A stretch of 64,000 bases of DNA from Enhydrobacter aerosaccus (GTDB taxonomy: Bacteria; Pseudomonadota; Alphaproteobacteria; Reyranellales; Reyranellaceae). The number at the start of each line of letters is the position of its first letter. The first letter of the stretch is position 1. Below the pieces are notes generated by a model. The model saw only the letters and a list, made by a program, of their open reading frames with translations. It ran no database searches and was not told where the DNA came from. Positions 1 through 64,000 of this stretch are shown in pieces. The position numbers and the translations under genes are program-made. The stretch covers positions 1 to 64,000 of the forward strand of contig NZ_FUWJ01000019.1 in NCBI RefSeq assembly GCF_900167455.1, read 5' to 3'.

Positions 1-1215
1 CTGGTGAAGCCAAGCGGCTCGCGACTCTGGAACCAGGCGTACCGGTTCGGCGGGAAGCAGAAGAAGCTGTCCCACGGCGCCTATCCGTCGGTATCCCTTG
101 CCACGGCGCGTCTGCTCCGCGACGAGGCCAGGAAGCTGTTGGCCTCAGGAGTTGACCCTGGGGCCAACAAGAAGGCTGCGAAACTGACCGCCGTCATCTC
201 AGTCAACAACACCTTCGGGCGCATTGCCGAGGAGTATCTACAGCGCATCGAGGACGAGGGGGCTGCCGAGTCCACCGTTAAGAAGAACCGATGGATGCTT
301 GTCGATCTTGCCGGTCCCGATCTTGGTACCCGACCAATCGCGGATATCACCCCGGCGGAAATTCTCGTGTTGCTCCAACGGATCGAACGCAGTGGGCGCC
401 GAGAGACGGCGCGGCGGTTGCGCGGCTTGATCGGTACTGTCTTCCGGCTCGGTGTCTCGACGTTGCGAGCCGAGAACGATCCCACTCATTTGCTGCGCGG
501 TGCCTTGAAGGCACCCAAGGTTCAGCATCGGGCCGCCATAACCGATGAAAAGCAACTTGGTGCTCTTCTGGCGGCCATAGACGCTTATGACGGTTGGTCG
601 ACGCTTCGGTGCGCCCTTCAGTTCACGGCGTTGACATTCGCGCGCCCCGGCGAGGTCCGCGGCGCAACGTGGGCAGAGATCGACCTGGAGGGAGCGATCT
701 GGCGCATCGACGGCGCTCGCACCAAAGTGCGCCGGCCCCATGACGTGCCGCTGTCGCGGCAGGCGCTCGATGTGCTGCGCGATGTGAAAGAGATCGCGCC
801 CAAGAGCCTGCTTGTGTTCCCCGCTATCCGCTCCAATGCACGCCCTCTCTCGGAAAACGCCATGAACGCCGCGCTGAGGCGCATGGGCTTTACGCAGGAT
901 GAGATGACCGCACACGGTTTCCGGGCGGCGGCGAGCTCGATATTGAATGAACGGGGTTTCCGGCCCGACGTCATTGAGGCCGCGCTCGGGCATCAGGATC
1001 AGAACGAAATCCGGCGTACCTACAATCGAGCGAGTTATTGGTCCGAGCGGATTGAGTTGATGCAGGCGTGGGCCAACTGTCTCGATCAATTGAAGCAAAC
1101 GCCTGACGAAAAAACGTCAGTGGTAGGCTGGATGGACCAGCGCAGTGGCCTCAGCGGACGTCACCGACCTCTTCCGTCGGTCGCCACGTCACGGGGTTTG
1201 CGACCCAGCGATTGA
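1..1215 (+). CDS. P4-type tyrosine integrase (5' end outside window)
   Basis: Site-specific tyrosine recombinase that would integrate and excise the element, most often at a tRNA 3' end in this family. The reading frame is open to base 1, and its first residues (LVKPSGSRLW) match the end of the usual N-terminal DUF4102 arm-binding domain, so about 30 residues lie outside the window. The SAM-like core-binding domain follows at about residues 70-150. The catalytic set is visible: Arg in ARPGEVR, His/Arg in HGFR, His in LGHQ and the Tyr nucleophile in RRTYNR. The gene points into the element, so the attachment site should lie to the left of the window. Its last 65 bases overlap the convergent alpA gene. 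Family assignment is firm; the attachment gene cannot be seen. Confidence 0.93.
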   Translation: MVKPSGSRLWNQAYRFGGKQKKLSHGAYPSVSLATARLLRDEARKLLASGVDPGANKKAAKLTAVISVNNTFGRIAEEYLQRIEDEGAAESTVKKNRWMLVDLAGPDLGTRPIADITPAEILVLLQRIERSGRRETARRLRGLIGTVFRLGVSTLRAENDPTHLLRGALKAPKVQHRAAITDEKQLGALLAAIDAYDGWSTLRCALQFTALTFARPGEVRGATWAEIDLEGAIWRIDGARTKVRRPHDVPLSRQALDVLRDVKEIAPKSLLVFPAIRSNARPLSENAMNAALRRMGFTQDEMTAHGFRAAASSILNERGFRPDVIEAALGHQDQNEIRRTYNRASYWSERIELMQAWANCLDQLKQTPDEKTSVVGWMDQRSGLSGRHRPLPSVATSRGLRPSD

Positions 1216-1366
1216 CGTCGGATTCCCTCCAGCCGGCGGCGTTGATGCTGATCCTGATCTGCGGCGGAAACGTACCGTCGGCGATCTTGCGATAGATGGT
1301 GGATCGGGACAGGCCCGTCCGGACGAGGAGAGTGTTCAGGCGGACGATACGGTCTGGTGCGGGCAT
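1151..1366 (-). CDS. AlpA family regulator / excisionase-like HTH protein
   Basis: A 71-residue winged-HTH protein of the AlpA (phage_AlpA) family. The diagnostic segment TGLSRSTIYRKIADGTFP is the recognition helix and wing, followed by a WRESDVNRWV-like tail. AlpA proteins activate integrase expression or act as recombination directionality factors on P4-type elements, so its place beside the integrase fits a role in excision. It is antisense to the integrase and overlaps its 3' 65 bases, so transcription of one could interfere with the other. A purine-rich AGGAG lies about 12 bases upstream of the ATG at 1366. Confidence 0.85.
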   Translation of the reverse strand: MPAPDRIVRLNTLLVRTGLSRSTIYRKIADGTFPPQIRISINAAGWRESDVNRWVANPVTWRPTEEVGDVR

Positions 1367-1672
1367 GACGGTCCTGGCTCCTAGTGGGTGTTTATGACTG
1401 CGCCTGAGCCAGACAAAACAAGTGCTTACATGCGCGCAAGTGGGTTTAGGGTGTCATCGTAGTCTGCCGTACAGGCGGCGGAAAACAGGCGGGAATAAAG
1501 TCCGATGCCCGGCTGCTCCAAGGTCGGCGCCGTACTGAAGGCAAGTTCCTGATAATTTTCGCTGATGTTGGCACTCGATGGCGGAAGGTTAAGAGGTCTT
1601 GCCCGTGCGTCAGATTCAAGACGTCTCGAGCTAACTCAAGAACGAAACTCTGCAGGCACCAATGCCTGTAAG
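1367..1672. other. Intergenic region between alpA and the XRE regulator
   Basis: This 306-bp stretch has no convincing ORF. It must hold the alpA promoter on the minus strand. An AGGAG ribosome-binding site near the right edge of alpA can be seen, and direct CAAGTG motifs occur near 1419 and 1437. I see no tRNA, terminator with a U-tract or attachment-site repeat in it. Confidence 0.4.
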
Positions 1673-1909
1673 TCAGTTGCGAGACTTCGATTTGTGGCCT
1701 GACGGCATTTTCAGCAGGTCGGCTGGCTCGACCTTGAGTGCGTCTGCAAGGCGACCAATGACGTTGAGGCTGGCGTAGAATTCGCCCTTTTCGAGCTGAC
1801 TCATGTAGCTGCGGCTAACGCTTGCCTGATGAGCTAGCTCTTCCTGAGATAACCCCTTTGCATTGCGCAATCGCCGCAAGTTGGCGGCGAACACGTCCCG
1901 CAAATCCAT
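1673..1909 (-). CDS. XRE/Cro-type HTH transcriptional regulator
   Basis: A 78-residue single-domain repressor of the XRE (HTH_3) family. Residues 7-62 carry the five-helix fold, with the turn and recognition helix in SQEELAHQASVSRSYMSQLEKG. The C-terminal tail is short and basic (GHKSKSRN). It reads leftwards, divergent from the DUF2285 gene at 2148. The 238-bp gap between them (1910-2147) is the likely place for the operators it binds. In ICEs of this type such repressors keep excision and transfer genes silent; that role is inferred from position. Confidence 0.85.
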   Translation of the reverse strand: MDLRDVFAANLRRLRNAKGLSQEELAHQASVSRSYMSQLEKGEFYASLNVIGRLADALKVEPADLLKMPSGHKSKSRN

Positions 1910-2147
1910 GTCGACAGCGAAGCCGACGGCTCGATATATGGCACCTCGATATATTGAACAAAATGAGCGATCCGGCCATTATTCGGCGCTGTTAGAGGAA
2001 GTCTGGCGGAGGCGTCTTTGGCAAGCGTCACAGCAGCAGCTTTAATGTGAGGCGCCGGATGGTGGCTTGAGTGGCCGCTATCACGATCTGACTTCCACAC
2101 GAATGCGGAGGCACCAGAGCTCTGCGCTGGATTGAACGGAAACCTCC

Positions 2148-2411
2148 ATGACCAAAGTTTCGTTCGACGATGTTCCACCCAAAAGTTCGACCGTCACTTC
2201 CTATGACGAGCGACATGCTGGAACGTATCTCCGCTTGCTGGACGCGGAGTCCGCCGGCGCCGATTGGCGTGAAGTCGTAATGGTTCTATTCGGCCTGGAT
2301 CCTGTGAACGAGCCGGAGCGGTCGCGCCTCATTTACGATGGTCATCTCGCGCGCGCGCGGTGGATGCGTGATTCGGGCTTCAAGCACCTGCTTCGCCCCC
2401 AAGGGCATTGA
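2148..2411 (+). CDS. Small DUF2285 (RovC-like DNA-binding domain) protein
   Basis: An 87-residue protein matching the C-terminal DNA-binding domain of the DUF2285/RovC-like family: a TSYDERHAGTYLRLLDAE start, a central ADWREV segment, and the closing pattern SRLIYDGHLARARWM..GFKHLLR. It probably binds DNA near this control region. It lies upstream of a second DUF6499/DUF2285 gene, a tandem often seen next to integrases in alphaproteobacterial ICEs, where such proteins regulate transfer. The ATG at 2148 is preceded only by a weak purine stretch (GGAAACC). Confidence 0.75.
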   Translation: MTKVSFDDVPPKSSTVTSYDERHAGTYLRLLDAESAGADWREVVMVLFGLDPVNEPERSRLIYDGHLARARWMRDSGFKHLLRPQGH

Positions 2412-2515
2412 ACCCAAACGATTGATTTGGGGTGTCGTGCAATGCAAATTAGTGACTACCGAAGGTAGTGTTCCTGGTATAGATACGGAGCATATGTTGC
2501 GTGCTTGAGGAGCGT

Positions 2516-3296
2516 ATGGCGGGGGAACCTGATTGGCGCGATGCCAGCGCCTACGATCTGAGCCAGCTTGACCGCCTTGCCATCGCCTGGGAATTCCTGC
2601 GCCGCAATCCCCGCTATAGAGACGACTATGAGAAGTTGATGGCCGAGCTCGACCTCGAGGCCCGTGCGGCCTTGGCTGAGCGCTGGGGGTTATCCTTTTG
2701 TAGTGGATCCGGACCTCAGTATGGCGAAGGCAGAAATAGTATGGCGGCCGGAGGTCGTCGGCATCAGCGTGGTCCTGGTCAATGCCCCCGCTGACTTTGT
2801 CGCCACGACGTTAGCCGGCAAGGTTCTGACACGCCGCGTCGCAGGGGAGAGGCTCGCCAGCAACCGTCGCCATCTCCATATCGAAGATGCCGGCGGCAGT
2901 CACCATGTCTGGCTGATAGAAGCATCTTCCGGTGCGTCACTGGCAGCGCTAGTGCCTTTGGATGACACGGCATCGTTGCGAATTGCGGGCCTCAGGCGCT
3001 TCCATCGTCTCATAGACGGGCAAAAATCGGGGCGCATGCCATCGGCCTGGCAACTGACGCCAAGGCTACGACGCAGATTGGTTCTGATGATCCGGGCCTT
3101 GGATGCCCTACCTGCCAAGGCCTCCTACCGCGATATGGCATTGGTGTTCTATGGGCCGGCCGCTGTCTCCAGAGATCCGTGGAAGACATCCTCGCTGCGC
3201 GGCCAGACCATCCGATTGGTCAAGGACGCAATCTCGATCAGAGATGGCGGCTATCGGCAATTGCTAAAGGGAGGCACCGGAACCGGGAGGGGGTGA
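2516..3296 (+). pseudogene. DUF6499 + DUF2285 transcriptional regulator, frameshifted
   Basis: Two overlapping frames together rebuild one regulator of about 260 residues. The first frame, from ATG 2516 with a GAGGAG site just upstream, encodes the N-terminal DUF6499 domain (EPDWRDASAYDL, AWEFLRRNPRYR). The second frame encodes a middle segment (IVWRPEVVG) and a C-terminal DUF2285 domain ending GYRQLLKGG. The switch must fall between about 2685 and 2699, where a run of five G (2685-2689) and a run of four T (2696-2699) lie; loss of one base in either restores WGLSF/VVDPDL or WGYPFVVDPDL. A homopolymer error in sequencing or assembly is as likely as a true mutation; programmed frameshifting cannot be ruled out. 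Confidence 0.7.
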
Positions 3297-3410
3297 CGTT
3301 TCCGTTGTTGCGCCAGTCCGTCATCCCCGCTGCCGAATGTTGTTCGCCATCGTGATCGCCAACGCGCTGCTGATCTCTCCAGTAGCCCGGAGCATCATGG
3401 AGTATCTCCC

Positions 3411-3692
3411 ATGGCCGATCCGATGGCGGGCTTGCCGCCGCGCTACTTGCGCACATCTGAGGCTGCCCGCTTTCTAAGCCTTTCTGACCGTACACTGGAG
3501 AAGCACCGCACGTACGGCACTGGCCCGAAGTATCGAAAGATCGGCGGCCGGGTCGTCTACACCGTCGAGGATTTGCAGACCTGGGCCAACCAAGGCACGC
3601 GCAGCTCGACCTCTGAAATTCTGACGACACCGGTACTGCCGGCAAAGCGTCATGCGGCACCCCCGCCCGCATTGAACAGGGGCCGCCCGTGA
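3411..3692 (+). CDS. Helix-turn-helix (MerR/excisionase-like) protein
   Basis: A 93-residue protein with one winged-HTH domain (residues 11-60): YLRTSEAARFLSLSDRTLEKHR then GPKYRKIGGRVVYTVEDLQTW, the HTH_17/excisionase pattern. The tail from about residue 62 is Ser/Thr/Pro-rich and probably disordered. Its stop overlaps the repA start (ATG at 3689), so the two are likely co-translated. In related ICE and plasmid modules a small HTH protein of this kind precedes replication initiator A; regulation of repA or help at the origin is a reasonable guess. Confidence 0.75.
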   Translation: MADPMAGLPPRYLRTSEAARFLSLSDRTLEKHRTYGTGPKYRKIGGRVVYTVEDLQTWANQGTRSSTSEILTTPVLPAKRHAAPPPALNRGRP

Positions 3693-4579
3693 TGGATGCG
3701 GTCTCCAGCATCCACCGTCGACCCGAGCGGAGTGCCGGGCGCGGCGAGCTCGATCTGTTCAGAGCACTGCCGGGCCTATTCGCGGTGCGCGATTCCCAGG
3801 AGCTGATGAGCTTTCCGTTCTTCTCGCTCGCAAAATCGAAGCGCGTAGTGCCGATCGACTATCAGACTAGTTCGGTCGTCATCCGCGTTGAAGCCGTTCC
3901 CGAACATGGCATGGCGACCATCTGGGATGCGGACGTCCTGATCTGGGCGGCATCGCAGATCGTTGAGGCTCGGGATGCCGGCCTCAAGACATCGCGTCTT
4001 ATGGCGGCCACTCCTTACGAAATTCTCACGTTCGTACGCCGCGGTACAAGCACACGGGACTACACGCGCCTGAGAGCGGCTCTCGATCGGTTGCAATCCA
4101 CCACCATCGTGACCTCGATACGACAACCACTCGAACGCCGACGCCACCGCTTCTCGTGGATCAACGAATGGAAGGAGATGGCCGACGCGCAAGGCCGGCC
4201 CCGCGGGCTCGAGTTGATCTTGCCTGATTGGTTCTATGCGGGTGTGATGGATGCATCGCTGGTGCTCACAATCGATCGAGCCTACTTCGATTTGACGGGC
4301 GGGCTGGAGCGCTGGCTTTACCGGTTGGTCCGGAAGCACGGCGGGCGACAGCCAGCTGGCTGGAGCTTCGATGTCGTATATCTCCACGCCAAATCCGGCA
4401 GCCTCTCTCCCCTAAAGCACTTCGCCTACGATCTGCGCGAAATTGTGCGCGGACAGCGTCTGCCCGGCTACCGCCTTGTCATGCAAAGGGGCCGCGATGG
4501 CGAACGTCTTCAGTTTGCGCCCGTTCGATCGGGAATGAGTTCTTATCGCCGGGCACATCTGCCTGGGGACAAGCTGTGA
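3689..4579 (+). CDS. repA: Replication initiator protein A
   Basis: A 296-residue initiator of the RPA (replication initiator protein A) family. Typical motifs are LDLFRALPGLFAVRDSQELMSFPFFSLAKSKR at residues 21-52, a WDADVLIWAASQI segment, LMAATPYEILTFVRRGTS, and WFYAGV...LTIDRAYFDLTGGLERWLYRLVRKH. These match winged-helix plasmid initiators that bind iterons and open an origin. The start overlaps the preceding HTH gene by 4 bases and the stop overlaps a GTG start for topA, so the three form a replication operon. Three iterons lie within 70 bases of its stop. Its presence suggests the excised element can replicate autonomously. Confidence 0.87.
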   Translation: MMDAVSSIHRRPERSAGRGELDLFRALPGLFAVRDSQELMSFPFFSLAKSKRVVPIDYQTSSVVIRVEAVPEHGMATIWDADVLIWAASQIVEARDAGLKTSRLMAATPYEILTFVRRGTSTRDYTRLRAALDRLQSTTIVTSIRQPLERRRHRFSWINEWKEMADAQGRPRGLELILPDWFYAGVMDASLVLTIDRAYFDLTGGLERWLYRLVRKHGGRQPAGWSFDVVYLHAKSGSLSPLKHFAYDLREIVRGQRLPGYRLVMQRGRDGERLQFAPVRSGMSSYRRAHLPGDKL

Positions 4580-6849
4580 GCGCCCTCGTGCCATCGGGTA
4601 CCACGACTGTCGTGCCATCGGGGACCCGACCTTCGTGCGATCGGGGACCGAATCCCGCCAAATTATACGGCGCTCCAAGGGTTTACGACGCTCCTAACTT
4701 AACTAACCAGGATTCCTTCGGAATCCGTCTAACGGAGCGCCACGACGGCTTATATGGGGGTAAACCTCTCCGAAGCGTCCGATCGGGCGAGGCCGCTCAA
4801 GGAGAGCGCCGCAAGCTCCTCATCATCGAATCGCCCGGGAAGCGCCGACGCCTTGCAGCCATCCTCGGTAGGGGGTGGTTGGTCGAGGCGACCGCGGGGC
4901 ACGTCCGGGACTTGCCGAGCGAGGGAATGAGCGTCGAGGGGCCGCCCGACTTCATCCCGTCCTATCAGGTGATCCCGCGCAAGCACGACACACTGCGTCG
5001 GCTGTCGCGCCTCGTTGTCGGCGCCGAGGTCTACCTGGCAACAGACCCGGATCGGGAAGGCGAAAGCATCGCCTGGCACGTTGCCGACGTGCTGGGCCTG
5101 CAGGCGCCGAAGCGCGTCCGCTTCACCGAACTATCGGAGGCGACCGTCAAGGCCGCTGTCGCGAAGCCCGAGCGCATCGATATGGCGCTGGTCGAGGCGC
5201 AGGAAGTGCGCCGCGTCTGGGACCGGCTCGTTGGCTACACAGTGAGCCCGGCACTGTCCCGTCGCTACGGCGGGTCATGGTCGGCGGGACGGGTGCAGAG
5301 CCCGGCCGTTCGCCTCGTCGTCGAGCGCGAGCGCGAGATCCGCGACTTCCAGGCCGCGACCTACTTCAACGTTCGGCTGTATGGGCAGAGCGCAGAAGGG
5401 ACCTGGTGGCTCGATCTCGTCGGCGACGGCACGCAACCGGACGGCCGATTGACGACACGGGCTGTCGCCGATCGCCTCGCCGTGCTGGAGAGCGTCGCCG
5501 TCACGCACTGCGCCGACGAGGTGGAGCGCGAGAATCCGCCGCCGCCGTTCACCACGTCGAGCCTTCAGCAGGCGGCCAGCGTCGAACTGAAGTTCGCGCC
5601 CGAGAAGACGATGGAGCTGGCCCAAGCGCTCTATGAGCACGGCCACATCACCTACCATCGGACCGACAACCCCAACCTGGGCGACGGGGTCCTTGGCGCC
5701 GTCACCGAAGTAGCGGAGGCGCTGGGTTTTCGCTGCGTGGGCACGTTGCGCCAGTTTCCAGTGCCGCGCTCGGCGCAGCGTGGGCACCTGGGCATCGCTC
5801 CCAGCGCCTGGGAGCGGCACGCCGCCGGCGAAACGGCGGATGAGCGCAAGCTCTACGCCATGATCTGGCGCCGCGCGCTCGCCTCGCAGCTCGAGGCCGC
5901 GGCCTATCTGGTGCGACGCGTCGAGGCCTCCGGCGTCGATCTGGGGAAGCGGGCGGTGCAGTTCGTCGGCCGCCGCCGCGTCCTCCAGTCGCCCGGTTGG
6001 CGGGCGCTCATGCTGCCCGGGGTCGAGGCGTTGTACGACGCCGAAGACCCGGAAACACCGCAAGCGGCAGAACGCGACTCCGACAATGCGCTGCCGCTGG
6101 TGAAGAAGGGCGGTTGGCTGCGCGTCGGTCGCGGCGAAGTGGAGGAGAAGAAGACCCGCGCGCCGCAGCGCTATTCGGAAGCCTCGTTGATCCGCCGCCT
6201 GGAGCGGGAAGGGGTTGGCCGTCCCGCGACCTATGCCGAGATCCTGCGGCGCATTCGGAATGCCGAGTATGTCGAGCTGAAGCGGCGTCGCCTGCATGCG
6301 ACGCCGCGCGGCGAACAATTGATCGACGCCCTGGCGGGACGGTTCGGCTTCGTCGACCTGGCTTATACGCGCGAGGTCGAGGAACAGTTGGACGGTATCG
6401 CTGCCGGCGAGAAGCAGCGTAATGCCGTGCTCGGCGCCTTCTACGACCGGCTGATGGATGAAGTGAGCGGCTTCGACTTCGGATGTCCGGTCTGCCGCAA
6501 GCGCCCGCTGCGCCACATGGTCGGCGCCGATCGCGAGACCGGCGCGACCTATGACTATTGGGTGTGCCTCGGCGAGCGCAAAGGCGATTGCGATGGCGCG
6601 TTCGCCGACAAGGACGGCTCGCCGGACATCGATCGTCCATTGGAGCGCCGGGCTTCGGCCCCGGCACCATCGTCCGGCACGCCCTGCCCCAAATGCGGCG
6701 CGGCGAAGCTGCGCCTGATTCCTGGCGGCGTGAGCGCCGGAGGCAAGCGTTACGGCGCGTTCTGGCGCTGCGATGCGCCGCGCTGCGGCGAGAAGTTCTG
6801 GGACAAGCCGAACACACGGGCCAATGCGCCGAAGGAGGTTGTCAAATGA
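4576..6849 (+). CDS. topA: Type IA DNA topoisomerase (TopA-like); start uncertain
   Basis: Relaxes negatively supercoiled DNA. A Toprim domain opens the enzyme (LLIIESPGK, ATDPDREGESIAWH), followed by GRVQSPAVRLVVERE and the active-site region HITYHRTDN, whose Tyr is the expected nucleophile. Two C-terminal Cys4-type zinc modules follow (CPVC...CLGERKGDC and CPKCG...CDAPRCG). No ATG lies near the conserved N-terminus. In-frame GTG codons occur at 4576, 4588 and 4612; I chose 4576 because it forms a GTGA overlap with the repA stop and has GGGGA upstream. This places the iterons inside the translated leader. Element-borne TopA copies accompany RepA or TraA and may help process transferred DNA. 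Function is firm, start is not. Confidence 0.9.
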   Translation: MSALVPSGTTTVVPSGTRPSCDRGPNPAKLYGAPRVYDAPNLTNQDSFGIRLTERHDGLYGGKPLRSVRSGEAAQGERRKLLIIESPGKRRRLAAILGRGWLVEATAGHVRDLPSEGMSVEGPPDFIPSYQVIPRKHDTLRRLSRLVVGAEVYLATDPDREGESIAWHVADVLGLQAPKRVRFTELSEATVKAAVAKPERIDMALVEAQEVRRVWDRLVGYTVSPALSRRYGGSWSAGRVQSPAVRLVVEREREIRDFQAATYFNVRLYGQSAEGTWWLDLVGDGTQPDGRLTTRAVADRLAVLESVAVTHCADEVERENPPPPFTTSSLQQAASVELKFAPEKTMELAQALYEHGHITYHRTDNPNLGDGVLGAVTEVAEALGFRCVGTLRQFPVPRSAQRGHLGIAPSAWERHAAGETADERKLYAMIWRRALASQLEAAAYLVRRVEASGVDLGKRAVQFVGRRRVLQSPGWRALMLPGVEALYDAEDPETPQAAERDSDNALPLVKKGGWLRVGRGEVEEKKTRAPQRYSEASLIRRLEREGVGRPATYAEILRRIRNAEYVELKRRRLHATPRGEQLIDALAGRFGFVDLAYTREVEEQLDGIAAGEKQRNAVLGAFYDRLMDEVSGFDFGCPVCRKRPLRHMVGADRETGATYDYWVCLGERKGDCDGAFADKDGSPDIDRPLERRASAPAPSSGTPCPKCGAAKLRLIPGGVSAGGKRYGAFWRCDAPRCGEKFWDKPNTRANAPKEVVK
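4586..4649 (+). repeat. Three iterons, probable RepA-binding origin
   Basis: Three 17-bp direct repeats of consensus TCGTGCSATCGGGKACC begin at 4586, 4610 and 4633, giving a pitch of 24 and 23 bp (about two helical turns, so all face the same side). Copies 1 and 2 differ at one base, and copies 2 and 3 at one base. They directly follow repA, where iteron origins of RPA-type replicons are expected. That RepA binds them is inference. Confidence 0.75.
4669..4741. other. Nested inverted repeats downstream of the iterons
   Basis: Outer arms GGCGCTCC (4669-4676) and GGAGCGCC (4734-4741) are perfect complements. Inside them GGATTCC (4710-4716), a 3-base loop, and GGAATCC (4720-4726) form a 7-bp hairpin. 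The interval is locally A+T-rich (TTAACTTAACTAACC type) compared with its surroundings. This fits the unwinding part of an iteron origin, or a translation-controlling structure just before the first conserved topoisomerase residues. Confidence 0.5.
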
Positions 6850-7412
6850 CTCGCAATCGATCGGCGGCGCTTTGCGCGTCGCTGCTAGCATCGGCCCTTG
6901 CGAGCGGGCCGTGCTTCGCTCAATCGGCAGCACAGGCCGCATCGGCGGCACCGCCGCAGGCGGTCGTGCCGGCAGCCCCTGCGGCGCCGGCATCGTTCCA
7001 GGCGCCGCGTATCGCCCTCGATCGCGGTGCCACGAGTTGCGTCGGCCTGATGCAAGACGCGCTCAAGCTCACGGTCGAACCGGAGCATCAGGAGCTGTCG
7101 TCCTGGCATCCGACGCAACCGGACTCGCGCACCTTTTGGTCGGTCCAGGTCGATCGCGGCGGCGCGCGCGGGTCGTTCGTCGGCGTCACGCCGACGGAGG
7201 ATCGTCACTGCGACGCTGAAACGGTCCGCGTCAGCTACCTCAAGCAGGACTGCAAGGCAGTCATTGCGGCGCAAGGCAAGTCGGCAGCGGCAGCGATGCC
7301 GATGGGCGAGGCGACGATCATCCAGCGCGACGTGAATGGACGGCTCGCGATGTTCCTGCCGGGCGGCCAGGGCTGCGTTCTGGTCGAAATGGCGACGCTT
7401 TACGGCCGCTGA
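6846..7412 (+). CDS. Secreted hypothetical protein, T4SS-linked
   Basis: A 188-residue protein starting with ATG overlapping the topA stop (ATGA). It has a clear signal peptide (LCASLLASALASGPCFAQS), an Ala/Pro-rich linker to about residue 60, and a compact domain with cysteines in TSCVGLM, RHCDAE, QDCKAV and GQGCVL. A periplasmic or surface location is likely. I do not recognise the family. It opens the run of genes leading into virB1, so it is probably an accessory protein of the conjugation system. Confidence 0.7.
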   Translation: MTRNRSAALCASLLASALASGPCFAQSAAQAASAAPPQAVVPAAPAAPASFQAPRIALDRGATSCVGLMQDALKLTVEPEHQELSSWHPTQPDSRTFWSVQVDRGGARGSFVGVTPTEDRHCDAETVRVSYLKQDCKAVIAAQGKSAAAAMPMGEATIIQRDVNGRLAMFLPGGQGCVLVEMATLYGR

Positions 7413-7424
7413 ATGGAGGGGGCG

Positions 7425-8018
7425 ATGACACACGACAATAACGATCACAACGATCTCGAGCCCGTTCACGATGCCGGCGTCATGCCGATGCCGCACGTCG
7501 AGGAAAAGGCGCGGACGGAAATCGACGGGGCGGTGTTGGCGATCGTGCGGGCTTCGCGGCAGATCGCGGAAGCCGCCGAAATGGTCGTCGAAGATGCGAA
7601 GCGCAGCCTCAAAGCGGCGCACGATCTGAGGGAAGCGCACGCCGCCCAGACAGCGGCGCCGGCGCTCCCGCCGCCGGCCCCGCCGCCGCAACCGGCCGTG
7701 GCGGCTCAAGCGTCAGTTCGTCCGCAGGCCGCGCTAAGCGCGCCGCGCCGCGTCCAGGCGCCGGTCGAACCGGCGTTCCCGGCCGCGAGCGCCGTCTCCG
7801 TCATCGGACGCGCATCGGCCATTCCGCCCTGGGCGGTCGCGGCGGGGATCGGCTTCGTTGCTCTGCTGGGGCTCGGTGCTTTTGCTGTCGATCGCTTCAC
7901 GTCCTCGCGGTCGCAGGACGTGTTGATGTCGGCGCCGCCGCCGGCTGCGGCAGCGCCGTTGCGGCTGCCGTCGCAGGACCAGATCCCGGATCGCTACCTG
8001 CCGCAGGAGCGCCGTTGA
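7425..8018 (+). CDS. Single-pass membrane protein, proline/alanine-rich
   Basis: A 197-residue protein. ATG at 7425 is preferred over 7413 because GGAGGGGG lies a few bases before it. The N-terminal 70 residues are charged and helical (ILAIVRASRQIAEAAEMVVEDAKRSLKAAHDLREAH), then comes a long Ala/Pro linker, a single hydrophobic segment (WAVAAGIGFVALLGLGAFAV) near residues 140-160, and a short Pro-rich tail. Its TGA shares a base with the ATG of virB1. It is of unknown function; the topology suggests a cytoplasmic helical domain anchored in the inner membrane. Confidence 0.65.
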   Translation: MTHDNNDHNDLEPVHDAGVMPMPHVEEKARTEIDGAVLAIVRASRQIAEAAEMVVEDAKRSLKAAHDLREAHAAQTAAPALPPPAPPPQPAVAAQASVRPQAALSAPRRVQAPVEPAFPAASAVSVIGRASAIPPWAVAAGIGFVALLGLGAFAVDRFTSSRSQDVLMSAPPPAAAAPLRLPSQDQIPDRYLPQERR

Positions 8019-8665
8019 TGGACGCGGCCGCCTTCTTGGCGCTGGCCGTAACCTGCGCGCCGCAGGTGGCGCCCGATACGTTGACCGCGATCGCGCGGCA
8101 CGAGTCGGCGCTGAGCCCCTGGCTGGTACATGACAACACCAGCGGCGAGAGCCTGGCGCCACGCGACGCGGAAGCGGCGATTGCCGAAGCGCGTCGGCGC
8201 ATCGCAGCCGGGCGCAGCGTCGATATGGGGCTGATGCAGATCAACTCCGGCAATCTCGGCTGGCTGGGATTGACGGTCGAGGCCGTCTTCGAGCCCTGCG
8301 CCAATGTCGCCGCCGGCGGGCGCGTCCTGATGAAGGCCTATGAAGCGGCGGCCGAGAAGGTAGGGCCGGGTCCGGAGGCGCTGCGGGCAGCGCTCAGTCT
8401 CTACAACACTGGCGATCGGCAAGCCGGCTTCCGCAACGGCTATGTCGGCCAGGTCGAGAACAAGGCGACGGCTTACGTCGTGCCGCCACTGACGCGGCAG
8501 GGCGCCGAAGCGAGCGCGGTCGTTCCGGTTCGGGTCGTCAAGGCGGCGCCGGCGCAAGCGCAAGCGCGTCCGTCCGAATCGTCCGCCGATCCGTTCGGCG
8601 CCGGCCGCAAGGCCGATCCATTCAATCAATCCGCGGCGAGCGTGTTGTTCGCGCGCGGCCAGTAG
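8018..8665 (+). CDS. virB1: VirB1-like lytic transglycosylase
   Basis: Periplasmic muramidase that opens peptidoglycan for the conjugation channel. SLT-domain motifs are clear: catalytic Glu in IARHESALSP (near residue 28), VDMGLMQINSGN, and LSLYNTGD. The C-terminus is a charged low-complexity tail. The chosen ATG overlaps the previous stop by one base, with CAGGAG seven bases upstream; an in-frame TTG lies at 8015. The protein begins almost directly with the catalytic domain and has only a weak export signal. It is the first gene of the VirB-type operon. Confidence 0.85.
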   Translation: MDAAAFLALAVTCAPQVAPDTLTAIARHESALSPWLVHDNTSGESLAPRDAEAAIAEARRRIAAGRSVDMGLMQINSGNLGWLGLTVEAVFEPCANVAAGGRVLMKAYEAAAEKVGPGPEALRAALSLYNTGDRQAGFRNGYVGQVENKATAYVVPPLTRQGAEASAVVPVRVVKAAPAQAQARPSESSADPFGAGRKADPFNQSAASVLFARGQ

Positions 8666-8737
8666 CCGGAGCCGGGGCAGCTCCAGGGACCACAGTGGCA
8701 GTCAAAAGGGGAATGTGAAGAGAACGGAGATAGAGAA

Positions 8738-9091
8738 GTGAATTCCTCTACGATCAAGGCCCGCGTGGCCCTTTGGAAGAGCCGCGTCCTGCGTTGGATG
8801 AACGCTCGGCCGCGCCTCAAGCGTGCCGGCGCCATCGCCGCGCAAACGACGTTGCTGGTTACAGGCTTCGCCATGCCCAGCATGGCGCAGGACCTGAACA
8901 ACATCGCGCAGTCGATCTTGAACGAGCTCAACAGCACGTTCCTGCAGATGGTCGCCGGCATCGTCATCGTCGGCGTCGCGCTCATGTGGATGTTCGGCAT
9001 GATGCGCATGGGCACCGCGGCCATCATCTTCGCTGGCGTCGGCGTGGCCGCGTCGGCGACCACGATTGCCGGGAAAATGTTCGGCTCGTGA
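8738..9091 (+). CDS. virB2: VirB2/TrbC-family major pilin
   Basis: A 117-residue pilin precursor with a GTG start. A long basic signal region ends in MPSMAQ, consistent with leader peptidase cleavage, and two hydrophobic segments follow (FLQMVAGIVIVGVALMW and TAAIIFAGVGVAASAT), the TrbC/VirB2 layout. It forms the conjugative pilus. It lies 72 bases after virB1 and its stop overlaps the GTG of virB3 (GTGA). Confidence 0.85.
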   Translation: MNSSTIKARVALWKSRVLRWMNARPRLKRAGAIAAQTTLLVTGFAMPSMAQDLNNIAQSILNELNSTFLQMVAGIVIVGVALMWMFGMMRMGTAAIIFAGVGVAASATTIAGKMFGS

Positions 9092-9435
9092 CCACGCCGG
9101 GGAAAGAGCCTCTGTTCCTGGCGATCACCCGACCAGCGCTCTACGGCGGCGTTCCGAGCGAGGCCGCCGTCGCGTGCCTGATGCTGGGGGTCGTCGGCAG
9201 CATGATCGTCGCAGGAACGATGATCCTGTTCTTCCCGATCTCCGTGGTCTTTTACGGGATCGCGCGCTTGGTCTCGGCGCGCGATCCCCTGATCTTCGCG
9301 GTGTTCTTCGCGTGGCTGCGCTCGCAGCCCCGCGGCCGCGTCTTCGGTCTCCATACCAGCACGAAGTGGTGGGGCGGCGTCTCGATGTCGCCGCTCAGCG
9401 CCGATATCAACGAAAGGAAACCCGGCCGTGGTTGA
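9088..9435 (+). CDS. virB3: VirB3-like inner-membrane T4SS protein
   Basis: A 115-residue protein with the VirB3 signature TPGKEPLFLAITRPALYGGVP followed by two adjacent hydrophobic segments (residues 30-65) and a conserved tail with LRSQPRGR. It starts at GTG 9088, overlapping the virB2 stop by four bases, and ends eight bases inside virB4. VirB3 works at the inner membrane with the VirB4 ATPase; the tight overlap supports coupled synthesis. Confidence 0.85.
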   Translation: MTTPGKEPLFLAITRPALYGGVPSEAAVACLMLGVVGSMIVAGTMILFFPISVVFYGIARLVSARDPLIFAVFFAWLRSQPRGRVFGLHTSTKWWGGVSMSPLSADINERKPGRG

Positions 9436-11950
9436 CCTCTCCAACACTCCCATGGGCCGGCTGCTGAAAAGGCTGCCGGCCCTCAAGCAGGGGCGCGGCC
9501 TCGGCAAGCCGGTGAACGGCTCGGCCGTGAACGGCAAGGCGCTGAACGGCAAGCGGCCGGACTTCGCCCATGAAGTCCGGCGCGGCTCGCTGATCGAACG
9601 GACGGAGCTCCGGCCCGAGGCCTTCATTCCCTACGTCCGGCATGCCGATGAACAGACGGTCGTCCTCGAGTCGGGCGCCTTGCTGCGCATGTGGGTGGTC
9701 GAGGGCGCCGCCTTCGAGACCATCGAGCAACAGGTCCTCGACAACTACCACAATGCGCTCAACGAGGTCTGGCGCTCGCTGGATGACGATCGCGTCGGCA
9801 TCTGGCACCACGTCGTGCGGTCGCTCGAGCGACCGCCGGCGGTGCGCGGCGTCGGCACGCCCTTCGGCCGCGCGCTCGAGGCGCGCTACGTCGCGCGGCT
9901 CTCCAAGGCCGGCCTGCGGCGCAACGAGCTGCTGCTGTCGCTAGTCGTCCTGCCCAAGCGCCTGGCGAAGCTCGGCCTGGCGGCCGCCTTCAAGAAGGTG
10001 CCGAAGGCCTTGAGCGTCGATCCGGCCGATCTCGAGCGGATGGAAGAGCTGGCGGCGCGTGTCAGCGCCGGCCTGCGAATCTATGGCCCCACGGCACTGC
10101 GCGCCTATGAAGAAGGCGGCGTCGTCTATTCGGGCGTCGGCGAGGCGCTGCACCTGGTGCTGAACGGCGAGCGGGCGCGCGTGCCGGTCCCGATGGGCGA
10201 TCTCGGCCGCTCACTGCTGACGGTGCGGCCGATCTTCGGCCCGGAGGCGATCGAGCTGCGCGGCATAGCCGAGCGCCGCTATGCCGGCATGCTGTCGGTC
10301 GGCGAATATCCCTCCGAGACCTGGCCCGGCATGCTGGCCGGTCTTCTGTCCGCTCCCTTCGATTTCGTCCTGACGCAGAGCTTCGTGCGGCTCTCCAAGA
10401 CCGCCGCGCGGACCTTGATGGGCCGCAAGCAGAATCAGTTCCGCACCTCCGGCGACAAGGCGCTGTCGCAGACCGAAGCGCTGTCGCAGGCGATGTCGGA
10501 GCTCGAGAACAATCGCTTTGCGATCGGACAACATCACCTCTCGCTGCTGGTCTACGGCGACACGCCGGAGCTGATGCGCCAGGCGATGGCCGATGGCCGC
10601 CGGGCGCTCAGCGATGGCGGCTTCCTGCCCAAGCGCGAGGATCTGTCTCTGATCCCGACCTTCTTCGCGCAACTGCCGGGCAACATGGCCTTTCGGGTAC
10701 GCAAGGCGGAAGGGATCACCAGCCGCAACTTCGCGGCGCTCGCGCCGCTCTACAGCTATCCGCGTGGCCGCCGGCAGGGCCTTCATTGGGGCGCGCCGGT
10801 CGCGGAGCTCAAGACCGCTTCGGGCGGTCGCTATGCCTTCTCCTTCCATGTCCGGGACGTCGGCCACACGCTGATCGTCGGCATGTCGGGCTCGGGCAAG
10901 TCGGTTCTGCTGAACTTCGGCATGGCCGGCCTGCTGCGGCTCGGCACCAAGATCGTCATGTTCGACAAGGACCGGAGCTCGGAGCTTTTCGTCGGCATGA
11001 TGGGCGGGCAATACAGCTCCGTCCGCGTCGGCCTGTCGTCGGGCGCGGCGCCGTTGAAGGCGATGGCCGAATACACGCCACGCTATGCCGCCTTCCTGCG
11101 CGGCCTGATCGCGCGTCTGGTCATGGGACCGAGCGGCGAACTGTCGCCGGTCGAGGCCGATGAGATCGAGCGCGGCATTGCGTCGATCGCGCTGATGCCG
11201 CGTGAGCAACGGACCATGGCCGCCCTGGCGGGCCAGTTGGGCCGCGAGCTGCGCCGGCGCCTGGCGCGCTGGATAGCGGGCGGCGAGCTCGGCTGGGTCC
11301 TCGATGCGGAGGAAGACCAGATCGCCGCCGGCTTCGATGACGACGCCATTCCCATGGTCGGCATCGACATCACCGAGCTTCTGCGCTCCGACGAGGCGCG
11401 CGAACCGCTGCTGATGTACCTGTTCGAGAAGCTGGATGCGACGGTCGGCACGCGGCGCATGGCCTGGGTCATCGAGGAGTTCCACGCCGCGCTGCATGAT
11501 GCCTCGATCCGCCGCAAGGTGGACGATGCGCTGCGCACCTGGCGTAAGCGCAACGGCATGGCGATCCTGGTCACACAGTCGCCGTCCGATGCCGCGCATT
11601 CGGAGATCGCGGCGTCGCTCTTGCAGCAGACCGCCACCAAGATCTCGCTGCCGAACCCGGCCGCCAGTTGGGAAGACTACGAGCGGTTCAAGTTCACACG
11701 TCGGGAATACGACGTGATTTCGCACCTGAGCCCGCTGTCGCGGCGGTTCCTGGTCAAGCAGGTCGATCCCGACGACAGCGGCAAGATCGTAAGCGGCATC
11801 GTCTGCGAGCTGGATCTCCACGGCATGAAGGAAGAGCTGGCGATCCTCTCGCCCTCGGCCGAGGCCGGCGACTTCAGCCTATGGGACGCGGTCAAGCACC
11901 TGCCGATCGACTCGCGCTGGGATGCGTTCAAACGGCGGAGGCGGACATGA
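9428..11950 (+). CDS. virB4: VirB4 conjugal transfer ATPase
   Basis: An 840-residue ATPase that powers pilus assembly and substrate transfer. The N-terminal CagE/TrbE/VirB domain includes LTQSFVRLSK and GQHHLSLLVYG. The P-loop GMSGSGKSVLL lies near residue 486. A Walker B-like AWVIEEFHAAL and the motif AILVTQSPSDA follow. Length is normal for the family. Its TGA overlaps the ATG of the next gene. The start is GTG at 9428 within the virB3 end. Confidence 0.95.
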   Translation: MVDLSNTPMGRLLKRLPALKQGRGLGKPVNGSAVNGKALNGKRPDFAHEVRRGSLIERTELRPEAFIPYVRHADEQTVVLESGALLRMWVVEGAAFETIEQQVLDNYHNALNEVWRSLDDDRVGIWHHVVRSLERPPAVRGVGTPFGRALEARYVARLSKAGLRRNELLLSLVVLPKRLAKLGLAAAFKKVPKALSVDPADLERMEELAARVSAGLRIYGPTALRAYEEGGVVYSGVGEALHLVLNGERARVPVPMGDLGRSLLTVRPIFGPEAIELRGIAERRYAGMLSVGEYPSETWPGMLAGLLSAPFDFVLTQSFVRLSKTAARTLMGRKQNQFRTSGDKALSQTEALSQAMSELENNRFAIGQHHLSLLVYGDTPELMRQAMADGRRALSDGGFLPKREDLSLIPTFFAQLPGNMAFRVRKAEGITSRNFAALAPLYSYPRGRRQGLHWGAPVAELKTASGGRYAFSFHVRDVGHTLIVGMSGSGKSVLLNFGMAGLLRLGTKIVMFDKDRSSELFVGMMGGQYSSVRVGLSSGAAPLKAMAEYTPRYAAFLRGLIARLVMGPSGELSPVEADEIERGIASIALMPREQRTMAALAGQLGRELRRRLARWIAGGELGWVLDAEEDQIAAGFDDDAIPMVGIDITELLRSDEAREPLLMYLFEKLDATVGTRRMAWVIEEFHAALHDASIRRKVDDALRTWRKRNGMAILVTQSPSDAAHSEIAASLLQQTATKISLPNPAASWEDYERFKFTRREYDVISHLSPLSRRFLVKQVDPDDSGKIVSGIVCELDLHGMKEELAILSPSAEAGDFSLWDAVKHLPIDSRWDAFKRRRRT

Positions 11951-12456
11951 CCCGCAACGTCGTCAAGCAGGCGTTCATGCTGCTGCTCGCCAGCATCTTC
12001 ATGGCCGTCGTCGCCTGGCCGACTGCCTATCGCTACGGATGGGGCACCGCGATCCTCGGGCTCGAGGTGGCGCCGGCCGGGCAGGAGCTGCAGGCGGTTG
12101 GCACCTTCATCCGCGAGAAGGCCTCGATCTGGTGGATCGCGGCCAACAGTCATCCGCCGCAGTCGGTCGCCGAATGGATCTTGCTCGTCGCGCTCTCGGC
12201 GTTCGCGGCCTTTGCGTTGTTGATCGTCATCGCCAAGGTCGCGCTCGTTGCCCTGGCCGCGGCCTTCGCCTTCGGCGCCGGCGTTGGCGTTCTCGCCAGC
12301 GGCCGCGCGCCCCTGGCGGATCGGCAACATGCGCTTCGGCGCCTGGCGCAGCTCCTGCGCCTGCAAGCGCGCTTCTGGTTGTCGGAAATCCTGCTCGTCA
12401 TCGCAGGCGTGGTCGCGCTGGAAGCGGCCGCGCTTGCCTTGCGGGTCCATAGCTGA
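11947..12456 (+). CDS. Polytopic membrane protein within the virB operon
   Basis: A 169-residue protein with at least three hydrophobic segments (residues 8-27, about 78-115 and 145-165) and an Arg-rich stretch between them. The start forms an ATGA overlap with virB4. I do not recognise a named family. Its location between virB4 and virB5 suggests an inner-membrane accessory of this T4SS subtype. Confidence 0.65.
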   Translation: MTRNVVKQAFMLLLASIFMAVVAWPTAYRYGWGTAILGLEVAPAGQELQAVGTFIREKASIWWIAANSHPPQSVAEWILLVALSAFAAFALLIVIAKVALVALAAAFAFGAGVGVLASGRAPLADRQHALRRLAQLLRLQARFWLSEILLVIAGVVALEAAALALRVHS

Positions 12457-12467
12457 AGGAGGCAAGG

Positions 12468-13187
12468 ATGGTCGTCGCTAAATTCTTCCGGCCAGCGCGT
12501 GGCACCGCCCTCGCGCTCGTCATGGCGCTGGCGCTCCATGGGGCGCCGGCGCGGGCGCAGGTCCCGGTGGAGGACGCCGCTGCCTATGCGCAGCTGGTCC
12601 AGCAGCTGCAGCAGCTTCAGCAGCAACTCCAGCAGTTGCAGCAGCTCTATAACCAGGCGCAGGCGACCTATTCGGCGATCACGGGCGGCCGGGCGATGGA
12701 TGTCATCGCGCCGACGCTCAACACCATCCGCACGTCGGTTCCCGATGACTACGCCAACAACATGGTGTTGCCGAGCGCCTTGCAGGCATTCGGCGACATC
12801 GCCAATGGCGCGGCCTCGGTGATCCGGCAGGGCATGCAGATCACGACCTTCCCCGGCAACGACTTCTACAACAAGGAAGTCGTGCGCCATGGCGATCGCA
12901 TCGCCGGCGAACTGGCGGCGGCGCAAGCGATCTACAACACCGCCGTGCAGCGGCGCGCCAATCTCGACGTGCTGCGCCAGAAGCTTGCCAGCACGACCGA
13001 TCAAGCCACGGTCCTGCAGCTCAATGCCCGCATCGCCTCGGAGACCACGCAAGGCATCAACGATCTGAACCAGATCAATGCCATGCAGATGATGCAGCGG
13101 TCGAACGGCGATATCGACCAGCAACGCGCGCTTGAGGCGGAGAAGTCGACACGAGACACGGCCATCCAAGGCCTGCGCGGCAAATGA
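12468..13187 (+). CDS. virB5: VirB5-like minor pilin
   Basis: A 239-residue exported protein. The signal peptide ends at APARAQ. A Gln/Leu coiled coil follows (QLQQLQQQLQQLQQL, residues 43-60), then YNQAQATYSAITGGR and the VirB5/TrbJ-like helical body. VirB5 sits at the pilus tip and helps recipient contact. An AAGGAGG site lies 11 bases upstream of the ATG. Its stop overlaps the start of virB6 (ATGA). Confidence 0.85.
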   Translation: MVVAKFFRPARGTALALVMALALHGAPARAQVPVEDAAAYAQLVQQLQQLQQQLQQLQQLYNQAQATYSAITGGRAMDVIAPTLNTIRTSVPDDYANNMVLPSALQAFGDIANGAASVIRQGMQITTFPGNDFYNKEVVRHGDRIAGELAAAQAIYNTAVQRRANLDVLRQKLASTTDQATVLQLNARIASETTQGINDLNQINAMQMMQRSNGDIDQQRALEAEKSTRDTAIQGLRGK

Positions 13188-14146
13188 GGCAGACGATGAA
13201 GCGGACGGTTCCCCTCCTGGTCGGAGCTCTTGCGGGCGGGCTGCTCTGGGCGCCCGCCGCCTGGGCGCAGACGACAACCGGCTCGAGCACGGTCTTCGGA
13301 CGGCTGCTAGCCTCGCTTCTGTCGGCGGTGAACTCGGCGATCGCCGGGCCGATCGGCAACCTCGTGACCTATGTCGGCACGGCGGGGGCCACCTTCGCGG
13401 TGGTCTATGTCGCCGTGACGGGCATTCGCGCCATGCTGGGCTTGATGGCCGCGGGCCAGTTCTTTCCGGCCGCGATAAAGGTCGGGCTGGTCGGGCTCGT
13501 GATCGGCCCCTCGGCCTATTACCAGAAGTGGGTCGTCAACGCCTGGCTGATCGGCAACGGCGGCGTTCCTGACTCGATTGCTGCCGTGGTCGGCGGGACG
13601 TTCGGCGCGAGCGCGCTGGACGCCCTCTGGGGCCAGGTCGTCGACCAGATCGGGGCGCTTTGGGACCTGGTGACGATCCTCAATCCTGCACAGGCCGTCG
13701 TCCTGGGCTTCGCCATCATTGGCCTGTTCTTCCTGGGTGTGATCTGTTGCAGTGTCGCCTTCATCGAGATTGCGATGACGCAAGTCGGCATGGCCATGGT
13801 CTTGATGGTTGGGCCGCTGTTCATCGTCTGCGCGCTGTTCGGCGTCACGCAACGCTGGTTCTACGCCTGGGCCGGCGAGGTCATCCACTACGCCATTCGT
13901 TACGTCCTGATCGTCGTCGCCGGCACGCTTTCCAACCTCCTGATCTCGGCCTGGACAACCTTCCTGGTCGGCAAGGTCGGCGGCACGTTCCTCAATCAAC
14001 TGGTCTTCGTGATGTACGTCGCCGTGGGCTGCGTCGTCATCGTCTTCATCTACCTGCAAGCCGGAAGAATCAGCCGCTCGGTTGGCGGCGGCAGCGCCAT
14101 GAGCGGCCTCGAGGCCGGCGTCAGCTTCGCGAGGAGGTTAATTTGA
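13184..14146 (+). CDS. virB6: VirB6/TrbL-like polytopic channel protein
   Basis: A 320-residue inner-membrane protein with a signal-like N-terminus ending WAPAAWAQ and at least six hydrophobic segments. The central part has the VirB6 features WGQVVDQIGALWDL, the glycine-rich MVLMVGPLFIVCALF, and TQRWFYAWAGEVIHY. VirB6 forms part of the inner-membrane pore. ATG 13184 overlaps the virB5 stop; a second ATG at 13196 is possible. The stop overlaps a TTG start of the following lipoprotein gene. Confidence 0.88.
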   Translation: MRQTMKRTVPLLVGALAGGLLWAPAAWAQTTTGSSTVFGRLLASLLSAVNSAIAGPIGNLVTYVGTAGATFAVVYVAVTGIRAMLGLMAAGQFFPAAIKVGLVGLVIGPSAYYQKWVVNAWLIGNGGVPDSIAAVVGGTFGASALDALWGQVVDQIGALWDLVTILNPAQAVVLGFAIIGLFFLGVICCSVAFIEIAMTQVGMAMVLMVGPLFIVCALFGVTQRWFYAWAGEVIHYAIRYVLIVVAGTLSNLLISAWTTFLVGKVGGTFLNQLVFVMYVAVGCVVIVFIYLQAGRISRSVGGGSAMSGLEAGVSFARRLI

Positions 14147-14511
14147 GACGGAGCGTCATCATCGCCGGCACCTTGTGCCTGGCGTTAATCGCGAGCGGCT
14201 GCGCCACGGGCGTGAGCCGCCCGCTCGGAAAATGCTCGTCCACAGCGGACCGGCGCCCGCTCAATCCGCAGCGTTGGCCGGGCGGCTTGAAGCAGGTGCA
14301 AGGCCTGGTCGCCGAGGGCGAGGTCAGGCAAGCGCCGGCGCCGGTCGCTTCGCCGGCTCGGCCGGCGGCGCGCCCCGCAAGCCGAGCGGTGATACTGGAG
14401 CCGGTGCCCCCGCCGCGCTCGCTCGAGATCAATCCGACCACGCCGACCTCGGATCAACGGGCGGAGAAGCCGGCCGGCGCGCAAATCGTCGAGGTGGCCT
14501 GCAATGGTTGA
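14143..14511 (+). CDS. virB7: VirB7-like lipoprotein (TTG start)
   Basis: A 122-residue lipoprotein. I start it at TTG 14143, which overlaps the virB6 stop (TTGA) and has GAGGAGG seven bases upstream. The signal peptide SVIIAGTLCLALIASGC carries the lipobox ASGC. The mature part is Pro/Ala-rich and includes a RPLGKC motif. VirB7 lipoproteins anchor the VirB9 outer-membrane ring. It is longer than classic VirB7 (about 55 residues), as seen in other alphaproteobacterial systems. The last eight bases overlap virB8. Confidence 0.72.
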   Translation: MRRSVIIAGTLCLALIASGCATGVSRPLGKCSSTADRRPLNPQRWPGGLKQVQGLVAEGEVRQAPAPVASPARPAARPASRAVILEPVPPPRSLEINPTTPTSDQRAEKPAGAQIVEVACNG

Positions 14512-15199
14512 AGCGGTCAAAGGCCCCGAATGGGCGGCCTACGTTGCGGAGGCGTCGTCCTTCGATGACGACCGGGTCCAGCGCTATCAGCGATCGGAGC
14601 GGCGCGCCTGGCGCGTCGCCATGGCGATGACCGGCGTTGCCGTCCTGGGCTTCCTCGGCATGGCGCTGCTGGCCCCGCTCAAGACGGTCATGCCGCCGGT
14701 GGTCGTGCGAGTCGACCAGACCGGCGCTGTCGATGTTCTGACGACGTTGAACGGGCAGAAGCAGGTCCCGGTCGAGGATGCCGAGCGCAAATACTGGCTC
14801 GGCAAATACGTCACCTTCCGCGAGAGCTACACCTGGGCCGATCGCGCGGCGAACTTCCATGCCGTTTCGATCATGTCGGACAAGCGCGAACAGGAGCGCT
14901 ACGCGGCCTGGTTCGCGCAATCCAATGCGCAGTCACCGCAGCAGCTCTATGGCGATCGCGATTGGGTCCAGATCGACATTCTGTCGGTCGCGCTCGGCAC
15001 GACGCCGGACGCTTCGGCCAACGTCCGCTTTCTCAAGATCGTGCACGAGCGCAACGGAACGACGCGGCCGGCGGAGCGGATGGTGGCGACAGTCACCTAT
15101 CGCTTCGTGGATCGGCCGCTCAAGGAAAGCGACCGCTTCATCAGCGCCCGCGGCTTCGAGGTAACGGCCTATCGCGTCGATGAGGAGGTGCCGAAGTGA
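14504..15199 (+). CDS. virB8: VirB8 core-complex protein
   Basis: A 231-residue bitopic inner-membrane protein: cytoplasmic N-terminus (residues 1-40), one transmembrane segment (VAMAMTGVAVLGFLGMALLAPL) and a periplasmic VirB8 domain with RESYTWADRAANFHAVSIMSD, WVQIDILSVALG and VATVTYRF. It bridges the inner-membrane and periplasmic parts of the channel. The gene overlaps virB7 by eight bases and ends in a GTGA overlap with virB9. Confidence 0.92.
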   Translation: MVEAVKGPEWAAYVAEASSFDDDRVQRYQRSERRAWRVAMAMTGVAVLGFLGMALLAPLKTVMPPVVVRVDQTGAVDVLTTLNGQKQVPVEDAERKYWLGKYVTFRESYTWADRAANFHAVSIMSDKREQERYAAWFAQSNAQSPQQLYGDRDWVQIDILSVALGTTPDASANVRFLKIVHERNGTTRPAERMVATVTYRFVDRPLKESDRFISARGFEVTAYRVDEEVPK

Positions 15200-16038
15200 A
15201 GAAAGGGGTCATCCTGGCGGCCGTGTCCGCCTTTGCGCTCGCGGCGCCGGCGACGGTGTCGTGGCGCGCCTATGCCAACGAGACGCCGCGCTCCGGCGCG
15301 CTCGATTCGCGAGTCCGCTACGTCAACTACAACGAATGGCAGGTCTACACGATCACAACGTCACTGCGCTGGGTCCAGACGATCGAGATTGCGTCTGACG
15401 AGACCATTCGCAACGTGGCGATGGGCGACACCGTCTCGTGGGAAGTGGCACCCACGGGCAACATCCTGTTCGTCAAGCAGCGCGAGGAAGCCAAGCGCAC
15501 CAATGCCGTCGTGACAGCGGTCACGCCGGATGGGTCGCTGCGCACCTATCAGTTCGAGTTCCAGTCGGAGGCGGGCGAGCCTTCGATGGTCAAGGTCAAG
15601 TTCCTCTATCCCGGCGTGGAAGCGGCGAAGAAGAAGGCGGAAGCGGAGAAGGAGCGCCAGGCCAATTTCGGCGCAGCCATGGCCACGCAAGCCTTCTCCG
15701 GCACCCTCAACTATCGCTACACGCTCACCGGCACGGCGAACTACGCGCCAACGGACGCGTGGGACAACGGCCAGGTGACGGCGTTCCGCTTCGCCGGCCA
15801 AACCGAGATCCCGTCGATCTACGCCGTCGACGGCGCCGGCGAGGAGCGCATCGTCCAGGTCAACATGCAGGGCGATGTCGCGGTGCTGGGCACCGTGGCG
15901 GCGGCCTGGCGCCTGCGCATCGGGCCGCAGGTGATCTGCATCTACAACGAGGCTTACGCGCCGGCGGCCGCGCCGCGCGGCAACGGCACGGTCGGCGAGG
16001 GCTACGTGCGGCAGATCAAGATCGGGAGCGACCAATGA
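15196..16038 (+). CDS. virB9: VirB9 outer-membrane ring protein
   Basis: A 280-residue periplasmic protein with signal peptide (ILAAVSAFALAAPATVSW), the N-terminal CagX/VirB9 domain (DSRVRYVNYNEWQVYTI, NVAMGDTVSWEVAPTGNILFVKQ) and a C-terminal VirB7-interacting domain with LNYRYTLTG, WDNGQVTAFRF and the closing GEGYVRQI. The start is GTG, in a GTGA overlap with virB8. It forms the outer-membrane core complex with VirB7 and VirB10. Confidence 0.93.
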   Translation: MKKGVILAAVSAFALAAPATVSWRAYANETPRSGALDSRVRYVNYNEWQVYTITTSLRWVQTIEIASDETIRNVAMGDTVSWEVAPTGNILFVKQREEAKRTNAVVTAVTPDGSLRTYQFEFQSEAGEPSMVKVKFLYPGVEAAKKKAEAEKERQANFGAAMATQAFSGTLNYRYTLTGTANYAPTDAWDNGQVTAFRFAGQTEIPSIYAVDGAGEERIVQVNMQGDVAVLGTVAAAWRLRIGPQVICIYNEAYAPAAAPRGNGTVGEGYVRQIKIGSDQ

Positions 16039-17345
16039 CCAAACTCGGCAAGGGCGGCGGCTTCTACGACCGCGAGGACGCGCAGGGCGAGCCGGCCGCC
16101 GGCACCCCGCAACCGGGCGACACCTTCGATCACGCCGCGGCCGGGCAGCTCCCGCCCGAAGACTTGCCGCCATTGCCGGAAGGCGAGGAGACGGCTGCGA
16201 TCGAGTCTGCCCCAGAAGTGGAAACCGCGGTGCCGGCGACGCCGACCCTGGGAGCTCCCGGCCTTCGGCCTGGCGCTGCCGAGGAAGCGCCGGCCAGCGC
16301 GATCTCGGCGATCGCGAAGAAGGGCCGTATTCCGCTTGCCGTCGCTGCCGGCGGCACTGCCGTGGTCCTCGTGCTGACCATGCTCTATTTCAACATCCGG
16401 GCGAACAATCAGCCGGCAACGCCGCCCGAGGCACCGCCGACCGCGCCGGTCGTGCGGCCGCCGGATCTGATGGAACCCAAGCAGCCGCCAGTGCAGGCGG
16501 CAACGCCCACGCCGTTGCAGCCGGCCGCCATGGTCCCGCCGCCGAAGTCGAAAGCCGACGATCTGGCCGAGAAGGTGCAGCGCGCGCCGCTGATGGCGAT
16601 GGCGACGCAAGGCCAGCAGAACCCCAATGCGAACGCGCGTCCGGTGTCCGCTGCGAACGCCGATCGGCCCATGGGCCAAACCGAGATCAGCCGCAACCTG
16701 GCCACCACGCCAATCATGAAGGTCAAGGCGCGCAACCTCGGCGACCCGACCTTGCGTCTGTCGGCCGGCACGCTCGTGCCCTGCATCCTCGACACGGCGA
16801 TGGACACCACGACGGCGGGCTTCGTGCGCTGCCACCTCGAGCATGATGTCTACAGCGCCAATGGCACCGTCGTGCTGCTCGATGCCGGAACCATAGTCCT
16901 CGGCGAATACAATAGCGGCCTGCAGCAAGGCCAGGAGCGGATCGGCGTGGTGTGGAGCCGCGCCGAGACGCCCAACTCGGTCGTCATCGATCTCTCATCG
17001 CCGGCGGCGGACTCGCTCGGCCGGGGTGGCATGGACGGCCAGATCGAGACGTATTTCTGGACCCGCTTTGGCGCGGCCATGATGTTTTCGTTGCTGTCGG
17101 ATGCCGGCTCGATCGCGCGAGCCTGGGCGCAGTCGCAGTTCCAGCAGCAGGGCGGCAACAGCACCTACATCTACGGCAACATGGGCTCCACGACCCAGCA
17201 GATGGCGAACCAGGTCGGCATGGAGACCCTGCGCCAAACGCTGTCGATCAAGCCCGTGTTGAAGAAGAACCAGGGCGAGCGCGTCGATATCTTCGTGCGC
17301 AACGACCTCGACTTCTCCGGCGTCTACAGCGTCTCGGCGCGCTGA
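16035..17345 (+). CDS. virB10: VirB10 core-complex protein
   Basis: A 436-residue protein: cytoplasmic acidic/Pro-rich N-terminus, one transmembrane segment near residue 105 (LAVAAGGTAVVLVLTMLYFNI), a long Pro-rich periplasmic linker, and the TrbI/VirB10 beta-barrel domain (LSAGTLVPCILDTAMDT, GFVRCHLEHDVYS, LLDAGTIVLGEY, and the closing VDIFVRNDLDFSGVY). VirB10 spans both membranes and senses ATPase energy. The ATG overlaps the virB9 stop. Confidence 0.94.
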   Translation: MTKLGKGGGFYDREDAQGEPAAGTPQPGDTFDHAAAGQLPPEDLPPLPEGEETAAIESAPEVETAVPATPTLGAPGLRPGAAEEAPASAISAIAKKGRIPLAVAAGGTAVVLVLTMLYFNIRANNQPATPPEAPPTAPVVRPPDLMEPKQPPVQAATPTPLQPAAMVPPPKSKADDLAEKVQRAPLMAMATQGQQNPNANARPVSAANADRPMGQTEISRNLATTPIMKVKARNLGDPTLRLSAGTLVPCILDTAMDTTTAGFVRCHLEHDVYSANGTVVLLDAGTIVLGEYNSGLQQGQERIGVVWSRAETPNSVVIDLSSPAADSLGRGGMDGQIETYFWTRFGAAMMFSLLSDAGSIARAWAQSQFQQQGGNSTYIYGNMGSTTQQMANQVGMETLRQTLSIKPVLKKNQGERVDIFVRNDLDFSGVYSVSAR

Positions 17346-17355
17346 CGGTCCGATT

Positions 17356-18435
17356 GTGCTCGACGCGCCTCCTCCTGCAATCACACCGGCCCAGCCAGCC
17401 GATAGCGCCGCGCGAGCGCTGCTCTCGCTGCTCGAGCCGCTGCAGCCGTTGCTGGCGCGGGAGGACGTGACCGATATCGTCATCAATCGGCCGGGCGAGA
17501 TCGGAATCGAGGTGCGCGGCAAGTGGGAATGGATCGAGGACGACCGCCTCACGCTCGCCAAGCTGGAAGCCATTTGCCGCGGCCTGGCTGCGCAGGCGAA
17601 GCAGGAGATCAACGAGAAGCTGCCGATCTGCTCGGCCGTCCTGCCGGGCGGGCAACGCGTGCAGCTGCTCATGCCGCCGGCGACGCTGCCGGGCACGATA
17701 TCGATCACGATCCGGCGCCCGCCCGATCGCGTGTGGAAGCTCGATGAGCTGAGACAGGCTGGACTGTTCCACTACACCCGCGGCGCCGAACAGGCGGGCA
17801 TGGCAACGTGGGCGCGCGAGGATCTGACCGATCTTTACCGCAAGAGAGAGTGGGCGGAGTTCCTGCGCCTGGCTGTCCTGTACAAGCAGAACATCGTGAT
17901 CTCCGGCGCAACCGGGTCGGGCAAGACCTCGCTCGCCCGGGCGCTGCTCGAGGGCGTCCCGCCCGATGAAAGGATCATCACCGGCGAGGATACGCACGAG
18001 CTGGTGGGATTGCCGCAGCGAAACAAGGTTCACCTGCTCTATCCGCAGGACAAGAGCCAGGCCATGGCCCAGATCAGCGCCAAGGAGCTGATGACGGCCG
18101 CGCTTCGCATGCGGCCAGATCGCATCATCTTCCCCGAGCTGCGAGACGGCACCGCCTATTACTTCCTGCGCTCGGTGGTGTCCGGGCACCCCGGCGTCAT
18201 CACCACGGTCCACGCCTCCAACGTCTGGGCCGCGCTCGAGGCCATGACCTTGCTGATGCGCGAATGCGAGGAGGCGCAAGGCCTCGCTCGCGAGGACGTG
18301 CGCAGCCTCCTCGAGGAGACCGTGGATGTCGTGGTCCAGATGGAACGTCGCGGCGGCCGCTATGAGGCGACCGAACTGCTCTACACGCGACTCAACAACA
18401 ACGTCGTGAGAACGAACGATGTCGGCGCGCTCTAA
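17356..18435 (+). CDS. virB11: VirB11 traffic ATPase
   Basis: A 359-residue hexameric ATPase of the secretion-superfamily type. The N-terminal domain contains DVTDIVINRPGEIGIEVRGKWEW. The C-terminal domain contains the Walker A GATGSGKTSLARALL (near residue 184), an Asp box (ITGEDTHEL), a Walker B region (RMRPDRIIFPELRDG) and a His box (SGHPGVITTVHA). It drives pilus and DNA transfer steps. The start is GTG, ten bases after virB10. It is the last recognisable VirB gene of the operon. Confidence 0.94.
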   Translation: MLDAPPPAITPAQPADSAARALLSLLEPLQPLLAREDVTDIVINRPGEIGIEVRGKWEWIEDDRLTLAKLEAICRGLAAQAKQEINEKLPICSAVLPGGQRVQLLMPPATLPGTISITIRRPPDRVWKLDELRQAGLFHYTRGAEQAGMATWAREDLTDLYRKREWAEFLRLAVLYKQNIVISGATGSGKTSLARALLEGVPPDERIITGEDTHELVGLPQRNKVHLLYPQDKSQAMAQISAKELMTAALRMRPDRIIFPELRDGTAYYFLRSVVSGHPGVITTVHASNVWAALEAMTLLMRECEEAQGLAREDVRSLLEETVDVVVQMERRGGRYEATELLYTRLNNNVVRTNDVGAL

Positions 18436-18458
18436 ACCCCTTTCGGGCGCGTCGGTGG

Positions 18459-18486
18459 GTGAGGCCGGGTGCCACCCCGGCCTCAC
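18459..18486 (+). other. Perfect 11-bp hairpin after virB11
   Basis: GTGAGGCCGGG (18459-18469) pairs perfectly with CCCGGCCTCAC (18476-18486) across a 6-base loop, 24 bases after the virB11 stop. There is no T-run, so it is not a standard intrinsic terminator. It could partially terminate the virB transcript or protect its 3' end, setting off the two secreted-protein genes that follow. Confidence 0.5.
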
Positions 18487-18683
18487 TGGCGGCGGCGGAG
18501 CCCCTGAGTATGTCCATTCCGCCGCCGCCATCCCCGATTCCAGATCGGACCGGGCCGAGGATATCCCTCGCCCGCGCCGATGGGCGAGACCGCTATCCAC
18601 TCCCTCGGTCTCGCCGGCGGCGACGGCTCAACCCACCTTCACCCCGCCCGTCGCCGCCTTCCCTTCACCGACAGGAGAGGCCG

Positions 18684-19079
18684 ATGATCCGCCGACTCAT
18701 CCTCCTGCTTGCCGCAGCTCTCGCGCCTGGCGCGGCGTCGGCCGCCGATTGCCAATCCATGCGGGTCAAGGTCTCGCCCTTCGGCATGGCCTGGGAACCG
18801 CGCGGCTTCGCGCGCTGCACCGCGAGCGAGACGATCGTCCAGGTCTGCGTCGAACAGAACGGCGTCAACCTGCGCGGCGAGGGCGAGCCGCAAGGCACCA
18901 ACGTGCCGTTCTGGCAGGGCTTCGCGCCGGGCGGATATCAGGCCCGGCTTCGAGGGCGCGACATGCTCGTGGTCGCGCGGCGCACGGACACCGAGGTGCC
19001 CGTGCTGGTCGTCAGGATCTTCGATGAGGTCACACGGTGCGAGTACCTGGCCATGCCGGAGAAAGCTTCACATCCCTAA
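18684..19079 (+). CDS. Small secreted hypothetical protein downstream of virB11
   Basis: A 131-residue exported protein. ATG 18684 follows AGGAGAGG. The signal peptide LILLLAAALAPGAASAA is clear, and the mature 110 residues have four cysteines (ADCQSM, FARCTA, QVCVEQ, TRCEYL), suggesting two disulfides, with a beta-rich pattern. I do not recognise the family. It lies 248 bases after virB11 and 10 bases before the next secreted protein, so it is probably an accessory of the transfer apparatus or cell surface. Confidence 0.68.
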   Translation: MIRRLILLLAAALAPGAASAADCQSMRVKVSPFGMAWEPRGFARCTASETIVQVCVEQNGVNLRGEGEPQGTNVPFWQGFAPGGYQARLRGRDMLVVARRTDTEVPVLVVRIFDEVTRCEYLAMPEKASHP

Positions 19080-19089
19080 GGAGGGTTAC

Positions 19090-20085
19090 ATGCAGAGGAG
19101 AACTAGACAGGCGATCGTGAGCGCGACACTGGCGGTCACGATCGCGGGCCTGATGGTGAGCCCGGCGGCAGCGCAGAGCACCATCACTCAAGGGCAGCTG
19201 CCGGCGAACGGCAATTACACGATCGTCAGCACGGACGCGTCCGGCAATCGCGTCGTGCAGACGCAGGACAAGTCGATCCTGACGACGAAGGACTATGCCT
19301 GGAACTTCAATACCAACGGCAACCTCGGGGCGACGGACAACCTGGCCAACGCCCCGTCGACTCAGCAGAATTACAACACCGGCAACACCTCGTTGCAGCT
19401 GCAGAACCCCAGCAAGATCACCAATGGCGGCCATATCGACGGCGTCGATGACCAGACGGCCGCCAACATCGCGATCAATCAGGACGCTGGCTGCGCCGTC
19501 GAGCTCTGCATGGCCGGACAGAATCAGCCCAGCATGGCCGCGGCCTGCGGCTTCGTCCTGGACTGGCTGAACAGCCTCCAGAAGGCCGGCAAGCAGGCGC
19601 CGAGCTGCAAGGGCAGCACCTACACCTACACGCCTCCGAAGTGCACGGCGCCCTGGACGTTGGTCACGCTCTCGAATGGATCAGCTGCCTGCCAGGCGAC
19701 GCTTCCGCCCGACAATCAAGCGCCGACGATCTCGCAGAATGTCGTCAACCAATGCAACAACATGAGCATTGGCGGACTGTCCGCTTATCCGGTTGGCGGA
19801 GGCAGTTGGGCAGTCTCGGGCAGCGGTCAGTTCAACGGCAACCAGTACATGAACTGGCAGTTCGATCTCACCGTCTACCCTAACGGCGGCACCAACTACT
19901 CATCGCCCTGGTGGCAGCTTTGGACATGCACCGGAGACGGCGCGTGCGTCTACATCGCACACGTCGCCTCCTGCCCTGATCTGCAGGGCTTGATCCAATC
20001 GTCGTCACAGAACGGCTGCAACGTCGGGGGCTTCTCCGGCGGTTGCGATGGGGGCAGTGCCGGCGCCGGGGCAAGCGGAGGTTAA
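19090..20085 (+). CDS. Cysteine-rich secreted protein, unknown family
   Basis: A 331-residue exported protein starting at ATG 19090 with AAGGAGGG just upstream. A signal peptide ends near SPAAAQ. The mature protein is rich in Asn, Gln, Gly and Ser, with about a dozen cysteines from GCAVELC onward, and ends in a Gly/Ser/Ala run (GGCDGGSAGAGASGG). An N-terminal stretch of residues 30-110 looks repetitive and beta-rich (SGNRVVQTQDKS, NTNGNLGATDN). I know no named domain. Position after the VirB genes suggests a surface or pilus-associated factor, for example in mating-pair stabilisation; this is a guess from context. Confidence 0.68.
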   Translation: MQRRTRQAIVSATLAVTIAGLMVSPAAAQSTITQGQLPANGNYTIVSTDASGNRVVQTQDKSILTTKDYAWNFNTNGNLGATDNLANAPSTQQNYNTGNTSLQLQNPSKITNGGHIDGVDDQTAANIAINQDAGCAVELCMAGQNQPSMAAACGFVLDWLNSLQKAGKQAPSCKGSTYTYTPPKCTAPWTLVTLSNGSAACQATLPPDNQAPTISQNVVNQCNNMSIGGLSAYPVGGGSWAVSGSGQFNGNQYMNWQFDLTVYPNGGTNYSSPWWQLWTCTGDGACVYIAHVASCPDLQGLIQSSSQNGCNVGGFSGGCDGGSAGAGASGG

Positions 20086-20432
20086 CTCCGCTGCAAGGTC
20101 ACAGTACCGCCGCCACACTCCCCTCCCGGAGGTATTTGGAAGGTGGGCAGGTTGCCGGTGACGTTTCTTCGCACGAACGTGCCGGCACCGCCCACCCAGG
20201 CATCGAAGTGGCCATTGGCCGCCACGGGCACATCGAAAGTGAAGGGCGCGGTGTTACCAAAGGATCCGTTGCACTGCAGGGTCAGCGTGGCGTTGGCACC
20301 TTGCACCAAGAGCTCGACCTGCCAGCTACCTGCGCTCCCTTTCCATTTCCCATCGAACTCGCCGGCGTGGGCGGCGATCGGCGCCGCCACGATCGCGAGG
20401 GCGGCGAGAGCTCGAGCAGTAAAGCGACGCAT
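20082..20432 (-). CDS. Small secreted hypothetical protein (convergent)
   Basis: A 116-residue exported protein on the minus strand. ATG 20432 is preceded by AAGGAG, and a signal peptide ending AAPIAAHAG follows. The mature part begins FDGKWKGSAGSWQVELLV and resembles short extracytoplasmic beta-sandwich proteins; two cysteines (LQCNG, GECGG) could pair. Its stop overlaps the stop of the convergent 19090 gene by four bases. Function unknown. Confidence 0.65.
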   Translation of the reverse strand: MRRFTARALAALAIVAAPIAAHAGEFDGKWKGSAGSWQVELLVQGANATLTLQCNGSFGNTAPFTFDVPVAANGHFDAWVGGAGTFVRRNVTGNLPTFQIPPGGECGGGTVTLQRS

Positions 20433-20591
20433 GACGGATCTCCTTCTTATTCTTGACCGAACGCTACTCCAGGACTGCGGCCCTTTGAGGGCGCCGCAAT
20501 CGTGCCGCGCATTGTGGCGCCAGGCACAACCCCCGGCAATAGGCGCGAAACGCGCGCCCGATAGCGCGTCCCTTGGAGTGGGCAAGAGTCC

Positions 20592-20900
20592 TTATCGGCC
20601 GGCCTGGCGGGCCGGTAAGCGCGCGGCTTTGCGCAGCGCCGTATTGATACGGGTTTGCCAGCCTGGCCCACTCGCTCGAAAGTGCGCCAGCAGGTCGGCA
20701 TCCAACCGTAGCTTGATCGCCTGCTTCGGATTGGCCATGCGGGGACGGCCCCGCCGGTCGTTCACGAGAACACCATCGGCCGGCCGGACGATCTTGCCGC
20801 CCACGGCGATTTGCCCACGTCGCACCATCTCCTTGGTTAACGGCGGGCCGTCGTCAGGGTCAATCCAGGGCGCCTTTGAAGGCTTCCGCTTCCTTTGCAT
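20592..20900 (-). CDS. brnA: BrnA family antitoxin
   Basis: A 102-residue antitoxin. The C-terminal half carries the BrnA ribbon-helix-helix pattern (KQAIKLRLDADLLAHFRASGPGWQTRINTALRKA), which neutralises the toxin and binds the operon promoter. The N-terminus is basic. It is transcribed after brnT, overlapping its 3' end by 41 bases, the usual toxin-first order of brnTA. It is located between the virB genes and traG, where it would act as an addiction module keeping the ICE. Confidence 0.86.
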   Translation of the reverse strand: MQRKRKPSKAPWIDPDDGPPLTKEMVRRGQIAVGGKIVRPADGVLVNDRRGRPRMANPKQAIKLRLDADLLAHFRASGPGWQTRINTALRKAARLPARQAGR

Positions 20901-21132
20901 GACAATGCCTCATGGAAATAATCCGCCGGCCACCAGGTCGTGCCGTCCAAACGACGTTCACGAGACGATCATCCAGATAGCCATAAGTCAGGTAGCGCAC
21001 CTCGCCGTAGTCGAATCGATCGTCTTCCACGGTAACGTGCCGCCGCATGAAGACCTGCCTCGCATCCTCGAAATCAAGCCCGCGCTCGCTGAGCGTTCTG
21101 GCCCGCTTACGGGGATCGTAGGTTATCTTCAC
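20860..21132 (-). CDS. brnT: BrnT family toxin (ribonuclease)
   Basis: A 90-residue RelE-fold ribonuclease toxin. Family features are the N-terminal ITYDPRKRARTLSERGLDFEDARQVF, the middle DDRFDYGEVRYLTYGYLDDRLVNVVWT and the C-terminal RRIISMRHCHAKEAEAF; the Arg and His residues in the last segment are the likely active-site region. It inhibits translation by mRNA cleavage unless bound by BrnA. It is first gene of the brnTA pair, transcribed leftward. Confidence 0.87.
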   Translation of the reverse strand: MKITYDPRKRARTLSERGLDFEDARQVFMRRHVTVEDDRFDYGEVRYLTYGYLDDRLVNVVWTARPGGRRIISMRHCHAKEAEAFKGALD

Positions 21133-21337
21133 TCCTTTTTTGTACCCCCACTAAAAAGAATGGTCAACTCGACCGATTGCGCGAAGCGCGCCCAGCCGAT
21201 GCCCGCCTCAAAGACCGGAATCCGATCGCTGAGGCTTCCGCCTTTCGACCGCTCCCCGACACCCTGCCGAGCAAACGGCCGGCGCCCTGGTGCGCCGGCC
21301 TTCTTCTCTCCATCGACCACTTCCTGACGAGGCCGCA

Positions 21338-22993
21338 ATGAACAATTCCGTTTTCGCCAAAGGAATCCCGAAACCAGTTCGGATCATCGGCGCGGTCCTG
21401 GCCGCGCTGATCGTGGCGCCGCTGGCCGTCGCCGTATTCTCCGGCGCGGCCGTCTGGTGGTCGATCGGCAGCCCCAGCCTTCTCGAATGGATGGCGCTGC
21501 ATCCGGCCGAGGCCTTGGGGCGACTGCCGACACTCTTCCTGCAGGTCCCTAAAGACTTACGCAACGTCGTCGGATTGCTCTGCATCCTGGCGCCGATGCT
21601 TGCCGCCGGCGGCGTCTGGAAGGGCACCGGGCGGCTCAATGCCGCCGCCTGGAACGACGCCTCGCTCCGCGGCGCTCGTCTCGAGGAACAGAGCCGCAAG
21701 GCGGGCCGCAAATTCAAGGACCACCTGCAGGTCGGCGGCGTGCCGATCGACCGGCCGGCCGAGGTCGAGCATATCCTGATCTCCGGCGCGACCGGCACCG
21801 GCAAGTCGCAGATCATGGATGGCTTCTTGCGCACGATCCGGCCGCGCGGCGATCGCTGCCTGATCATCGATCACAGCGGCGCCTTCATGGCCAGACACGG
21901 CCGGGAAGGGGACATGCTGCTCAATCCCTTCGACGCGCGAAGCGTGGCCTGGTCGCCCTTCGCGGAGATCTTCACTGATTACGATTATCGCCGGATCGCC
22001 AATGCAATGATCCCGGAACCAATCGACGGCGGCGCCGACAAGGCGGAGTGGATTCGCTACGGACAGATATTCCTTGCCGACATGCTGCGGGTCTTGCACA
22101 TGCGCAATAAGCGGTCGTCGGCGGAGCTGCATCGCTACTTGACGGCCGCCACGCCGTCAGAGCTGCGCGCCGAACTGCAGGGCACCACGTCGGCGATCTT
22201 CAGCGATCGCGCCAATGCCCGCCTGCTGGGCAGCGTGCGCGGTGTCATCACGCCCTACGTCCGATTCCTCGACTATCTGCCGGAGAGTTCGGCGCCATTC
22301 TCGGTGCGGCGCTGGATCAAGGACGAGTCGCTGCGCAACTGGCTATTCCTCACCTATCGCGAGGACCAGATGGACGATCTGCGTCAGTTCCTGTCCTGCG
22401 TCGCGGCGATCGGCATGCTGGAGGCCTTGACGCTGCCCGAGAGCACGACGCGTAGGCTGTTCTTCTTCCTGGATGAACTCGCCTCGCTCGGCCACCTCGG
22501 CCGCGTTCCCGATCTCCTGACCAAGCTGCGCAAGCTCGGCGGCTCAGTCGTGCTGGCGGTCCAGGTCCTGGCGCAGCTGCGCGCCGTCTACGGCCGCGAT
22601 GTCTCGCAGGCGATCATCGGCAACGCCGCCACCAAGATCATCCTGCGCCAGGGCGATGCCGAGACCGCCAAGGCCTGGGAAGCGCAACTTGGCGAGCGAG
22701 AGGTCCGCCGCGAGCTCACCTCGACCACTGAAAGCCGTGAGTCGATCTGGAAGGTGAAGAGCCGAGGCAAGACCATCAACACGCAGATCGTGCGCGAATC
22801 GGTGATGCTGGCGGCCGAGCTGATGGAACTGCCGAATCTCAGCGGCGTCATGATCCGGCCCGGCCATCCGCATACGCGGTTTGCGCTCAAGTATGTCGAA
22901 ATGCCGGGGCTCTATGCCGGCTTCCTTTCTGGTCCAATCAGGCGTGTCCGGCGACGCGCCGTGCGGCCTGCGATGGTGGAGGGCGAGCCATGA
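21338..22993 (+). CDS. traG: VirD4/TraG type IV coupling protein
   Basis: A 551-residue hexameric ATPase that brings the relaxase-DNA complex to the T4SS. Two N-terminal transmembrane segments (residues 12-38 and about 70-95) precede the ATPase domain with Walker A GATGTGKSQIMDGF near residue 149, Walker B-like RLFFFLDELASLG and the VLAVQVLAQLRAVYG motif. The start is ATG 21338 (MNNSVF). The gene is separated from the relaxase by about 10 kb of unrelated cargo. Confidence 0.92.
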   Translation: MNNSVFAKGIPKPVRIIGAVLAALIVAPLAVAVFSGAAVWWSIGSPSLLEWMALHPAEALGRLPTLFLQVPKDLRNVVGLLCILAPMLAAGGVWKGTGRLNAAAWNDASLRGARLEEQSRKAGRKFKDHLQVGGVPIDRPAEVEHILISGATGTGKSQIMDGFLRTIRPRGDRCLIIDHSGAFMARHGREGDMLLNPFDARSVAWSPFAEIFTDYDYRRIANAMIPEPIDGGADKAEWIRYGQIFLADMLRVLHMRNKRSSAELHRYLTAATPSELRAELQGTTSAIFSDRANARLLGSVRGVITPYVRFLDYLPESSAPFSVRRWIKDESLRNWLFLTYREDQMDDLRQFLSCVAAIGMLEALTLPESTTRRLFFFLDELASLGHLGRVPDLLTKLRKLGGSVVLAVQVLAQLRAVYGRDVSQAIIGNAATKIILRQGDAETAKAWEAQLGEREVRRELTSTTESRESIWKVKSRGKTINTQIVRESVMLAAELMELPNLSGVMIRPGHPHTRFALKYVEMPGLYAGFLSGPIRRVRRRAVRPAMVEGEP

Positions 22994-23373
22994 GCGAGGA
23001 GTTTAAGTACGATCCCTACAAGGACCCTGTTCTGGCAGAGGTCGAGGCCCGGATGGGGAAAGGGCAAGCACCTTACGACACGCGCCCGCCGCAGCGCGTC
23101 GCGTGTACCTCGTGTCCACGGGCGAACTGGACCTGGGTGGTGTTGTCCGACACGGCGAGGAAGAACGCCATGCGCGGACATGAGAAGAAGGGAGGATGGC
23201 GCTGCGACTGCCTCGAGCTCAGGCGCGCCACTTACGATGAGTTCGGCAGTCTGGTTGATCCGGATGGATGGTCGCTGGTTTGCACGACGCGCGAGAAGGC
23301 GCTGAAAGCGGAGCGCGACCGGCAGTTTGCCGAATGGCAGGAAGCGCAGACCCAAGGGACGTCTGCGGAGTAG
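22990..23373 (+). CDS. Small cysteine-containing hypothetical protein
   Basis: A 127-residue soluble protein whose ATG overlaps the traG stop (ATGA). It contains CTSCPRANW and a later CDCLEL, which together could bind a metal, and a highly charged C-terminal helix (REKALKAERDRQFAEWQEAQ). It is the last gene of the traG unit. I do not recognise a family. Confidence 0.65.
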   Translation: MSEEFKYDPYKDPVLAEVEARMGKGQAPYDTRPPQRVACTSCPRANWTWVVLSDTARKNAMRGHEKKGGWRCDCLELRRATYDEFGSLVDPDGWSLVCTTREKALKAERDRQFAEWQEAQTQGTSAE

Positions 23374-23424
23374 TTGAGAAAGGCTCAGTGCCGCTTTCGG
23401 CGACGGTACGGCTTTCGGGCAAGC

Positions 23425-23856
23425 TCAACCGTTGAGATCTCGACGGCATGCCTCGCTGAAGCTGCGGAGAATATCCATGTCGCGCGCCGTGGGGCCATTC
23501 AATATTACCTGGAGGTCCTTTTGCGGATTCAGGTAAGTTTCCATGATTCGTTGGAGGACCACATCCGCCTGCGAGAGTACCGTGGCCGATGCAAACAGCC
23601 TCAGCTTGCTCTGCAGCGCATAAAGGCGGACGAACTTCGACATGTCGCCGAGTTCGTGGACGAGAGCGTCTGTGTAAAGCTTCGACGATTCCTCTATGAA
23701 CTCGCCATAGAGGTTTTCTCGGCGGGCAGTCGTTCGGGCGGCCTGATTGGCTCGCTCCTGAGCATTCAACGTGACTACGGTCGTCATGAATGATGCCAGC
23801 GCCCCAACTGCCGATCCTCCAAGTGCGGCCAGTGCCGATATATAAGCGGCGTCCAT
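23425..23856 (-). CDS. Hypothetical membrane-anchored helical protein
   Basis: A 143-residue protein starting at ATG 23856 (MDAAYISALAALGGSAVGALASFMTTVVT), with an N-terminal hydrophobic segment (residues 5-28) followed by a mostly helical cytoplasmic region (RRENLYGEFIEESSKLYTDAL, KLRLFASATVLSQADVVLQRIMETY). Similar small proteins occur widely as uncharacterised ORFs in proteobacteria. It lies 14 bases downstream of the ABC-2 permease gene in the same direction, so it may be the last gene of the export operon. Confidence 0.65.
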   Translation of the reverse strand: MDAAYISALAALGGSAVGALASFMTTVVTLNAQERANQAARTTARRENLYGEFIEESSKLYTDALVHELGDMSKFVRLYALQSKLRLFASATVLSQADVVLQRIMETYLNPQKDLQVILNGPTARDMDILRSFSEACRRDLNG

Positions 23857-23870
23857 AGTAGTGCCCCGAT

Positions 23871-24983
23871 TTATTTTAGGAACGCACGGAATTGCCTCAA
23901 CGAAATGGCAAACAAGACGGCCCCGATTGCCGCAAGAGCTAGGAACTGAGGCCACACAACCTCGAAGCCGGCGCCTCTGAACAGGATGGACTGGGCCAGA
24001 GTAACGAAATGCGTGTTCGGTGCGGCAAGCATGATGGTGCGGACGAATTCCGGCATGCTCTCCCGCGGCGACAGGCTCCCGGAGAGGACCTGTAGCGGCA
24101 AGAGCACGAGAACCATGAGGAGGCCGAACCGCGGCATCGAGCCGGCCAGTGTGGCGAGCGCGATGCCAAGCCCGGTGGTTGCGAACACGTCCAAAGCGGC
24201 CGCAAGCGCGAAGAGGCCGATTGATCCTTGTATAGGTACGGCCATCACGCCCTGAACTACTACGACGAGCGACAGGCAGGAAACCAGGAACACGACAAGG
24301 CCCATCGACCAGATCTTGCTCAACATGATCTCGACTGGCGTGACCGGCATGACCAGAAGATGCTCTATCGTGCCGTGCTCCCGCTCTCGGATGAGAGCGG
24401 CGCCGGTCAGCACCACCGCAAGCATCGTCACGTTATTGATGATGCTCGTCACCGCGCCGAACCAGGACTTCGTGAGGTTGGCGTTGAAGCGCATGCGCAA
24501 GTCCAGGTCGACCTGCTCGGAGGCGGCGGAGTGATATCGGCGCGAGAAGTCGCGGACTTCGCCGGCAATGATGCTTTGTATGTAGCCGCTGCCACTGAAG
24601 GCCTGAGTCATCCGCGTAGCATCGACATTGAGTTGGATCGTCGGCGACCGGCCAGCAAGCAGGTCTCTCTGAAAGTTCGGCGGTATGTCCAGGGCGAATG
24701 TGTCGAGGCCAGCGTCCATCCTTCGATCCATCTCCGTCGGCGTGATGCGGACCGGTATGGTGAAATAAGGAGGATAGAAGACCCCGGTGATCCGGGCCGA
24801 GAGTGGCGATTGATCCTCATCGACGATGGCGATCGCTGCCTTGTTGAGCGCTTCGGGTGTGGCCGTCGCCTCCGTGTAGACGGCGACAGTGAACGCGTAG
24901 GCCACCAGGAACAGCATCATCGGATCACGCGCGAGACCGCGCAGTTCCTTGACACCGAGTTGGAGGATATTGGTGAGCCGCAT
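23871..24983 (-). CDS. ABC-2 type permease (YhhJ/YbhR-like)
   Basis: A 370-residue inner-membrane permease of the ABC-2 family. An N-terminal transmembrane helix (LFLVAYAFTVAVYTEATATP) is followed by a large periplasmic loop (residues 50-170) and five C-terminal helices, with the conserved REREHGTIEHLLVMPVTPVEIMLSKI motif. In E. coli the yhiI-rbbA-yhhJ locus pairs such a permease with an HlyD protein and a fused ATPase-permease, exactly the order found here. The start is one base after the stop of the upstream gene. Confidence 0.88.
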   Translation of the reverse strand: MRLTNILQLGVKELRGLARDPMMLFLVAYAFTVAVYTEATATPEALNKAAIAIVDEDQSPLSARITGVFYPPYFTIPVRITPTEMDRRMDAGLDTFALDIPPNFQRDLLAGRSPTIQLNVDATRMTQAFSGSGYIQSIIAGEVRDFSRRYHSAASEQVDLDLRMRFNANLTKSWFGAVTSIINNVTMLAVVLTGAALIREREHGTIEHLLVMPVTPVEIMLSKIWSMGLVVFLVSCLSLVVVVQGVMAVPIQGSIGLFALAAALDVFATTGLGIALATLAGSMPRFGLLMVLVLLPLQVLSGSLSPRESMPEFVRTIMLAAPNTHFVTLAQSILFRGAGFEVVWPQFLALAAIGAVLFAISLRQFRAFLK

Positions 24984-24984
24984 G

Positions 24985-27762
24985 TCACCCGGCCTGCTTC
25001 TTCAGCAAGGCCGTGCTCATGAGGAGCAGGACTATGATGGCGATCGCCAGAGGGATAAAGTGAGGCCATAAATCGTGCACGCCGAGCCCCTTCGAAAAGG
25101 CACCGCGTGCCATCGTCACGAAATAGGTCGTTGGATAGATTCGGCCGATCCAACTGCCGATGCCTTCGAGGGAGGAGACCGGGTCGATGACGCCGGAGAA
25201 ATTCACCGCTGGCAGAAGCGTAACGATGGCTGTGCCGAATATTGCGGCGACCTGACTGGTTATGAAACTGGAGACAAGTAGGCCGAGCTCGACCGCGGCC
25301 ACCACGTAGAATAGTGCTCCCAGCGCCAAGGCAGGGAAGCTTCCCGTGAAAGGCACACCGAACAGGAACACCGCGACCACCCACAACAGCAGGAAGCTGA
25401 CCATGGACAGGACAATGTACGGGATCTGCTTGCCGAGGAGGAATTCGAGCCGGGTGACGGGTGTCACGTACAGGTTTACGATGGATCCCAGTTCCTTCTC
25501 GCGTACCACGCTCAGCGCTGCCAGCATCGCCGGGATGAGCATGAGCAACAGCGGAATTACCGCCGGGACCATGGCGACCAGGCTTTCTATGCCGGGGTTG
25601 TATCGATAGCGAACTTCGAGCCGGAACTGTCCAGCAACACTTCGCTTCCCGAGTTGGACGCGAGCCTGCTCGGCGAGCCACCCGGCATGCATACCTTCCA
25701 CATAGCCGCGGATTGTTTCGGCGCGTTGCGGCATTGCCCCGTCGATCCAGGCCGCAATCTGAACATTGCGTCCGCGCACTGCGTCACGCGCGAAATTGGG
25801 CGGGATCTCAATGGCAAGGCTGATCTCGCCGCTACGCATGCGTCGATCGAGGTCATTGTAGTCTACTATAGGTGCCTTCTGCGTGAAGTAGCGTGATCCG
25901 GCAATGTTGAGGATGTAGTTCTCGCTTGTCGCTGTGCCGTCGCGATCGAGGACCGCGAAGGTGAGATTATCGACATCGAGATTTATGCCGTAGCCGACCA
26001 CGAACATCAGCAGGACGCTGCCCAGCAGGGCCAGGGCCAGGCGAATGGGGTCGCGTTGCAGCTCGAGGGATTCGCGACGCGCATAGCTCATCACTCGCCG
26101 CAAGTCGAAGCCGCTGGTCATTGAGGAGGTGCGCCGGTTCGGGGCAGCATTGGGGATTGCGCCCGGCATCACCGGAGCCGCGCTCTGATCTTGCGCGGGC
26201 CGACGATCCGCCTCTTCGAGATAGCGGATGAAAGCGTCCTCGAGCGTGGCGCAGCCACGGGAACTGGTGATGTTTCGAGGCGTATCGGTCGTCAATACCT
26301 TGCCGGCATGCATCAGCGAGATACGATCGCAGCGCTCCGCCTCATTCATGAAGTGAGTCGAGATGAAGATGGTCACGCCGTCGTCGCGGGCGAGGTCGAT
26401 GAGCATTTGCCACAACACGTCGCGGGCGACTGGATCGACGCCCGATGTTGGCTCGTCGAGGATCAGCATCTCGGGCGCATGGATTACCGCGACCGCGAGC
26501 GACAGCCGCTGGCGAATGCCGAGGGGCAGAGCGTCCGGCAGCTCATCCATGACGCAAACCAGATCGAAGCGCTCGACCACCTCCTGGATCCGTGCCGGCA
26601 TTGATGCGCGCGGCAGCTTGAACAACCGGGCATGCAGATCGAGATTCTGCGCGACGGTCAGCTCGGAATAGAGCGAGAAGGATTGCGACATGTAACCGAC
26701 GCGCCGGCGAATCCCGATGTCCTCCGGGTCCACTGGTTGGCCGAACAACGTGGCTCGCCCCTCACTGGAGGCCAGCAGTCCGGTCAGCATCTTCATGGTG
26801 GTGGTTTTGCCGCAGCCGTTCGATCCCAGAAACCCGAAGATCTCTCCCTTGCCGATGCGGAAGCTCACATGATCGACGGCCACGAAGTCGCCGAACCGCA
26901 TAGTCAGACCTTCGGCCTGGATGGCGACCTCGGCCTGGGCCGTCTGCGCACGCGGCACGATACGCACGGGGCGATGAAGCTTGCGCTTCTCCTCGGGCAG
27001 GAGCGCAATGAACGCGGCATCGAGCGAGGCGGCGGCCGTGCGCGCGAGCAACTCCGAGGGAGTGCCTTCAGCCAGGATACGCCCGTCGTCCATGGCGACC
27101 AGCCAGTCGAACCGGGCCGCTTCTTCCATATAGGCGGTCGCCACGATCACACTCATGCCCGGCCGGGTCGCGCGAATTTCATCGATCAAGGTCCAGAACT
27201 GGCGGCGCGACAGCGGGTCGACACCCGTGGTGGGCTCGTCGAGGATCAGCAGGTCCGGATCGTGGATAAGGGCGCAGCAGAGACCGAGCTTTTGCTTCAT
27301 GCCGCCGGAGAGCTTTCCGGCCGGGCGGTCGGCGAACGGAGAGAGGCCCGTGCTGTGCAGCAAGTCGTGGATGCGTCGCTCGCGCTCTCGCCGGCCATGA
27401 CCGAAGAGACGGCCGAAGAAATCGGCGTTCTCGAAGACGGACAGCGTCGGATAGAGATTCTTGCCCAGGCCCTGGGGCATGTAGGCGATCCGCGGGCAGG
27501 CGGTCCGGCGTTGACCGGCGTCCGCCATATCGCCGCCCAACACCTCCACGCTGCCGTCCTGTATCGCGTGCGCGCCGGCGATCAGGGAAAGCAAGCTCGA
27601 CTTGCCTACGCCGTCCGGGCCGATCAGCCCAATCATGCAGCCGGCGGGGAGATCGAGAGTCATGGCGTCCAGAGCACGCGTTCGGCCGTAGGAGAGGCCG
27701 ACATCACGTAGGCGAACCACTATTGGCTGGCTGTCGGATGCGCGACTGGGAGCAATGCTCAT
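24985..27762 (-). CDS. rbbA: Fused ABC ATPase-permease (RbbA/YhiH-like)
   Basis: A 925-residue protein with two nucleotide-binding domains and an ABC-2 permease domain. NBD1 has Walker [11 protein letters not shown] (about residue 50) and signature LSGGMKQ. NBD2 has Walker [10 protein letters not shown] (about residue 312) and a degenerate signature (PLGIRQ), typical of RbbA. After a linker with low-complexity sequence, the permease begins near residue 560 and carries [26 protein letters not shown]. The start ATG 27762 overlaps the HlyD stop. Substrate unknown; homologous systems are associated with drug or lipid export, and E. coli RbbA is ribosome-associated. Confidence 0.88.
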
Positions 27763-28829
27763 TGCGGCAAGGCGCTTTGAAGGAAGGAAGGCCATTCGGC
27801 GTTTGGCTCAAGCTGTACGTAGGCCATTCCCGGCAAGCCCGTCTTTACCTGCCGGATGTACTTGCGTAGCAACTCTGGTGCTATCCGCGCCTTGATCCGG
27901 AACATCAGCTTCTGGCGTTCCTCCGCTGTTTCCACGGTCTTCGGTGTGAATTGGGCAACGTCAGAAACATAGGAGATCGTGGCGGGGGCAACATACTGTG
28001 GGGCCGCGTCGAGTATGATGCGGGCTTGAGCCCCGAGGGCAACGCGCCCGGCCTGCTCCGTGGGGAGATAGAATGTCATGTACACGTCGCTTAGATCGAC
28101 GAAGTTGAGGACCCGCCCTCCGGCCGGAAGGACCTCCCCAGGCTGGGCCACGCGATACTGTATCCTGCCATCGCGAGGTGAAGTCAGCGTGCTGTCCTTG
28201 ATGTCCGCCTCGATACGCTCGATGGTTGCCTGTGCCGCCACAACCGCTGCGTTCGCATCCACGACCTGCGACTTCGCGGCACCGATGGCAGCTTCCGTCG
28301 CCGCGACTGCCGCTTGTGCGGCGCTTACCGCAGCCTTGGCACCTTCGAACCTGGCCCGATCGTCATCCAGTGTCTGGACCGCAGCTGCGCCGCGGGGCAC
28401 CAATTGGCCAGACCGTTCGAAGTGGCGCTGTGCGCCATCGAGTTCGGCTTGGCGCTGGGCTACCATGGCAATCGCGGCCACTCGTTCTGCTTCGCGTTCC
28501 CTGACGGTGCTTTCCGCGGTTTGCACTGCGATCGTTGCCCGCTGCAATTGAGCTTGCGCCTCGCGCTTCTGAGCCTCGAGCTGGTCCGTGTCCATGTGGG
28601 CGAGCACCTGGCCCGCTTTTACGAAGTCCCCCTCGTCAGCAAGGATGTCTTTGATTCTGCCGGGAATCTTGGTGGCGATATCGATCTCGACGGCTTCGAT
28701 GCGACCATTGCCAGCGGCGATGCCTGGCGGCAGTCCGGCGGGCCTGAGATACAGCCAGGCGGCATAGACGCCGCCAGCCAGAACCAGGACGATCACCGCG
28801 ACGATCCACGGCCGGCGGAGACGTTTCAT
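27759..28829 (-). CDS. HlyD-family membrane fusion protein
   Basis: A 356-residue periplasmic adaptor. It has one N-terminal membrane anchor ([21 protein letters not shown]), a barrel-sandwich/lipoyl hybrid ([30 protein letters not shown]), a long coiled-coil hairpin (residues 95-205, Ala/Gln-rich) and a beta-barrel ([36 protein letters not shown]). It links the ABC exporter to an outer-membrane channel; none is encoded in this operon. It is the first large gene of the hlyD-rbbA-permease operon; a 17-codon leader ORF overlaps its start. Confidence 0.9.
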
Positions 28830-28879
28830 CTCGCCAAGATGTCCAGGACGGGAATGCTCTCGAATTCACTTGGCGTCAT
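28826..28879 (-). CDS. Possible 17-codon leader peptide before hlyD
   Basis: ATG 28879, preceded by AAGAAGGAG at good spacing, opens a 17-codon ORF ([17 protein letters not shown]) whose TGA overlaps the hlyD ATG (ATGA). hlyD itself has no strong ribosome-binding site outside this ORF, so translation could be coupled to it. The peptide has no known family. It may be only a fortuitous in-frame leader. Confidence 0.35.
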   Translation of the reverse strand: MTPSEFESIPVLDILAR

Positions 28880-28956
28880 CGCGGCTCCTTCTTCCGGCAA
28901 ATAGGAATATTTTATGGAGCGAGTGCTCACGAGGAATGATCCATGTCAGCTTGGGC

Positions 28957-28972
28957 GTCAACAATTGTTGAC
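28957..28972. promoter_or_regulatory. Predicted TetR operator upstream of hlyD operon
   Basis: A perfect 16-bp palindrome GTCAAC-AATT-GTTGAC. The same arms with the same 4-bp spacer occur between tetR and mlaE (32802-32817). On the minus strand a TTGACG hexamer at its edge could be a -35 box for the hlyD operon, so binding would block the promoter. Confidence 0.65.
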
Positions 28973-29087
28973 CAACCGCTGGAATTCCTTCAACGGCGAG
29001 AAAACTCTCTCGGAGTCGCCGGTCTGGTTGGTATGACTAGCGCGACTGGGCGGACGATCCCAAGGTCGCTCCCTTATTGCGATGCGG

Positions 29088-29714
29088 TCAGCGCGGTCGG
29101 AGACTATTGTCGACCGTGGGGGCGATCTTCGCCGCGAGATCCGAGACGGCGCGAGACATTGCTGCCACGAGTGCATTGTCGTCCTGGCTGCTGAGAGCCT
29201 CCACGATGGCCGCCCGCTCCGCCGTCTGAGTCCTGGAATCCGATCCGTCGGTTATTGTCCAGGTCGCTGTCAGAATCAGCTGGTGATCCGTGATTTCGAA
29301 GGTGGCAACATCGACCGATAGCTGCCGTGTCGGGCGTTCGGGCGGCGAAGCTGTCGAGACGAAGATGCCCGGCAGCCGGGTGCCGAGCGAGGCCGCGAGC
29401 GCGCGGGTCAGGCCTAACGAAAGACGTTCGCCCCAGCGAGCCTTCTCGTGGACGACAATCCGGCCGCCGCTCGTCGTGACGACGTCCTTGGTGTCGAGGT
29501 AGTCGGGCACCCGGACCCGGAGCAGCTCGACGACGGGCAGCCCGAGCAAGGATCCTGCCGCCGGCGGAGCGGTTGTCCCGCCAAGGACGTATTGCGTGGG
29601 CATTCTGGGCGCCGTGGCGCAGCTGGCGAGCGCACAGGCGGCTCCGGCGGCGAGAACAAGGCGGGCTGCAAAGCAGCAGACGCGCACATCCACGAGCAGG
29701 AGGCCGGATTTCAT
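29088..29714 (-). CDS. PqiC-like ABC transport auxiliary lipoprotein
   Basis: A 208-residue outer-membrane lipoprotein of the ABC_trans_aux (DUF330/PqiC) family. The lipobox LASC lies near residue 31. The mature domain includes YVLGGTTAPP, LLRVRVPDYLDTKDVV and RWGERLSLGLTRALAASL. PqiC-type proteins act with MCE proteins in lipid transfer between membranes. The ATG overlaps the stop of the MlaD gene, placing it last in the mlaE-mlaF-mlaD-pqiC operon. Confidence 0.87.
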   Translation of the reverse strand: MKSGLLLVDVRVCCFAARLVLAAGAACALASCATAPRMPTQYVLGGTTAPPAAGSLLGLPVVELLRVRVPDYLDTKDVVTTSGGRIVVHEKARWGERLSLGLTRALAASLGTRLPGIFVSTASPPERPTRQLSVDVATFEITDHQLILTATWTITDGSDSRTQTAERAAIVEALSSQDDNALVAAMSRAVSDLAAKIAPTVDNSLRPR

Positions 29715-30682
29715 CGGCCTCGACCCAGAAGCAGGACGTTCGGATCGCGTTCAACGGTTTCCGCGAAGCCGCGCAGAGCGCTGGCGGCGGATGAGAGGTC
29801 GCGGACAGTCGATTCCAGGTTCTCACGAAGCGGCGACCGCCGCTCGGTAAGGTTGTTTAAGTTGCTCAACAGGGCTTCGGCTTGGCGTGCTGCCCGGTCA
29901 GCCGACGCGAGCGTGTGGCTGAGCTCGCCGCCACGCAGGCCCAACTGACGATGTGCCTCGCCAGCGAGCGCGTCGAAATCGCGGAGCGCTTTCGTAGCTT
30001 CTCCCTGAAGGTTGCGCACGGCTTCATCAGTCGTCTCCATGGTCCGACTGAAGGCGCGCAGCGCCTGCCCGCCGCTATCCATCAACGGGTCAATCACGGT
30101 GTTGACGTGGTCGGCCAGGCGCGTGACCGATATGAACGCGGCCTGCGCTGAGTGGGCCAGCTGCTGCAGATCGAGCCCCTCTAGCTTGTTCCGCATCTGA
30201 CCGATCTCGGACGGCAGCGTCGGCAGTTCCGGAATGCCAAGATCAAGACCAACGAGATTCACGGGAGTGTTTGGCCGGAAGTCCATTTCGACGCGGAGCT
30301 GTCCGGTGACGAAGCTCTGCATGGCCAACTGGGCTCGCAGCCCGGCGCTAATCAGCCTGTCATATTCGGCAGGGGCATCGCTCAATCTCCGGCCATCCCA
30401 GACTACGCTGTCTTCCTGGAGCTCGAGCAAGACCGGTACTTGGGCAGACAGTATGTGCTCCGTCGAGAAGCGAACGCTGATGGACTTCACTGAGCCGACT
30501 CGTACGCCATGGAAAGTGACCGGGGCTCCGGGCTCCAATCCGGCGACAGACTCGTCGAAGAAGGTAACGACTGACGAAGTCTTGGCGAATAGTCGCATTC
30601 CACCGAAGAACAGGATCAGGAGAATACCCAATACGAACGCGCCGACGACGAAGGTGCCCACGACGGCAGGTCGGGTGGTCAT
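29711..30682 (-). CDS. mlaD: MlaD/MCE domain periplasmic lipid-binding protein
   Basis: A 323-residue protein with one N-terminal transmembrane helix (GTFVVGAFVLGILLILFFGGM) and an MCE domain (VVTFFDESVAGLEPGAPVTFHGVRVGSVKSI) at residues 35-120, followed by a long helical, coiled-coil-like C-terminal region (residues 165-310). MCE proteins form hexameric rings or tubes that carry phospholipids across the periplasm. Both ends overlap neighbours by four bases. It is longer than E. coli MlaD (183 residues), closer to toluene-tolerance (Ttg2-like) or LetB-type relatives with extended tails. Confidence 0.9.
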   Translation of the reverse strand: MTTRPAVVGTFVVGAFVLGILLILFFGGMRLFAKTSSVVTFFDESVAGLEPGAPVTFHGVRVGSVKSISVRFSTEHILSAQVPVLLELQEDSVVWDGRRLSDAPAEYDRLISAGLRAQLAMQSFVTGQLRVEMDFRPNTPVNLVGLDLGIPELPTLPSEIGQMRNKLEGLDLQQLAHSAQAAFISVTRLADHVNTVIDPLMDSGGQALRAFSRTMETTDEAVRNLQGEATKALRDFDALAGEAHRQLGLRGGELSHTLASADRAARQAEALLSNLNNLTERRSPLRENLESTVRDLSSAASALRGFAETVERDPNVLLLGRGR

Positions 30683-31497
30683 GGCGCTCCCGCTGTGGAA
30701 GGACGTGGGGCGTTCTGACCTCGCGCCATGAAGGCCCGCACTGTGGGATGGTCGTTATGGTCTCTCAATGCTCTGGGGGCGCCGTGAGCGATGGCGGTCT
30801 TGCTCTCGGCATCGAGAAAGATACCGTCGTCGCAGATCCCCAATAGGCTCGGCAGTTCATGGCTGACGATCACGACCGTGGCGCCGAGGCCATTGCTCAG
30901 CTCCAGTATCAGTTCGTCGAGGCGGTTGGATGTGATCGGGTCGAGCCCTGCCGACGGTTCATCGAAGAACAAGATTCCGGGATCGAGCGCGAGCGCGCGG
31001 GCCAAGGCGGCACGTTTGCGCATTCCACCCGAGAGTTCGGAGGGCATGCTGCGTGAAGCTGCTGACAAGCCGACTAACGACAGCTTTAGTTCGACGAGAA
31101 TGGCAATCTCGGGGGGAGTGAGCCGGGTGAACATCTGCAGCGGCAGGGCCACGTTATCCGCCACCGTCATGGAACTCCACAACGCGCCGCTTTGAAACAG
31201 AACGCCAAACCCGCGCCGCATTTCGGTCTGTCGGAAGTCAGAGGCGATCCAGTAATCCTCGCCATTAACCAACACCTGGCCGGCCAGTGGCCGGAGCAAG
31301 CCGACCATCGCCTTCAGGACCGTGCTCTTGCCGCAGCCGCTTCCGCCCATGATGGCGAAGATGGAACCACGTCGAATACTGAAGTTGAGGTCGCGTTGGA
31401 TGGCCCGTTCGCCGAAGCCGACCGTAAGGTTCCTTATAACCAGTGGCTCGTCCGCGATGGAGCGCTCGGCGCCTGCGGTATCAGAGGCCAAGGGCAT
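30679..31497 (-). CDS. mlaF: MlaF-like ABC transporter ATPase
   Basis: A 272-residue cytoplasmic ATPase. Walker A GGSGCGKSTVL, Q-loop LFQSGALW, signature LSGGMRKRAALARALA and Walker B ILFFDEPSAGLDP are intact. I use ATG 31497 (MPLASDTAG), 17 bases inside the upstream mlaE gene; in-frame ATGs at 31521 and 31554 lie further inside it. It energises MlaE for lipid import or export. Confidence 0.92.
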   Translation of the reverse strand: MPLASDTAGAERSIADEPLVIRNLTVGFGERAIQRDLNFSIRRGSIFAIMGGSGCGKSTVLKAMVGLLRPLAGQVLVNGEDYWIASDFRQTEMRRGFGVLFQSGALWSSMTVADNVALPLQMFTRLTPPEIAILVELKLSLVGLSAASRSMPSELSGGMRKRAALARALALDPGILFFDEPSAGLDPITSNRLDELILELSNGLGATVVIVSHELPSLLGICDDGIFLDAESKTAIAHGAPRALRDHNDHPTVRAFMARGQNAPRPSTAGAP

Positions 31498-32761
31498 CGG
31501 TGCAAACCGCAAACACGGCATCGAGGGCAATGATGCCGATAATTCCGGCGACAACGGCGGCGGTCGCGGCTCGGCCGACCTCGGCAGCGCTGCGGCCCGC
31601 TCTCAGGCCGATATGGGCTCCAAGCAAGGAGACAACAGCCCCGAAAACGATGCTCTTGGTCAAGCCGATGGCGAACTGCCTTCCGGCGATCCCTTCCTGA
31701 AGCTCGATGAGGAAAGTAGCCGGACCGAGGTCGAGCGTCAGAACGCCCACCACGAAGCCGCCGGCAAGCCCGATGACGCAGGCATAGAGGTAGAGCAACG
31801 GCATCATGGCCACGAGTGCCGCAATCCTTGGAAGGACCAGGAAGCCGAAGACCGGAATGCCGAATGACTTCAAGGCGTCGATCTCTTCATTGCCTTGCAT
31901 CGTCGCAAGGTGCGCGGCGTAGGCGCCGCCTGTCCGTCCGGCCATCACGATTGCGGTCATCACCGCCGCCATCTCGCGGACCATGGCGATGCCCACAAGG
32001 TCTGCCACATAGATTTCGGCTCCGAAGCGACGCAGCTGCACGGCGCCGACGAAGGCCAGGATCGCGCCGACGAGACCGTTCACGATCGTGACGATCAATA
32101 GCGCTCGAGCCCCCGCTTCCTGCATGAGCTGGAGGATGTCGGTGCTTCGCACCCGCGTACGACCGACGATGGCTGCGCCGGCGCCAATCGCCGTTTCTCC
32201 GACAAGTGTGACGAGCGAGCAGGCCTCCGTCCAAACTCTGATGACTGCTTCGCCGGCACGTGTCACGAATGGGCTGTGGACGACCGACCGTTTCGCTTCC
32301 AGCCTCGCCTCGATGTGTGCCAGCGAGAGCAATCGGCGTACGGGAAGGGGCAGGGCCGAGTCATCGATTGGTACCGCCCGGCTTTGCTTCGACGCGGAAG
32401 CCGCATGGTAGATCATGCCGAGAAAGGCGATCAGCGCGCTGTCCCAGCGAACGACGGCCGAAGCGTCAATGCGTATCCGGCGGCTGCGTTGTGCCTTGTC
32501 GACTACGCTGCGCGCCTCGTCGGCACTGCGGACGCCGGTTTCGCGGGCGATCCAGTCGCCTGTCAGCTGCAATTCGAGGACGCCATTGCGCGGCGAGACG
32601 GACCAACAGGCCGGCCTTACCCGCGTCACTGCGCGTGACCCATGCGTCCGTGGCGCGATAGCTCCCGCGAGCGCCGGGATGAGGCCTCGACCGTCGGGCA
32701 GGAACACGCCAGTTTGCTTCGCCGGCGCGAACCAAGCCCGGCGAGGGATGTCGGGAACCAT
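31481..32761 (-). CDS. mlaE: MlaE-like ABC permease with N-terminal STAS-like domain
   Basis: A 426-residue protein. Residues 50-160 form a STAS/MlaB-like domain (NGVLELQLTGDW, RIRIDASAVVRWDSALIAFLGMI), and the MlaE permease fold follows with VNGLVGAILAFVGAVQLRRFGAE, VREMAAVMTAIVMAGRTGGAYAAHLATMQGNEEIDAL and LPRIAALVAMMPLL. The fusion means no separate mlaB is needed. No strong ribosome-binding site precedes ATG 32761; a downstream start is possible before residue 45. It is first gene of a four-gene MCE operon divergent from tetR, with a TTGACA hexamer on the minus strand in the shared operator. Confidence 0.9.
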   Translation of the reverse strand: MVPDIPRRAWFAPAKQTGVFLPDGRGLIPALAGAIAPRTHGSRAVTRVRPACWSVSPRNGVLELQLTGDWIARETGVRSADEARSVVDKAQRSRRIRIDASAVVRWDSALIAFLGMIYHAASASKQSRAVPIDDSALPLPVRRLLSLAHIEARLEAKRSVVHSPFVTRAGEAVIRVWTEACSLVTLVGETAIGAGAAIVGRTRVRSTDILQLMQEAGARALLIVTIVNGLVGAILAFVGAVQLRRFGAEIYVADLVGIAMVREMAAVMTAIVMAGRTGGAYAAHLATMQGNEEIDALKSFGIPVFGFLVLPRIAALVAMMPLLYLYACVIGLAGGFVVGVLTLDLGPATFLIELQEGIAGRQFAIGLTKSIVFGAVVSLLGAHIGLRAGRSAAEVGRAATAAVVAGIIGIIALDAVFAVCTDALGL

Positions 32762-32801
32762 CTCAGCATCTGTTACAGATATGAATTAGCTTGCCGTCTC
32801 T

Positions 32802-32817
32802 GTCAACGGCTGTTGAC
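32802..32817. promoter_or_regulatory. Predicted TetR operator in tetR-mlaE divergent region
   Basis: GTCAAC-GGCT-GTTGAC lies 34 bases upstream of tetR and 41 bases upstream of mlaE. On the minus strand the arm extends to TTGACA, a consensus -35, with CATATC 17 bases downstream as a possible -10 for mlaE; on the plus strand TTGACT is present. The repeat of this palindrome upstream of hlyD supports a shared repressor site. Confidence 0.7.
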
Positions 32818-32850
32818 TAGCAGGTGGCCTAGCAGAGTAGAGGGAATTTG

Positions 32851-33513
32851 ATGACTGGCAGTAAACCGTCGAAGTCAACGCTTCCTGCTAAAGTTCGCAT
32901 AATTGAGGCCGCAGCTGCGAGATTCTCTCGGTATTCCTACGAGGAAACGGGGCTGCGCGACATCGCGGCCGATGCAAAAGTAGATGTAGCTTACGTCCAT
33001 CGGTGCTTCGGCTCTAAAGAGCGGCTGTTCGCGCAGGCGCTAGCCGCAGTCAGTTCGCAGGAGCAGATGGTCTCGAGCTCTCGCGATTTCATGGCGCAAG
33101 CTTTCACCGAAGAATTCTTCAGAAAACGACGGCGTGGCGACGGCGACGCTCATCCCCTGAGCATTTTCATCAGGTCTCTGACTTCCGCCGAGGCACGCAG
33201 AGTTCTGCGAAAGTCGCTTGCTGAGGACTACGTTCGCCCACTTAGTGAGAGGCTCGAAGATTCGACGTCGCTACGTGCAGCGTTGATCCTCGCATTCCTC
33301 GCGGGCGTAGGGATCTTTCGCGACGCGCTTGAAGTCGATGCTTTCCAGGAGCCGAGGGGTGGTCGATTCGAGAGACTGTTCCACGACATCATTACGCGGA
33401 TTATCGAGATGGATGTTGCTCCTCCGAAAGGGAGGGAACTCGTCGGGTCAAGGATTTCGGGCGTGCAAAAGCGCCGCCGCCCTCGTCGCCGGGCCGATCT
33501 CGACAGCGAGTAA
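32851..33513 (+). CDS. TetR/AcrR family regulator of the export cargo
   Basis: A 220-residue repressor. The N-terminal TetR HTH is clear: IIEAAAARFSRYSYEETGLRDIAADAKVDVAYVHRCFGSKERLFAQAL. The C-terminal ligand domain is divergent and ends in a basic tail (KRRRPRRRADLD). ATG 32851 has AGAGGGA upstream; an in-frame TTG lies at 32848. It is divergent from mlaE. Two matching palindromes suggest it controls its own promoter, the mlaEFD-pqiC operon and the hlyD-rbbA operon about 4 kb away. Confidence 0.88.
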   Translation: MTGSKPSKSTLPAKVRIIEAAAARFSRYSYEETGLRDIAADAKVDVAYVHRCFGSKERLFAQALAAVSSQEQMVSSSRDFMAQAFTEEFFRKRRRGDGDAHPLSIFIRSLTSAEARRVLRKSLAEDYVRPLSERLEDSTSLRAALILAFLAGVGIFRDALEVDAFQEPRGGRFERLFHDIITRIIEMDVAPPKGRELVGSRISGVQKRRRPRRRADLDSE

Positions 33514-33722
33514 CCACGTCCCCAAATGATAATGTGGCGTTCGTTCGTGCGAGCGCTAAACCGGACTGACAGTTTGCCGAAGTGGCACGAGGTGCGCGCT
33601 AACGCCGAGTGGAGGACCAGCGTGTGGCCACAAAGTGACCGCCGAGCGCGACGATGCGTCTTTAGAGGGTGTGATATGCCCGGAGTTCCGCTCTGCCCTC
33701 CGCGCGGGTGCTTCACCGGACT

Positions 33723-36700
33723 CTAGCGCTCGCGGCTGTTGTCGATATCTCGGCGAGGCTGCGTCGGTTGCTGATCGGAGCTACGTGACGCATTCTGTTG
33801 CCGCATGTCGTCGTCGAACTTCCGTTCTGCCTTCTGAAGATACTCAGGCCGCGTGTCGCCATGACGCGGATCGCGATTGCCGAAGAGCTCGCTGATGTCT
33901 TGGACCCGCTGCTGCCGTTGCGCCGACGACCGCCGGGCCTCCTGGGCTGGGTGCTCGGCTTGCCTAGAGCTCGAGCGGGAAGGTTTGGCTTGGCGCTCGC
34001 TCGAGCTCAAGGGAGCGGGCTGCAGGCGATTGGCGCCGGCGGGCTCTCTAGTCGACTGCTCCTGGGGCGCCCGGCCCTGGGCCGGCCTTGCCTCGGCCGA
34101 GCTTTTGACAGCTTCGCCGGCGCGCGTCTCTGCAACGGCCGGAGCGCTTTGCACACTGGTCGCCTCAGCCGCCGGCGCTGGCCGCTCGGCGCGATCGGCC
34201 TGGCTCAGAGTCGGCATCGCTGCCGATGTCTTCTCGTCGCGTTGTCGCGTATCGGCGGCATCGGTCGGCTGTCGATCGGCCACCGGCGCGGGCACGGGCT
34301 GACGGGGTTCCTTGCCAGCGCTCGGCGCTTCGGCAAGGAGCGCCTGGCGCCGCTCGGCAACTTCAGCCCGATTGATCTCGGCGCCTTGGGAGCTGTAGCG
34401 CACGATGCTGGCCGCCATGTCGCTATTGAGCGCATGCGCGGCCGCCTGAGGCTGCGCCAGGACGGCATCGGCATGCTGGCGCAGCTCGTCCCGCATTCCC
34501 TTCAATTCCGAACGATGCTCGGCTTGGCTCGAGCTCGAGGCCTCGGCCGAGGCGGACTGCCGGCTTGCCGAATAGGCCTCGTAATAGCGGCCAAGCGATT
34601 CGCGGAACGACTGGATCTTGGCGGCGCTGTCCTGCTGGGCGGTGCGATCGTCGGCCTGCTGCGCGGGGATCACGCCCCGGATGCCGGCGACGTAGTTGAA
34701 GCCGTCGGCCGCCGGCGCCTGGAGGGCGTCGCGATCGGCCGGCACGGCGAGCGCCACATTGCGACGGCTCGCGACCTCGGCCGATTCGGCCTGCTTGTAG
34801 AGCGAGGAATGGGTCTCGGCGCGATCGTAGAGCCGTTGCTCGCGTGCCACCTGGCGCGCGGCCGGATCGGCCAGCACGCGATCGGCCTGACGGCCAAGGG
34901 CGTCACGCAACGCCTGGCGCTGCTCGCGGAGCTCGGCCGACGCCTTGTCCTGGGCCGCCGGCGCCGAATAAGAGGCGCGCCAGTCGGCATGCGCCTGCTT
35001 GAAGGAGTCGACGAGCTGCCGGGCATTGGACCGCTGCTCGGCCGTGAGCGCCATGGGTTGCCGCAAGGATTGATGCAGCATGGCATCGCGGGCGGCGTGA
35101 CGGATATCGTCGCGCTGCTCGCGGGCAATGGTCCGGTCGAGGATCTGCACCGCCTGGTGCCAGCTCGCCCGGTCGCTGACGGCTTTGAGGTATTGAGCGG
35201 CATGCGCCTTGTCGAACGCGGTCGTGCGATCGGCCCGCGCGCGATCGAGGGCGGCCTGGGTCTGAGGCGTCGGATCGGCGACATGCCGCTTATGGGCCTG
35301 CTCCACGATAGCCGACGCGGCCCGCACCGCCGGATCGGCGGCAACGGAATCCGGCGTCGGCAAGCTCGGCTGCCGCTCCTTCAGGGCTTGCGCCAGGTCG
35401 GCGGCCGACATGCCGCGATAACTGCGCAGGATCTCGGCCCGGCTGCCGGTCGAACCGGCGCGCAGCTCGCGGGCAATGGCCGAATCGAGCGCCTTGATCG
35501 TGTAATCGTAGCGCCCGCGCTGCACGGCGGCCTTCTGCTCGAGCTGGCGCTGCGTCGCCGATCGCGTCTGTTCCTCGCGCCGCTCCGCCCGCATCAGATC
35601 CATCTCGAGGGAGGTTTTCAGCGGTTGCAGGCGGGCGACCGTCGCGGCGGCGGCCGGATCGCCGGCACGCTGCGCGGCAATCGCTGCCGCATAGTCGCGG
35701 GCCACGTCGGCGAGTCTCGTCTCGAGTTGCACGACGCCGGCGACGGCCCGTTTCACGTCGGGATGAGCGTCAACGTCTGAGGGCCTGACCGGCGCCGGCG
35801 TCAGCGCCTTGGCGGCGGCAGCAAGGGCCGCAGAGCTCATCGACCGATAAGCCACCTTGGCTTTCTCCCAGCCCGCATTGTCGAGCAACACCGCCCGCTG
35901 GGCACGATCGGCCTCCTGGCGCGCGGTCGTCTCGTTGGCAACCCAAGTCCGATGCGCGTTCTGCCCCTTGGAGAAGAAGCCCTGCGCATAGTCGAGGGTG
36001 GATTGCTTAAAACTCCAGCGGCCAAGGCCTTCCTTCAAGCCCGCGATATCCTTGAACTCGTCTCGGCCGGCATAGACGGCAACCGAATCGCGATGCCGGC
36101 TCAAGCCGACATATGCGAGGCTGCGATCGAGCGTCGGGGAGGCGAGAAGCATGACCCGATCGGCCGTCGCGCCCTGGGCCTTATGGACCGTCACGGCATA
36201 GCCATGGTCGATCGCCTGATAGGCCGCTTGGCTGATGACGACGGCCGGGCGCGGCCCGCCGCCTGGCGCGGTGCCGTCGAGCTGCACGACCAGTCGGCCC
36301 GGCGCGGCCTCCAGCACCGTGCCGAGGTCGCTGTTCCGAACATCATGCAGAATCGGACGGCCGCGCCCGTCGAGCTGCCCGCCCTGGATCTCGAGGCGGC
36401 CATTGGCGAGGAGCTGCACCCGATCCCCGGCCGCATACAGACGGTTGCCGTTGCGGCCGCTGAACAGAACGCCGGGCTCGATCTCGCCCTTGGCGAGCCG
36501 CGCCTCGCGAATCCCTGAGTTGAGCGCCGCCACGTCGGCATTGCGATGCGCCAGGACCAGCGGCGCCGCCGCGCCAGGCTCCGCGGCGCGCTGGGCCATA
36601 TAGTCGGCCACCACGGCCTCGCGGGCGGATTGCAGATCGGCCGTCAACTCGATCGCGCCATGGGCGGCATAGGCGCCCAAAGCGGCCCCGACACGCCCGC

Positions 36701-38558
36701 GCGAAAGATCCATGGTCGCCTGCCGTTGCCACTCCTCGCGCTGGCGATAGACGGTCGCGATCTCGGCAAATCCCACGCGCTCGGCCATGGCCCGGAACGC
36801 GGCGCCGGCGCCGATCGCCGGCAGCTGGTCCGGATCTCCGACCAGTACGAGCTTGGCCCCGGTCTTGTGCACCTCGTCGACCAGCCGGGCCATCTTCGCA
36901 CTCTCGATCATGCCGGCCTCGTCGACGACCAGGACCGATTGCGGCCCGAGCTGCACCAGGTTCCGGGGCGGCGGCGTGGGACCGCCATAGGCGGCCCGCT
37001 GCTCGGCCGACATCGTCGAAAGCAGACTCTCGAGATTGGCCCGCTCGCCTGGGCTCACTGCATTCCACGCGTCGCGGCGCTGCCACCCCAGCAGCAGAGA
37101 ATCGACGGTCCGGCTGCCGATGCCGGACGACTCCGCCAGGTTGCCCGCCGCGGTGGCGGCAAGCGCCGCGCCGATCACCTGATAGCCGGCGCCTTCCCAA
37201 GTGCGCCGGGCCGCCTCGAGCATGGTGCTCTTGCCGGCGCCGGCGACGCCGACCACGAGGGCGAGCCGGTCGCTCTGCGTTACATGCTTCAAGGCCGCCG
37301 CCTGCTCGGCGGTCAGCGCAAAGGCGCGACCGTCCGCCCCGCGCCGCGCCTCGGCCAAAGCCTCCAAGGCGCTTTGCCGGGCCGCCGCAAGCGGGTCTTC
37401 ACTTTGCCCTGCCGCCACGCCGGCCGACGCCTGCGTGCGCGCCGCGAGCTGCACCGCCTGCGCCGCCATGCCGGCCTCGAGGGCGACCATGTCGGAAGTG
37501 GAGAAACGCGCCACGTCCACGAGCGGATCGCTCGAGCTCACTTGCAAGGCGGGGTCTCGCACCTCGGCGCCCTGACGATCGACCTGGCGGCCGTCCTGAA
37601 TCTCGATCTCGCGCCCGTCGGCATGCCGGCGGATATCGCCCTGGAGCTGCACGAGCTCCGGGCTGGTCATCACCGCCGCCAGCGCTGCGGCAAATCCTTC
37701 ATGGCTGCCGACGTAACGATGGACGGCGCGCGCAATATCCTGGCGGGTGAAGACCGCTTCATGGTCCGTCAGGATCTTCAAAACCTGGCTCGGGTCGTTG
37801 CGGATGACATCGACGTTATGGGCTTCGGCCTCGGGGCTGAGCGCCTGGTTGCCAATCAGGATTCCGCGCCGCTGCATTTCGGTGGCATTGGGGCCGACAT
37901 GCTGGGTCGGCGCCACGTCCAGCCCGCGCTCCTTGAACGATCTTGCGTCAATCCGGGTCTCGAACCCGGCCGCCGCCAGATGCAGATTGGCCATATGCGC
38001 CCATTCGGTCCGCAGGTCCTTGATCTGCTGATGCACGGGCACCATGCCGAGCGCCTTGCGGTTCGTGCTGTTGATCGCGAAGTCGTAGCGCTCGCCGAAA
38101 CCTTGCTCCGTCACCTTGAGCGACGTGAGCATGATATGGACGTGATGATTGCGCTGGTCGCCCTCGCGGCTCGGCGCATGGATCGCCAAATCGGCGGCGA
38201 CGCCGAGCTTGTCGGCCAGGAGCTGCGTGTATTCCCGAGCGAGCGCATGGCGCTCGGCCTCCGACAATTCGGCAGGAAGGGCGATCGTGAACTGCGTGGC
38301 GAGGCGCGCGTTTTTGCGCGGATGGGCGGCCTCGAGCCGGTTCCACAACTCTTGTCTGTCCTGCATCCAAGTTGGCGCAGCGATCCCGGTCGGCGTGAAA
38401 ATCTCGGTATGGAGGACGCCGGCCTTCCTCTCGTAACTGAAGAATTGCTGCGTGCGGTCACTGTAGAGGGTGTTGGCCGCTTGATACGCCGCCGATGCCA
38501 CGCTCGACCGGCCGGCCCCTCTCGAAATGTCAGACTTGGCAAAGTGGCAGATGGCCAT
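33723..38558 (-). CDS. traA: TraA: MobQ-type relaxase fused to RecD-like helicase
   Basis: A 1611-residue Ti-type TraA. The N-terminal MobA/MobL relaxase has Tyr25 in SAAYQAAN (the position of the RSF1010 MobA nucleophile) and the metal-binding HHVH at residues 138-141. The helicase follows, with Walker A GVAGAGKSTML near residue 435, the Walker B-like VLVVDEAGMIES, and the late motif AYVGLSRHRDSVAVY. From about residue 900 onward the protein is a long Gln/Ala/Arg-rich helical extension, making it much longer than Ti TraA (about 1100 residues). ATG 38558 was chosen because MAICHF matches the conserved relaxase start; a TTG lies six codons upstream. It nicks oriT and unwinds the transferred strand. 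Confidence 0.93.
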   Translation of the reverse strand: MAICHFAKSDISRGAGRSSVASAAYQAANTLYSDRTQQFFSYERKAGVLHTEIFTPTGIAAPTWMQDRQELWNRLEAAHPRKNARLATQFTIALPAELSEAERHALAREYTQLLADKLGVAADLAIHAPSREGDQRNHHVHIMLTSLKVTEQGFGERYDFAINSTNRKALGMVPVHQQIKDLRTEWAHMANLHLAAAGFETRIDARSFKERGLDVAPTQHVGPNATEMQRRGILIGNQALSPEAEAHNVDVIRNDPSQVLKILTDHEAVFTRQDIARAVHRYVGSHEGFAAALAAVMTSPELVQLQGDIRRHADGREIEIQDGRQVDRQGAEVRDPALQVSSSDPLVDVARFSTSDMVALEAGMAAQAVQLAARTQASAGVAAGQSEDPLAAARQSALEALAEARRGADGRAFALTAEQAAALKHVTQSDRLALVVGVAGAGKSTMLEAARRTWEGAGYQVIGAALAATAAGNLAESSGIGSRTVDSLLLGWQRRDAWNAVSPGERANLESLLSTMSAEQRAAYGGPTPPPRNLVQLGPQSVLVVDEAGMIESAKMARLVDEVHKTGAKLVLVGDPDQLPAIGAGAAFRAMAERVGFAEIATVYRQREEWQRQATMDLSRGRVGAALGAYAAHGAIELTADLQSAREAVVADYMAQRAAEPGAAAPLVLAHRNADVAALNSGIREARLAKGEIEPGVLFSGRNGNRLYAAGDRVQLLANGRLEIQGGQLDGRGRPILHDVRNSDLGTVLEAAPGRLVVQLDGTAPGGGPRPAVVISQAAYQAIDHGYAVTVHKAQGATADRVMLLASPTLDRSLAYVGLSRHRDSVAVYAGRDEFKDIAGLKEGLGRWSFKQSTLDYAQGFFSKGQNAHRTWVANETTARQEADRAQRAVLLDNAGWEKAKVAYRSMSSAALAAAAKALTPAPVRPSDVDAHPDVKRAVAGVVQLETRLADVARDYAAAIAAQRAGDPAAAATVARLQPLKTSLEMDLMRAERREEQTRSATQRQLEQKAAVQRGRYDYTIKALDSAIARELRAGSTGSRAEILRSYRGMSAADLAQALKERQPSLPTPDSVAADPAVRAASAIVEQAHKRHVADPTPQTQAALDRARADRTTAFDKAHAAQYLKAVSDRASWHQAVQILDRTIAREQRDDIRHAARDAMLHQSLRQPMALTAEQRSNARQLVDSFKQAHADWRASYSAPAAQDKASAELREQRQALRDALGRQADRVLADPAARQVAREQRLYDRAETHSSLYKQAESAEVASRRNVALAVPADRDALQAPAADGFNYVAGIRGVIPAQQADDRTAQQDSAAKIQSFRESLGRYYEAYSASRQSASAEASSSSQAEHRSELKGMRDELRQHADAVLAQPQAAAHALNSDMAASIVRYSSQGAEINRAEVAERRQALLAEAPSAGKEPRQPVPAPVADRQPTDAADTRQRDEKTSAAMPTLSQADRAERPAPAAEATSVQSAPAVAETRAGEAVKSSAEARPAQGRAPQEQSTREPAGANRLQPAPLSSSERQAKPSRSSSRQAEHPAQEARRSSAQRQQRVQDISELFGNRDPRHGDTRPEYLQKAERKFDDDMRQQNASRSSDQQPTQPRRDIDNSRER

Positions 38559-38572
38559 GGTCTGCGCGCACC

Positions 38573-38612
38573 GCAATTTGCCGAAGGCAAAATTGCGCTA
38601 GTGCGCCCTCCC
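38573..38612 (+). other. oriT: Predicted oriT with MobQ/RSF1010-type nic site
   Basis: An imperfect inverted repeat GCAATTTGCC (38573-38582), 3-base loop, GGCAAAATTGC (38586-38596, one bulged A) is followed by CTAGTGCGCCCTCCC (38598-38612). The nic core of RSF1010 is TAAGTGCG/CCCTC; the sequence here, TAGTGCG/CCCTC, keeps it apart from one missing A. The expected cleavage is between 38605 and 38606, nine bases after the repeat, as in MobQ origins. It lies 15 bases upstream of the relaxase start. Confidence 0.78.
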
Positions 38613-38683
38613 GGTCATCTGCGGTTTGACAACAGAGTCGAACCGCCCGAAAAAACGAAGTGCGGGCATACCCAAGAGTGTAG

Positions 38684-38699
38684 CTACCCAAGGGGGTAG
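38684..38699 (+). other. Small hairpin before the 38709 gene
   Basis: CTACCC (38684-38689) and GGGTAG (38694-38699) pair across a 4-base loop. TACCCAAG occurs twice, at about 38669 and 38685. This sits between oriT and the start of the next gene and may bind a relaxosome accessory protein or control translation. Confidence 0.4.
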
Positions 38700-38708
38700 T
38701 GCAAGACA

Positions 38709-39620
38709 ATGGCACAACCGACTTCCAGCCGAAAGCCGCCGATTGCCGCCCTCGTCGTAGAGGCGGCGACCGAGCTTGGCGCGTGCCGCGACCATGGCGC
38801 CCTCGGCGCCTGGGCGGCCGCCAATGGCATTCGCACGCGCCAAGCTTTCACTGCTTTCAAGCGGGCGCTGGCCGCCATCGGGATCGATTGCGACGCGCTT
38901 CGTCGCGGCGAACGCGAGGCGGCCTTGGCCGCTCTCGCCGGCACACCGCGAGTCAAATTGGCTCTCTGCGCGGCGGCCAGTTCATTCCGCGGGCGGTTTT
39001 CGATTTGCGCGAGGGAGGGGGAGCCACTTTGGTTTGGGCGGTTCTTCAAGAGGGACAATCGGGAATCGAAAGCCCTTCAGACGCATGCCGAGCTGGACGT
39101 CCTGCGCAAAGCGATCTGGCTGGCGGCGAAGGGCGCGGCGCTCGTCGGCGAGCCCGCGATCGCCGTTTCAATCGGCCTGACCGGCAAGGCCTGGTCAGCC
39201 GTCAATCTCATGATGTCGGTCGAATCGGCGGACCGCCTCGCGCGCAAATCATTCGAGCATCAGCTCGTATCCTACGCGCTCAAGCATCAGGTCAGATTGC
39301 GGATAGAGGAAATGGGAAGCGGGGGAAACCCGGCTTCCGATCTGCTCGCCGGCGACGGCTATAAAGCCTGGTCGCCGGCCGAGCTGCGCGCCCTGGTCCG
39401 GCCGGCGCGTCTGACGCGCTCGGCCGGCCGCCCATGCTGCATTAGGCAGCGGGCGCCGGCGCCTCCGGCACTGCGGCCGCCTCGAAGAACTCGGGGAACA
39501 ACCCTTCATTGGCTTCCCCGAGAAACCCGCGAAAATCATCCAACTGACCGCGCAGGGCGACGGTCAGGGGATGCTCGGGATTCTTGGTCAGGCAATCGAG
39601 GACATAGGCTCCCGTCATGA
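38709..39620 (+). CDS. Hypothetical protein of the transfer region
   Basis: A 303-residue ORF divergent from traA. Residues 1-85 look like a DNA-binding-type helical region (GALGAWAAANGIRTRQAFTAFKRALAAIGIDCDALR); the rest up to about 235 is mixed alpha/beta with no family I know. From about residue 236 (after SAGRPCC) the sequence becomes Arg/Pro-rich and runs antisense to the convergent 39442-39747 gene, so the natural C-terminus may be an artefact of an open frame and the functional domain shorter. Position next to oriT suggests a relaxosome or transfer accessory. Confidence 0.55.
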   Translation: MAQPTSSRKPPIAALVVEAATELGACRDHGALGAWAAANGIRTRQAFTAFKRALAAIGIDCDALRRGEREAALAALAGTPRVKLALCAAASSFRGRFSICAREGEPLWFGRFFKRDNRESKALQTHAELDVLRKAIWLAAKGAALVGEPAIAVSIGLTGKAWSAVNLMMSVESADRLARKSFEHQLVSYALKHQVRLRIEEMGSGGNPASDLLAGDGYKAWSPAELRALVRPARLTRSAGRPCCIRQRAPAPPALRPPRRTRGTTLHWLPRETRENHPTDRAGRRSGDARDSWSGNRGHRLPS

Positions 39621-39747
39621 CCTTGCGCCGGGTGTCCGTCTTACGGTTCACCTGCGCAAGACGCGCCCGCTTGTCGGCAATCCTCGCTTGTAGGGCTTGC
39701 AGCTTCTCAAGGTCCGCCTTGAGGCTGCTTTGCAGATCCTTAGCCAT
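39442..39747 (-). CDS. MobC/TraD-like mobilisation accessory protein
   Basis: A 101-residue helical protein: an N-terminal coiled coil (LKADLEKLQALQARIADKRARLAQ), then RKTDTRRKVMTGAYVLDCLTKN, which resembles the TraC/TraD/MobC relaxosome proteins encoded beside MobQ relaxases, then FRGFLGEANEGLFPEFF and an Ala/Pro tail. Such proteins bind oriT and assist strand separation. The identification rests on the RKTxTRRK..GA motif and the context. Confidence 0.6.
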   Translation of the reverse strand: MAKDLQSSLKADLEKLQALQARIADKRARLAQVNRKTDTRRKVMTGAYVLDCLTKNPEHPLTVALRGQLDDFRGFLGEANEGLFPEFFEAAAVPEAPAPAA

Positions 39748-39848
39748 GTCTCACGCTCTCCACTCACCCCGCGGCCGCACTCTATCACGACCGCGAGCCT
39801 CGGGGCAGGGCGCGCGGCTCGGCCGCTGCGCGCCCGTCTCGGTGCCGC

Positions 39849-41342
39849 TCACCAACGGCGCGAGCTGCGACCGTCCTTCCACACCCGCAGCATGCGCGTA
39901 TTCGCATACGTCCCGACAGAGGCGAAGGACCCGGCCGGAAGATCCTCCCATTCGGCATTCATGCTCTCCATCAGGGCGCGGAACGCAATCGACTTCCGGG
40001 TTTCCCGAAACTCCGTCCCGGCCGACATGATCGCGACAAGGCATCCGTCCGGCTTCAGAAACTCAAGCGCATGCAGGACATGGTCGATATCGCGCTCGCG
40101 ATCAAAGGGCGGGTTCATCAACACGCGGTCGTAGAGCGCGCCGGGGTTCGGCTTCAGCGCCAGGAAGTCGATGCACTGCACCCGCCGGAACAGACCGCAG
40201 ACCTTCAAGGCCTCGGCAAGAGCCGGCTGATACTCGACGCAATCGACGACATGGCCGCGCTTCGCGGCAGGGCCGGCCAGGTTGCCGGTGCCGGCGCTCG
40301 GCTCCAGGATCGTCAACGGGCCATCTTCATCACGCCTCCACAGGGGCGCGAAGTTGAAGAACCGCTGGGCCGCATCGTCCGGCGTCGGATAGAAGCCGTA
40401 GCGCTTCGCAAGGCTGGTCTTGGGATCGTGCAGGCCCGTATCCGGGTCCGGCTCGCGATCCTCGGGGATCGGGGCGCCGTAGTATTCGCCCAGGAGCGCA
40501 TTGACCTTTTCAACGAGGTCATCGCGCTTGAACCAGATATGCAGGTTGCCGTTCATGAAAACGCGGACCTTGAAATAGTCGCTCTCGACCTCCGTCTGAC
40601 GGGCGCCCCAACCGCCCTGTCGCGCTTGCTCCACGGCATGGACGATGCCGCCGACCAGATGGGGGTTCTGGCGACCATCGAGCACGTTGAACGTGCGGTC
40701 GATGTCATGCAGCGTGTCGCGCTCGCTCCGGTAAAAGTTCCAATGGCCAGTGTCGCCGAAGGCACGGGACAGGATCACACGGCTGCCGATCTTCCAGCCA
40801 TCATGCGACCGGAACCGCCGATCGAGGCTGGTAAAGCAATTGGCGATGCCGCGCTTGAAAATCACATCGGCGTCCAACATGAGCTGCTGCAACGTCGCAT
40901 AGACGTTGCTCTCGATCGCTTCCGGCACTTCCTCCTGCAACTGCCGGTGCAGCTGGTCCTTGGCCTGCTTGTCCATTAGGCGCTCAAGATCGGTCATTTC
41001 GACGAGGACGGCCCACATGCGCCGGTCCACCATCTTGCGCGCCGCCTCGGTGAAGGTCTCGAGCTCGGGCACCTCCAAGCCGGCCAGGAAATGCGCCTGC
41101 TCCTGCTCGTTGAAATGCGTGAACCGATCCGACCGTCCGCGCTGGTCGATGGCGAAGAAAGCGGCCTTGGCCTGGTCGAGGGCTTCGGCCGCTGTCGTCA
41201 GAACGGTGAAGGCCTGCCCGAACAGGTCGAGCGCATGTTGCCGGCGCCGGCACATATCGCGGATCGTGGCACGCGGCAGGATGGCATTCGGCGTTGCCGC
41301 GTCGGTATCTTCACCGGGGGCATAAATCGAAACGTTGTCCAT
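39849..41342 (-). CDS. DUF4942 class I SAM-dependent methyltransferase
   Basis: A 497-residue protein. The N-terminal 200 residues match the DUF4942 helper domain (RRQHALDLFGQAFTVLTTAAEALDQAKAAFF; RVFMNGNLHIWF). The C-terminal methyltransferase domain has LTILEPSAGTGNLAGPAAKRG (motif I), VDCVEYQPALAEAL and the catalytic NPPF (VLMNPPFDRERD), the N6-adenine methyltransferase signature. ATG 41342 (MDNVSIY) is the conserved start. On plasmids and ICEs these orphan methylases are thought to protect incoming DNA against restriction or regulate transfer; no cognate nuclease is nearby. Confidence 0.85.
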   Translation of the reverse strand: MDNVSIYAPGEDTDAATPNAILPRATIRDMCRRRQHALDLFGQAFTVLTTAAEALDQAKAAFFAIDQRGRSDRFTHFNEQEQAHFLAGLEVPELETFTEAARKMVDRRMWAVLVEMTDLERLMDKQAKDQLHRQLQEEVPEAIESNVYATLQQLMLDADVIFKRGIANCFTSLDRRFRSHDGWKIGSRVILSRAFGDTGHWNFYRSERDTLHDIDRTFNVLDGRQNPHLVGGIVHAVEQARQGGWGARQTEVESDYFKVRVFMNGNLHIWFKRDDLVEKVNALLGEYYGAPIPEDREPDPDTGLHDPKTSLAKRYGFYPTPDDAAQRFFNFAPLWRRDEDGPLTILEPSAGTGNLAGPAAKRGHVVDCVEYQPALAEALKVCGLFRRVQCIDFLALKPNPGALYDRVLMNPPFDRERDIDHVLHALEFLKPDGCLVAIMSAGTEFRETRKSIAFRALMESMNAEWEDLPAGSFASVGTYANTRMLRVWKDGRSSRRW

Positions 41343-41382
41343 TGGTCGACTCGGAAGAAGGATCGGAAGGAAAGGGGACAGG

Positions 41383-41712
41383 TCAGAACGGGCGCGGCGG
41401 TCCCCAGATCGCCAGCGACGTGCCGAGCGAGACCATGGCCTCGCAGGCTTTGAAGAAATCGAGGAAGTCGGCGAGCCACACTTCGACGGTCGAACCATCA
41501 TCCAGGACGGCGACCGCGCAGAGGGCGTAGGCATCGGCCGCGGTCAGCTCGCAGGGGACGGCATCGCCCCTTGAGTTGAATTGAACGGGATGAACATCGA
41601 AGGACCGGGCTCGAGCGATAGCCTCGCGGGCGTCACCGGCCGGGGCGCGATCGACGATCCCCAGCGGCGAGACATCGGAGCCTCGGGCCGCACTGGCGGC
41701 AGCAAATGCCAT
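41383..41712 (-). CDS. Hypothetical protein, parental copy of a duplicated gene
   Basis: A 109-residue protein: an Ala-rich N-terminus (MAFAAASAARG), then SPLGIVDRAPAGDAREAIARARSFDVHPVQF and a conserved AVLDDGSTVEVWLADFLDFFKACEAMV. The start ATG 41712 has AGGAGAGG upstream. A truncated copy lies at 45202-45378. Family unknown; similar small proteins are common beside methyltransferase and ParB genes in alphaproteobacterial plasmids. Its leader overlaps a conserved hairpin-rich element. Confidence 0.65.
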   Translation of the reverse strand: MAFAAASAARGSDVSPLGIVDRAPAGDAREAIARARSFDVHPVQFNSRGDAVPCELTAADAYALCAVAVLDDGSTVEVWLADFLDFFKACEAMVSLGTSLAIWGPPRPF

Positions 41713-42044
41713 GGCACACCTCTCCTGGTCCTGGCCGAAGGAAGCGAGGGCTTCAGGCCCCGCCTTCCTTCGGCATGGATGCCGAAGAGCCGGGGGTGGG
41801 CGGTCAGGACGGACGGGCGCGGAGGGGGATCACCCACGACGCAACGCGTCGCGGCGCAGCCGTCTCGCAGCGCTTGCGCGAGAGATGGGGAGACCGCGCC
41901 CGTCCCCCGGAGGGCTTGGTCTTGACCGCCACGGGGGCGGCAGGCCCCCTTGGGAATGCGATAGGGATGGAAGCCCGAAGGGCGGAGACCGGCATAGCCG
42001 GGCTCCGTTTACGACAGCCTGGGCCGGCGCCTGGCGCCGGCATT
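41536..42044. repeat. Direct repeat copy 1 (partner 45202-45708)
   Basis: About 505 bp is shared with 45202-45708 in the same orientation, at roughly 90 percent identity by eye. It spans the first half of the 41383-41712 gene, its leader and the complete hairpin-rich element. The repeat pair flanks about 3.2 kb carrying GNAT, HTH, enoyl-CoA hydratase and LysR genes. Confidence 0.8.
41768..41949 (+). ncRNA. Candidate structured RNA, copy 1
   Basis: Part of the 542-bp gene-free stretch 41713-42254. Elements in order: P0 hairpin CTTCGGCAT/ATGCCGAAG (41768-41787); P1 stem GGACGGGCGCGG (41811-41822) with CCGCGCCCGTCC (41894-41905), a perfect 12 bp; inside it the conserved AGGGGGATCACCC, a hairpin CGACGC/GCGTCG (41837-41851) and a hairpin CCGTCT/AGATGG (41860-41888); then GGAGGGCTTGGTCTTGAC and P3 GGGGGC-GGCAG-GCCCCC (41933-41949). 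G-U pairs fit the plus strand. A further GC palindrome lies near 42023-42040. Two more copies show compensatory changes. I do not recognise a known RNA family. Confidence 0.5.
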
Positions 42045-42254
42045 GCTCGGGATCAGCGGCAGATTTGGAGAACCAGTCCCGTATGACGGTCGGGCTGCCT
42101 ATTGATCGAGCTAAGTGACCACGGTGGGATCACGGTATTAGGCTAACATTTGCAACAAGAAGCGAACCTAAGCCGATCACGAGAAGGACGATGGGCCCTG
42201 GCGATGCCCTGTTGCGGCACGCTCCTTTCTCTCTGAAGATTCCCCGGCACCCCG

Positions 42255-42734
42255 CTACAGGAACTTCCGGAGTTCGAGCGAATATGGCGCGTAGCCGGCC
42301 CGAGCATAGATGTCCGCCGCGCGCACATTGTTGGCAAGCACACCGATCATGAGCTGGCGCAGGCCAAGATGGCGTGCTTCGGCTTCGCAGCGATCAATGA
42401 GGGCGCGCCCGATGCCGAGACTGCGCGCTTGTTCCTCGACAAAGAGGTCCGCGATATAGCCAAAGGTCCGACAATCTTCGGCAACGAAGAGCGGATGTTG
42501 TTCAATCAAGAACACCGCCCACCCCACAGGCCGGCTGTTTTGCTCCGCTATGAAGATGCGACCTCCATTTATCGCCACACGCTCGACCAACTGCGCCAAG
42601 TGCTCGCTCGCCACGGCATCATCAAGCCTACGATCCGGTTCGATCGCGTATTCGTAACGCTGCGTACCGTCGATGAACGAAAGTGCGGTGCCTCGCTCCT
42701 CCGGCAATATGATGTCGCGAATGCTAAAGCTCAT
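42255..42734 (-). CDS. GNAT family N-acetyltransferase
   Basis: A 159-residue acetyltransferase. The acetyl-CoA binding motif A is visible as IADLFVEEQARSLGIGRALIDRCEAEARHLG, followed by motif B (VLANNVRAADIYARAGYAPYSLELRKFL). The substrate cannot be predicted. It lies within the segment flanked by the 500-bp direct repeats, reading leftward. Confidence 0.85.
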   Translation of the reverse strand: MSFSIRDIILPEERGTALSFIDGTQRYEYAIEPDRRLDDAVASEHLAQLVERVAINGGRIFIAEQNSRPVGWAVFLIEQHPLFVAEDCRTFGYIADLFVEEQARSLGIGRALIDRCEAEARHLGLRQLMIGVLANNVRAADIYARAGYAPYSLELRKFL

Positions 42735-42761
42735 GGAAAAAGCATAACGGGGCCGGGCAAC

Positions 42762-43319
42762 CTAGTCGATCATGCCCCGCGCAATGGAAGCGGCTTCGGC
42801 GGCGGGTTCTTCGCCAGGATAGACAGGAATGATGCGCAGCCCTTCGGGCGCGCGCTCGACCACGCGTCGAATGGCGGCGAGGTGCGCGCCCGGCGTAGGC
42901 CAGCCCAAGCGGTCGGCATCCTCCTGCGTTCGGGAAAGCCTGATGACAATCTCGCGCGGGTCCTCGCCGTACTCCGCCACCAGCTTGCGGATAAGCGCCA
43001 ACTGCTCCTCGGCGGCGCGATCCTGCTGGTCGCACAAGGTTTGGAGCTTCTGCCAATGGTGCGCCGGGATCTCGAACTCACCGGAAAGCCAGCGCCGCAC
43101 AACGCGCTGCTCGGTCGGCTCGCCGGTCGAGGGGCTAATAAGAAAGACGCCGGCATCGGCCGCGCTTAGCCCGCAACGATGCAGTTCATGATGCCCTCCT
43201 CTGGTCGGTGCGGGCGATGCGATGGTGCATGTGCCGGCGCGCTCCCTCGCGGAGCGAAGGGCACGGCGCACTGCGGCGGCATCGTCTGACCGGAACGGCA
43301 GGATAGAGATGGAGGTCAT
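42762..43319 (-). CDS. HTH-domain protein, N-terminus possibly fused by frameshift
   Basis: An open frame of 185 codons. From about residue 48 it reads LHRCGLSAADAGVFLISPSTGEPTEQRVVRRWLSGEFEIPAHHWQKLQTLCDQQDRAAEEQLALIRKLV, a DUF1870/HTH-like arrangement seen in small ICE proteins, and ends with a region resembling PTPGAHLAAIRRVVERAPEGLRIIPVYPGEE. The first 40 codons instead match a different small ICE protein (see 43186-43319). There is no in-frame ATG directly before the HTH part, so the native start is lost or non-standard. Confidence 0.55.
   Translation of the reverse strand: MTSISILPFRSDDAAAVRRALRSARERAGTCTIASPAPTRGGHHELHRCGLSAADAGVFLISPSTGEPTEQRVVRRWLSGEFEIPAHHWQKLQTLCDQQDRAAEEQLALIRKLVAEYGEDPREIVIRLSRTQEDADRLGWPTPGAHLAAIRRVVERAPEGLRIIPVYPGEEPAAEAASIARGMID
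43186..43319 (-). pseudogene. Frameshifted paralogue of the 47363-47572 small gene
   Basis: Starting at ATG 43319, SDDAAAVRRALRSA matches SPKAAAAVRRALRSA of the intact 69-residue gene at 47363-47572. The continuation EGARRHMHHRIARTDQRRAS is found in the next frame and ends in TGA at 43186, overlapping an ATG (ATGA) as in the intact copy. Loss of one G near TCCGCGAGGGAG (about 43255) explains the shift. Confidence 0.6.
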
Positions 43320-43463
43320 CGTCAGGCGGTCCTGATCTGCCTGTCTGTCGCGATGCCAACCTTATCGTCGTTCCAGCGTACCACCCATGAGCAGACACTA
43401 CTAGCAGTCGGTGTCCAACCGCAGATGGCAGGAAGTGGTGAAGTGCGTGGCGATGAGGGCGGT

Positions 43464-44210
43464 TCACTGATTGTTGCGGGTGGAGAGAAATTTGCGCATG
43501 CCATCATGCAATTCACCCGTTGCAAAACTCTGGTGGAATAGTCGGCGCTCGAGCCTCAACCCTTCGGCCAGGCCGACGGATACAGCGACGTTGACTGCCT
43601 CTTTGGCAAAGCGCGCCGCCATCACGGGGCGGGACGCGACTGCCTTGGCAATGACCGTGGCCTCGGCGACCGCTTGGCCCGCTGGAACGACGCGGCTTAT
43701 GAGTCCAATCCGCTCTGCTTCCTGCGCATCGATGAAACGGCCGCTAAGGATCAGATCCATTGCCTTGGCTCGCCCCACCGCGCGAGCCAGACGTTGCGTT
43801 CCGCCGCCTCCCGAAAGTGTACCGAGCGTGATCTCGGGGTGGCCGAAATGGGCATCCTCCGCAGCGATAACGATGTCGCACATCTCGATCAGCTCGCACC
43901 CGCCGCCGAGAGCATACCCCTCGATGGCGGCGATGACAGGCTTTCTGCAACTTCCGAGGCGGTCGCAACAGCCGGAGAAGTCCTCGTCCAGCGCATCCGC
44001 CAGCGACATGTCCTTCATTTCCGCTATGTCAGCACCGGCACAGAATGGTGGTCCGCCGGTCAACAGGATGACGCGCACGTCCGCATTGCTCTCCAGATCC
44101 TCGACCGCCTTGCCGATCGCTGAGATCATTTCGCGCGACAGGGCGTTCCGCGCCGCCGCTCGGGCCAGCGTTATCCGTCCCACGCCTTCGTGGATGTCGA
44201 GATTGATCAT
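43464..44210 (-). CDS. Enoyl-CoA hydratase/isomerase family protein
   Basis: A 248-residue crotonase-fold enzyme. Oxyanion-hole motifs are PPFCAGADIAEM and GYALGGGCELIEMCDIVIAAEDAHFGHPEITLG; the Glu in PEITLG matches one catalytic acid, and GGGGTQRLARAVG replaces the second region. It could act in fatty-acid or aromatic acyl-CoA breakdown. It is divergent from a LysR regulator, which is likely to control it. Confidence 0.88.
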   Translation of the reverse strand: MINLDIHEGVGRITLARAAARNALSREMISAIGKAVEDLESNADVRVILLTGGPPFCAGADIAEMKDMSLADALDEDFSGCCDRLGSCRKPVIAAIEGYALGGGCELIEMCDIVIAAEDAHFGHPEITLGTLSGGGGTQRLARAVGRAKAMDLILSGRFIDAQEAERIGLISRVVPAGQAVAEATVIAKAVASRPVMAARFAKEAVNVAVSVGLAEGLRLERRLFHQSFATGELHDGMRKFLSTRNNQ

Positions 44211-44303
44211 CGGTCTCCGCCTCTACCACCTCATCCGACATGGGTAGCGCTGGCATTCCCATTGGTCTATTTAATTGACGTCGGCGACTCATAGAGAAGC
44301 ACT

Positions 44304-45137
44304 ATGAATATCCAGCATCTTCGCTACTTCCTGGCCGTGATGGACACCGGCTCCATCTCCCACGCGGCCGAGACCTTGGGTGTGACCCAGCCGACGCTCT
44401 CGGTGGCGCTCAAGAGGATTGAGCAGGAGTTCGCCACGCGCCTATTCGTGCCCGATGGCCGAGGGATCATGCCATTGCCTGAGGCGAAAAGGCTTGAGCA
44501 ACGAGTGCGACCGCTTGTGAACGCTCTCATGGATATCCGACGAGAGCTTGCATCTAATCCTTCGCCACGCACTCGGCTCGGTATCGCGCAAAGTTTGAGC
44601 GAGCCGTGGGCATCGCGGCTGGTGAGCTGGTGTGGCAGCCGCGTCGAGATTGTCGAAGGACTTCCCGACGAACTAGAGAAAAAAGTCGCTGAAGGATCAT
44701 TGGATATCGCGTTCACGATATTGCCTACCAAGCGGAAGTTGCCCCAAAAGGCTCTATTCCACGATGCCTACCAGCTATTCGTCGGCCCAACGCATCAATT
44801 CGTTGGCCGGCCCCGAATGTTAATCAGGGAGCTCGATCGGCAACCGTTCGTGATGCGGCTAGGTTGTGAATTTCTCGGATCCGGACGCAAGCTCCTCGAT
44901 GAGGCGCGGGTAAGGGTCGCTGTCGTCGCGAGAACAAGGCAGGAATCGACAGCAGCGGCGCTCGTCGCCGCGGGTATCGGTTGTACGATCGCGCCCGACA
45001 GCTGGGCCCGACCAGGGCTTCATTCCATCGCCTTTGCCGATTTCTCAATGGAGCGCACGGTGGGAGTTGCATGGAAATCGGTTCGTTACGCATCGACAGC
45101 AAATACGATCGGCAAGCACTTGGGGGCAATGCGTTGA
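44304..45137 (+). CDS. LysR family transcriptional regulator
   Basis: A 277-residue regulator. The N-terminal HTH is standard (MNIQHLRYFLAVMDTGSISHAAETLGVTQPTLSVALKRIEQEFATRLF), followed by a linker helix and the type 2 periplasmic-like effector domain (EIVEGLPDELEKKVAEGSLDIAFTILPTK). It is slightly shorter than typical (about 300). It shares a 93-bp promoter region with the enoyl-CoA hydratase gene, with weak ATGGG/CCCAT arms near 44241. Its 3' end lies close to the junction with the second direct repeat. Confidence 0.88.
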   Translation: MNIQHLRYFLAVMDTGSISHAAETLGVTQPTLSVALKRIEQEFATRLFVPDGRGIMPLPEAKRLEQRVRPLVNALMDIRRELASNPSPRTRLGIAQSLSEPWASRLVSWCGSRVEIVEGLPDELEKKVAEGSLDIAFTILPTKRKLPQKALFHDAYQLFVGPTHQFVGRPRMLIRELDRQPFVMRLGCEFLGSGRKLLDEARVRVAVVARTRQESTAAALVAAGIGCTIAPDSWARPGLHSIAFADFSMERTVGVAWKSVRYASTANTIGKHLGAMR

Positions 45138-45201
45138 GAGATGCGTGGTCCCAAAAGGCGCGCTGATCTGCGATCACGGGATTGCTCGTCGTGCCGCTGA
45201 C

Positions 45202-45378
45202 GGCCGCCTTCAGCTCGCAGGCGACCGCATCGCCGCTCGAGGTGAATTGAACGGGGCGCACATCGAAGGACCGCGCTCGAGCGATGGCCTCACGGGCGTC
45301 ATCGGCCGGGGCGCGATCGACGATCCCAAGCGGCGAGACATTGGAGCCTCGGGCTGCACTGGCGGCAGCAAATGCCAT
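45202..45378 (-). pseudogene. Truncated copy of the 41383-41712 gene
   Basis: From ATG 45378 the translation MAFAAASAARGSNVSPLGIVDRAPADDAREAIARARSF continues as in the intact gene to AVACELKAA, then diverges near 45204 into sequence unrelated to the family (VSGTTSNP). The frame stays open to 44824 antisense to lysR, but that part is not homologous. Breakpoint and repeat edge coincide. Confidence 0.7.
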
Positions 45379-45433
45379 GGCAAACCTCTCCTGGTCCTGG
45401 CCGAAGGAAGCGAGGCCTTCAGGCCCCGCCTTC

Positions 45434-45612
45434 CTTCGGCATGGATGCCGAAGAGCGGGGGGGGCGGTCAGGACGGCCGGGCGCGGAGGGGGATCACCCA
45501 CGACGCAACGCGTCGCGGCGCAGCCGTCTCGCAGCGCGTGCGCGAGAGATGGGGATACCGCGCAGGCCCCCGCAGGGCTTGGTCTTGACCGCCAAGGGGG
45601 CGGCAGGCCCCC
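45434..45612 (+). ncRNA. Candidate structured RNA, copy 2
   Basis: Same order of elements as copy 1: P0 hairpin (45434-45453); P1 GGCCGGGCGCGG (45475-45486) with CCGCGC plus GGCC (45558-45568), interrupted by a small internal loop; the conserved AGGGGGATCACCC; hairpins CGACGC/GCGTCG and CCGTCT/AGATGG; GGCTTGGTCTTGAC; and P3 GGGGGC-GGCAG-GCCCCC (45596-45612). It lies within the gene-free stretch 45379-46096. Confidence 0.45.
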
Positions 45613-45771
45613 CTTCAGAATGCGATGGGGATGGAAGCCCGAAGGGCGGAGACCGGCGCAGCCGGGCTCCGTTCACGACAGCCCGGGCCGGCGCGCGCGC
45701 CGGTATCGCCCGAGGGCGGACGATCCTACGACAGCGGTTCGTCCTCCGGCCACTCAACGCCGGTTTCGGCC

Positions 45772-45791
45772 TTATGCGGCGCACCGCATAA
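45772..45791. other. 20-bp palindrome beside the left inverted repeat
   Basis: TTATGCGG (45772-45779) and CCGCATAA (45784-45791) are perfect arms around a 4-bp centre CGCA. The arm matches the ATTATGCGG motif repeated inside the flanking 90-bp inverted repeats. The layout (inverted 8-bp arms around a short centre) is that of a tyrosine-recombinase core site. Confidence 0.5.
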
Positions 45792-45795
45792 CACC

Positions 45796-45885
45796 GATTA
45801 TGTGTAGCAGGTGATTATGCCAAGTCTGGTGGCGAGAGTGTCAGTTTTCCGCCGCCTTTGTCGTCCTCGCGCTCCACATAATATC
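45796..45885. repeat. Left 90-bp terminal inverted repeat of a 1.17-kb cassette
   Basis: Aligned without gaps to the reverse complement of 46873-46962, about 71 of 90 bases match. The outer end begins GATTATG and the inner end is CGCTCCACATAATATC. Three ATTATG-type motifs (two direct, one inverted) can be seen in each copy. Confidence 0.8.
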
Positions 45886-46096
45886 GTAGCCTTAGCCGAA
45901 GCGGCATCGCCGTAAACGGCTCGTGAGCTTGATAGCGAGAAGGTGGCCTGCTAATGCTGCGGCCTGGCACGGCCCGTGCCTCCCCCCACCGTTGGGGAAG
46001 CATACGACATGCGGGGCGTCCTGTTTTTCGAACCATCCCGTTCGAGCATGCGCATAAGGTGGGATTGCGAACATCGCTCGAAAGAGGAGGTTCTCA

Positions 46097-46810
46097 ATGA
46101 AGCTATCTGCTCCAATCTTCAAGCTGAAGCGCCAGGCCAAGTTGCTTGCGCGCGAGTCCGACATTCCACTTCATGCAGCCCTTGATCAGACGGCCCGAAA
46201 TGAGGGCTTTCGTGCCTGGAGTCATCTCGCGGCATCCGCATCCGACCATAGGCCGGCACATGAAATGCTGGCGCAGCTCAGTCCGGGTGATCTGGTGCTG
46301 CTGGGCGCGCGGCCCGGCCACGGCAAAACGCTCATGGGCCTCGAACTCGCTATCGAGGCCGTCCGAACCGATCGATCGGCCTTCTTCTTCACCCTCGAAG
46401 ACAATGAAGGCGTCGTGTTCGATCGACTTCAGATGCTTGGTACTGACAGGAAAGTGGTCGAGGCCAAGCTGACCGTCGATACATCCGACGACATCTGCGC
46501 CGACTACATAATCGATCGGATCGGCCATGGGAGCTCCGGCGCCTTAGCGATCATCGACTATCTTCAGCTGCTGGACCAGCGACGCCGCAATCCGGAACTC
46601 GATGTCCAGATGAAGGCGCTGAGGACGTTCGCGAGCGCGACAGGGTCGATCATAGTGGCGCTGTCACAGATCGATCGGGCCTTCGAAACGACAGGTAGAA
46701 GCATCCCCGGACTGGAGGATATCCGCTTGCCCAATCCTCTCGACATGAGCCTCTTCACAAAGGCCTGCTTCATGCACGGCGGCGAAGCTCATCTTGAGAA
46801 AATAGCCTGA
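46097..46810 (+). CDS. DnaB-like helicase C-terminal domain ATPase
   Basis: A 237-residue RecA-fold ATPase. Residues 1-55 form a small helical N-terminal region (LKRQAKLLARESDIPLHAALDQTARNEGF.AWSHL). The ATPase part has Walker A GARPGHGKT (near residue 75), FFFTLEDNEG, Walker B LAIIDYLQLLDQ and the DnaB-type IIVALSQIDRAFE. It lacks the DnaB N-terminal primase-binding domain, so it is about half the size of DnaB. GAGGAGG lies upstream of the ATG. The gene is the only one inside the inverted-repeat cassette 45796-46962. Role unknown. Confidence 0.8.
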   Translation: MKLSAPIFKLKRQAKLLARESDIPLHAALDQTARNEGFRAWSHLAASASDHRPAHEMLAQLSPGDLVLLGARPGHGKTLMGLELAIEAVRTDRSAFFFTLEDNEGVVFDRLQMLGTDRKVVEAKLTVDTSDDICADYIIDRIGHGSSGALAIIDYLQLLDQRRRNPELDVQMKALRTFASATGSIIVALSQIDRAFETTGRSIPGLEDIRLPNPLDMSLFTKACFMHGGEAHLEKIA

Positions 46811-46872
46811 AGCCTTCGATGTAGAAGCCCGCGGCGCCCCGCCACCCGGCGAGGCGCCGCGGCACCACCACT

Positions 46873-46962
46873 GATATTATGTGGAGCGCGAACAAGGCAA
46901 AAGCGGCGGACAACCGCCACTCCTCACACCCAACTCCGCATAATCACGCGCTACGCATAATC
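46873..46962. repeat. Right 90-bp terminal inverted repeat of the cassette
   Basis: Reverse-complement partner of 45796-45885. The outer end is CTACGCATAATC. It overlaps the 3' end of the 46951-47178 gene and supplies its last codons and stop. No target-site duplication is evident on comparing 45786-45795 with 46963-46972. Confidence 0.8.
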
Positions 46963-47178
46963 AGCGGCACGCTGCGCTTGCTTCAGCAGACGGAACTTGC
47001 GGGTAAACGATCGGGCGATGACGTAGTACGGCCGAAGCGCGGTCATGTGCCCGCAGTGATGCACTGCGATGCCGGGGAGCTGCGGCGAGGTCCATAGCAT
47101 GTTGAGCTCACGCCCGAGCTTGTCGCCGATCCGGATCACCGGACCGGCGGACGAAACCTTGTGAAGGGGCTGACCCAT
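46951..47178 (-). CDS. Small hypothetical protein, tail within the inverted repeat
   Basis: A 75-residue protein with LHKVSSAGPVIRIGDKLGRELNMLW and a C-terminal basic helix (RSFTRKFRLLKQAQRAADYA). The ATG shares one base with the upstream TGA. The final D-Y-A-stop codons come from the terminal GATTATGCGTAG of the right inverted repeat, so the original C-terminus may have been lost. It is last in a four-gene cluster. Confidence 0.55.
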   Translation of the reverse strand: MGQPLHKVSSAGPVIRIGDKLGRELNMLWTSPQLPGIAVHHCGHMTALRPYYVIARSFTRKFRLLKQAQRAADYA

Positions 47179-47366
47179 CAGAACACCTGCCTTTCGATAT
47201 CCTCGGCGATCTCCTTCGCCTCGGCCGCCATGCGCTGAAACTCAGCAGTGGTGCGCCGAAGATGCGCGGTTTCCTTGGCGTCCGGTTCATAGACCTGGGC
47301 GGCCACTCCCAGGTGATGCACGGCGGCAACCGCCGTGCTGAGTGACGCAAAGCGATAGGAGGTCAT
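47178..47366 (-). CDS. Small helical hypothetical protein
   Basis: A 62-residue protein; its ATG overlaps the upstream stop (ATGA). It is mostly helical and charged in the second half (HLRRTTAEFQRMAAEAKEIAEDIERQVF), suggesting a coiled coil. No family is recognised. It belongs to the 46951-47826 cluster of overlapping small genes. Confidence 0.6.
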   Translation of the reverse strand: MTSYRFASLSTAVAAVHHLGVAAQVYEPDAKETAHLRRTTAEFQRMAAEAKEIAEDIERQVF

Positions 47367-47572
47367 GACGCACCTCTCTCACCCGAGCGTGCAACGCGAT
47401 GGTCCATGTGCCGGCGTGCCCCTTCGGCGGAGCGAAGGGCACGGCGAACGGCGGCCGCGGCCTTGGGCGACGCGGTCTGCACCAGCACCGCGCGCGCCCG
47501 TCTCAAGTCATCGATGGCCTGCGCGATGAGCTTGGCGCCCTCCACCGGCGCCGATCGGATCGGCCGGCTCAT
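47363..47572 (-). CDS. Small hypothetical protein (intact paralogue)
   Basis: A 69-residue basic protein with AKLIAQAIDDLRRARAVLVQT and AAAAVRRALRSAEGARRHMDHRVAR. The ATG overlaps the stop of the 47569-47826 gene. A frameshifted relative is at 43186-43319. The Arg-rich helical character could allow nucleic-acid or protein binding; no function is known. Confidence 0.6.
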   Translation of the reverse strand: MSRPIRSAPVEGAKLIAQAIDDLRRARAVLVQTASPKAAAAVRRALRSAEGARRHMDHRVARSGERGAS

Positions 47573-47826
47573 GTCAGGCCCTCCTCGCTGGCAAGCGCGC
47601 GTGCCGGCGCGAAGCCGATGAACTGACCGGCGCAATGCGCCAGCTCGTCCCAGTCGCCGATGGTGTCGCGGCAGAAGATGCGATAGCCGGGATGGAGCGA
47701 GTTGATTTCGCAGCACACGGCCTCGGCATCGTTGGTGACGGAGCGGGGACCGTCCTGGTCCTCGATCCACACGCGGCGCCGGTCGTGATCGATCCGGCGA
47801 TAGATGAATTGCGCAAGCACGCGCAT
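47569..47826 (-). CDS. Small hypothetical protein next to parB
   Basis: An 85-residue protein with FIYRRIDHDRRRVWIEDQDGPRSVTNDAEAVCCEI and YRIFCRDTIGDWDELAHCAGQFIGFAP. Similar short proteins accompany parB/ardC genes on alphaproteobacterial plasmids and ICEs. It is first of four overlapping genes and lies 75 bases downstream of parB; that gap holds GCAGGCC/GGCCTGC arms (47866-47894) without a T-run. Confidence 0.6.
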   Translation of the reverse strand: MRVLAQFIYRRIDHDRRRVWIEDQDGPRSVTNDAEAVCCEINSLHPGYRIFCRDTIGDWDELAHCAGQFIGFAPARALASEEGLT

Positions 47827-47901
47827 GACAACTCTCCGATGTTGACGACTGAGAAGGGAGGGGAGGCAGGCCCCGGCGCTCGGCCGAGGCCTGCGGCTGA
47901 G

Positions 47902-49434
47902 TTAGTCGCGCTTCAAGGGCACGACCGATGCAGCGCCCTCGTGCTGGGCGATGCGCTCGACCAGCTCGCGCTTCTTCAAGCCGGCGCTGTCGATCTTGAG
48001 TTGCTTCGCAAGGTCCTGCAGGGCGTCGAGCCGATACCGCCGCAGAAAGCCGGTGTCGTAGCGGAACCATGTCGTCCCGCTGGCCTTCAACTCCTTCACC
48101 GCCTCGTCGTTCGGACTATAGAGAAGCGTGAGCGAGCGAAGCGCGGCTGCCCGGACAAACTCCATCACCTTATCCCAAGGCATCTTCTCGAACGCTGCTC
48201 GGCTCGGGAATGGCGTCTCTGCCACTTCCGGCAACTCGACCTTGGTATCGAACATCACGTTGACGCCGATGAAGTTGGGAAAGGACGGGCGCACCCCGGC
48301 CCACGCGGGATGCGATAGGACTTCGCCCAACATCGGGGAAAGCAAGGTCTTGAGCGCGAGCCACGTATCGCCATTGGCGATTGCGCGGGCGAGAGCTTCG
48401 GTCTGGAGTGCGCCGAGCATTTCAACCTGCGACTTGCTCAAGTCGTAAAGGGTCTGCGCCTTCACCTCCTCGGCATCGGCGCTGTCGTCCTTCGGATGCT
48501 TGCCCTTTTTGGCCTTCTTGGCTTCTTGGCGCGTGATCCAACCGCGCTCGATCTTCACCTCGCCCGACGCGGGGTTGTAGATGACGAAGGCGTGCATGCT
48601 GGCGCGCTTGGCCTTGCCGATCTTGCCCTCAACCCGGACGTAGCTGTCCCAGAGGTAAGGTTGGCCTTCCAACAGCTCGACCGCACCCCAGCCCTCGGAC
48701 TGAAGCGATTCGACATCAAGTTGCAGATGCTCGCGTTGCAGGCGGTCGAAGGCCTCGCGGTCCGTCAGCCAGATTTCTTCACCGAACAGATCGCGCGTAA
48801 CGGCGGAAGCCGGATACTTGTCGAGGTCGAAGATCGCGAAGTGCGAGGGAATGGCTTGATTGGTCAAGGCACGTCGGATTTCCGCAGCGTTCAACTGCCA
48901 CTCTGTGCGGACAGACTTGAGATAGGTGTCCTGCTGGCTCTTGGTGCTGAGCGTGAAGGCCTCGGCGGCTGCGAGCGTGATGTCGCCGGCCCGGAACACC
49001 TTCTTGGCCTTGTCGGACAGGCCGTCGAGCTTCAAGCGCTGCTCGGCCCACCGAGCCGGATGACCGAACCGAGCGGCCACATTCTCCGCCGTGTCGCCAT
49101 CAGCAATCGCGCGGGCGATGACCCGCGCCTCGTCGAGCGGATGCATCGGTGCCCGCATCATGTTGGCGACGGTGCCCAGCTCGTCGCCGGCAATGCTGCC
49201 AGCGTAAACGTCGCCCTCCAGCCCCAAGAGACCGGCTTCCTTCGCAGCGGCAAAGCGGCGGCCGCCGTCGATGATCTCGTAATGATCGGGCTTGCCGTTT
49301 GCGCGAATGATGATCGGCACGAGCTGGCCGTGGGCTCTCATCGAGGCGACAAGCCGGTCATGCGCGGCCTTCTCGGCCGGCGTCGTACGTGGGTTCTCGG
49401 CAGCGACAGACAGCTTTGAGATTTCAATAAACAT
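47902..49434 (-). CDS. parB: ParB/RepB/Spo0J family nuclease-domain protein
   Basis: A 510-residue ParB-like protein starting at ATG 49434 (MFIEISKLS) after GGAGAAC. The N-terminal ParB domain is clear: ISKLSVAAENPRTTPAEKAAHDRLVASMRAHGQLVPIIIRANG, YEIIDGGRRFAAAKEAG. The HTH follows (NVAARFGHPARWAEQRLKLDGLSDKAK). The remaining 300 residues are an extended family-specific domain ending in a helix-rich tail (LDALQDLAKQLKIDSAGLKKRELVERI). There is no parA nearby, so classical partition is unlikely; ICE ParB proteins may act in establishment or gene control. Confidence 0.86.
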   Translation of the reverse strand: MFIEISKLSVAAENPRTTPAEKAAHDRLVASMRAHGQLVPIIIRANGKPDHYEIIDGGRRFAAAKEAGLLGLEGDVYAGSIAGDELGTVANMMRAPMHPLDEARVIARAIADGDTAENVAARFGHPARWAEQRLKLDGLSDKAKKVFRAGDITLAAAEAFTLSTKSQQDTYLKSVRTEWQLNAAEIRRALTNQAIPSHFAIFDLDKYPASAVTRDLFGEEIWLTDREAFDRLQREHLQLDVESLQSEGWGAVELLEGQPYLWDSYVRVEGKIGKAKRASMHAFVIYNPASGEVKIERGWITRQEAKKAKKGKHPKDDSADAEEVKAQTLYDLSKSQVEMLGALQTEALARAIANGDTWLALKTLLSPMLGEVLSHPAWAGVRPSFPNFIGVNVMFDTKVELPEVAETPFPSRAAFEKMPWDKVMEFVRAAALRSLTLLYSPNDEAVKELKASGTTWFRYDTGFLRRYRLDALQDLAKQLKIDSAGLKKRELVERIAQHEGAASVVPLKRD

Positions 49435-49505
49435 TACAGTTCTCCAATCGAGTGGATTACCCGGCAGTCGATCCGCGCCGGGCGGGCGGAATGGGATGGG
49501 ACGGC

Positions 49506-49895
49506 TCAACCGCGCGATGCGGCTCGCCGTTCACGTTCGGCCTCGCGCCACTGGCGGGACCGCTCTTTGTCGCGAGATCGTTGCTGCTCATGGGCGGTGC
49601 GATCCGCGATGAAGCGATCAACGGCGTTGCGGCGGTCAACGTCGGTGCTGAAGGACCGGACGAAGCGGGCATGGCTGCCCTTGCCGATGTAGGCGGCGGT
49701 GCACTTCAAGCCTTCGCTGTCGCCCTCGCCGTCGAACAGGTAGATCACGGCGCGCGCGGCATCGTTGCGAACGATCACCACGTCCTCGCGCTTCTCCAGA
49801 TGGGCGCGGGCGGCGCGTTCCTCGCGCTCTTTGGGTCGGCGGCGGAAGCTCACCGAACCGACTACGAAATTGCCATTCACATAGGCGTCTGACAT
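49506..49895 (-). CDS. Hypothetical protein with charged helical tail
   Basis: A 129-residue protein; ATG 49895 has AAGGAGAG upstream. The first 90 residues are mixed (NGNFVVGSVSFRRRPKEREERAARAHLEKREDVVIVRNDAARAVIYLFDGEGDSEGLK), and the end is a very charged helix (RSRDKERSRQWREAERERRAA). The third hairpin-rich element lies just upstream on the other strand. Family unknown. Confidence 0.6.
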   Translation of the reverse strand: MSDAYVNGNFVVGSVSFRRRPKEREERAARAHLEKREDVVIVRNDAARAVIYLFDGEGDSEGLKCTAAYIGKGSHARFVRSFSTDVDRRNAVDRFIADRTAHEQQRSRDKERSRQWREAERERRAASRG

Positions 49896-49930
49896 TTGGC
49901 TCTCCTTTCAAAATCGAGCTTCGGGTGCGC

Positions 49931-50087
49931 GCTCTACGCATCCGATGGATGCCCAGAGCCGGGGTGAGCGCGTCACGACTGGCGGGGGCGGAGGGGGATC
50001 ACCCGTCTCGCAGCAAAGCGAGAGACGGGGAGACCGCCCCCGTCACCCGGAGGGCTTGGTCTTGACGCGCGAGGGGGTGCAGCCCCC
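49931..50087 (+). ncRNA. Candidate structured RNA, copy 3 (divergent)
   Basis: Located between ardC and the 49506-49895 gene. P0 hairpin GCATCC/GGATGC inside GCTCT/AGAGC (49931-49959); P1 TGGCGGGGGCGG (49980-49991) with CCGCCCCCGTCA (50034-50045), 12 pairs with compensatory changes relative to copy 1; conserved AGGGGGATCACCC; hairpin CCCGTCT/AGACGGG (50002-50029) with the extra hairpin of copies 1 and 2 missing; GGAGGGCTTGGTCTTGAC; and P3 GGGGG-TGCAG-CCCCC (50073-50087). Confidence 0.5.
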
Positions 50088-50104
50088 TTCAGGGAAGGCG
50101 ATCG

Positions 50105-50980
50105 CTACGCGGCGAGCTGCTGCGGCGCCGACAGTCGATTCATCAGCCAGTCGCTTGCGCGCTGGGCGGCGGAAGCCGCAGCGGTGAAGGCGTTGGGATT
50201 GGCTTTCAGGATCGTCAGCCACGACGCCACATAGGACGCGTGATCGGGCCGCGGCTCGTTGTGGATGCCGAGCCTGGCGCAGCAGAAGGCAGCGCCCAGC
50301 TCGGCCACCAGCTCCTCGAAGGCGCGGGCCTCGTCGCCGAACTTTTCCGGGAACTTGCGATCGCAGCGCCTCGGCGCGCCGGTCGCATGGCAGAGCTCGT
50401 GCAGCAGAACGGCGTAGTAGTTCTGGGTGGCGGTGCCCGAGGTCGTGCGCCGGAAGCGCCATTGCTCGGGCATGACCACTTCGTCTTTGGCGGGGACGTA
50501 ATGGGCTGAGTCGCCGCGATGGGCGATCGGCACGCCCGACGCCGTCGCGATGGCATCGGCCGCGGCGATCGCTTCGACCTCGTTCGGCTTGGTCGGAACT
50601 GAGGGCGACGTATATCCGTCGACCTGGTCGGCGTTGAAGACGGTGAAGCCGAGCGGGATGAAGCGCTTGGCTTCGTCGTCGCCGTCGCCGGCGGCGATAT
50701 CCTTCCACTTCACGCAGGCCGTCCCGTGTTCGCCCTTGCGAACCTGGGCGCCGAGCGCCGCCCATTGCTTGTAGGTCGCCCAGCTGCCGGTGCTGAACCG
50801 GCGCTTGTCGACGGCGGACCACAGCAGCAGCACATTCAAGCCGCGATAGGCGACGCCGGTCGTTGCATTGGTCGGCATGCCGAACTTCGCGGCGCTCGCA
50901 TGCCAGGGCATTTGAAACTCGCCGGCGCCGGTCTCGATCGCAGCGAGGATGGCGGCCGTTACGTCCTGATAGACAGACAT
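50105..50980 (-). CDS. ardC: ArdC-like antirestriction zincin protein
   Basis: A 291-residue protein of the ArdC family (N-terminal ArdC-like ssDNA-binding domain and C-terminal zincin-like metallopeptidase). The N-terminus has FQMPWHASAAKFGMPTNATTGVAYRGLNVLLLW and ALGAQVRKGEHGTACVKW. The zinc motif is HELCHATG near residue 200, with FGDEARAFEELVAELGAAF providing the third ligand region. ArdC proteins protect incoming DNA during conjugation; here it would be expressed early in the recipient. The gene follows an intrinsic terminator. Confidence 0.9.
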   Translation of the reverse strand: MSVYQDVTAAILAAIETGAGEFQMPWHASAAKFGMPTNATTGVAYRGLNVLLLWSAVDKRRFSTGSWATYKQWAALGAQVRKGEHGTACVKWKDIAAGDGDDEAKRFIPLGFTVFNADQVDGYTSPSVPTKPNEVEAIAAADAIATASGVPIAHRGDSAHYVPAKDEVVMPEQWRFRRTTSGTATQNYYAVLLHELCHATGAPRRCDRKFPEKFGDEARAFEELVAELGAAFCCARLGIHNEPRPDHASYVASWLTILKANPNAFTAAASAAQRASDWLMNRLSAPQQLAA

Positions 50981-51001
50981 GGGACTCTCCGATTGCAGAC
51001 A

Positions 51002-51025
51002 ACAAAAAGCCGCCTCGAGGGCGGC
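51002..51025 (-). terminator. Intrinsic terminator after the DUF3768 gene
   Basis: On the minus strand GCCGCC (complement of 51020-51025) pairs with GGCGGC (complement of 51009-51014) across a 5-base loop and is followed by TTTTTGTT. It ends the transcript of the 51072-51419 gene just before ardC. Confidence 0.75.
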
Positions 51026-51071
51026 GGATGGGGACTGACCAGGCGCCGATCGCCTGGGGAATTGGGGCGGT

Positions 51072-51419
51072 TCAGTATTCGTCGGCGCGCAGCAGAGTTA
51101 GAACGCGCGCGGTGCGGGCCGGATCGGAAGGATCGGCAGATGCGTATTCGAGCGACAGATCGTAGTAATCGATTTTGAAGAAGTAGGTCTCACCGTTGAG
51201 ACGCAGCGCGCCGAAATCATGCTCCTCCTCGGGATCGTTATCGGCGCTGAAATCGCTGAAGCTTTGCAGCAGCTTGAACAGGGTGGAACGATCGGCCGCG
51301 CTCAAGGCCTGAACGCCTCGCGTGAGGGCGACCTGGCCGCCGACGAACGTCTGACGGAGCTGATCGTTGAGCGCACGAATGCGGGCCTTGTCGGCCGCGA
51401 TGGATTGGGCATTGTCCAT
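51072..51419 (-). CDS. DUF3768 domain-containing protein
   Basis: A 115-residue protein that is nearly all the DUF3768 domain: IRALNDQLRQTFVGGQVALTRGVQALSAADRSTLFKLLQSFSDFSADNDPEEEHDFGALRLNGETYFFKIDYYDLSLEYASADPSDPARTARVLTLLRADEY pattern, with the HDFG and KIDYYD motifs diagnostic. ATG 51419 (MDNAQS). The function of DUF3768 is unknown; it is common on plasmids and ICEs next to ardC and parB. Confidence 0.87.
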   Translation of the reverse strand: MDNAQSIAADKARIRALNDQLRQTFVGGQVALTRGVQALSAADRSTLFKLLQSFSDFSADNDPEEEHDFGALRLNGETYFFKIDYYDLSLEYASADPSDPARTARVLTLLRADEY

Positions 51420-51570
51420 GGTGGAACTCCAGAAGGAAGAACGATGAGAGAAGGGCGGCCCGGCCGCCCGGGAGGATGACGAAGCGGCCGGGCCAGGTGG
51501 GCGCGCCGGCTCTTGCCGGACGCGCGGGGTCCGCCGGTTCATTTCCGGCTGACCTTATCGAGGCGCACAA

Positions 51571-51598
51571 ACGGAAACGGCCGCCTCAGGGGCGGCCG
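51571..51598 (-). terminator. Intrinsic terminator after the coiled-coil protein gene
   Basis: CGGCCGCC (51578-51585) and GGCGGCCG (51591-51598) form a perfect 8-bp stem with a 5-base loop; on the minus strand it is followed by TTTCCGTTTGT. It ends the transcript of the 51623-51880 gene. Confidence 0.7.
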
Positions 51599-51622
51599 CG
51601 TTGGGTGCGATGAAAGGGCGTG

Positions 51623-51880
51623 TTAGTGGAGGAAGGTCTTGGTCGCGATGGCGAGCAGGATTGCCAAGGCGAAACCGGCCATCCATTTGACGACGGCAAT
51701 GTCGGCCTTAACCTCGGTTTTGAGTTCCGCCAGCTGGAGGCGCAGCTCGGGCTTGGTGACGATCTCATCGCGCAAGGCCTTGTCCAGGCCCTCGGCCATG
51801 GCGCGGGCCTGCGCGTCGGAAATGCCCGCCGCTTTGAGGCCGTCCACATAGGTGAGCTTGTCGAAGGTCATGGTCGCCAT
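51623..51880 (-). CDS. Small coiled-coil membrane protein (DUF1640/CCDC90-like)
   Basis: An 85-residue protein: FDKLTYVDGLKAAGISDAQARAMAEGLDKALRDEIVTKPELRLQLAELKTEVKADIAVVKWMAGFALAILLAIATKTFLH. The first 30 residues and the amphipathic coiled coil up to residue 60 match the DUF1640/CCDC90 family, and a single C-terminal transmembrane helix follows. Function unknown. It is transcribed leftward from a leader containing a strong hairpin (51929-51953). Confidence 0.75.
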   Translation of the reverse strand: MATMTFDKLTYVDGLKAAGISDAQARAMAEGLDKALRDEIVTKPELRLQLAELKTEVKADIAVVKWMAGFALAILLAIATKTFLH

Positions 51881-51928
51881 ATGGTGTCCTTTCTAACATA
51901 GACCGGAATTGGGGCGAAGGAAGGGGGA

Positions 51929-51953
51929 GGAACCACCCTTGTGGGGTGGTTCC
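51929..51953. other. Perfect 10-bp hairpin near the right end of the ICE region
   Basis: GGAACCACCC (51929-51938) pairs with GGGTGGTTCC (51944-51953), loop 5 bases. It lies 49 bases upstream of the 51880 start on the minus strand. There is no T-tract on either side, so it is not clearly a terminator. Confidence 0.4.
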
Positions 51954-52143
51954 TCGAGGTTTGGGCTGGTAGGCAGGGAGGTTCGTAGGTCTCGAACTCT
52001 TCTTCTTGGACAGAATCAAAAGCACTCTGCCGAAGTCTTGGCCGATTCCACGGACCTACATCGATCGCGCCGTACTTTCCGGTTCGGGCCGTTCATGCTT
52101 GTCCTGCTTGAGCACCGCAGTGCCGCCGGCTTACGGTTTCGCT

Positions 52144-52401
52144 CGTATGCACCTTGCCGTAGCGGGCATTCGTGGCTTCCGCAGCCGTCGCGAGTTCGGC
52201 TTTGAGTGAAACGTCCGCTTTCACGGCGTCGACATCGACGTTGGTGAGCCTCAGTTGCTTGAGCGCTGCGGACAGAGCGGCCTCTTCGATGTCGCAAAGC
52301 ATGACCTTGACCCCCGCCTGGGCGAAGGCGGTCGCGATTCCTAGTCCGATGCCCGACGCTGCACCGGTCACGAACGCGGTCTTTCCGGCAAGTTCCTTCA
52401 A
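52144..52401 (-). pseudogene. SDR oxidoreductase, N-terminal fragment
   Basis: The NAD(P)-binding start of a short-chain dehydrogenase: TTG 52401 with GGGAGA upstream, TAFVTGAASGIGLGIATAFAQAGVKVMLCDIEEAAL (the GxxxGxG motif) and KADVSLKAELATAAEATNARYGKVH. After VH the homology stops at about 52144, and the frame runs on as unrelated sequence to 52093. The usual 250-residue enzyme is cut to about 86 residues, losing the YxxxK active site. Confidence 0.75.
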
Positions 52402-52431
52402 GCGCTTTCTCCCGTGTGCAAGCGGACATAA

Positions 52432-52580
52432 CAGAGCAGCGCGACCTGCCGATTGAGGCGGCGATAGTGCTCGGCGGCAGTGACCAGATTGCCCGGAGAG
52501 GGCTTAACGCAGGCCTTGCGGACCAGGAGCGCAAGCACCCCGACGACCGCGATGGTCGATGCGACATTGAAATATGATGC
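52432..52580 (-). pseudogene. Fragment of the small membrane protein gene at 53849
   Basis: NVASTIAVVGVLALLVRKACVKPSPGNLVTAAEHYRRLNRQVALLCY matches NVASAVAAVGVLVLLVRKARVQPSPGNLVTAAEHYRRLNRQIALLCY of the intact gene, with about 85-90 percent DNA identity by eye over 150 bases. Both ends differ: the signal-like start is lost and the reading frame runs on to 52398, overlapping the SDR start. Confidence 0.65.
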
Positions 52581-52893
52581 CGACCTTTGCGATGAAACTT
52601 GAAAGACACGATGTTTTCCCGAACCGATGAAAGAGGCCGACATCAGGCCCTGATCCGGTAAAATCACCCTCTTCGCCTATCCGTGCACCAAAGCCGGCTG
52701 GGTCAAGGCCGCGTGAGCGGCGGCGCGGAGCGCCAGCCTTGAGGCAGCGGCGGCGGACCGGCACCCTGGTTCTCGCGGAAGCTCTCACCTGAGCCACCGA
52801 TCCGAAGACCTACGAGGCATATTGAGTGACAGAGAGGCGGACGGGCATCGCTTTACCGCGATCTTTGCGCTCGGCTTAGGACCTTGACGCCCG

Positions 52894-53184
52894 TCAGCCT
52901 GCATCGACGACAAACATGCGCGCCTCTTGAGCCGCATCGCGCTCGACTTTGATCGGCGCGTATTCTGACGAGTTGTAAAATGCCAGAGCGTCGGACAACG
53001 TCGCAAACTCAAAAATGCCGGCTAGAGGCAACGGCTCCACGTTTCCTTCCAACACCTGAGCGACAGGTCCGAAATGGAGGATGCGCCCCCCGGCGGCTGT
53101 GAGGGCCGCCTGAAAGCGCGGGGCCAAGTCCGCTTGCTTAGCAGCATCCTTAACCCGGAGGTTGACGTGGACATAGGCTGGCAT
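52894..53184 (-). CDS. DUF1330 domain-containing protein
   Basis: A 96-residue ferredoxin-like (dimeric alpha-beta barrel) protein: AYVHVNLRVKDAAKQADLAPRFQAALTAAGGRIL and FEFATLSDALAFYNSSEYAPIKVERDAAQEARMFVVDAG, the DUF1330 end pattern. Its role is unknown, perhaps small-molecule binding or isomerisation. It is divergent from a marR gene, with a palindrome between them. Confidence 0.85.
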   Translation of the reverse strand: MPAYVHVNLRVKDAAKQADLAPRFQAALTAAGGRILHFGPVAQVLEGNVEPLPLAGIFEFATLSDALAFYNSSEYAPIKVERDAAQEARMFVVDAG

Positions 53185-53199
53185 GGTGCTTTTCCTTGA

Positions 53200-53219
53200 A
53201 ATAATGCATATACATTATT
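53200..53219. promoter_or_regulatory. Predicted MarR operator
   Basis: AATAATG (53200-53206) and CATTATT (53213-53219) are perfect arms around CATATA, in the 65-bp gap between DUF1330 (start 53184) and marR (start 53250). The A+T-rich palindrome fits MarR sites. Confidence 0.55.
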
Positions 53220-53249
53220 CGCCTTCTCAAAGCTTGTCGAGGCCGACAT

Positions 53250-53717
53250 ATGACGGACGCTTCAGATCTCTATCGCCTCATCGAAACCGAATGCCCGGCA
53301 TTCCAGGCGCGAGCGACCGCACGAGCGCTCACGCGCTTTTACAATGCTTGCTTCCTCTCGCTAGGGATCACCGCTGAGCAGTTCAGCCTTCTGGTAGGAA
53401 TTGGTGGCAGCCACGAGCCGACGCTCGTGGAACTGGCCGCGCGAGCGGGAGTGGACGCCACCACTCTCAGCCGCAACGTCAAGAGTCTTGAGCAAAGGGG
53501 TCTCGCATACAGCCAAGGAGGTCTCGGTCGCGCCGGGAAGCGCTTGGTGCTTACCGACGAAGGTCGCAGGTTGATGGGTGCAGCCATCGTCGTTTGGGAG
53601 CGAGCTAGAGCTAGATTGAGAGATATTCTCGGTGAGGAAGCGTCGTACGTTGCGCGTAATATCATGTCTCGGCTTACTCAGGCCGCGCAGACCGCCGCAT
53701 CGGAAAGCTCTGAATGA
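53250..53717 (+). CDS. MarR family transcriptional regulator
   Basis: A 155-residue winged-HTH regulator: ARALTRFYNACFLSLGITAEQFSLLVGIG, then the DNA-binding region PTLVELAARAGVDATTLSRNVKSLEQRGLAYSQGGLGRAGKRLVLTDEGRRLM, and a dimerisation helix (WERARARLRDILGEEA). It probably represses the divergent DUF1330 gene and itself through the palindrome at 53200-53219. Confidence 0.9.
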   Translation: MTDASDLYRLIETECPAFQARATARALTRFYNACFLSLGITAEQFSLLVGIGGSHEPTLVELAARAGVDATTLSRNVKSLEQRGLAYSQGGLGRAGKRLVLTDEGRRLMGAAIVVWERARARLRDILGEEASYVARNIMSRLTQAAQTAASESSE

Positions 53718-53848
53718 ACCGCCCGCCGGTTCCGCTGGAGCGCCGGCAGTGTTGCATTGCCAATCGCGCGCGCGCCAGTCCATCCTGGCTACTTCCGATG
53801 CTAGGCTTCCATCCTTCCCGCTTTCCGACTGGGTCGCTGCACGCGGCC

Positions 53849-54067
53849 CTATGTGGTCGATTCAGCCACGACACGAAGCGCCTGCAGAAACAGGGCGCCA
53901 TAACAGAGCAAAGCGATCTGCCGATTGAGGCGGCGATAGTGCTCGGCGGCAGTGACCAGATTGCCCGGCGAGGGCTGAACGCGGGCCTTGCGGACCAGGA
54001 GCACAAGCACCCCGACGGCCGCGACGGCCGATGCGACATTGAAAGTGAAGCAGAGCCAACCAAGCAT
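53849..54067 (-). CDS. Small two-helix membrane protein
   Basis: A 72-residue protein: hydrophobic N-terminal helix (MLGWLCFTFNVASAVAAVGVLVLLV), a basic loop RKARVQPSPGNLVTAAEHYRRLNRQ, and a second hydrophobic helix (IALLCYGALFLQALRVV). An in-frame TTG lies two codons upstream. A damaged copy lies at 52432-52580. No function known. Confidence 0.6.
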   Translation of the reverse strand: MLGWLCFTFNVASAVAAVGVLVLLVRKARVQPSPGNLVTAAEHYRRLNRQIALLCYGALFLQALRVVAESTT

Positions 54068-54075
54068 TTCCAAGC

Positions 54076-54156
54076 ATTCCTGCCGACATGAGACGGGACG
54101 CGGTGGTCAATCCGACTGCGTGGGCTGGGCTCCGGACTGAATGAGGCAAGGACCGG
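54076..54156. repeat. 81-bp dispersed repeat, copy A
   Basis: Shared with 55845-55926 in the same orientation (ATTCCTGCCGACATGAGACG to GAATGAGGCAAGGACCGG, near 90 percent identical by eye). It lies immediately upstream of the small membrane protein gene. Confidence 0.75.
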
Positions 54157-54174
54157 GGTCTCTGACCCACTCAA

Positions 54175-55074
54175 CTACATAGTTCTGGCCCAGAAGACTT
54201 CCAGTGCGTGAGCCAAATCCCGGGGATTGTCCTCCTGGACGTTGTGGCCTGCGTTCTCGACATTGATCCATCGGCCGTCGGGGAATCGCCTGACAAAATC
54301 GTCGGCTGCCTCTTCACTGACGACCCGACTATTACCACCCCTCGCTAGCAAGAACGGATGCGCCATGTCCGGCACACGCGCCTCGAAGCCCGCCAGATGA
54401 TGCAGGAGCACGGCATAGTCGGAGGCACCGCGGTAACGCAGATCGCACTTCCATGCCAAGCGTCCATCGTGACCTTGCTTTAGGAGCGCGCGCATGCGGT
54501 ACTCTAGGCGGTCCGGATCGCTCTTTGGGCTGACGGCTAGGACCATCGCCACGACCTCCTCTACAGTCGAGGCCCCCGGAAAGCCTCCCATGAAGGCGCG
54601 CATCCGCGTCGTTGCACCGAACAGCGGCCGCGAGACCACATCGACCATCGCCAGGCTTTCGGTGCGATCGGGATAGCGTAGCGCGAACTCGCACGCCACC
54701 ATGCCGCCCAGCGACATGCCGACCATCCGCGAGCGTTCGATCCTGAGCCCGTCGAGAACGACCAGGACGTCCGTGGCATGGCTTCCGATCGAATAGTCCT
54801 CGGCCCAGTCGCTGGCGCCGTGGCCACGCAAGTCGATACAAAGCAGCCGGGCATCGGTTCGGAGCGCCAGGGCGACGTAATCCCATGTGCGAGCCGTTAG
54901 CGCGCCGCCGTGCAACAGCACGGCGGCAGGCCCGCTGCCGCCCCAGTCGAGCACATTAAGGGAGAGGCCATCTTTGCAGGAGAAACGCCGCGCGCAAGGT
55001 GGCGTGATGTCGTCGAAGGCGATGCCGAGCCGATCAGCTATTGCCGCAAGTGCCTCAGGATGCCAATCCTCCAT
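54175..55074 (-). CDS. Alpha/beta hydrolase
   Basis: A 299-residue alpha/beta-fold hydrolase. VLLHGGALTARTWDYVALAL is the oxyanion loop (HG), MVGMSLGGMVACEFALRYPD contains the nucleophile Ser in GMSLGG, LLARGGNSRVVSEEAADDF supplies the acid region and NAGHNVQEDNP the catalytic His. The substrate is unknown. It is divergent from a tetR gene whose operator palindrome overlaps the promoter region. Confidence 0.9.
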   Translation of the reverse strand: MEDWHPEALAAIADRLGIAFDDITPPCARRFSCKDGLSLNVLDWGGSGPAAVLLHGGALTARTWDYVALALRTDARLLCIDLRGHGASDWAEDYSIGSHATDVLVVLDGLRIERSRMVGMSLGGMVACEFALRYPDRTESLAMVDVVSRPLFGATTRMRAFMGGFPGASTVEEVVAMVLAVSPKSDPDRLEYRMRALLKQGHDGRLAWKCDLRYRGASDYAVLLHHLAGFEARVPDMAHPFLLARGGNSRVVSEEAADDFVRRFPDGRWINVENAGHNVQEDNPRDLAHALEVFWARTM

Positions 55075-55084
55075 GAGAACTCCT

Positions 55085-55104
55085 TACTTAGGTATCCCTA
55101 AGTA
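55085..55104. promoter_or_regulatory. Predicted TetR operator (hydrolase/tetR pair)
   Basis: TACTTAGG (55085-55092) and CCTAAGTA (55097-55104) are perfect 8-bp arms around TATC, 10 bases before the hydrolase start and 18 bases before tetR. The size and arm pattern are typical of TetR operators. Confidence 0.65.
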
Positions 55105-55122
55105 GTCTCCTTCAGAAGTGGG

Positions 55123-55743
55123 ATGTCAATGGCCAGTCGACAACGCCGAACCCCTCAAGCGGCCAAACTTGCGATATTGGAAGCAGCGGAGCGCCGGCTG
55201 CATGACGAGGGCCCGGACGGCGTGCGCATCCAGCGTATTGCCACCGATCTGGGGCTAACGGATGCGGCCATCCACTATCATTTCGGTACCCGCGAGGCGT
55301 TGATGGACGCGCTCCTCCGCCGCATCGGACGTCGGCTGGTGGACGATATCGAAGCAACGATCGAAAGCTGGGCTCCCGACCGCATCGACGTCGCCGCGCT
55401 AGGCCGGCTGTTCCAGCGCGCCTATGCCGACGAACGAGCCGCCCGGCTGGCGCATTGGCTCAGCCTGGCCGGCTGGCGGCCGAAAGGATCAGGCATGTTC
55501 AGGCCCCTGGTGGAACGGGTCCATCGCGCGCGCGTCCAGGCGGCACGCAAGGCCGGGCGTGCTACTCCCCGACTTGCCGACACCCAGCACGCCATCGCTC
55601 TGTTGAGCGCAGCCCACATGCACGCGGCGATGTCGGGAGACGCCGTGCTGGCGAGCGTCGCGACGGAGCGCCCTGGCCCCGACCCGCGCAGCTTTCTCGA
55701 CTTTGCCGTCAAGCTGATTGCGCATCATCTCGCGCAATCATGA
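55123..55743 (+). CDS. TetR/AcrR family regulator
   Basis: A 206-residue regulator. HTH: TPQAAKLAILEAAERRLHDEGPDGVRIQRIATDLGLTDAAIHYHFGTREALMDALLRRIG. The C-terminal ligand-binding part is helical (FQRAYADERAARLAHWLSLAGW). ATG 55123 or 55129 may be used; neither has a strong ribosome-binding site. It shares a palindromic operator with the divergent alpha/beta hydrolase gene, which is probably its target. Confidence 0.88.
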   Translation: MSMASRQRRTPQAAKLAILEAAERRLHDEGPDGVRIQRIATDLGLTDAAIHYHFGTREALMDALLRRIGRRLVDDIEATIESWAPDRIDVAALGRLFQRAYADERAARLAHWLSLAGWRPKGSGMFRPLVERVHRARVQAARKAGRATPRLADTQHAIALLSAAHMHAAMSGDAVLASVATERPGPDPRSFLDFAVKLIAHHLAQS

Positions 55744-55844
55744 GCCAGTTCCTCGCCGCGATTGCTTCTCTTCGGCAGCATCCGATCGGTCACGCCGCGC
55801 TCCAGCAGCTTTGGATAGCAAGGGCTACGGCTTCAAGTTCAAGT

Positions 55845-55926
55845 ATTCCTGCCGACATGAGACGGGATGCCGATGGTCAACCCGACTGCGTGGGCCGGGC
55901 TCTGGACTGAATGAGGCAAGGACCGG
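55845..55926. repeat. 82-bp dispersed repeat, copy B
   Basis: Partner of 54076-54156, located between tetR and the transposase remnant. No ORF is conserved between the copies, so this looks like a non-coding repeat or the upstream region of a duplicated gene. Confidence 0.7.
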
Positions 55927-55989
55927 AGGTCCCGTCTTTCCCCTTTCTGCTCCGAGTGAGCTCGCGTCCGGTCGATGGCCGCGGCGCTC

Positions 55990-56630
55990 TTTGGATGTGT
56001 GGGCGTCGATCAAGAGCTTCCGCCACAAGGACGGTGATGACGACGATGCGACCGGGCCTGGCCGCAACGCCGAGCGCAACTTCCACAAGGAGAGGCGCTC
56101 GAACGAGACGCATCGCAGCACGACCGACCTGGAAGCTCGGCTTTACAAGAAGGTCGACGGCCAGCCAGCCAAGCTCTGCTACATAGGCCATGCCCTGACG
56201 GAGAATCGCCATGGCCTGGTGGTTGGCAGGCGCGCCAGCTTGGCCACGGGCGCGGCCGAACGCGAACAGGCGTTGGCTCTGGTCGACAGCTGTCGCGGCA
56301 GGCGATGTATCACCCTAGGCGCCGACAAGGCCTATGACGTGGCCGACTTCGTGGCCTCACCCCGATCCCGTTCAGCCGGCCCCCACATCGCCATTGACGG
56401 CCATCTGAGCAAGACCGGCAAGCCACGCAAGACATCGGTCGACCGTCGGGTCACCCGACACGCCGGTTAAGCGATCAGCCAACGTTGTCGCAAGCGGATC
56501 GAGGAGGTGTTCGGCTGGATCAAGGCGTCGGCAGGACTGGCTAAGGTCAGGCTGCGAGGATGTGCCCGAGCCGATACCGCTTTCAGCGGCCTACAACCTG
56601 ATCCGCCTGCCAAGGCTCCTGGCGTTGCCG
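55990..56630 (+). pseudogene. IS5-family transposase remnant
   Basis: Translation shows the DDE transposase pattern VWASIKSFRHKDG, GRNAERNFHKERRSNETHRSTTDLEARLYKK, LCYIGHALTENRHGLVV, TLGADKAYDVADFV, HIAIDGHLSKTGKPRKTSVDRRVTRHAG and RCRKRIEEVFGWIKASAGLAKVRLRG. The N-terminal third is missing, a TAA interrupts after RHAG at 56468-56470 (likely from TAT), and a frameshift follows before YNLIRLPRLLA. No intact terminal inverted repeats are seen. Confidence 0.8.
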
Positions 56631-56632
56631 AT

Positions 56633-56941
56633 ATGAGTGTCCAGGGCCGATGGAGCGTCGTTGAGACACCCGGCTACGACATGTCGGTGCCGACCGCCTA
56701 TATCCAGTTCGATCAGGACGGTGGTGAGTCCGCCTTCAATTGCCTCGCCGGCGTCATCCATGGTACCTACAACGCCGTCGAGTTCGCCTGAGGCGGCAAC
56801 GACGAGATGGAGCACGCGAGCAGCCACGGTTGGGCCGAACTGCAGGACGACGGCTCCCTCGAAGGTGACATCTCCCTCGAAAACGGAGATGATATCCTTC
56901 TCATCCCTCATCGCTCGACCACTTCTTCAACAACCTGCTAA
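56633..56941 (+). pseudogene. Hypothetical protein gene interrupted by TGA
   Basis: The frame reads MSVQGRWSVVETPGYDMSVPTAYIQFDQDGGESAFNCL...AVEFA, then TGA (56789-56791), then continues in the same frame GGNDEMEHASSHGWAELQDDGSLEGDISLENGDD to TAA at 56941. This is a small conserved hypothetical protein family beginning with an QGRW-type motif; the stop probably replaced a Trp codon (TGG to TGA) in a W.GNDEME motif. It lies directly after the transposase remnant. Confidence 0.65.
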
Positions 56942-57115
56942 ACGGTCTTCATCGATAGTTCGAGACCTCCATCATAAGAGACGGTGGTCGATTGAAAGCC
57001 GTTGGCGGAATCGCTGATGAAGGCGAGATAGGCGGCGTGACTAAGCCGTGCTCGCCACCGTCAACATTATCCCGAACGGTCGCCGCAAACCGCAGGCGCA
57101 GTGCCTGACGCTTTC

Positions 57116-58489
57116 TCATAGGCTGTTGTCCGCGCCGAGCGCCCGATAGAGAGCGATCCGGTTGTTGAGATCAGTCAGGATCACGTTGATTTGCGTCTGG
57201 CGTGCCGAATAGAGGGTGCGCTGCGAGATCAAGGAATTCAGGAAGCTGCCCGCTCCAGCGCGATATTGCGCGTCGGCAAGCTGGTAGCTGCGGTTCGCCG
57301 CTTCAACCAGGTGGCTTTGGGCGGTGCGCTGCCGAGCGATGGTTCCGCGGCGGGCCAGCGCGTCTGCCACATCCTTGAACGCCGTCTGTACCGTCTTCTC
57401 ATATCCGGCGAGGAAGAAGTCGCGCTGCGCGTTGGCATAGGCCAGATTGCCGATGTTGGGGCCACCGAAGATGGAGACGGTCGCGGATGGCGCCACCGAC
57501 CAAGTGAAGGCGCCGCCGGTGAATAGCGAAGACAGAGCTGTGCTCGCAACGCCCGCCGCCGAGGTAAGCGTGATCGCCGGAAAGAAGGCTGCACGCGCCG
57601 CGCCGATGTTTGCGTTAGCGCCTTTGAGCCGATGTTCGGCCTGCACGACATCAGGGTGCTGCAGCAGCACTTGCGACGACAGGCCCGCAGGCGCGACTGC
57701 AATGGAACTATCGAGTTCAGCCAGAGCGGCAGGCAGCAGCGCTTCTTCGACAGGGCTGCCGACGAGCAGCTCCAGAGTGTTGCGGTCCTGCGCCACCTGG
57801 GTTGTGTATCGCTCGACGTCGGATTGCGCGCGAGCCAGGACGGTGATGGCGTCCTGCTCCGCACCGGCGTTAGTGAGTCCGACGGCAAGTAGCGAGCGGG
57901 TAAGCTCGACGGAACTTGCGCTGCTTGCCACTGTTTCCTGGGCGATCCGCAGCAGGTCGTTGCTGGAGGCAAGAGTCACATAGGCGGTAGCGGTCTCCGC
58001 GACCAGCGTGATCCGTGCCGAGCGAGCGCCAGAGTCGGTCGCGAGGTAGGTCTCGAATGCAGCCTCGCTTTGACTGCGGAGCCGGCCGAACAGATCGATC
58101 TCGAAGCCGCTGAGACCAGCGTTGGCCGTATAGTTTTCGCTTGTGCCGGTTTCCTTTCCAATGATCGAACCGGAAGCCGTGCCGGACAACGTCGGCCGTT
58201 CGGCGCTGCGGGTGACGCGATACCTGGCTCGGGCGGAGGCAACATCGGCGATCGCGGCGCGCAGGCCACGGTTATCCGACAACGCCCGCTGGATCAACGT
58301 CCTTAGTTTGGGGTCGGCGATGAGTTGCAGCCACGGCGAACCGGCATCACCTTTATGCTGCGGTTCGTACGCTGCACCCTGCGGCCATGTCGAGGGCGCG
58401 GCCAGCGGTGGGCGCGCATAATCCGGCGCGAGGCTGCAGCCGGCAAGCAAAGCCGCGGTGATCGGCAGCAAGAGAGCGCGCCGGGTCAT
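57116..58489 (-). CDS. RND efflux outer-membrane factor (OprM/NodT family)
   Basis: A 457-residue outer-membrane channel lipoprotein. Lipobox LLAGC near residue 18, then SLAPDYARPPLAAPSTWP, and two OEP repeats with the conserved YEKTVQTAFKDVADAL and YRALGADN end. The ATG overlaps the stop of the inner-membrane pump (ATGA). It completes the tripartite pump with the genes upstream. Confidence 0.92.
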   Translation of the reverse strand: MTRRALLLPITAALLAGCSLAPDYARPPLAAPSTWPQGAAYEPQHKGDAGSPWLQLIADPKLRTLIQRALSDNRGLRAAIADVASARARYRVTRSAERPTLSGTASGSIIGKETGTSENYTANAGLSGFEIDLFGRLRSQSEAAFETYLATDSGARSARITLVAETATAYVTLASSNDLLRIAQETVASSASSVELTRSLLAVGLTNAGAEQDAITVLARAQSDVERYTTQVAQDRNTLELLVGSPVEEALLPAALAELDSSIAVAPAGLSSQVLLQHPDVVQAEHRLKGANANIGAARAAFFPAITLTSAAGVASTALSSLFTGGAFTWSVAPSATVSIFGGPNIGNLAYANAQRDFFLAGYEKTVQTAFKDVADALARRGTIARQRTAQSHLVEAANRSYQLADAQYRAGAGSFLNSLISQRTLYSARQTQINVILTDLNNRIALYRALGADNSL

Positions 58490-61400
58490 TCGTTCTCCGA
58501 GGCTTGGGAATCGGCGCGATGCAACAGGCGGGCGACGAGAACGAAGAACATCGGCACATAGAAGATTGCGAGCACTGTGGCGGTCAGCGTGCCGCCGGAG
58601 ACGGCGGTCCCAATAGCCATGCGACTGCGCGCGCCGGCTCCGGTGGCGATAGCCAGGGGCAGCACGCCGACGATGAATGCGATCGAGGTCATTAGGATAG
58701 GCCGCAGCCGCAAGCGGGCGCCTTCCAGCGCCGCCTGCACGATGTCCTCGCCACGCCGTCGGGCTGCTTCGGCGAACTCGACGATCAGAACCGCGTTCTT
58801 CGCAGTGAGGCCAATCGTGGTTACCAACCCGACCTGGAAGTAGACATTGTTGTCCAAGTCTCTGAGCGTCACGGCGAGCACTGCGCCGATCAGGCCGATC
58901 GGAAGCACCAACAGCACCGCGAGCGGAATGGACCCGCTCTCATAGAGGGCGGCGAGGCACAGGAAGACGATGAGAATGGACAGCGCATAGAGATAGGGCG
59001 CCTGACCTTGCGCCTGCCGCTCCTGGTAGGAGATCCCGCTCCAGGCGGAGGTGGTCCCGGGAGCGAGTGCGTGTTGGAGCGCTTCCATTGCTTTCATCGC
59101 GTCGCCGGAGCTCGCGCCCGGCGCCGCCTCCCCCTGGATCTCGTAAGACGAGCGTCCGTTGAAGCGCCAAACGCTACTCGGCCCGACCTCCCACGTGGAA
59201 GTAGCGAAGGCCGAGAACGGCGTCATGGTCCCGTTACTCGCGCGCACGAACCATGTGTCGAGGTCGTTCGGCCGCATTCGGAACGGCGAGTCGGCCTGGA
59301 GATAGACGCGCTTGACGCGGCCGCGGTCGATGAAGTCATTGACGTAAGTGCCGCCCCAGGCAGTGCTCAACGTGCTGGTGACAGCGCCCAGATTGAGGCC
59401 GAGCACGGCAAGCTTGGTCTCGTCGATGTCAATTCGGAGCTGTGGCATGTCGGGCAAGGTCGTGGCGCGGACTTGGGAAAGTTTTGGGTCACGGTTTGCT
59501 GCGGCGACCAGTTTGTCGCGCAATGCGGTAAAGCGGGCGCGCTCCATGCCGCTGGTATTGAGGAGTTCGAAAGTAAAGCCACTGGACTGCCCGAACCCCA
59601 TGATCGCCGGGGGCGCCGTCGCAAACACCTGGGCATCTCGTATGCCCGAGAGCGCCTCCACCGCGCGCAGGCCAATCGCCTCCGCGCTGCTGCTGTTGGC
59701 CCGACGCTGGCCAAAGGGGGCCAGGCTGATCCACGCCGTGCCCGCGTTTGCGCCGGCTCCTCCGAAACCGATGCCGTCCACTGCAAAAACGCTGGCGATA
59801 TTGGTTCGCTCGCGCTCCAGTAAATATCGCTCGACGGTAATGCCAACCTTCTCGGTCCTTTGCAGGGTGGCTCCCGCAGGTAGCGTGTATTGCACCATGA
59901 GCTCGCCTTGGTCCTCGGTCGGCAGGAAACCGGTTGGCAAGCGCACGAACAGCAGCGCCAGGAGTCCAAGGAGGAGGGCGTAGACGCCAAGATGAAGCCT
60001 GCGATGGGATATCACGTTGCGGGCGGTGTCGACGTAGCGGCCGGTCATCCGATCGAACCAGCGGTTGAAGCTGCCGAACAGTCCGTGGCGTTGGAGCGGA
60101 TCATGGTCGCCGGACTTGAGCAAGGTCGCGCAAAGTGCCGGCGACAGTATCAGCGCCACCAGCACCGACAGCACCATCGAGGAGACGATGGTGATCGAGA
60201 ACTGGCGATAGATGACGCCGGTGGATCCATCGAAGAACGCCATCGGCAAGAACACAGCTGAGAGGACAAGCGCGATGCCGACGAGAGCCGAGGAGATCTC
60301 GTTCATCGATTGGATCGTCGCTTCCCTCGGCCCAAGCATTTCCCTGGTCATGATGCGCTCGACATTCTCGACGACGACGATCGCGTCGTCGACCAGAAGC
60401 CCGATCGCGAGCACCATACCAAAGAGCGTGAGTGTATTGATCGAATAGCCGAAGACGACAAGCACGCCGCATGTGCCGAGCAGCACCACAGGGACGGCGA
60501 TCGCTGGTATGAGGGTTCCCCGCCAGCTCTGCAAGAAGAGGAACATGACGATCATGACGAGGACGATCGCGATCACGAGCGTCTCGATCACTTCCAAGAC
60601 CGACAGCTTGATAAAATCTGTCGCATCGCCGCTATAGGAGACGACGTAACCAGCCGGCAGTTCTCTTCCGAGTTCGGCGACGCGCGCCTTGACTGCCGCT
60701 GCGGTCTTGAGGGCATCGGCGCCCGGCGCGAGCCGGATCGAGATGCCGGAGGCCGGATGACCATCGACGCGGCTGACGTAACTGTAGTCTTCTTGGCCGA
60801 TTTCGACTCGGGCCACATCGGACAGGCGTACTACCGATCCATCCCCTTGCGTCTTGACAACGATGGCACGGAATTGGCCGGCTGAGGTGAATCGGGCCTT
60901 GGCCTTGACCACGGCATTAAGCATCTGTCCAACGACTGCCGGATTCTGTCCGATCTGCCCAGCGGAGACCTCCGTGTTCTGTGCCTGAATTGCGGCTGCA
61001 ATGTCGGAGGGCATCAGCTTAACGGCGGCGAGCTTCACGGGATCGAGCCAAATGCGCATCGCATACTGCCCGCCGTATAGTTGGACTTGGCCGACGCCGT
61101 CGACGCGGGCCAGTTCGTCCTGGAAACGACTCACCAGATAGTCTCCGATATCGCCATCCGACGACCTATTGGTCTTGTCGGCCAGAGTGACGATCATCAG
61201 GTAGCCGCTGTTGCGTTTGACGACGCTCAGCCCTTGTTGCTGTACGGGAATGGGAAGACGTGACAGGGCCTGCTGCACGCGATTCTGAACCTGCACCTGG
61301 GCTATTTCGGGATTGGTGCCCTTGCTGAAAGTAATGCTGATGCTGGCGATGCCCGAACTGTCGGAGCTAGACGAAAAATAGAGCAGTCCGTCGATACCGG

Positions 61401-61614
61401 TGAGCTGTTGTTCCAGCACTTGGGTCACGCTGGTTTCCAGCGTCTCGGCCGACGCTCCCGGATAGGTTGCGCTGACGCTGACCTCGGGCGGTGCCATGTC
61501 CGGATATTGCTCGATGGCAAGTCGAGCGATGGCATAAAGGCCCCCCATCATGATGACGATGGCGATGACCCAGGCAAAGATCGGACGGTCGACGAAGAAT
61601 CGGCTGAGAGGCAT
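58486..61614 (-). CDS. RND efflux transporter (AcrB/MexB, HAE1 type)
   Basis: A 1042-residue inner-membrane proton-driven pump of the hydrophobe/amphiphile efflux-1 family. The start is typical (MPLSRFFVDRPIFAWVIAIVIMMGGLYAI). Features include GIASISITFSKGTNPEIAQVQVQNR, GLLVDDAIVVVENVERIM (the proton-relay Asp pair in TM4), a large periplasmic loop and GLTAKNAVLIVEFA near the end. It expels drugs or solvents with the adaptor (61624) and channel (57116). Nine bases separate it from the adaptor gene. Confidence 0.95.
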   Translation of the reverse strand: MPLSRFFVDRPIFAWVIAIVIMMGGLYAIARLAIEQYPDMAPPEVSVSATYPGASAETLETSVTQVLEQQLTGIDGLLYFSSSSDSSGIASISITFSKGTNPEIAQVQVQNRVQQALSRLPIPVQQQGLSVVKRNSGYLMIVTLADKTNRSSDGDIGDYLVSRFQDELARVDGVGQVQLYGGQYAMRIWLDPVKLAAVKLMPSDIAAAIQAQNTEVSAGQIGQNPAVVGQMLNAVVKAKARFTSAGQFRAIVVKTQGDGSVVRLSDVARVEIGQEDYSYVSRVDGHPASGISIRLAPGADALKTAAAVKARVAELGRELPAGYVVSYSGDATDFIKLSVLEVIETLVIAIVLVMIVMFLFLQSWRGTLIPAIAVPVVLLGTCGVLVVFGYSINTLTLFGMVLAIGLLVDDAIVVVENVERIMTREMLGPREATIQSMNEISSALVGIALVLSAVFLPMAFFDGSTGVIYRQFSITIVSSMVLSVLVALILSPALCATLLKSGDHDPLQRHGLFGSFNRWFDRMTGRYVDTARNVISHRRLHLGVYALLLGLLALLFVRLPTGFLPTEDQGELMVQYTLPAGATLQRTEKVGITVERYLLERERTNIASVFAVDGIGFGGAGANAGTAWISLAPFGQRRANSSSAEAIGLRAVEALSGIRDAQVFATAPPAIMGFGQSSGFTFELLNTSGMERARFTALRDKLVAAANRDPKLSQVRATTLPDMPQLRIDIDETKLAVLGLNLGAVTSTLSTAWGGTYVNDFIDRGRVKRVYLQADSPFRMRPNDLDTWFVRASNGTMTPFSAFATSTWEVGPSSVWRFNGRSSYEIQGEAAPGASSGDAMKAMEALQHALAPGTTSAWSGISYQERQAQGQAPYLYALSILIVFLCLAALYESGSIPLAVLLVLPIGLIGAVLAVTLRDLDNNVYFQVGLVTTIGLTAKNAVLIVEFAEAARRRGEDIVQAALEGARLRLRPILMTSIAFIVGVLPLAIATGAGARSRMAIGTAVSGGTLTATVLAIFYVPMFFVLVARLLHRADSQASENE

Positions 61615-61623
61615 GGCTCGGCC

Positions 61624-62766
61624 TCAGAGGTTGACAGGGACAGGCTTGACCAAGGTGCCCGCCTGCACCTTGCCGATGCCCTCGACGATGAGTCGATCGC
61701 CGGCCGTCAGACCGTTGGTGATCAGCCACGTGTTGCCGATAGTTTGCGCGGCGGTGACCTCGCGCTGGGCGACCTTGTCGTTCGCATCAACGACGAGTGC
61801 CGTGGCATTGCCCCGCGCATCCCGAACGATTCCCTGCTGTGGCGCGAGAATGCCAGCGGGGACGACAGCCTGTGGCGCTTCTATCCGTACGAACATTCCC
61901 GGCAGCAATAGGCCATCGGGGTTTGGGAAGCGGGCACGCAATGTAACAGTGCCGGTGTTCTCGTCGACCGCGACTTCGCTGAACTCAATGCGACCGGTAA
62001 GGGGATAGTCGGACCCGTCCTCGAGCTTGAGGCGGACCTCGGAACTGGCGGGAAGTACTTCACCTTTGGCCACTGCCTGGCGCAGCTTCAGGAGCTGGAA
62101 GCTCGATTGGCTGATGTCGACATAGATCGGGTCGAGCTGCTGGATGGTGGCCAGCGCAGTGCTCTGGTCTGCCGTTACCAAAGCGCCGGGTGTTACGTTT
62201 GATCGGCCGATTCGGCCCGAGATCGGCGCCAGCACCCGCGTAAATTCGAGGTTGAGGTGCGCCGTCTCCAACGCCGCTTGATGTTGGCGAACACTGGCAC
62301 GAGCCGCCTGTGCGGCCGCGGTCGCATCGTCGACATCCTGGCGACTGACCGATTGGGTGACCGTCAGCTTGAGATACCGGTCCGCCTTGGCCTGAGCTGA
62401 TGCAAAGGTGGCCTGGGCGCTTTCGAGTTGGGCCTGTGTCTGATCGAGGATGGCGCGATAAGGGCGTGGGTCGATCTCATAGAGTGCCTCGCCGGCCTGA
62501 ACGACAGAGCCTTCAGTGAACAGCCGCGCCCTGATGATGCCAGCGACCCGAGGGCGAACACCGGAAGACATGGTCGCGGCCGTGCGGCCAGTCAGCGCGG
62601 TCGTGAGTGTAACAGGCTGGGCGACGAGGGTGACTACCCCGACTTCGGGCACCGGTTGCGGGGTCTGCTTATCCTCGTGACACGCGGCTAGCGCCAGCGT
62701 CATTGCCAGCCCCGCTGGTCGGATGAATCGGGTCCAAGTCAATGGTAATGGGAACACGGGCTGCAC
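61624..62766 (-). CDS. RND efflux periplasmic adaptor (AcrA/MexA)
   Basis: A 380-residue membrane fusion protein. Signal/lipobox region LALAACHEDKQ, then VTLTTALTGRTAATMSSGVRPRVAGIIRARLFTEGSVVQAGEALYEIDPRPY (lipoyl domain), helical hairpin, RVLAPISGRIGRSNVTPGALVTAD, and VDISQSSFQLLKLRQ. It is first gene of the pump operon. The 160-bp gap to the divergent response-regulator gene holds both promoters. Confidence 0.93.
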   Translation of the reverse strand: MQPVFPLPLTWTRFIRPAGLAMTLALAACHEDKQTPQPVPEVGVVTLVAQPVTLTTALTGRTAATMSSGVRPRVAGIIRARLFTEGSVVQAGEALYEIDPRPYRAILDQTQAQLESAQATFASAQAKADRYLKLTVTQSVSRQDVDDATAAAQAARASVRQHQAALETAHLNLEFTRVLAPISGRIGRSNVTPGALVTADQSTALATIQQLDPIYVDISQSSFQLLKLRQAVAKGEVLPASSEVRLKLEDGSDYPLTGRIEFSEVAVDENTGTVTLRARFPNPDGLLLPGMFVRIEAPQAVVPAGILAPQQGIVRDARGNATALVVDANDKVAQREVTAAQTIGNTWLITNGLTAGDRLIVEGIGKVQAGTLVKPVPVNL

Positions 62767-62926
62767 GCCGAAGGGGGCCTGATTTTGTAGACGGTTCCCG
62801 ACTGTGGATCGGGAGGGGTCTCGCTAACAGGCCGAGGGCGTAACGGCGCGTACCAAAAGGTAGGCAATTGTAGCGGTGTGTATCAACTGCCCAAATTGCC
62901 TAAATCCTTACTGTATAGTCGTCAGC

Positions 62927-63649
62927 ATGAATCAACCATCAGGGTCAGAGGGGCGGATCCTTGTCGCTGATGACGACGAGGATATCCGGACCCTCATTAG
63001 GGAGCAGCTGGAGCGCGAACCATATGAGGTTCGTACCGCTGGCGACATCGCCGGTGCGCGCGCGGCGCTGGCGGAGGCGCCGGTGGATGTGCTCGTCCTC
63101 GATCTCAATTTACCCGACGGCGATGGCGTGACGTTGTGCCGAGAATTGCGCGCTGAAGGCCACGGTGGAGCAATCATCATGGTCACGGCCCGCGACGCCG
63201 CAATCGACCGCGTGCTGGGCCTCGAGCTCGGCGCCGATGATTATCTGACTAAACCGTTCGAGCCGCGCGAATTACGGGCGCGGGTGCGCAACCTAATCCG
63301 CAGGCTCAAGATCGCCGATGGGGGCCCGCGGAACGCTCGCGTGGCCCACATCGGGCCTTGGCGCCTCGACCTGATCCAGCGTCGCCTAATCGCGTCTGAT
63401 GATAGGCTGGTCATGCTGGCCTCGTCCGAATATCGGCTGCTCACCCGCTTCCTGGCTGCACCCAATCGTGTGCTGTCTCGCGAGCATCTCCTCCCGGAAC
63501 GTAGCGCTACGGTCGCCTTCGACCGCTCGATCGATCTCCAGGTGAGCCGCTTGCGCCAAAAGCTCGCCTCGGAACCGGGCGGCGCCGATTTGATCCTGAC
63601 CGTGCGCAACGAAGGCTATGTCCTTGCAGGCGAGATTCGCTTCGAATGA
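62927..63649 (+). CDS. OmpR/PhoB-type response regulator
   Basis: A 240-residue regulator from ATG 62927 (MNQPSG). The receiver has the acidic pair in VADDDED, the phospho-acceptor Asp in VLVLDLNLPDG, Thr in VTARD and Lys in LTKPF. The C-terminal winged helix contains MLASSEYRLLTRFLAAPNRVLSREHLL and RSIDLQVSRLRQKL. It is divergent from the RND pump operon and overlaps the kinase gene (ATGA), so it likely controls the pump. Confidence 0.93.
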   Translation: MNQPSGSEGRILVADDDEDIRTLIREQLEREPYEVRTAGDIAGARAALAEAPVDVLVLDLNLPDGDGVTLCRELRAEGHGGAIIMVTARDAAIDRVLGLELGADDYLTKPFEPRELRARVRNLIRRLKIADGGPRNARVAHIGPWRLDLIQRRLIASDDRLVMLASSEYRLLTRFLAAPNRVLSREHLLPERSATVAFDRSIDLQVSRLRQKLASEPGGADLILTVRNEGYVLAGEIRFE

Positions 63650-64000
63650 GGCGGTTGTTTGCCACAGTGTCGGCTTTCGTCGACTCGCTGCAAGGACGCC
63701 TCACGCTGCTATTGACTGTGGGCCTCGCCGCCTCCGCGATCTTGTCGCTGCTCGTGGCCGAGCAATCCCGCAAACGGGATTTCGAGCAGGCCAGGCTTGA
63801 TCGGGTGATAGCTAGCACCGCGGACATCGCCGATAGGCTGCAACGCGACCCGGACCATACGACGCAGGCCCTGCGCAACTATGACATCCTCGGTGCGCAG
63901 TTCGCGCCCCAACCGGTGAAACTGGAATTGCCCAACCGTTTCTTGACTAGCTTGCTGACGGCAAGGCTCGGCGCGCACGCGCAACCTCAAGCCGCTCAGG
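63646..64000 (+). CDS. Sensor histidine kinase (3' end outside window)
   Basis: The first 118 codons of a membrane sensor kinase: a transmembrane helix (LTLLLTVGLAASAILSLLVA) and the beginning of a periplasmic sensor region (RVIASTADIADRLQRDPDHTTQALRNYDIL). The kinase core lies beyond the window. Start overlaps the response-regulator stop, the usual two-component arrangement. The signal is unknown. Confidence 0.85.
   Translation, partial: MRRLFATVSAFVDSLQGRLTLLLTVGLAASAILSLLVAEQSRKRDFEQARLDRVIASTADIADRLQRDPDHTTQALRNYDILGAQFAPQPVKLELPNRFLTSLLTARLGAHAQPQAAQ

Follow-up and report, generated by a model that had tools for sequence, protein, structure and literature searches.

Between long inverted arms in the window analysed here (the whole 64-kb stretch of Enhydrobacter aerosaccus DNA) lies a single DnaB-like ATPase gene, which raises the question of what sort of mobile unit could carry such a passenger and no recombinase. 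The preliminary description of this locus had proposed a 1167-bp cassette bounded by 90-bp gapless inverted repeats, and its account of the arms agrees with our data: 45796-45885 and the reverse complement of 46873-46962 are identical, without gaps, at 71 of 90 positions, compared with a mean of 24 and a maximum of 46 for 200,000 inverted 90-mer pairs drawn at random from the window, and a BLAST alignment of arm against arm has an E-value of 3e-15 on the scale of the whole genome and 4e-17 within 2.5 kb of the gene. Both arms also have the three-motif layout that had been noticed, with two direct outer TTATG motifs at a period of 17 bp and one inner inverted CATAA, spanning 84 bp from the first to the last motif letter in either arm (hereafter END). 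TTATG-N12-TTATG is exact at both ends of the unit, and the two arms hold the sole occurrences of the outer double motif in the window. As had been stated, the unit contains one gene (46097-46810). The proposed limits, by contrast, had to be moved, since the recognisable arm ends are 45798 and 46960; because a perfect 20-bp palindrome (PAL) found 6 bp outside the left END is counted as part of that end, the unit extends over 45772-46960 (1189 bp), and a structured leader, absent from the first account, precedes the gene (Table 1). The outer side of the right END carries no palindrome. A BLAST search of the whole genome detected no second copy of the unit, a promoter scan found no promoter, and a terminator scan made no call at the hairpin that follows the gene. 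Rfam matches in the arms scored below the gathering threshold and were dismissed.

Table 1. Features of the unit and of its insertion site, in window positions (L numbers designate compared loci).
Feature	Position	Strand	Basis or remark
Presumed C-terminal tail of the interrupted ORF (..ETGVEWPEDEPLS stop)	45726..45765	-	In frame once the flanks are joined over one 6-mer
Outer 6-mer Z6, TCGGCC (GGCCGA on the host-gene strand)	45766..45771		Target side of PAL; position set by comparison with L044, L060 and L123
PAL, TTATGCGGCGCACCGCATAA, part of RIT-type end	45772..45791		Palindrome in the same position beside END in L023, L036/L039, L038, L044, L059, L060 and L063
Inner 6-mer Y6, CACCGA	45792..45797		Between PAL and END; same 6-bp spacing at other PAL-bearing ends
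Left END, TTATG-N12-TTATG ... CTCCACATAA, 84 bp	45798..45881	+	BLAST and motif layout
Structured RNA leader, predicted, reaching the start codon	45958..46100	+	Match to model R1, 145.9 bits; the window is one of the 14 sequences from which R1 was built
DnaB-family ATPase, 237 aa, PRK05973/NF004629	46097..46810	+	Profile matches
G+C-rich hairpin 3' of the gene	46829..46862		Inverted repeat; terminator-like stem without T-run; shared with L009, whose homology ends at 46862
Right END, 84 bp, inverted copy of the left END	46877..46960	-	BLAST and motif layout
6-mer X6, TCAGCG (CGCTGA on the host-gene strand)	46961..46966		Between right END and host gene
N-terminal part of the interrupted small ORF (MGQPLHKV...QRAA)	46967..47178	-	Reading frame

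The arms had been compared with those of recombinase-in-trio (RIT) elements, reportedly the subject of Van Houdt et al. (2009) and Ricker et al. (2013), and this comparison turned out to be apt. The same arrangement of motifs is found around rit genes on plasmids of Microvirga, Sinorhizobium and Bradyrhizobium, on pHG1 and in viral contigs; longer relatives with recombinase genes, which the preliminary description had suggested looking for, do exist, with ritABC between the same ENDs. TTATG-N12-TTATG occurs exactly on both sides at eight of 12 Rit-bearing loci, on one side at three, and on neither side within 900 bp at one (L021), whose END lies just further out; several of these loci are incomplete or interrupted by another element, and most were found via their ENDs, which makes the association partly one of construction. 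Two of the 12 were found independently of the ENDs: the second RIT of L022/L032, whose trio has the motif at both ends, and pHG1 (L078), with two inverted, incomplete copies that have the motif beyond their ritA and an inner trio between them at which the scan did not find it. PMC2864759 reports >92% identity between ritA and ritB of pHG1 and those of the C. metallidurans CH34 element; on our reading, the L078 genes are the ones meant. Microvirga sp. VF16 carries two ritABC elements with identical recombinases and an END on both sides of each (two of the eight loci above). When plasmids were searched with the unit, those of Aminobacter, Bradyrhizobium and Rhizobium turned out to have this END next to DUF736 genes, with one to three annotated tyrosine recombinases within a few kb; in a genome of the same genus an END stands immediately after a ritC-like gene. 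An 83-bp END adjoins ritC in G029.

Viral contigs provided 41 loci found by END patterns, eight of them with convergent END pairs 3.43-3.50 kb apart, and RitA, RitB and RitC homologues lie inside all eight. These pairs fit the RIT size and repeat reported in PMC3414803 (about 3,500 bp, with a 28-29 bp inverted repeat and an overlapping palindrome); PMC10214605 gives terminal inverted repeats of 34 bp. Among the other 33 viral loci, two have part of ritC by a single END (L102 and L114), two hold a gene-less derivative (L100 and L123), and the rest have one END, mostly partnerless in the stretch examined. Three of the eight trios are, as a guess from their sequences, clostridial-looking: L112, L115 and L117 are RIT trios with the same END layout on contigs with clostridial-looking proteins (judged by eye), and RIT ends may therefore be conserved across a wide host range. 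The END pattern matched three of 76 genomes of the order (control, 0), and among 385 genomes of the class it matched the own genome only, the reversed control pattern also having one match. Confinement of the repeats to this locus, which the preliminary description had named as a refutation, was not observed: ENDs occur at rit loci, and decayed arms accompany the same cargo in L010 (see below). RITs at DUF736 genes (L020, L021 and L022) show a further peculiarity, namely additional DUF736 copies, complete or partial, within the ENDs or next to them: inverted copies surround the trio of L020 (1521-2120 and 5404-6003, 99.7% identical over 600 bp), and a palindrome lies between two C-terminal halves of DUF736 in L022 (4669-5130).

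Insertions into known genes place the palindrome relative to the target. In two Microvirga RITs (L044 and L063) IS66 tnpB is interrupted at the same codons (by eye) in opposite orientations, and both times PAL is on the C-terminal tnpB side. PAL also lies on the C-terminal side of the interrupted DUF736 gene in L023, the N-terminal side of DUF736 stands directly at END in L021 and L022 (and, by eye, in L020), and the window has PAL on what is presumably the C-terminal side of the host ORF. A simple polarity rule does not predict what is seen in L043 and L064, where no palindrome is present and each END adjoins the N-terminal side of a different tnpB gene (L064, 4956-5024 and 8370-8438; L043, 19960-20033 and 23076-23160), an arrangement that probably arose by rearrangement, perhaps when one insertion recombined with another.

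The 6-mers X6 and Z6 agree at four of six positions in the window and in L063, five in L044, two in L059 and all six in L060 and L123 (by eye). Empty sites, which the preliminary description had recommended looking for, were recovered with a single 6-mer for L123 and L060, and none was recovered for the window's own site. A degenerate pattern laid across the junction predicted for the gene-less mini-RIT L123 matched 119 viral-contig stretches, and 78 of 80 fetched stretches match both 300-bp flanks, 77 of them sharing a single 6-mer; with the full RIT L060 both flanks matched in 10, all with a single shared 6-mer, and for L059, which has two differing 6-mers, both flanks matched in 74 contigs, 24 of which have one-6-mer spacing; as these contigs were picked by a junction-spanning pattern, the spacing counts are partly a matter of construction and their weight lies in the existence of such sites with matching flanks. 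L100 and L123 have identical sequence and were counted once (L100:1252-1372 equals L123:3553-3673, a 121-bp gene-less RIT derivative in a viral contig, with a palindrome and an exact 6-bp flanking repeat); their target region is that of the full RITs L059 and L060 and probably also that of the END of L062. In SE elements (strand-biased circularizing integrative elements), one of the two 6-mers derives from the donor site, according to PMC10214605, and the 6-mer mismatch in the window is compatible with an SE-like mechanism because the donor would supply one of the two.

At the insertion site itself, a minus-strand ORF reads into the right END, and when the flanks are joined over one 6-mer the frame continues as ...QRAAETGVEWPEDEPLS up to a stop. 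This junction is modest evidence that the unit would be an insertion inside a small ORF. The joined 85-aa ORF had no match in plasmids at 1e-5, matched itself only in the 385 class genomes at 0.001, and below 0.01 matched just its own two halves in the 76 order genomes. Against viral contigs it detected three loci (L088-L090) with 37-58% identity over part of its length, none across the junction; these distant partial relatives of the N-terminal part, with HCxHMTALRPYY, suggest that the host ORF is a real gene. The neighbouring DNA at 46970-48970 had no plasmid match, and 46970-47900 gave 14 matches in 12 of the 76 order genomes, of which one was the query, one lay on its own contig and 12 were short. 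The unit lies among genes of a conjugative element, with a MobA/MobL relaxase, ParB and ArdC. On either side of it, 43147-43280 and about 47320-47458 match each other at 76%, a sign that the conjugative region was partly duplicated.

The cargo matches NF004629/PRK05973 with 340 bits (cut-off 156) over residues 1-235 of 237 and also Pfam DnaB_C, and the solved structures scoring best by sequence are DnaB helicases. We take GARPGHGKT to be its Walker A and LAIIDYLQLLD its Walker-B-like motif. A literature search for PRK05973 found no paper. In Sphingomonas (L009) the region 45900-46862 is present with 91% identical DNA but no arms, and a DUF736 gene lies downstream of the module at a distance of about 0.6 kb. 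The arms are therefore not fixed flanks of the gene; had they been so, in unrelated, vertically inherited loci, the idea of a mobile cassette would have been refuted. In Sphingobium subterraneum (L010, a 1.4-Mb contig), 45971-46882 is found at 85% identity between decayed arms, swapped relative to the gene, at an unrelated site. Since L009 is armless and L010 armed, the module also exists outside arms, and its armed form occurs at two unrelated sites. A cobalamin riboswitch near the Roseovarius PRK05973 locus (L012:5055-5244) is unrelated to the leader described next.

About 140 nt upstream of the start codon are kept in 14 aligned loci (143 nt in the window), and RNAalifold predicts covarying helices in the aligned leaders. 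A model built on them matched 13 of the 385 class genomes, 11 strongly, the own genome included, and all 11 strong matches lead into a PRK05973-type ORF (by eye); two weak matches (G267 and G296), without PRK05973 downstream, were left out of the alignment. Among the 76 order genomes the leader occurs in the own genome only, which points to horizontal gain. In the covariation alignment (24 sequences, 14 of them used for model building), 95.4% of cells pair and nine of 27 pairs changed on both sides; among 500 shuffles, these values were reached by none for paired cells and one for two-sided changes, and by none for the covariation score and eight for pair types, and in slid controls pairing falls to 25-44%. 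A predicted loop-loop pseudoknot (columns 32-34 with 111-113) pairs in all 24 sequences; its coordinated change, seen in three related sequences (window, L009 and L010), is probably one event. Rfam contains no match to the window leader at E up to 5, nor a leader match at gathering score for nine related loci. We take this leader to be a cis-regulatory RNA and, with its relatives in L009-L016, L024-L028 and L066-L075, a candidate new RNA family. In L024 (5123-5557) it precedes a different 145-aa ORF, without Pfam match, whose product has in common with PRK05973 only an N-terminal LKRxAKxLSR-like motif (by eye).

RitA, RitB and RitC had no tblastn match in the window at 1e-8, and RitB of L044 had none in the genome at 1e-10. 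RitC gave two genomic matches, of 39% and 35% identity, similar to low matches in two comparison genomes (the positive control, G029, gives 77%); judging by its neighbours, the first is presumably XerD-like. At some Rit-bearing loci RitC is just 32-42% identical to the query, so a divergent RIT elsewhere in the genome is possible. The unit thus has RIT-type inverted repeats and an end-adjoining palindrome around a single gene in place of ritA-ritB-ritC; because ritABC are missing and these end features are present, we regard it as a non-autonomous RIT-type element and not as a RIT.

From these comparisons of sequences, 45772-46960 is quite likely a non-autonomous RIT-ended element in which ritABC have been replaced by the PRK05973 ATPase and its leader and which would be moved in trans, probably depending on recombinases made elsewhere. 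The two ENDs and PAL would be putative binding and crossover sites for tyrosine recombinases of the RitA/RitB/RitC type. Supplied by another RIT, these would join both ENDs into a circle with the junction END-6 bp-PAL-6 bp-END, and the circle would recombine with the target 6-mer through one or other of its two 6-bp crossover regions, after which the target would read X6-END...END-Y6-PAL-Z6. We infer the circle and the polarity of insertion from the anatomy of the ends; as the junction is palindromic as a whole, either half should be usable.

The unit might instead never have moved as such, a full RIT having inserted and lost ritABC in place before the PRK05973 module entered by ordinary recombination; a RIT emptied and refilled in this way would have the same appearance. 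This history, which we consider possible though clearly less probable, is favoured by the armless module of L009 (leader, gene and hairpin), since the nearby DUF736 gene, of a kind that is a RIT target in L021-L023, offers a possible meeting point, and by the gene-less remnant L123, which shows that RIT interiors get lost. L010 speaks against it, as the same cargo with related arms elsewhere needs at least one joint move or two similar replacements. It is about as doubtful that the element is dead, its arms and cargo a fossil in which selection keeps the gene and leader only, although such a fate would be compatible with an origin as a non-autonomous RIT-ended element. The single copy in the genome, the lack of a clear RIT recombinase in this genome by the RitB and RitC searches and the decayed arms of L010 agree with a fossil, but both ENDs match the motif pattern in every letter (0 mismatches), the palindrome is perfect and the ORF intact.

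DnaB-family proteins are often encoded near replication origins, and arms flanking such a gene could be iteron-like regulatory or replication sites and not mobile ends. We consider this very improbable, because the same ENDs flank recombinase genes and because BLAST of upstream against downstream flanks detected arms at none of 12 other PRK05973 loci, a comparison that gave one 18-bp match in L009 (E 0.018), missed the decayed arms of L010 and had just 226 bp upstream in L015. The iteron or origin reading was dropped for want of arms at these loci.

As a non-autonomous RIT-ended element, the unit resembles RITs in END layout, inverted arrangement and a palindrome adjoining an end, and differs from them in the lack of ritA, ritB and ritC, in its 1.19 kb, in its PRK05973 ATPase with an RNA leader, and in 84-bp arms with a third, inner motif. 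The mini-RIT L100/L123 has the same END, 6-mer and PAL and likewise no recombinase, but it is cargo-free, measures 121 bp from END to PAL, has a truncated second END and is flanked by an exact 6-bp repeat. Integron gene cassettes are recombinase-less units recognised by a tyrosine recombinase, to which the unit would be analogous in this respect, although a cassette has a single attC and the unit two inverted ENDs and a palindrome. SE, GInt and Tn554 elements, as described in PMC10214605, combine a 6-bp crossover spacer and end-adjacent 6-mers that may differ with target specificity; by this description the unit would share the 6-bp spacer and the non-identical 6-mers, whereas those elements encode their own recombinases and the unit none. 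Among the papers that literature searches on RIT elements and on non-autonomous or in-trans forms retrieved, no title or opening of an abstract describes a RIT without recombinases.

Being compact, complete at its ends and devoid of a recombinase, the unit is a ready substrate on which to test RitABC in trans, and its anatomy (END, 6 bp, palindrome, 6-bp target and orientation rule) leads to concrete predictions on the crossover and on the junction of the circle. As a candidate family testable in its own right, the leader RNA predicts that a mini-DnaB ATPase is regulated in about 3% of the sampled genomes of the class (strong matches in 11 of 385). More speculatively, RIT ends might form a general platform for trans-mobilisation, with circles of palindromic junction inserting recombinase-less modules and the mini-DnaB with its pseudoknotted leader as a self-regulated passenger exchanged by conjugative elements. 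If this were true, genes of plasmids, ICEs, phages and IS66 would receive such modules at fixed codons.
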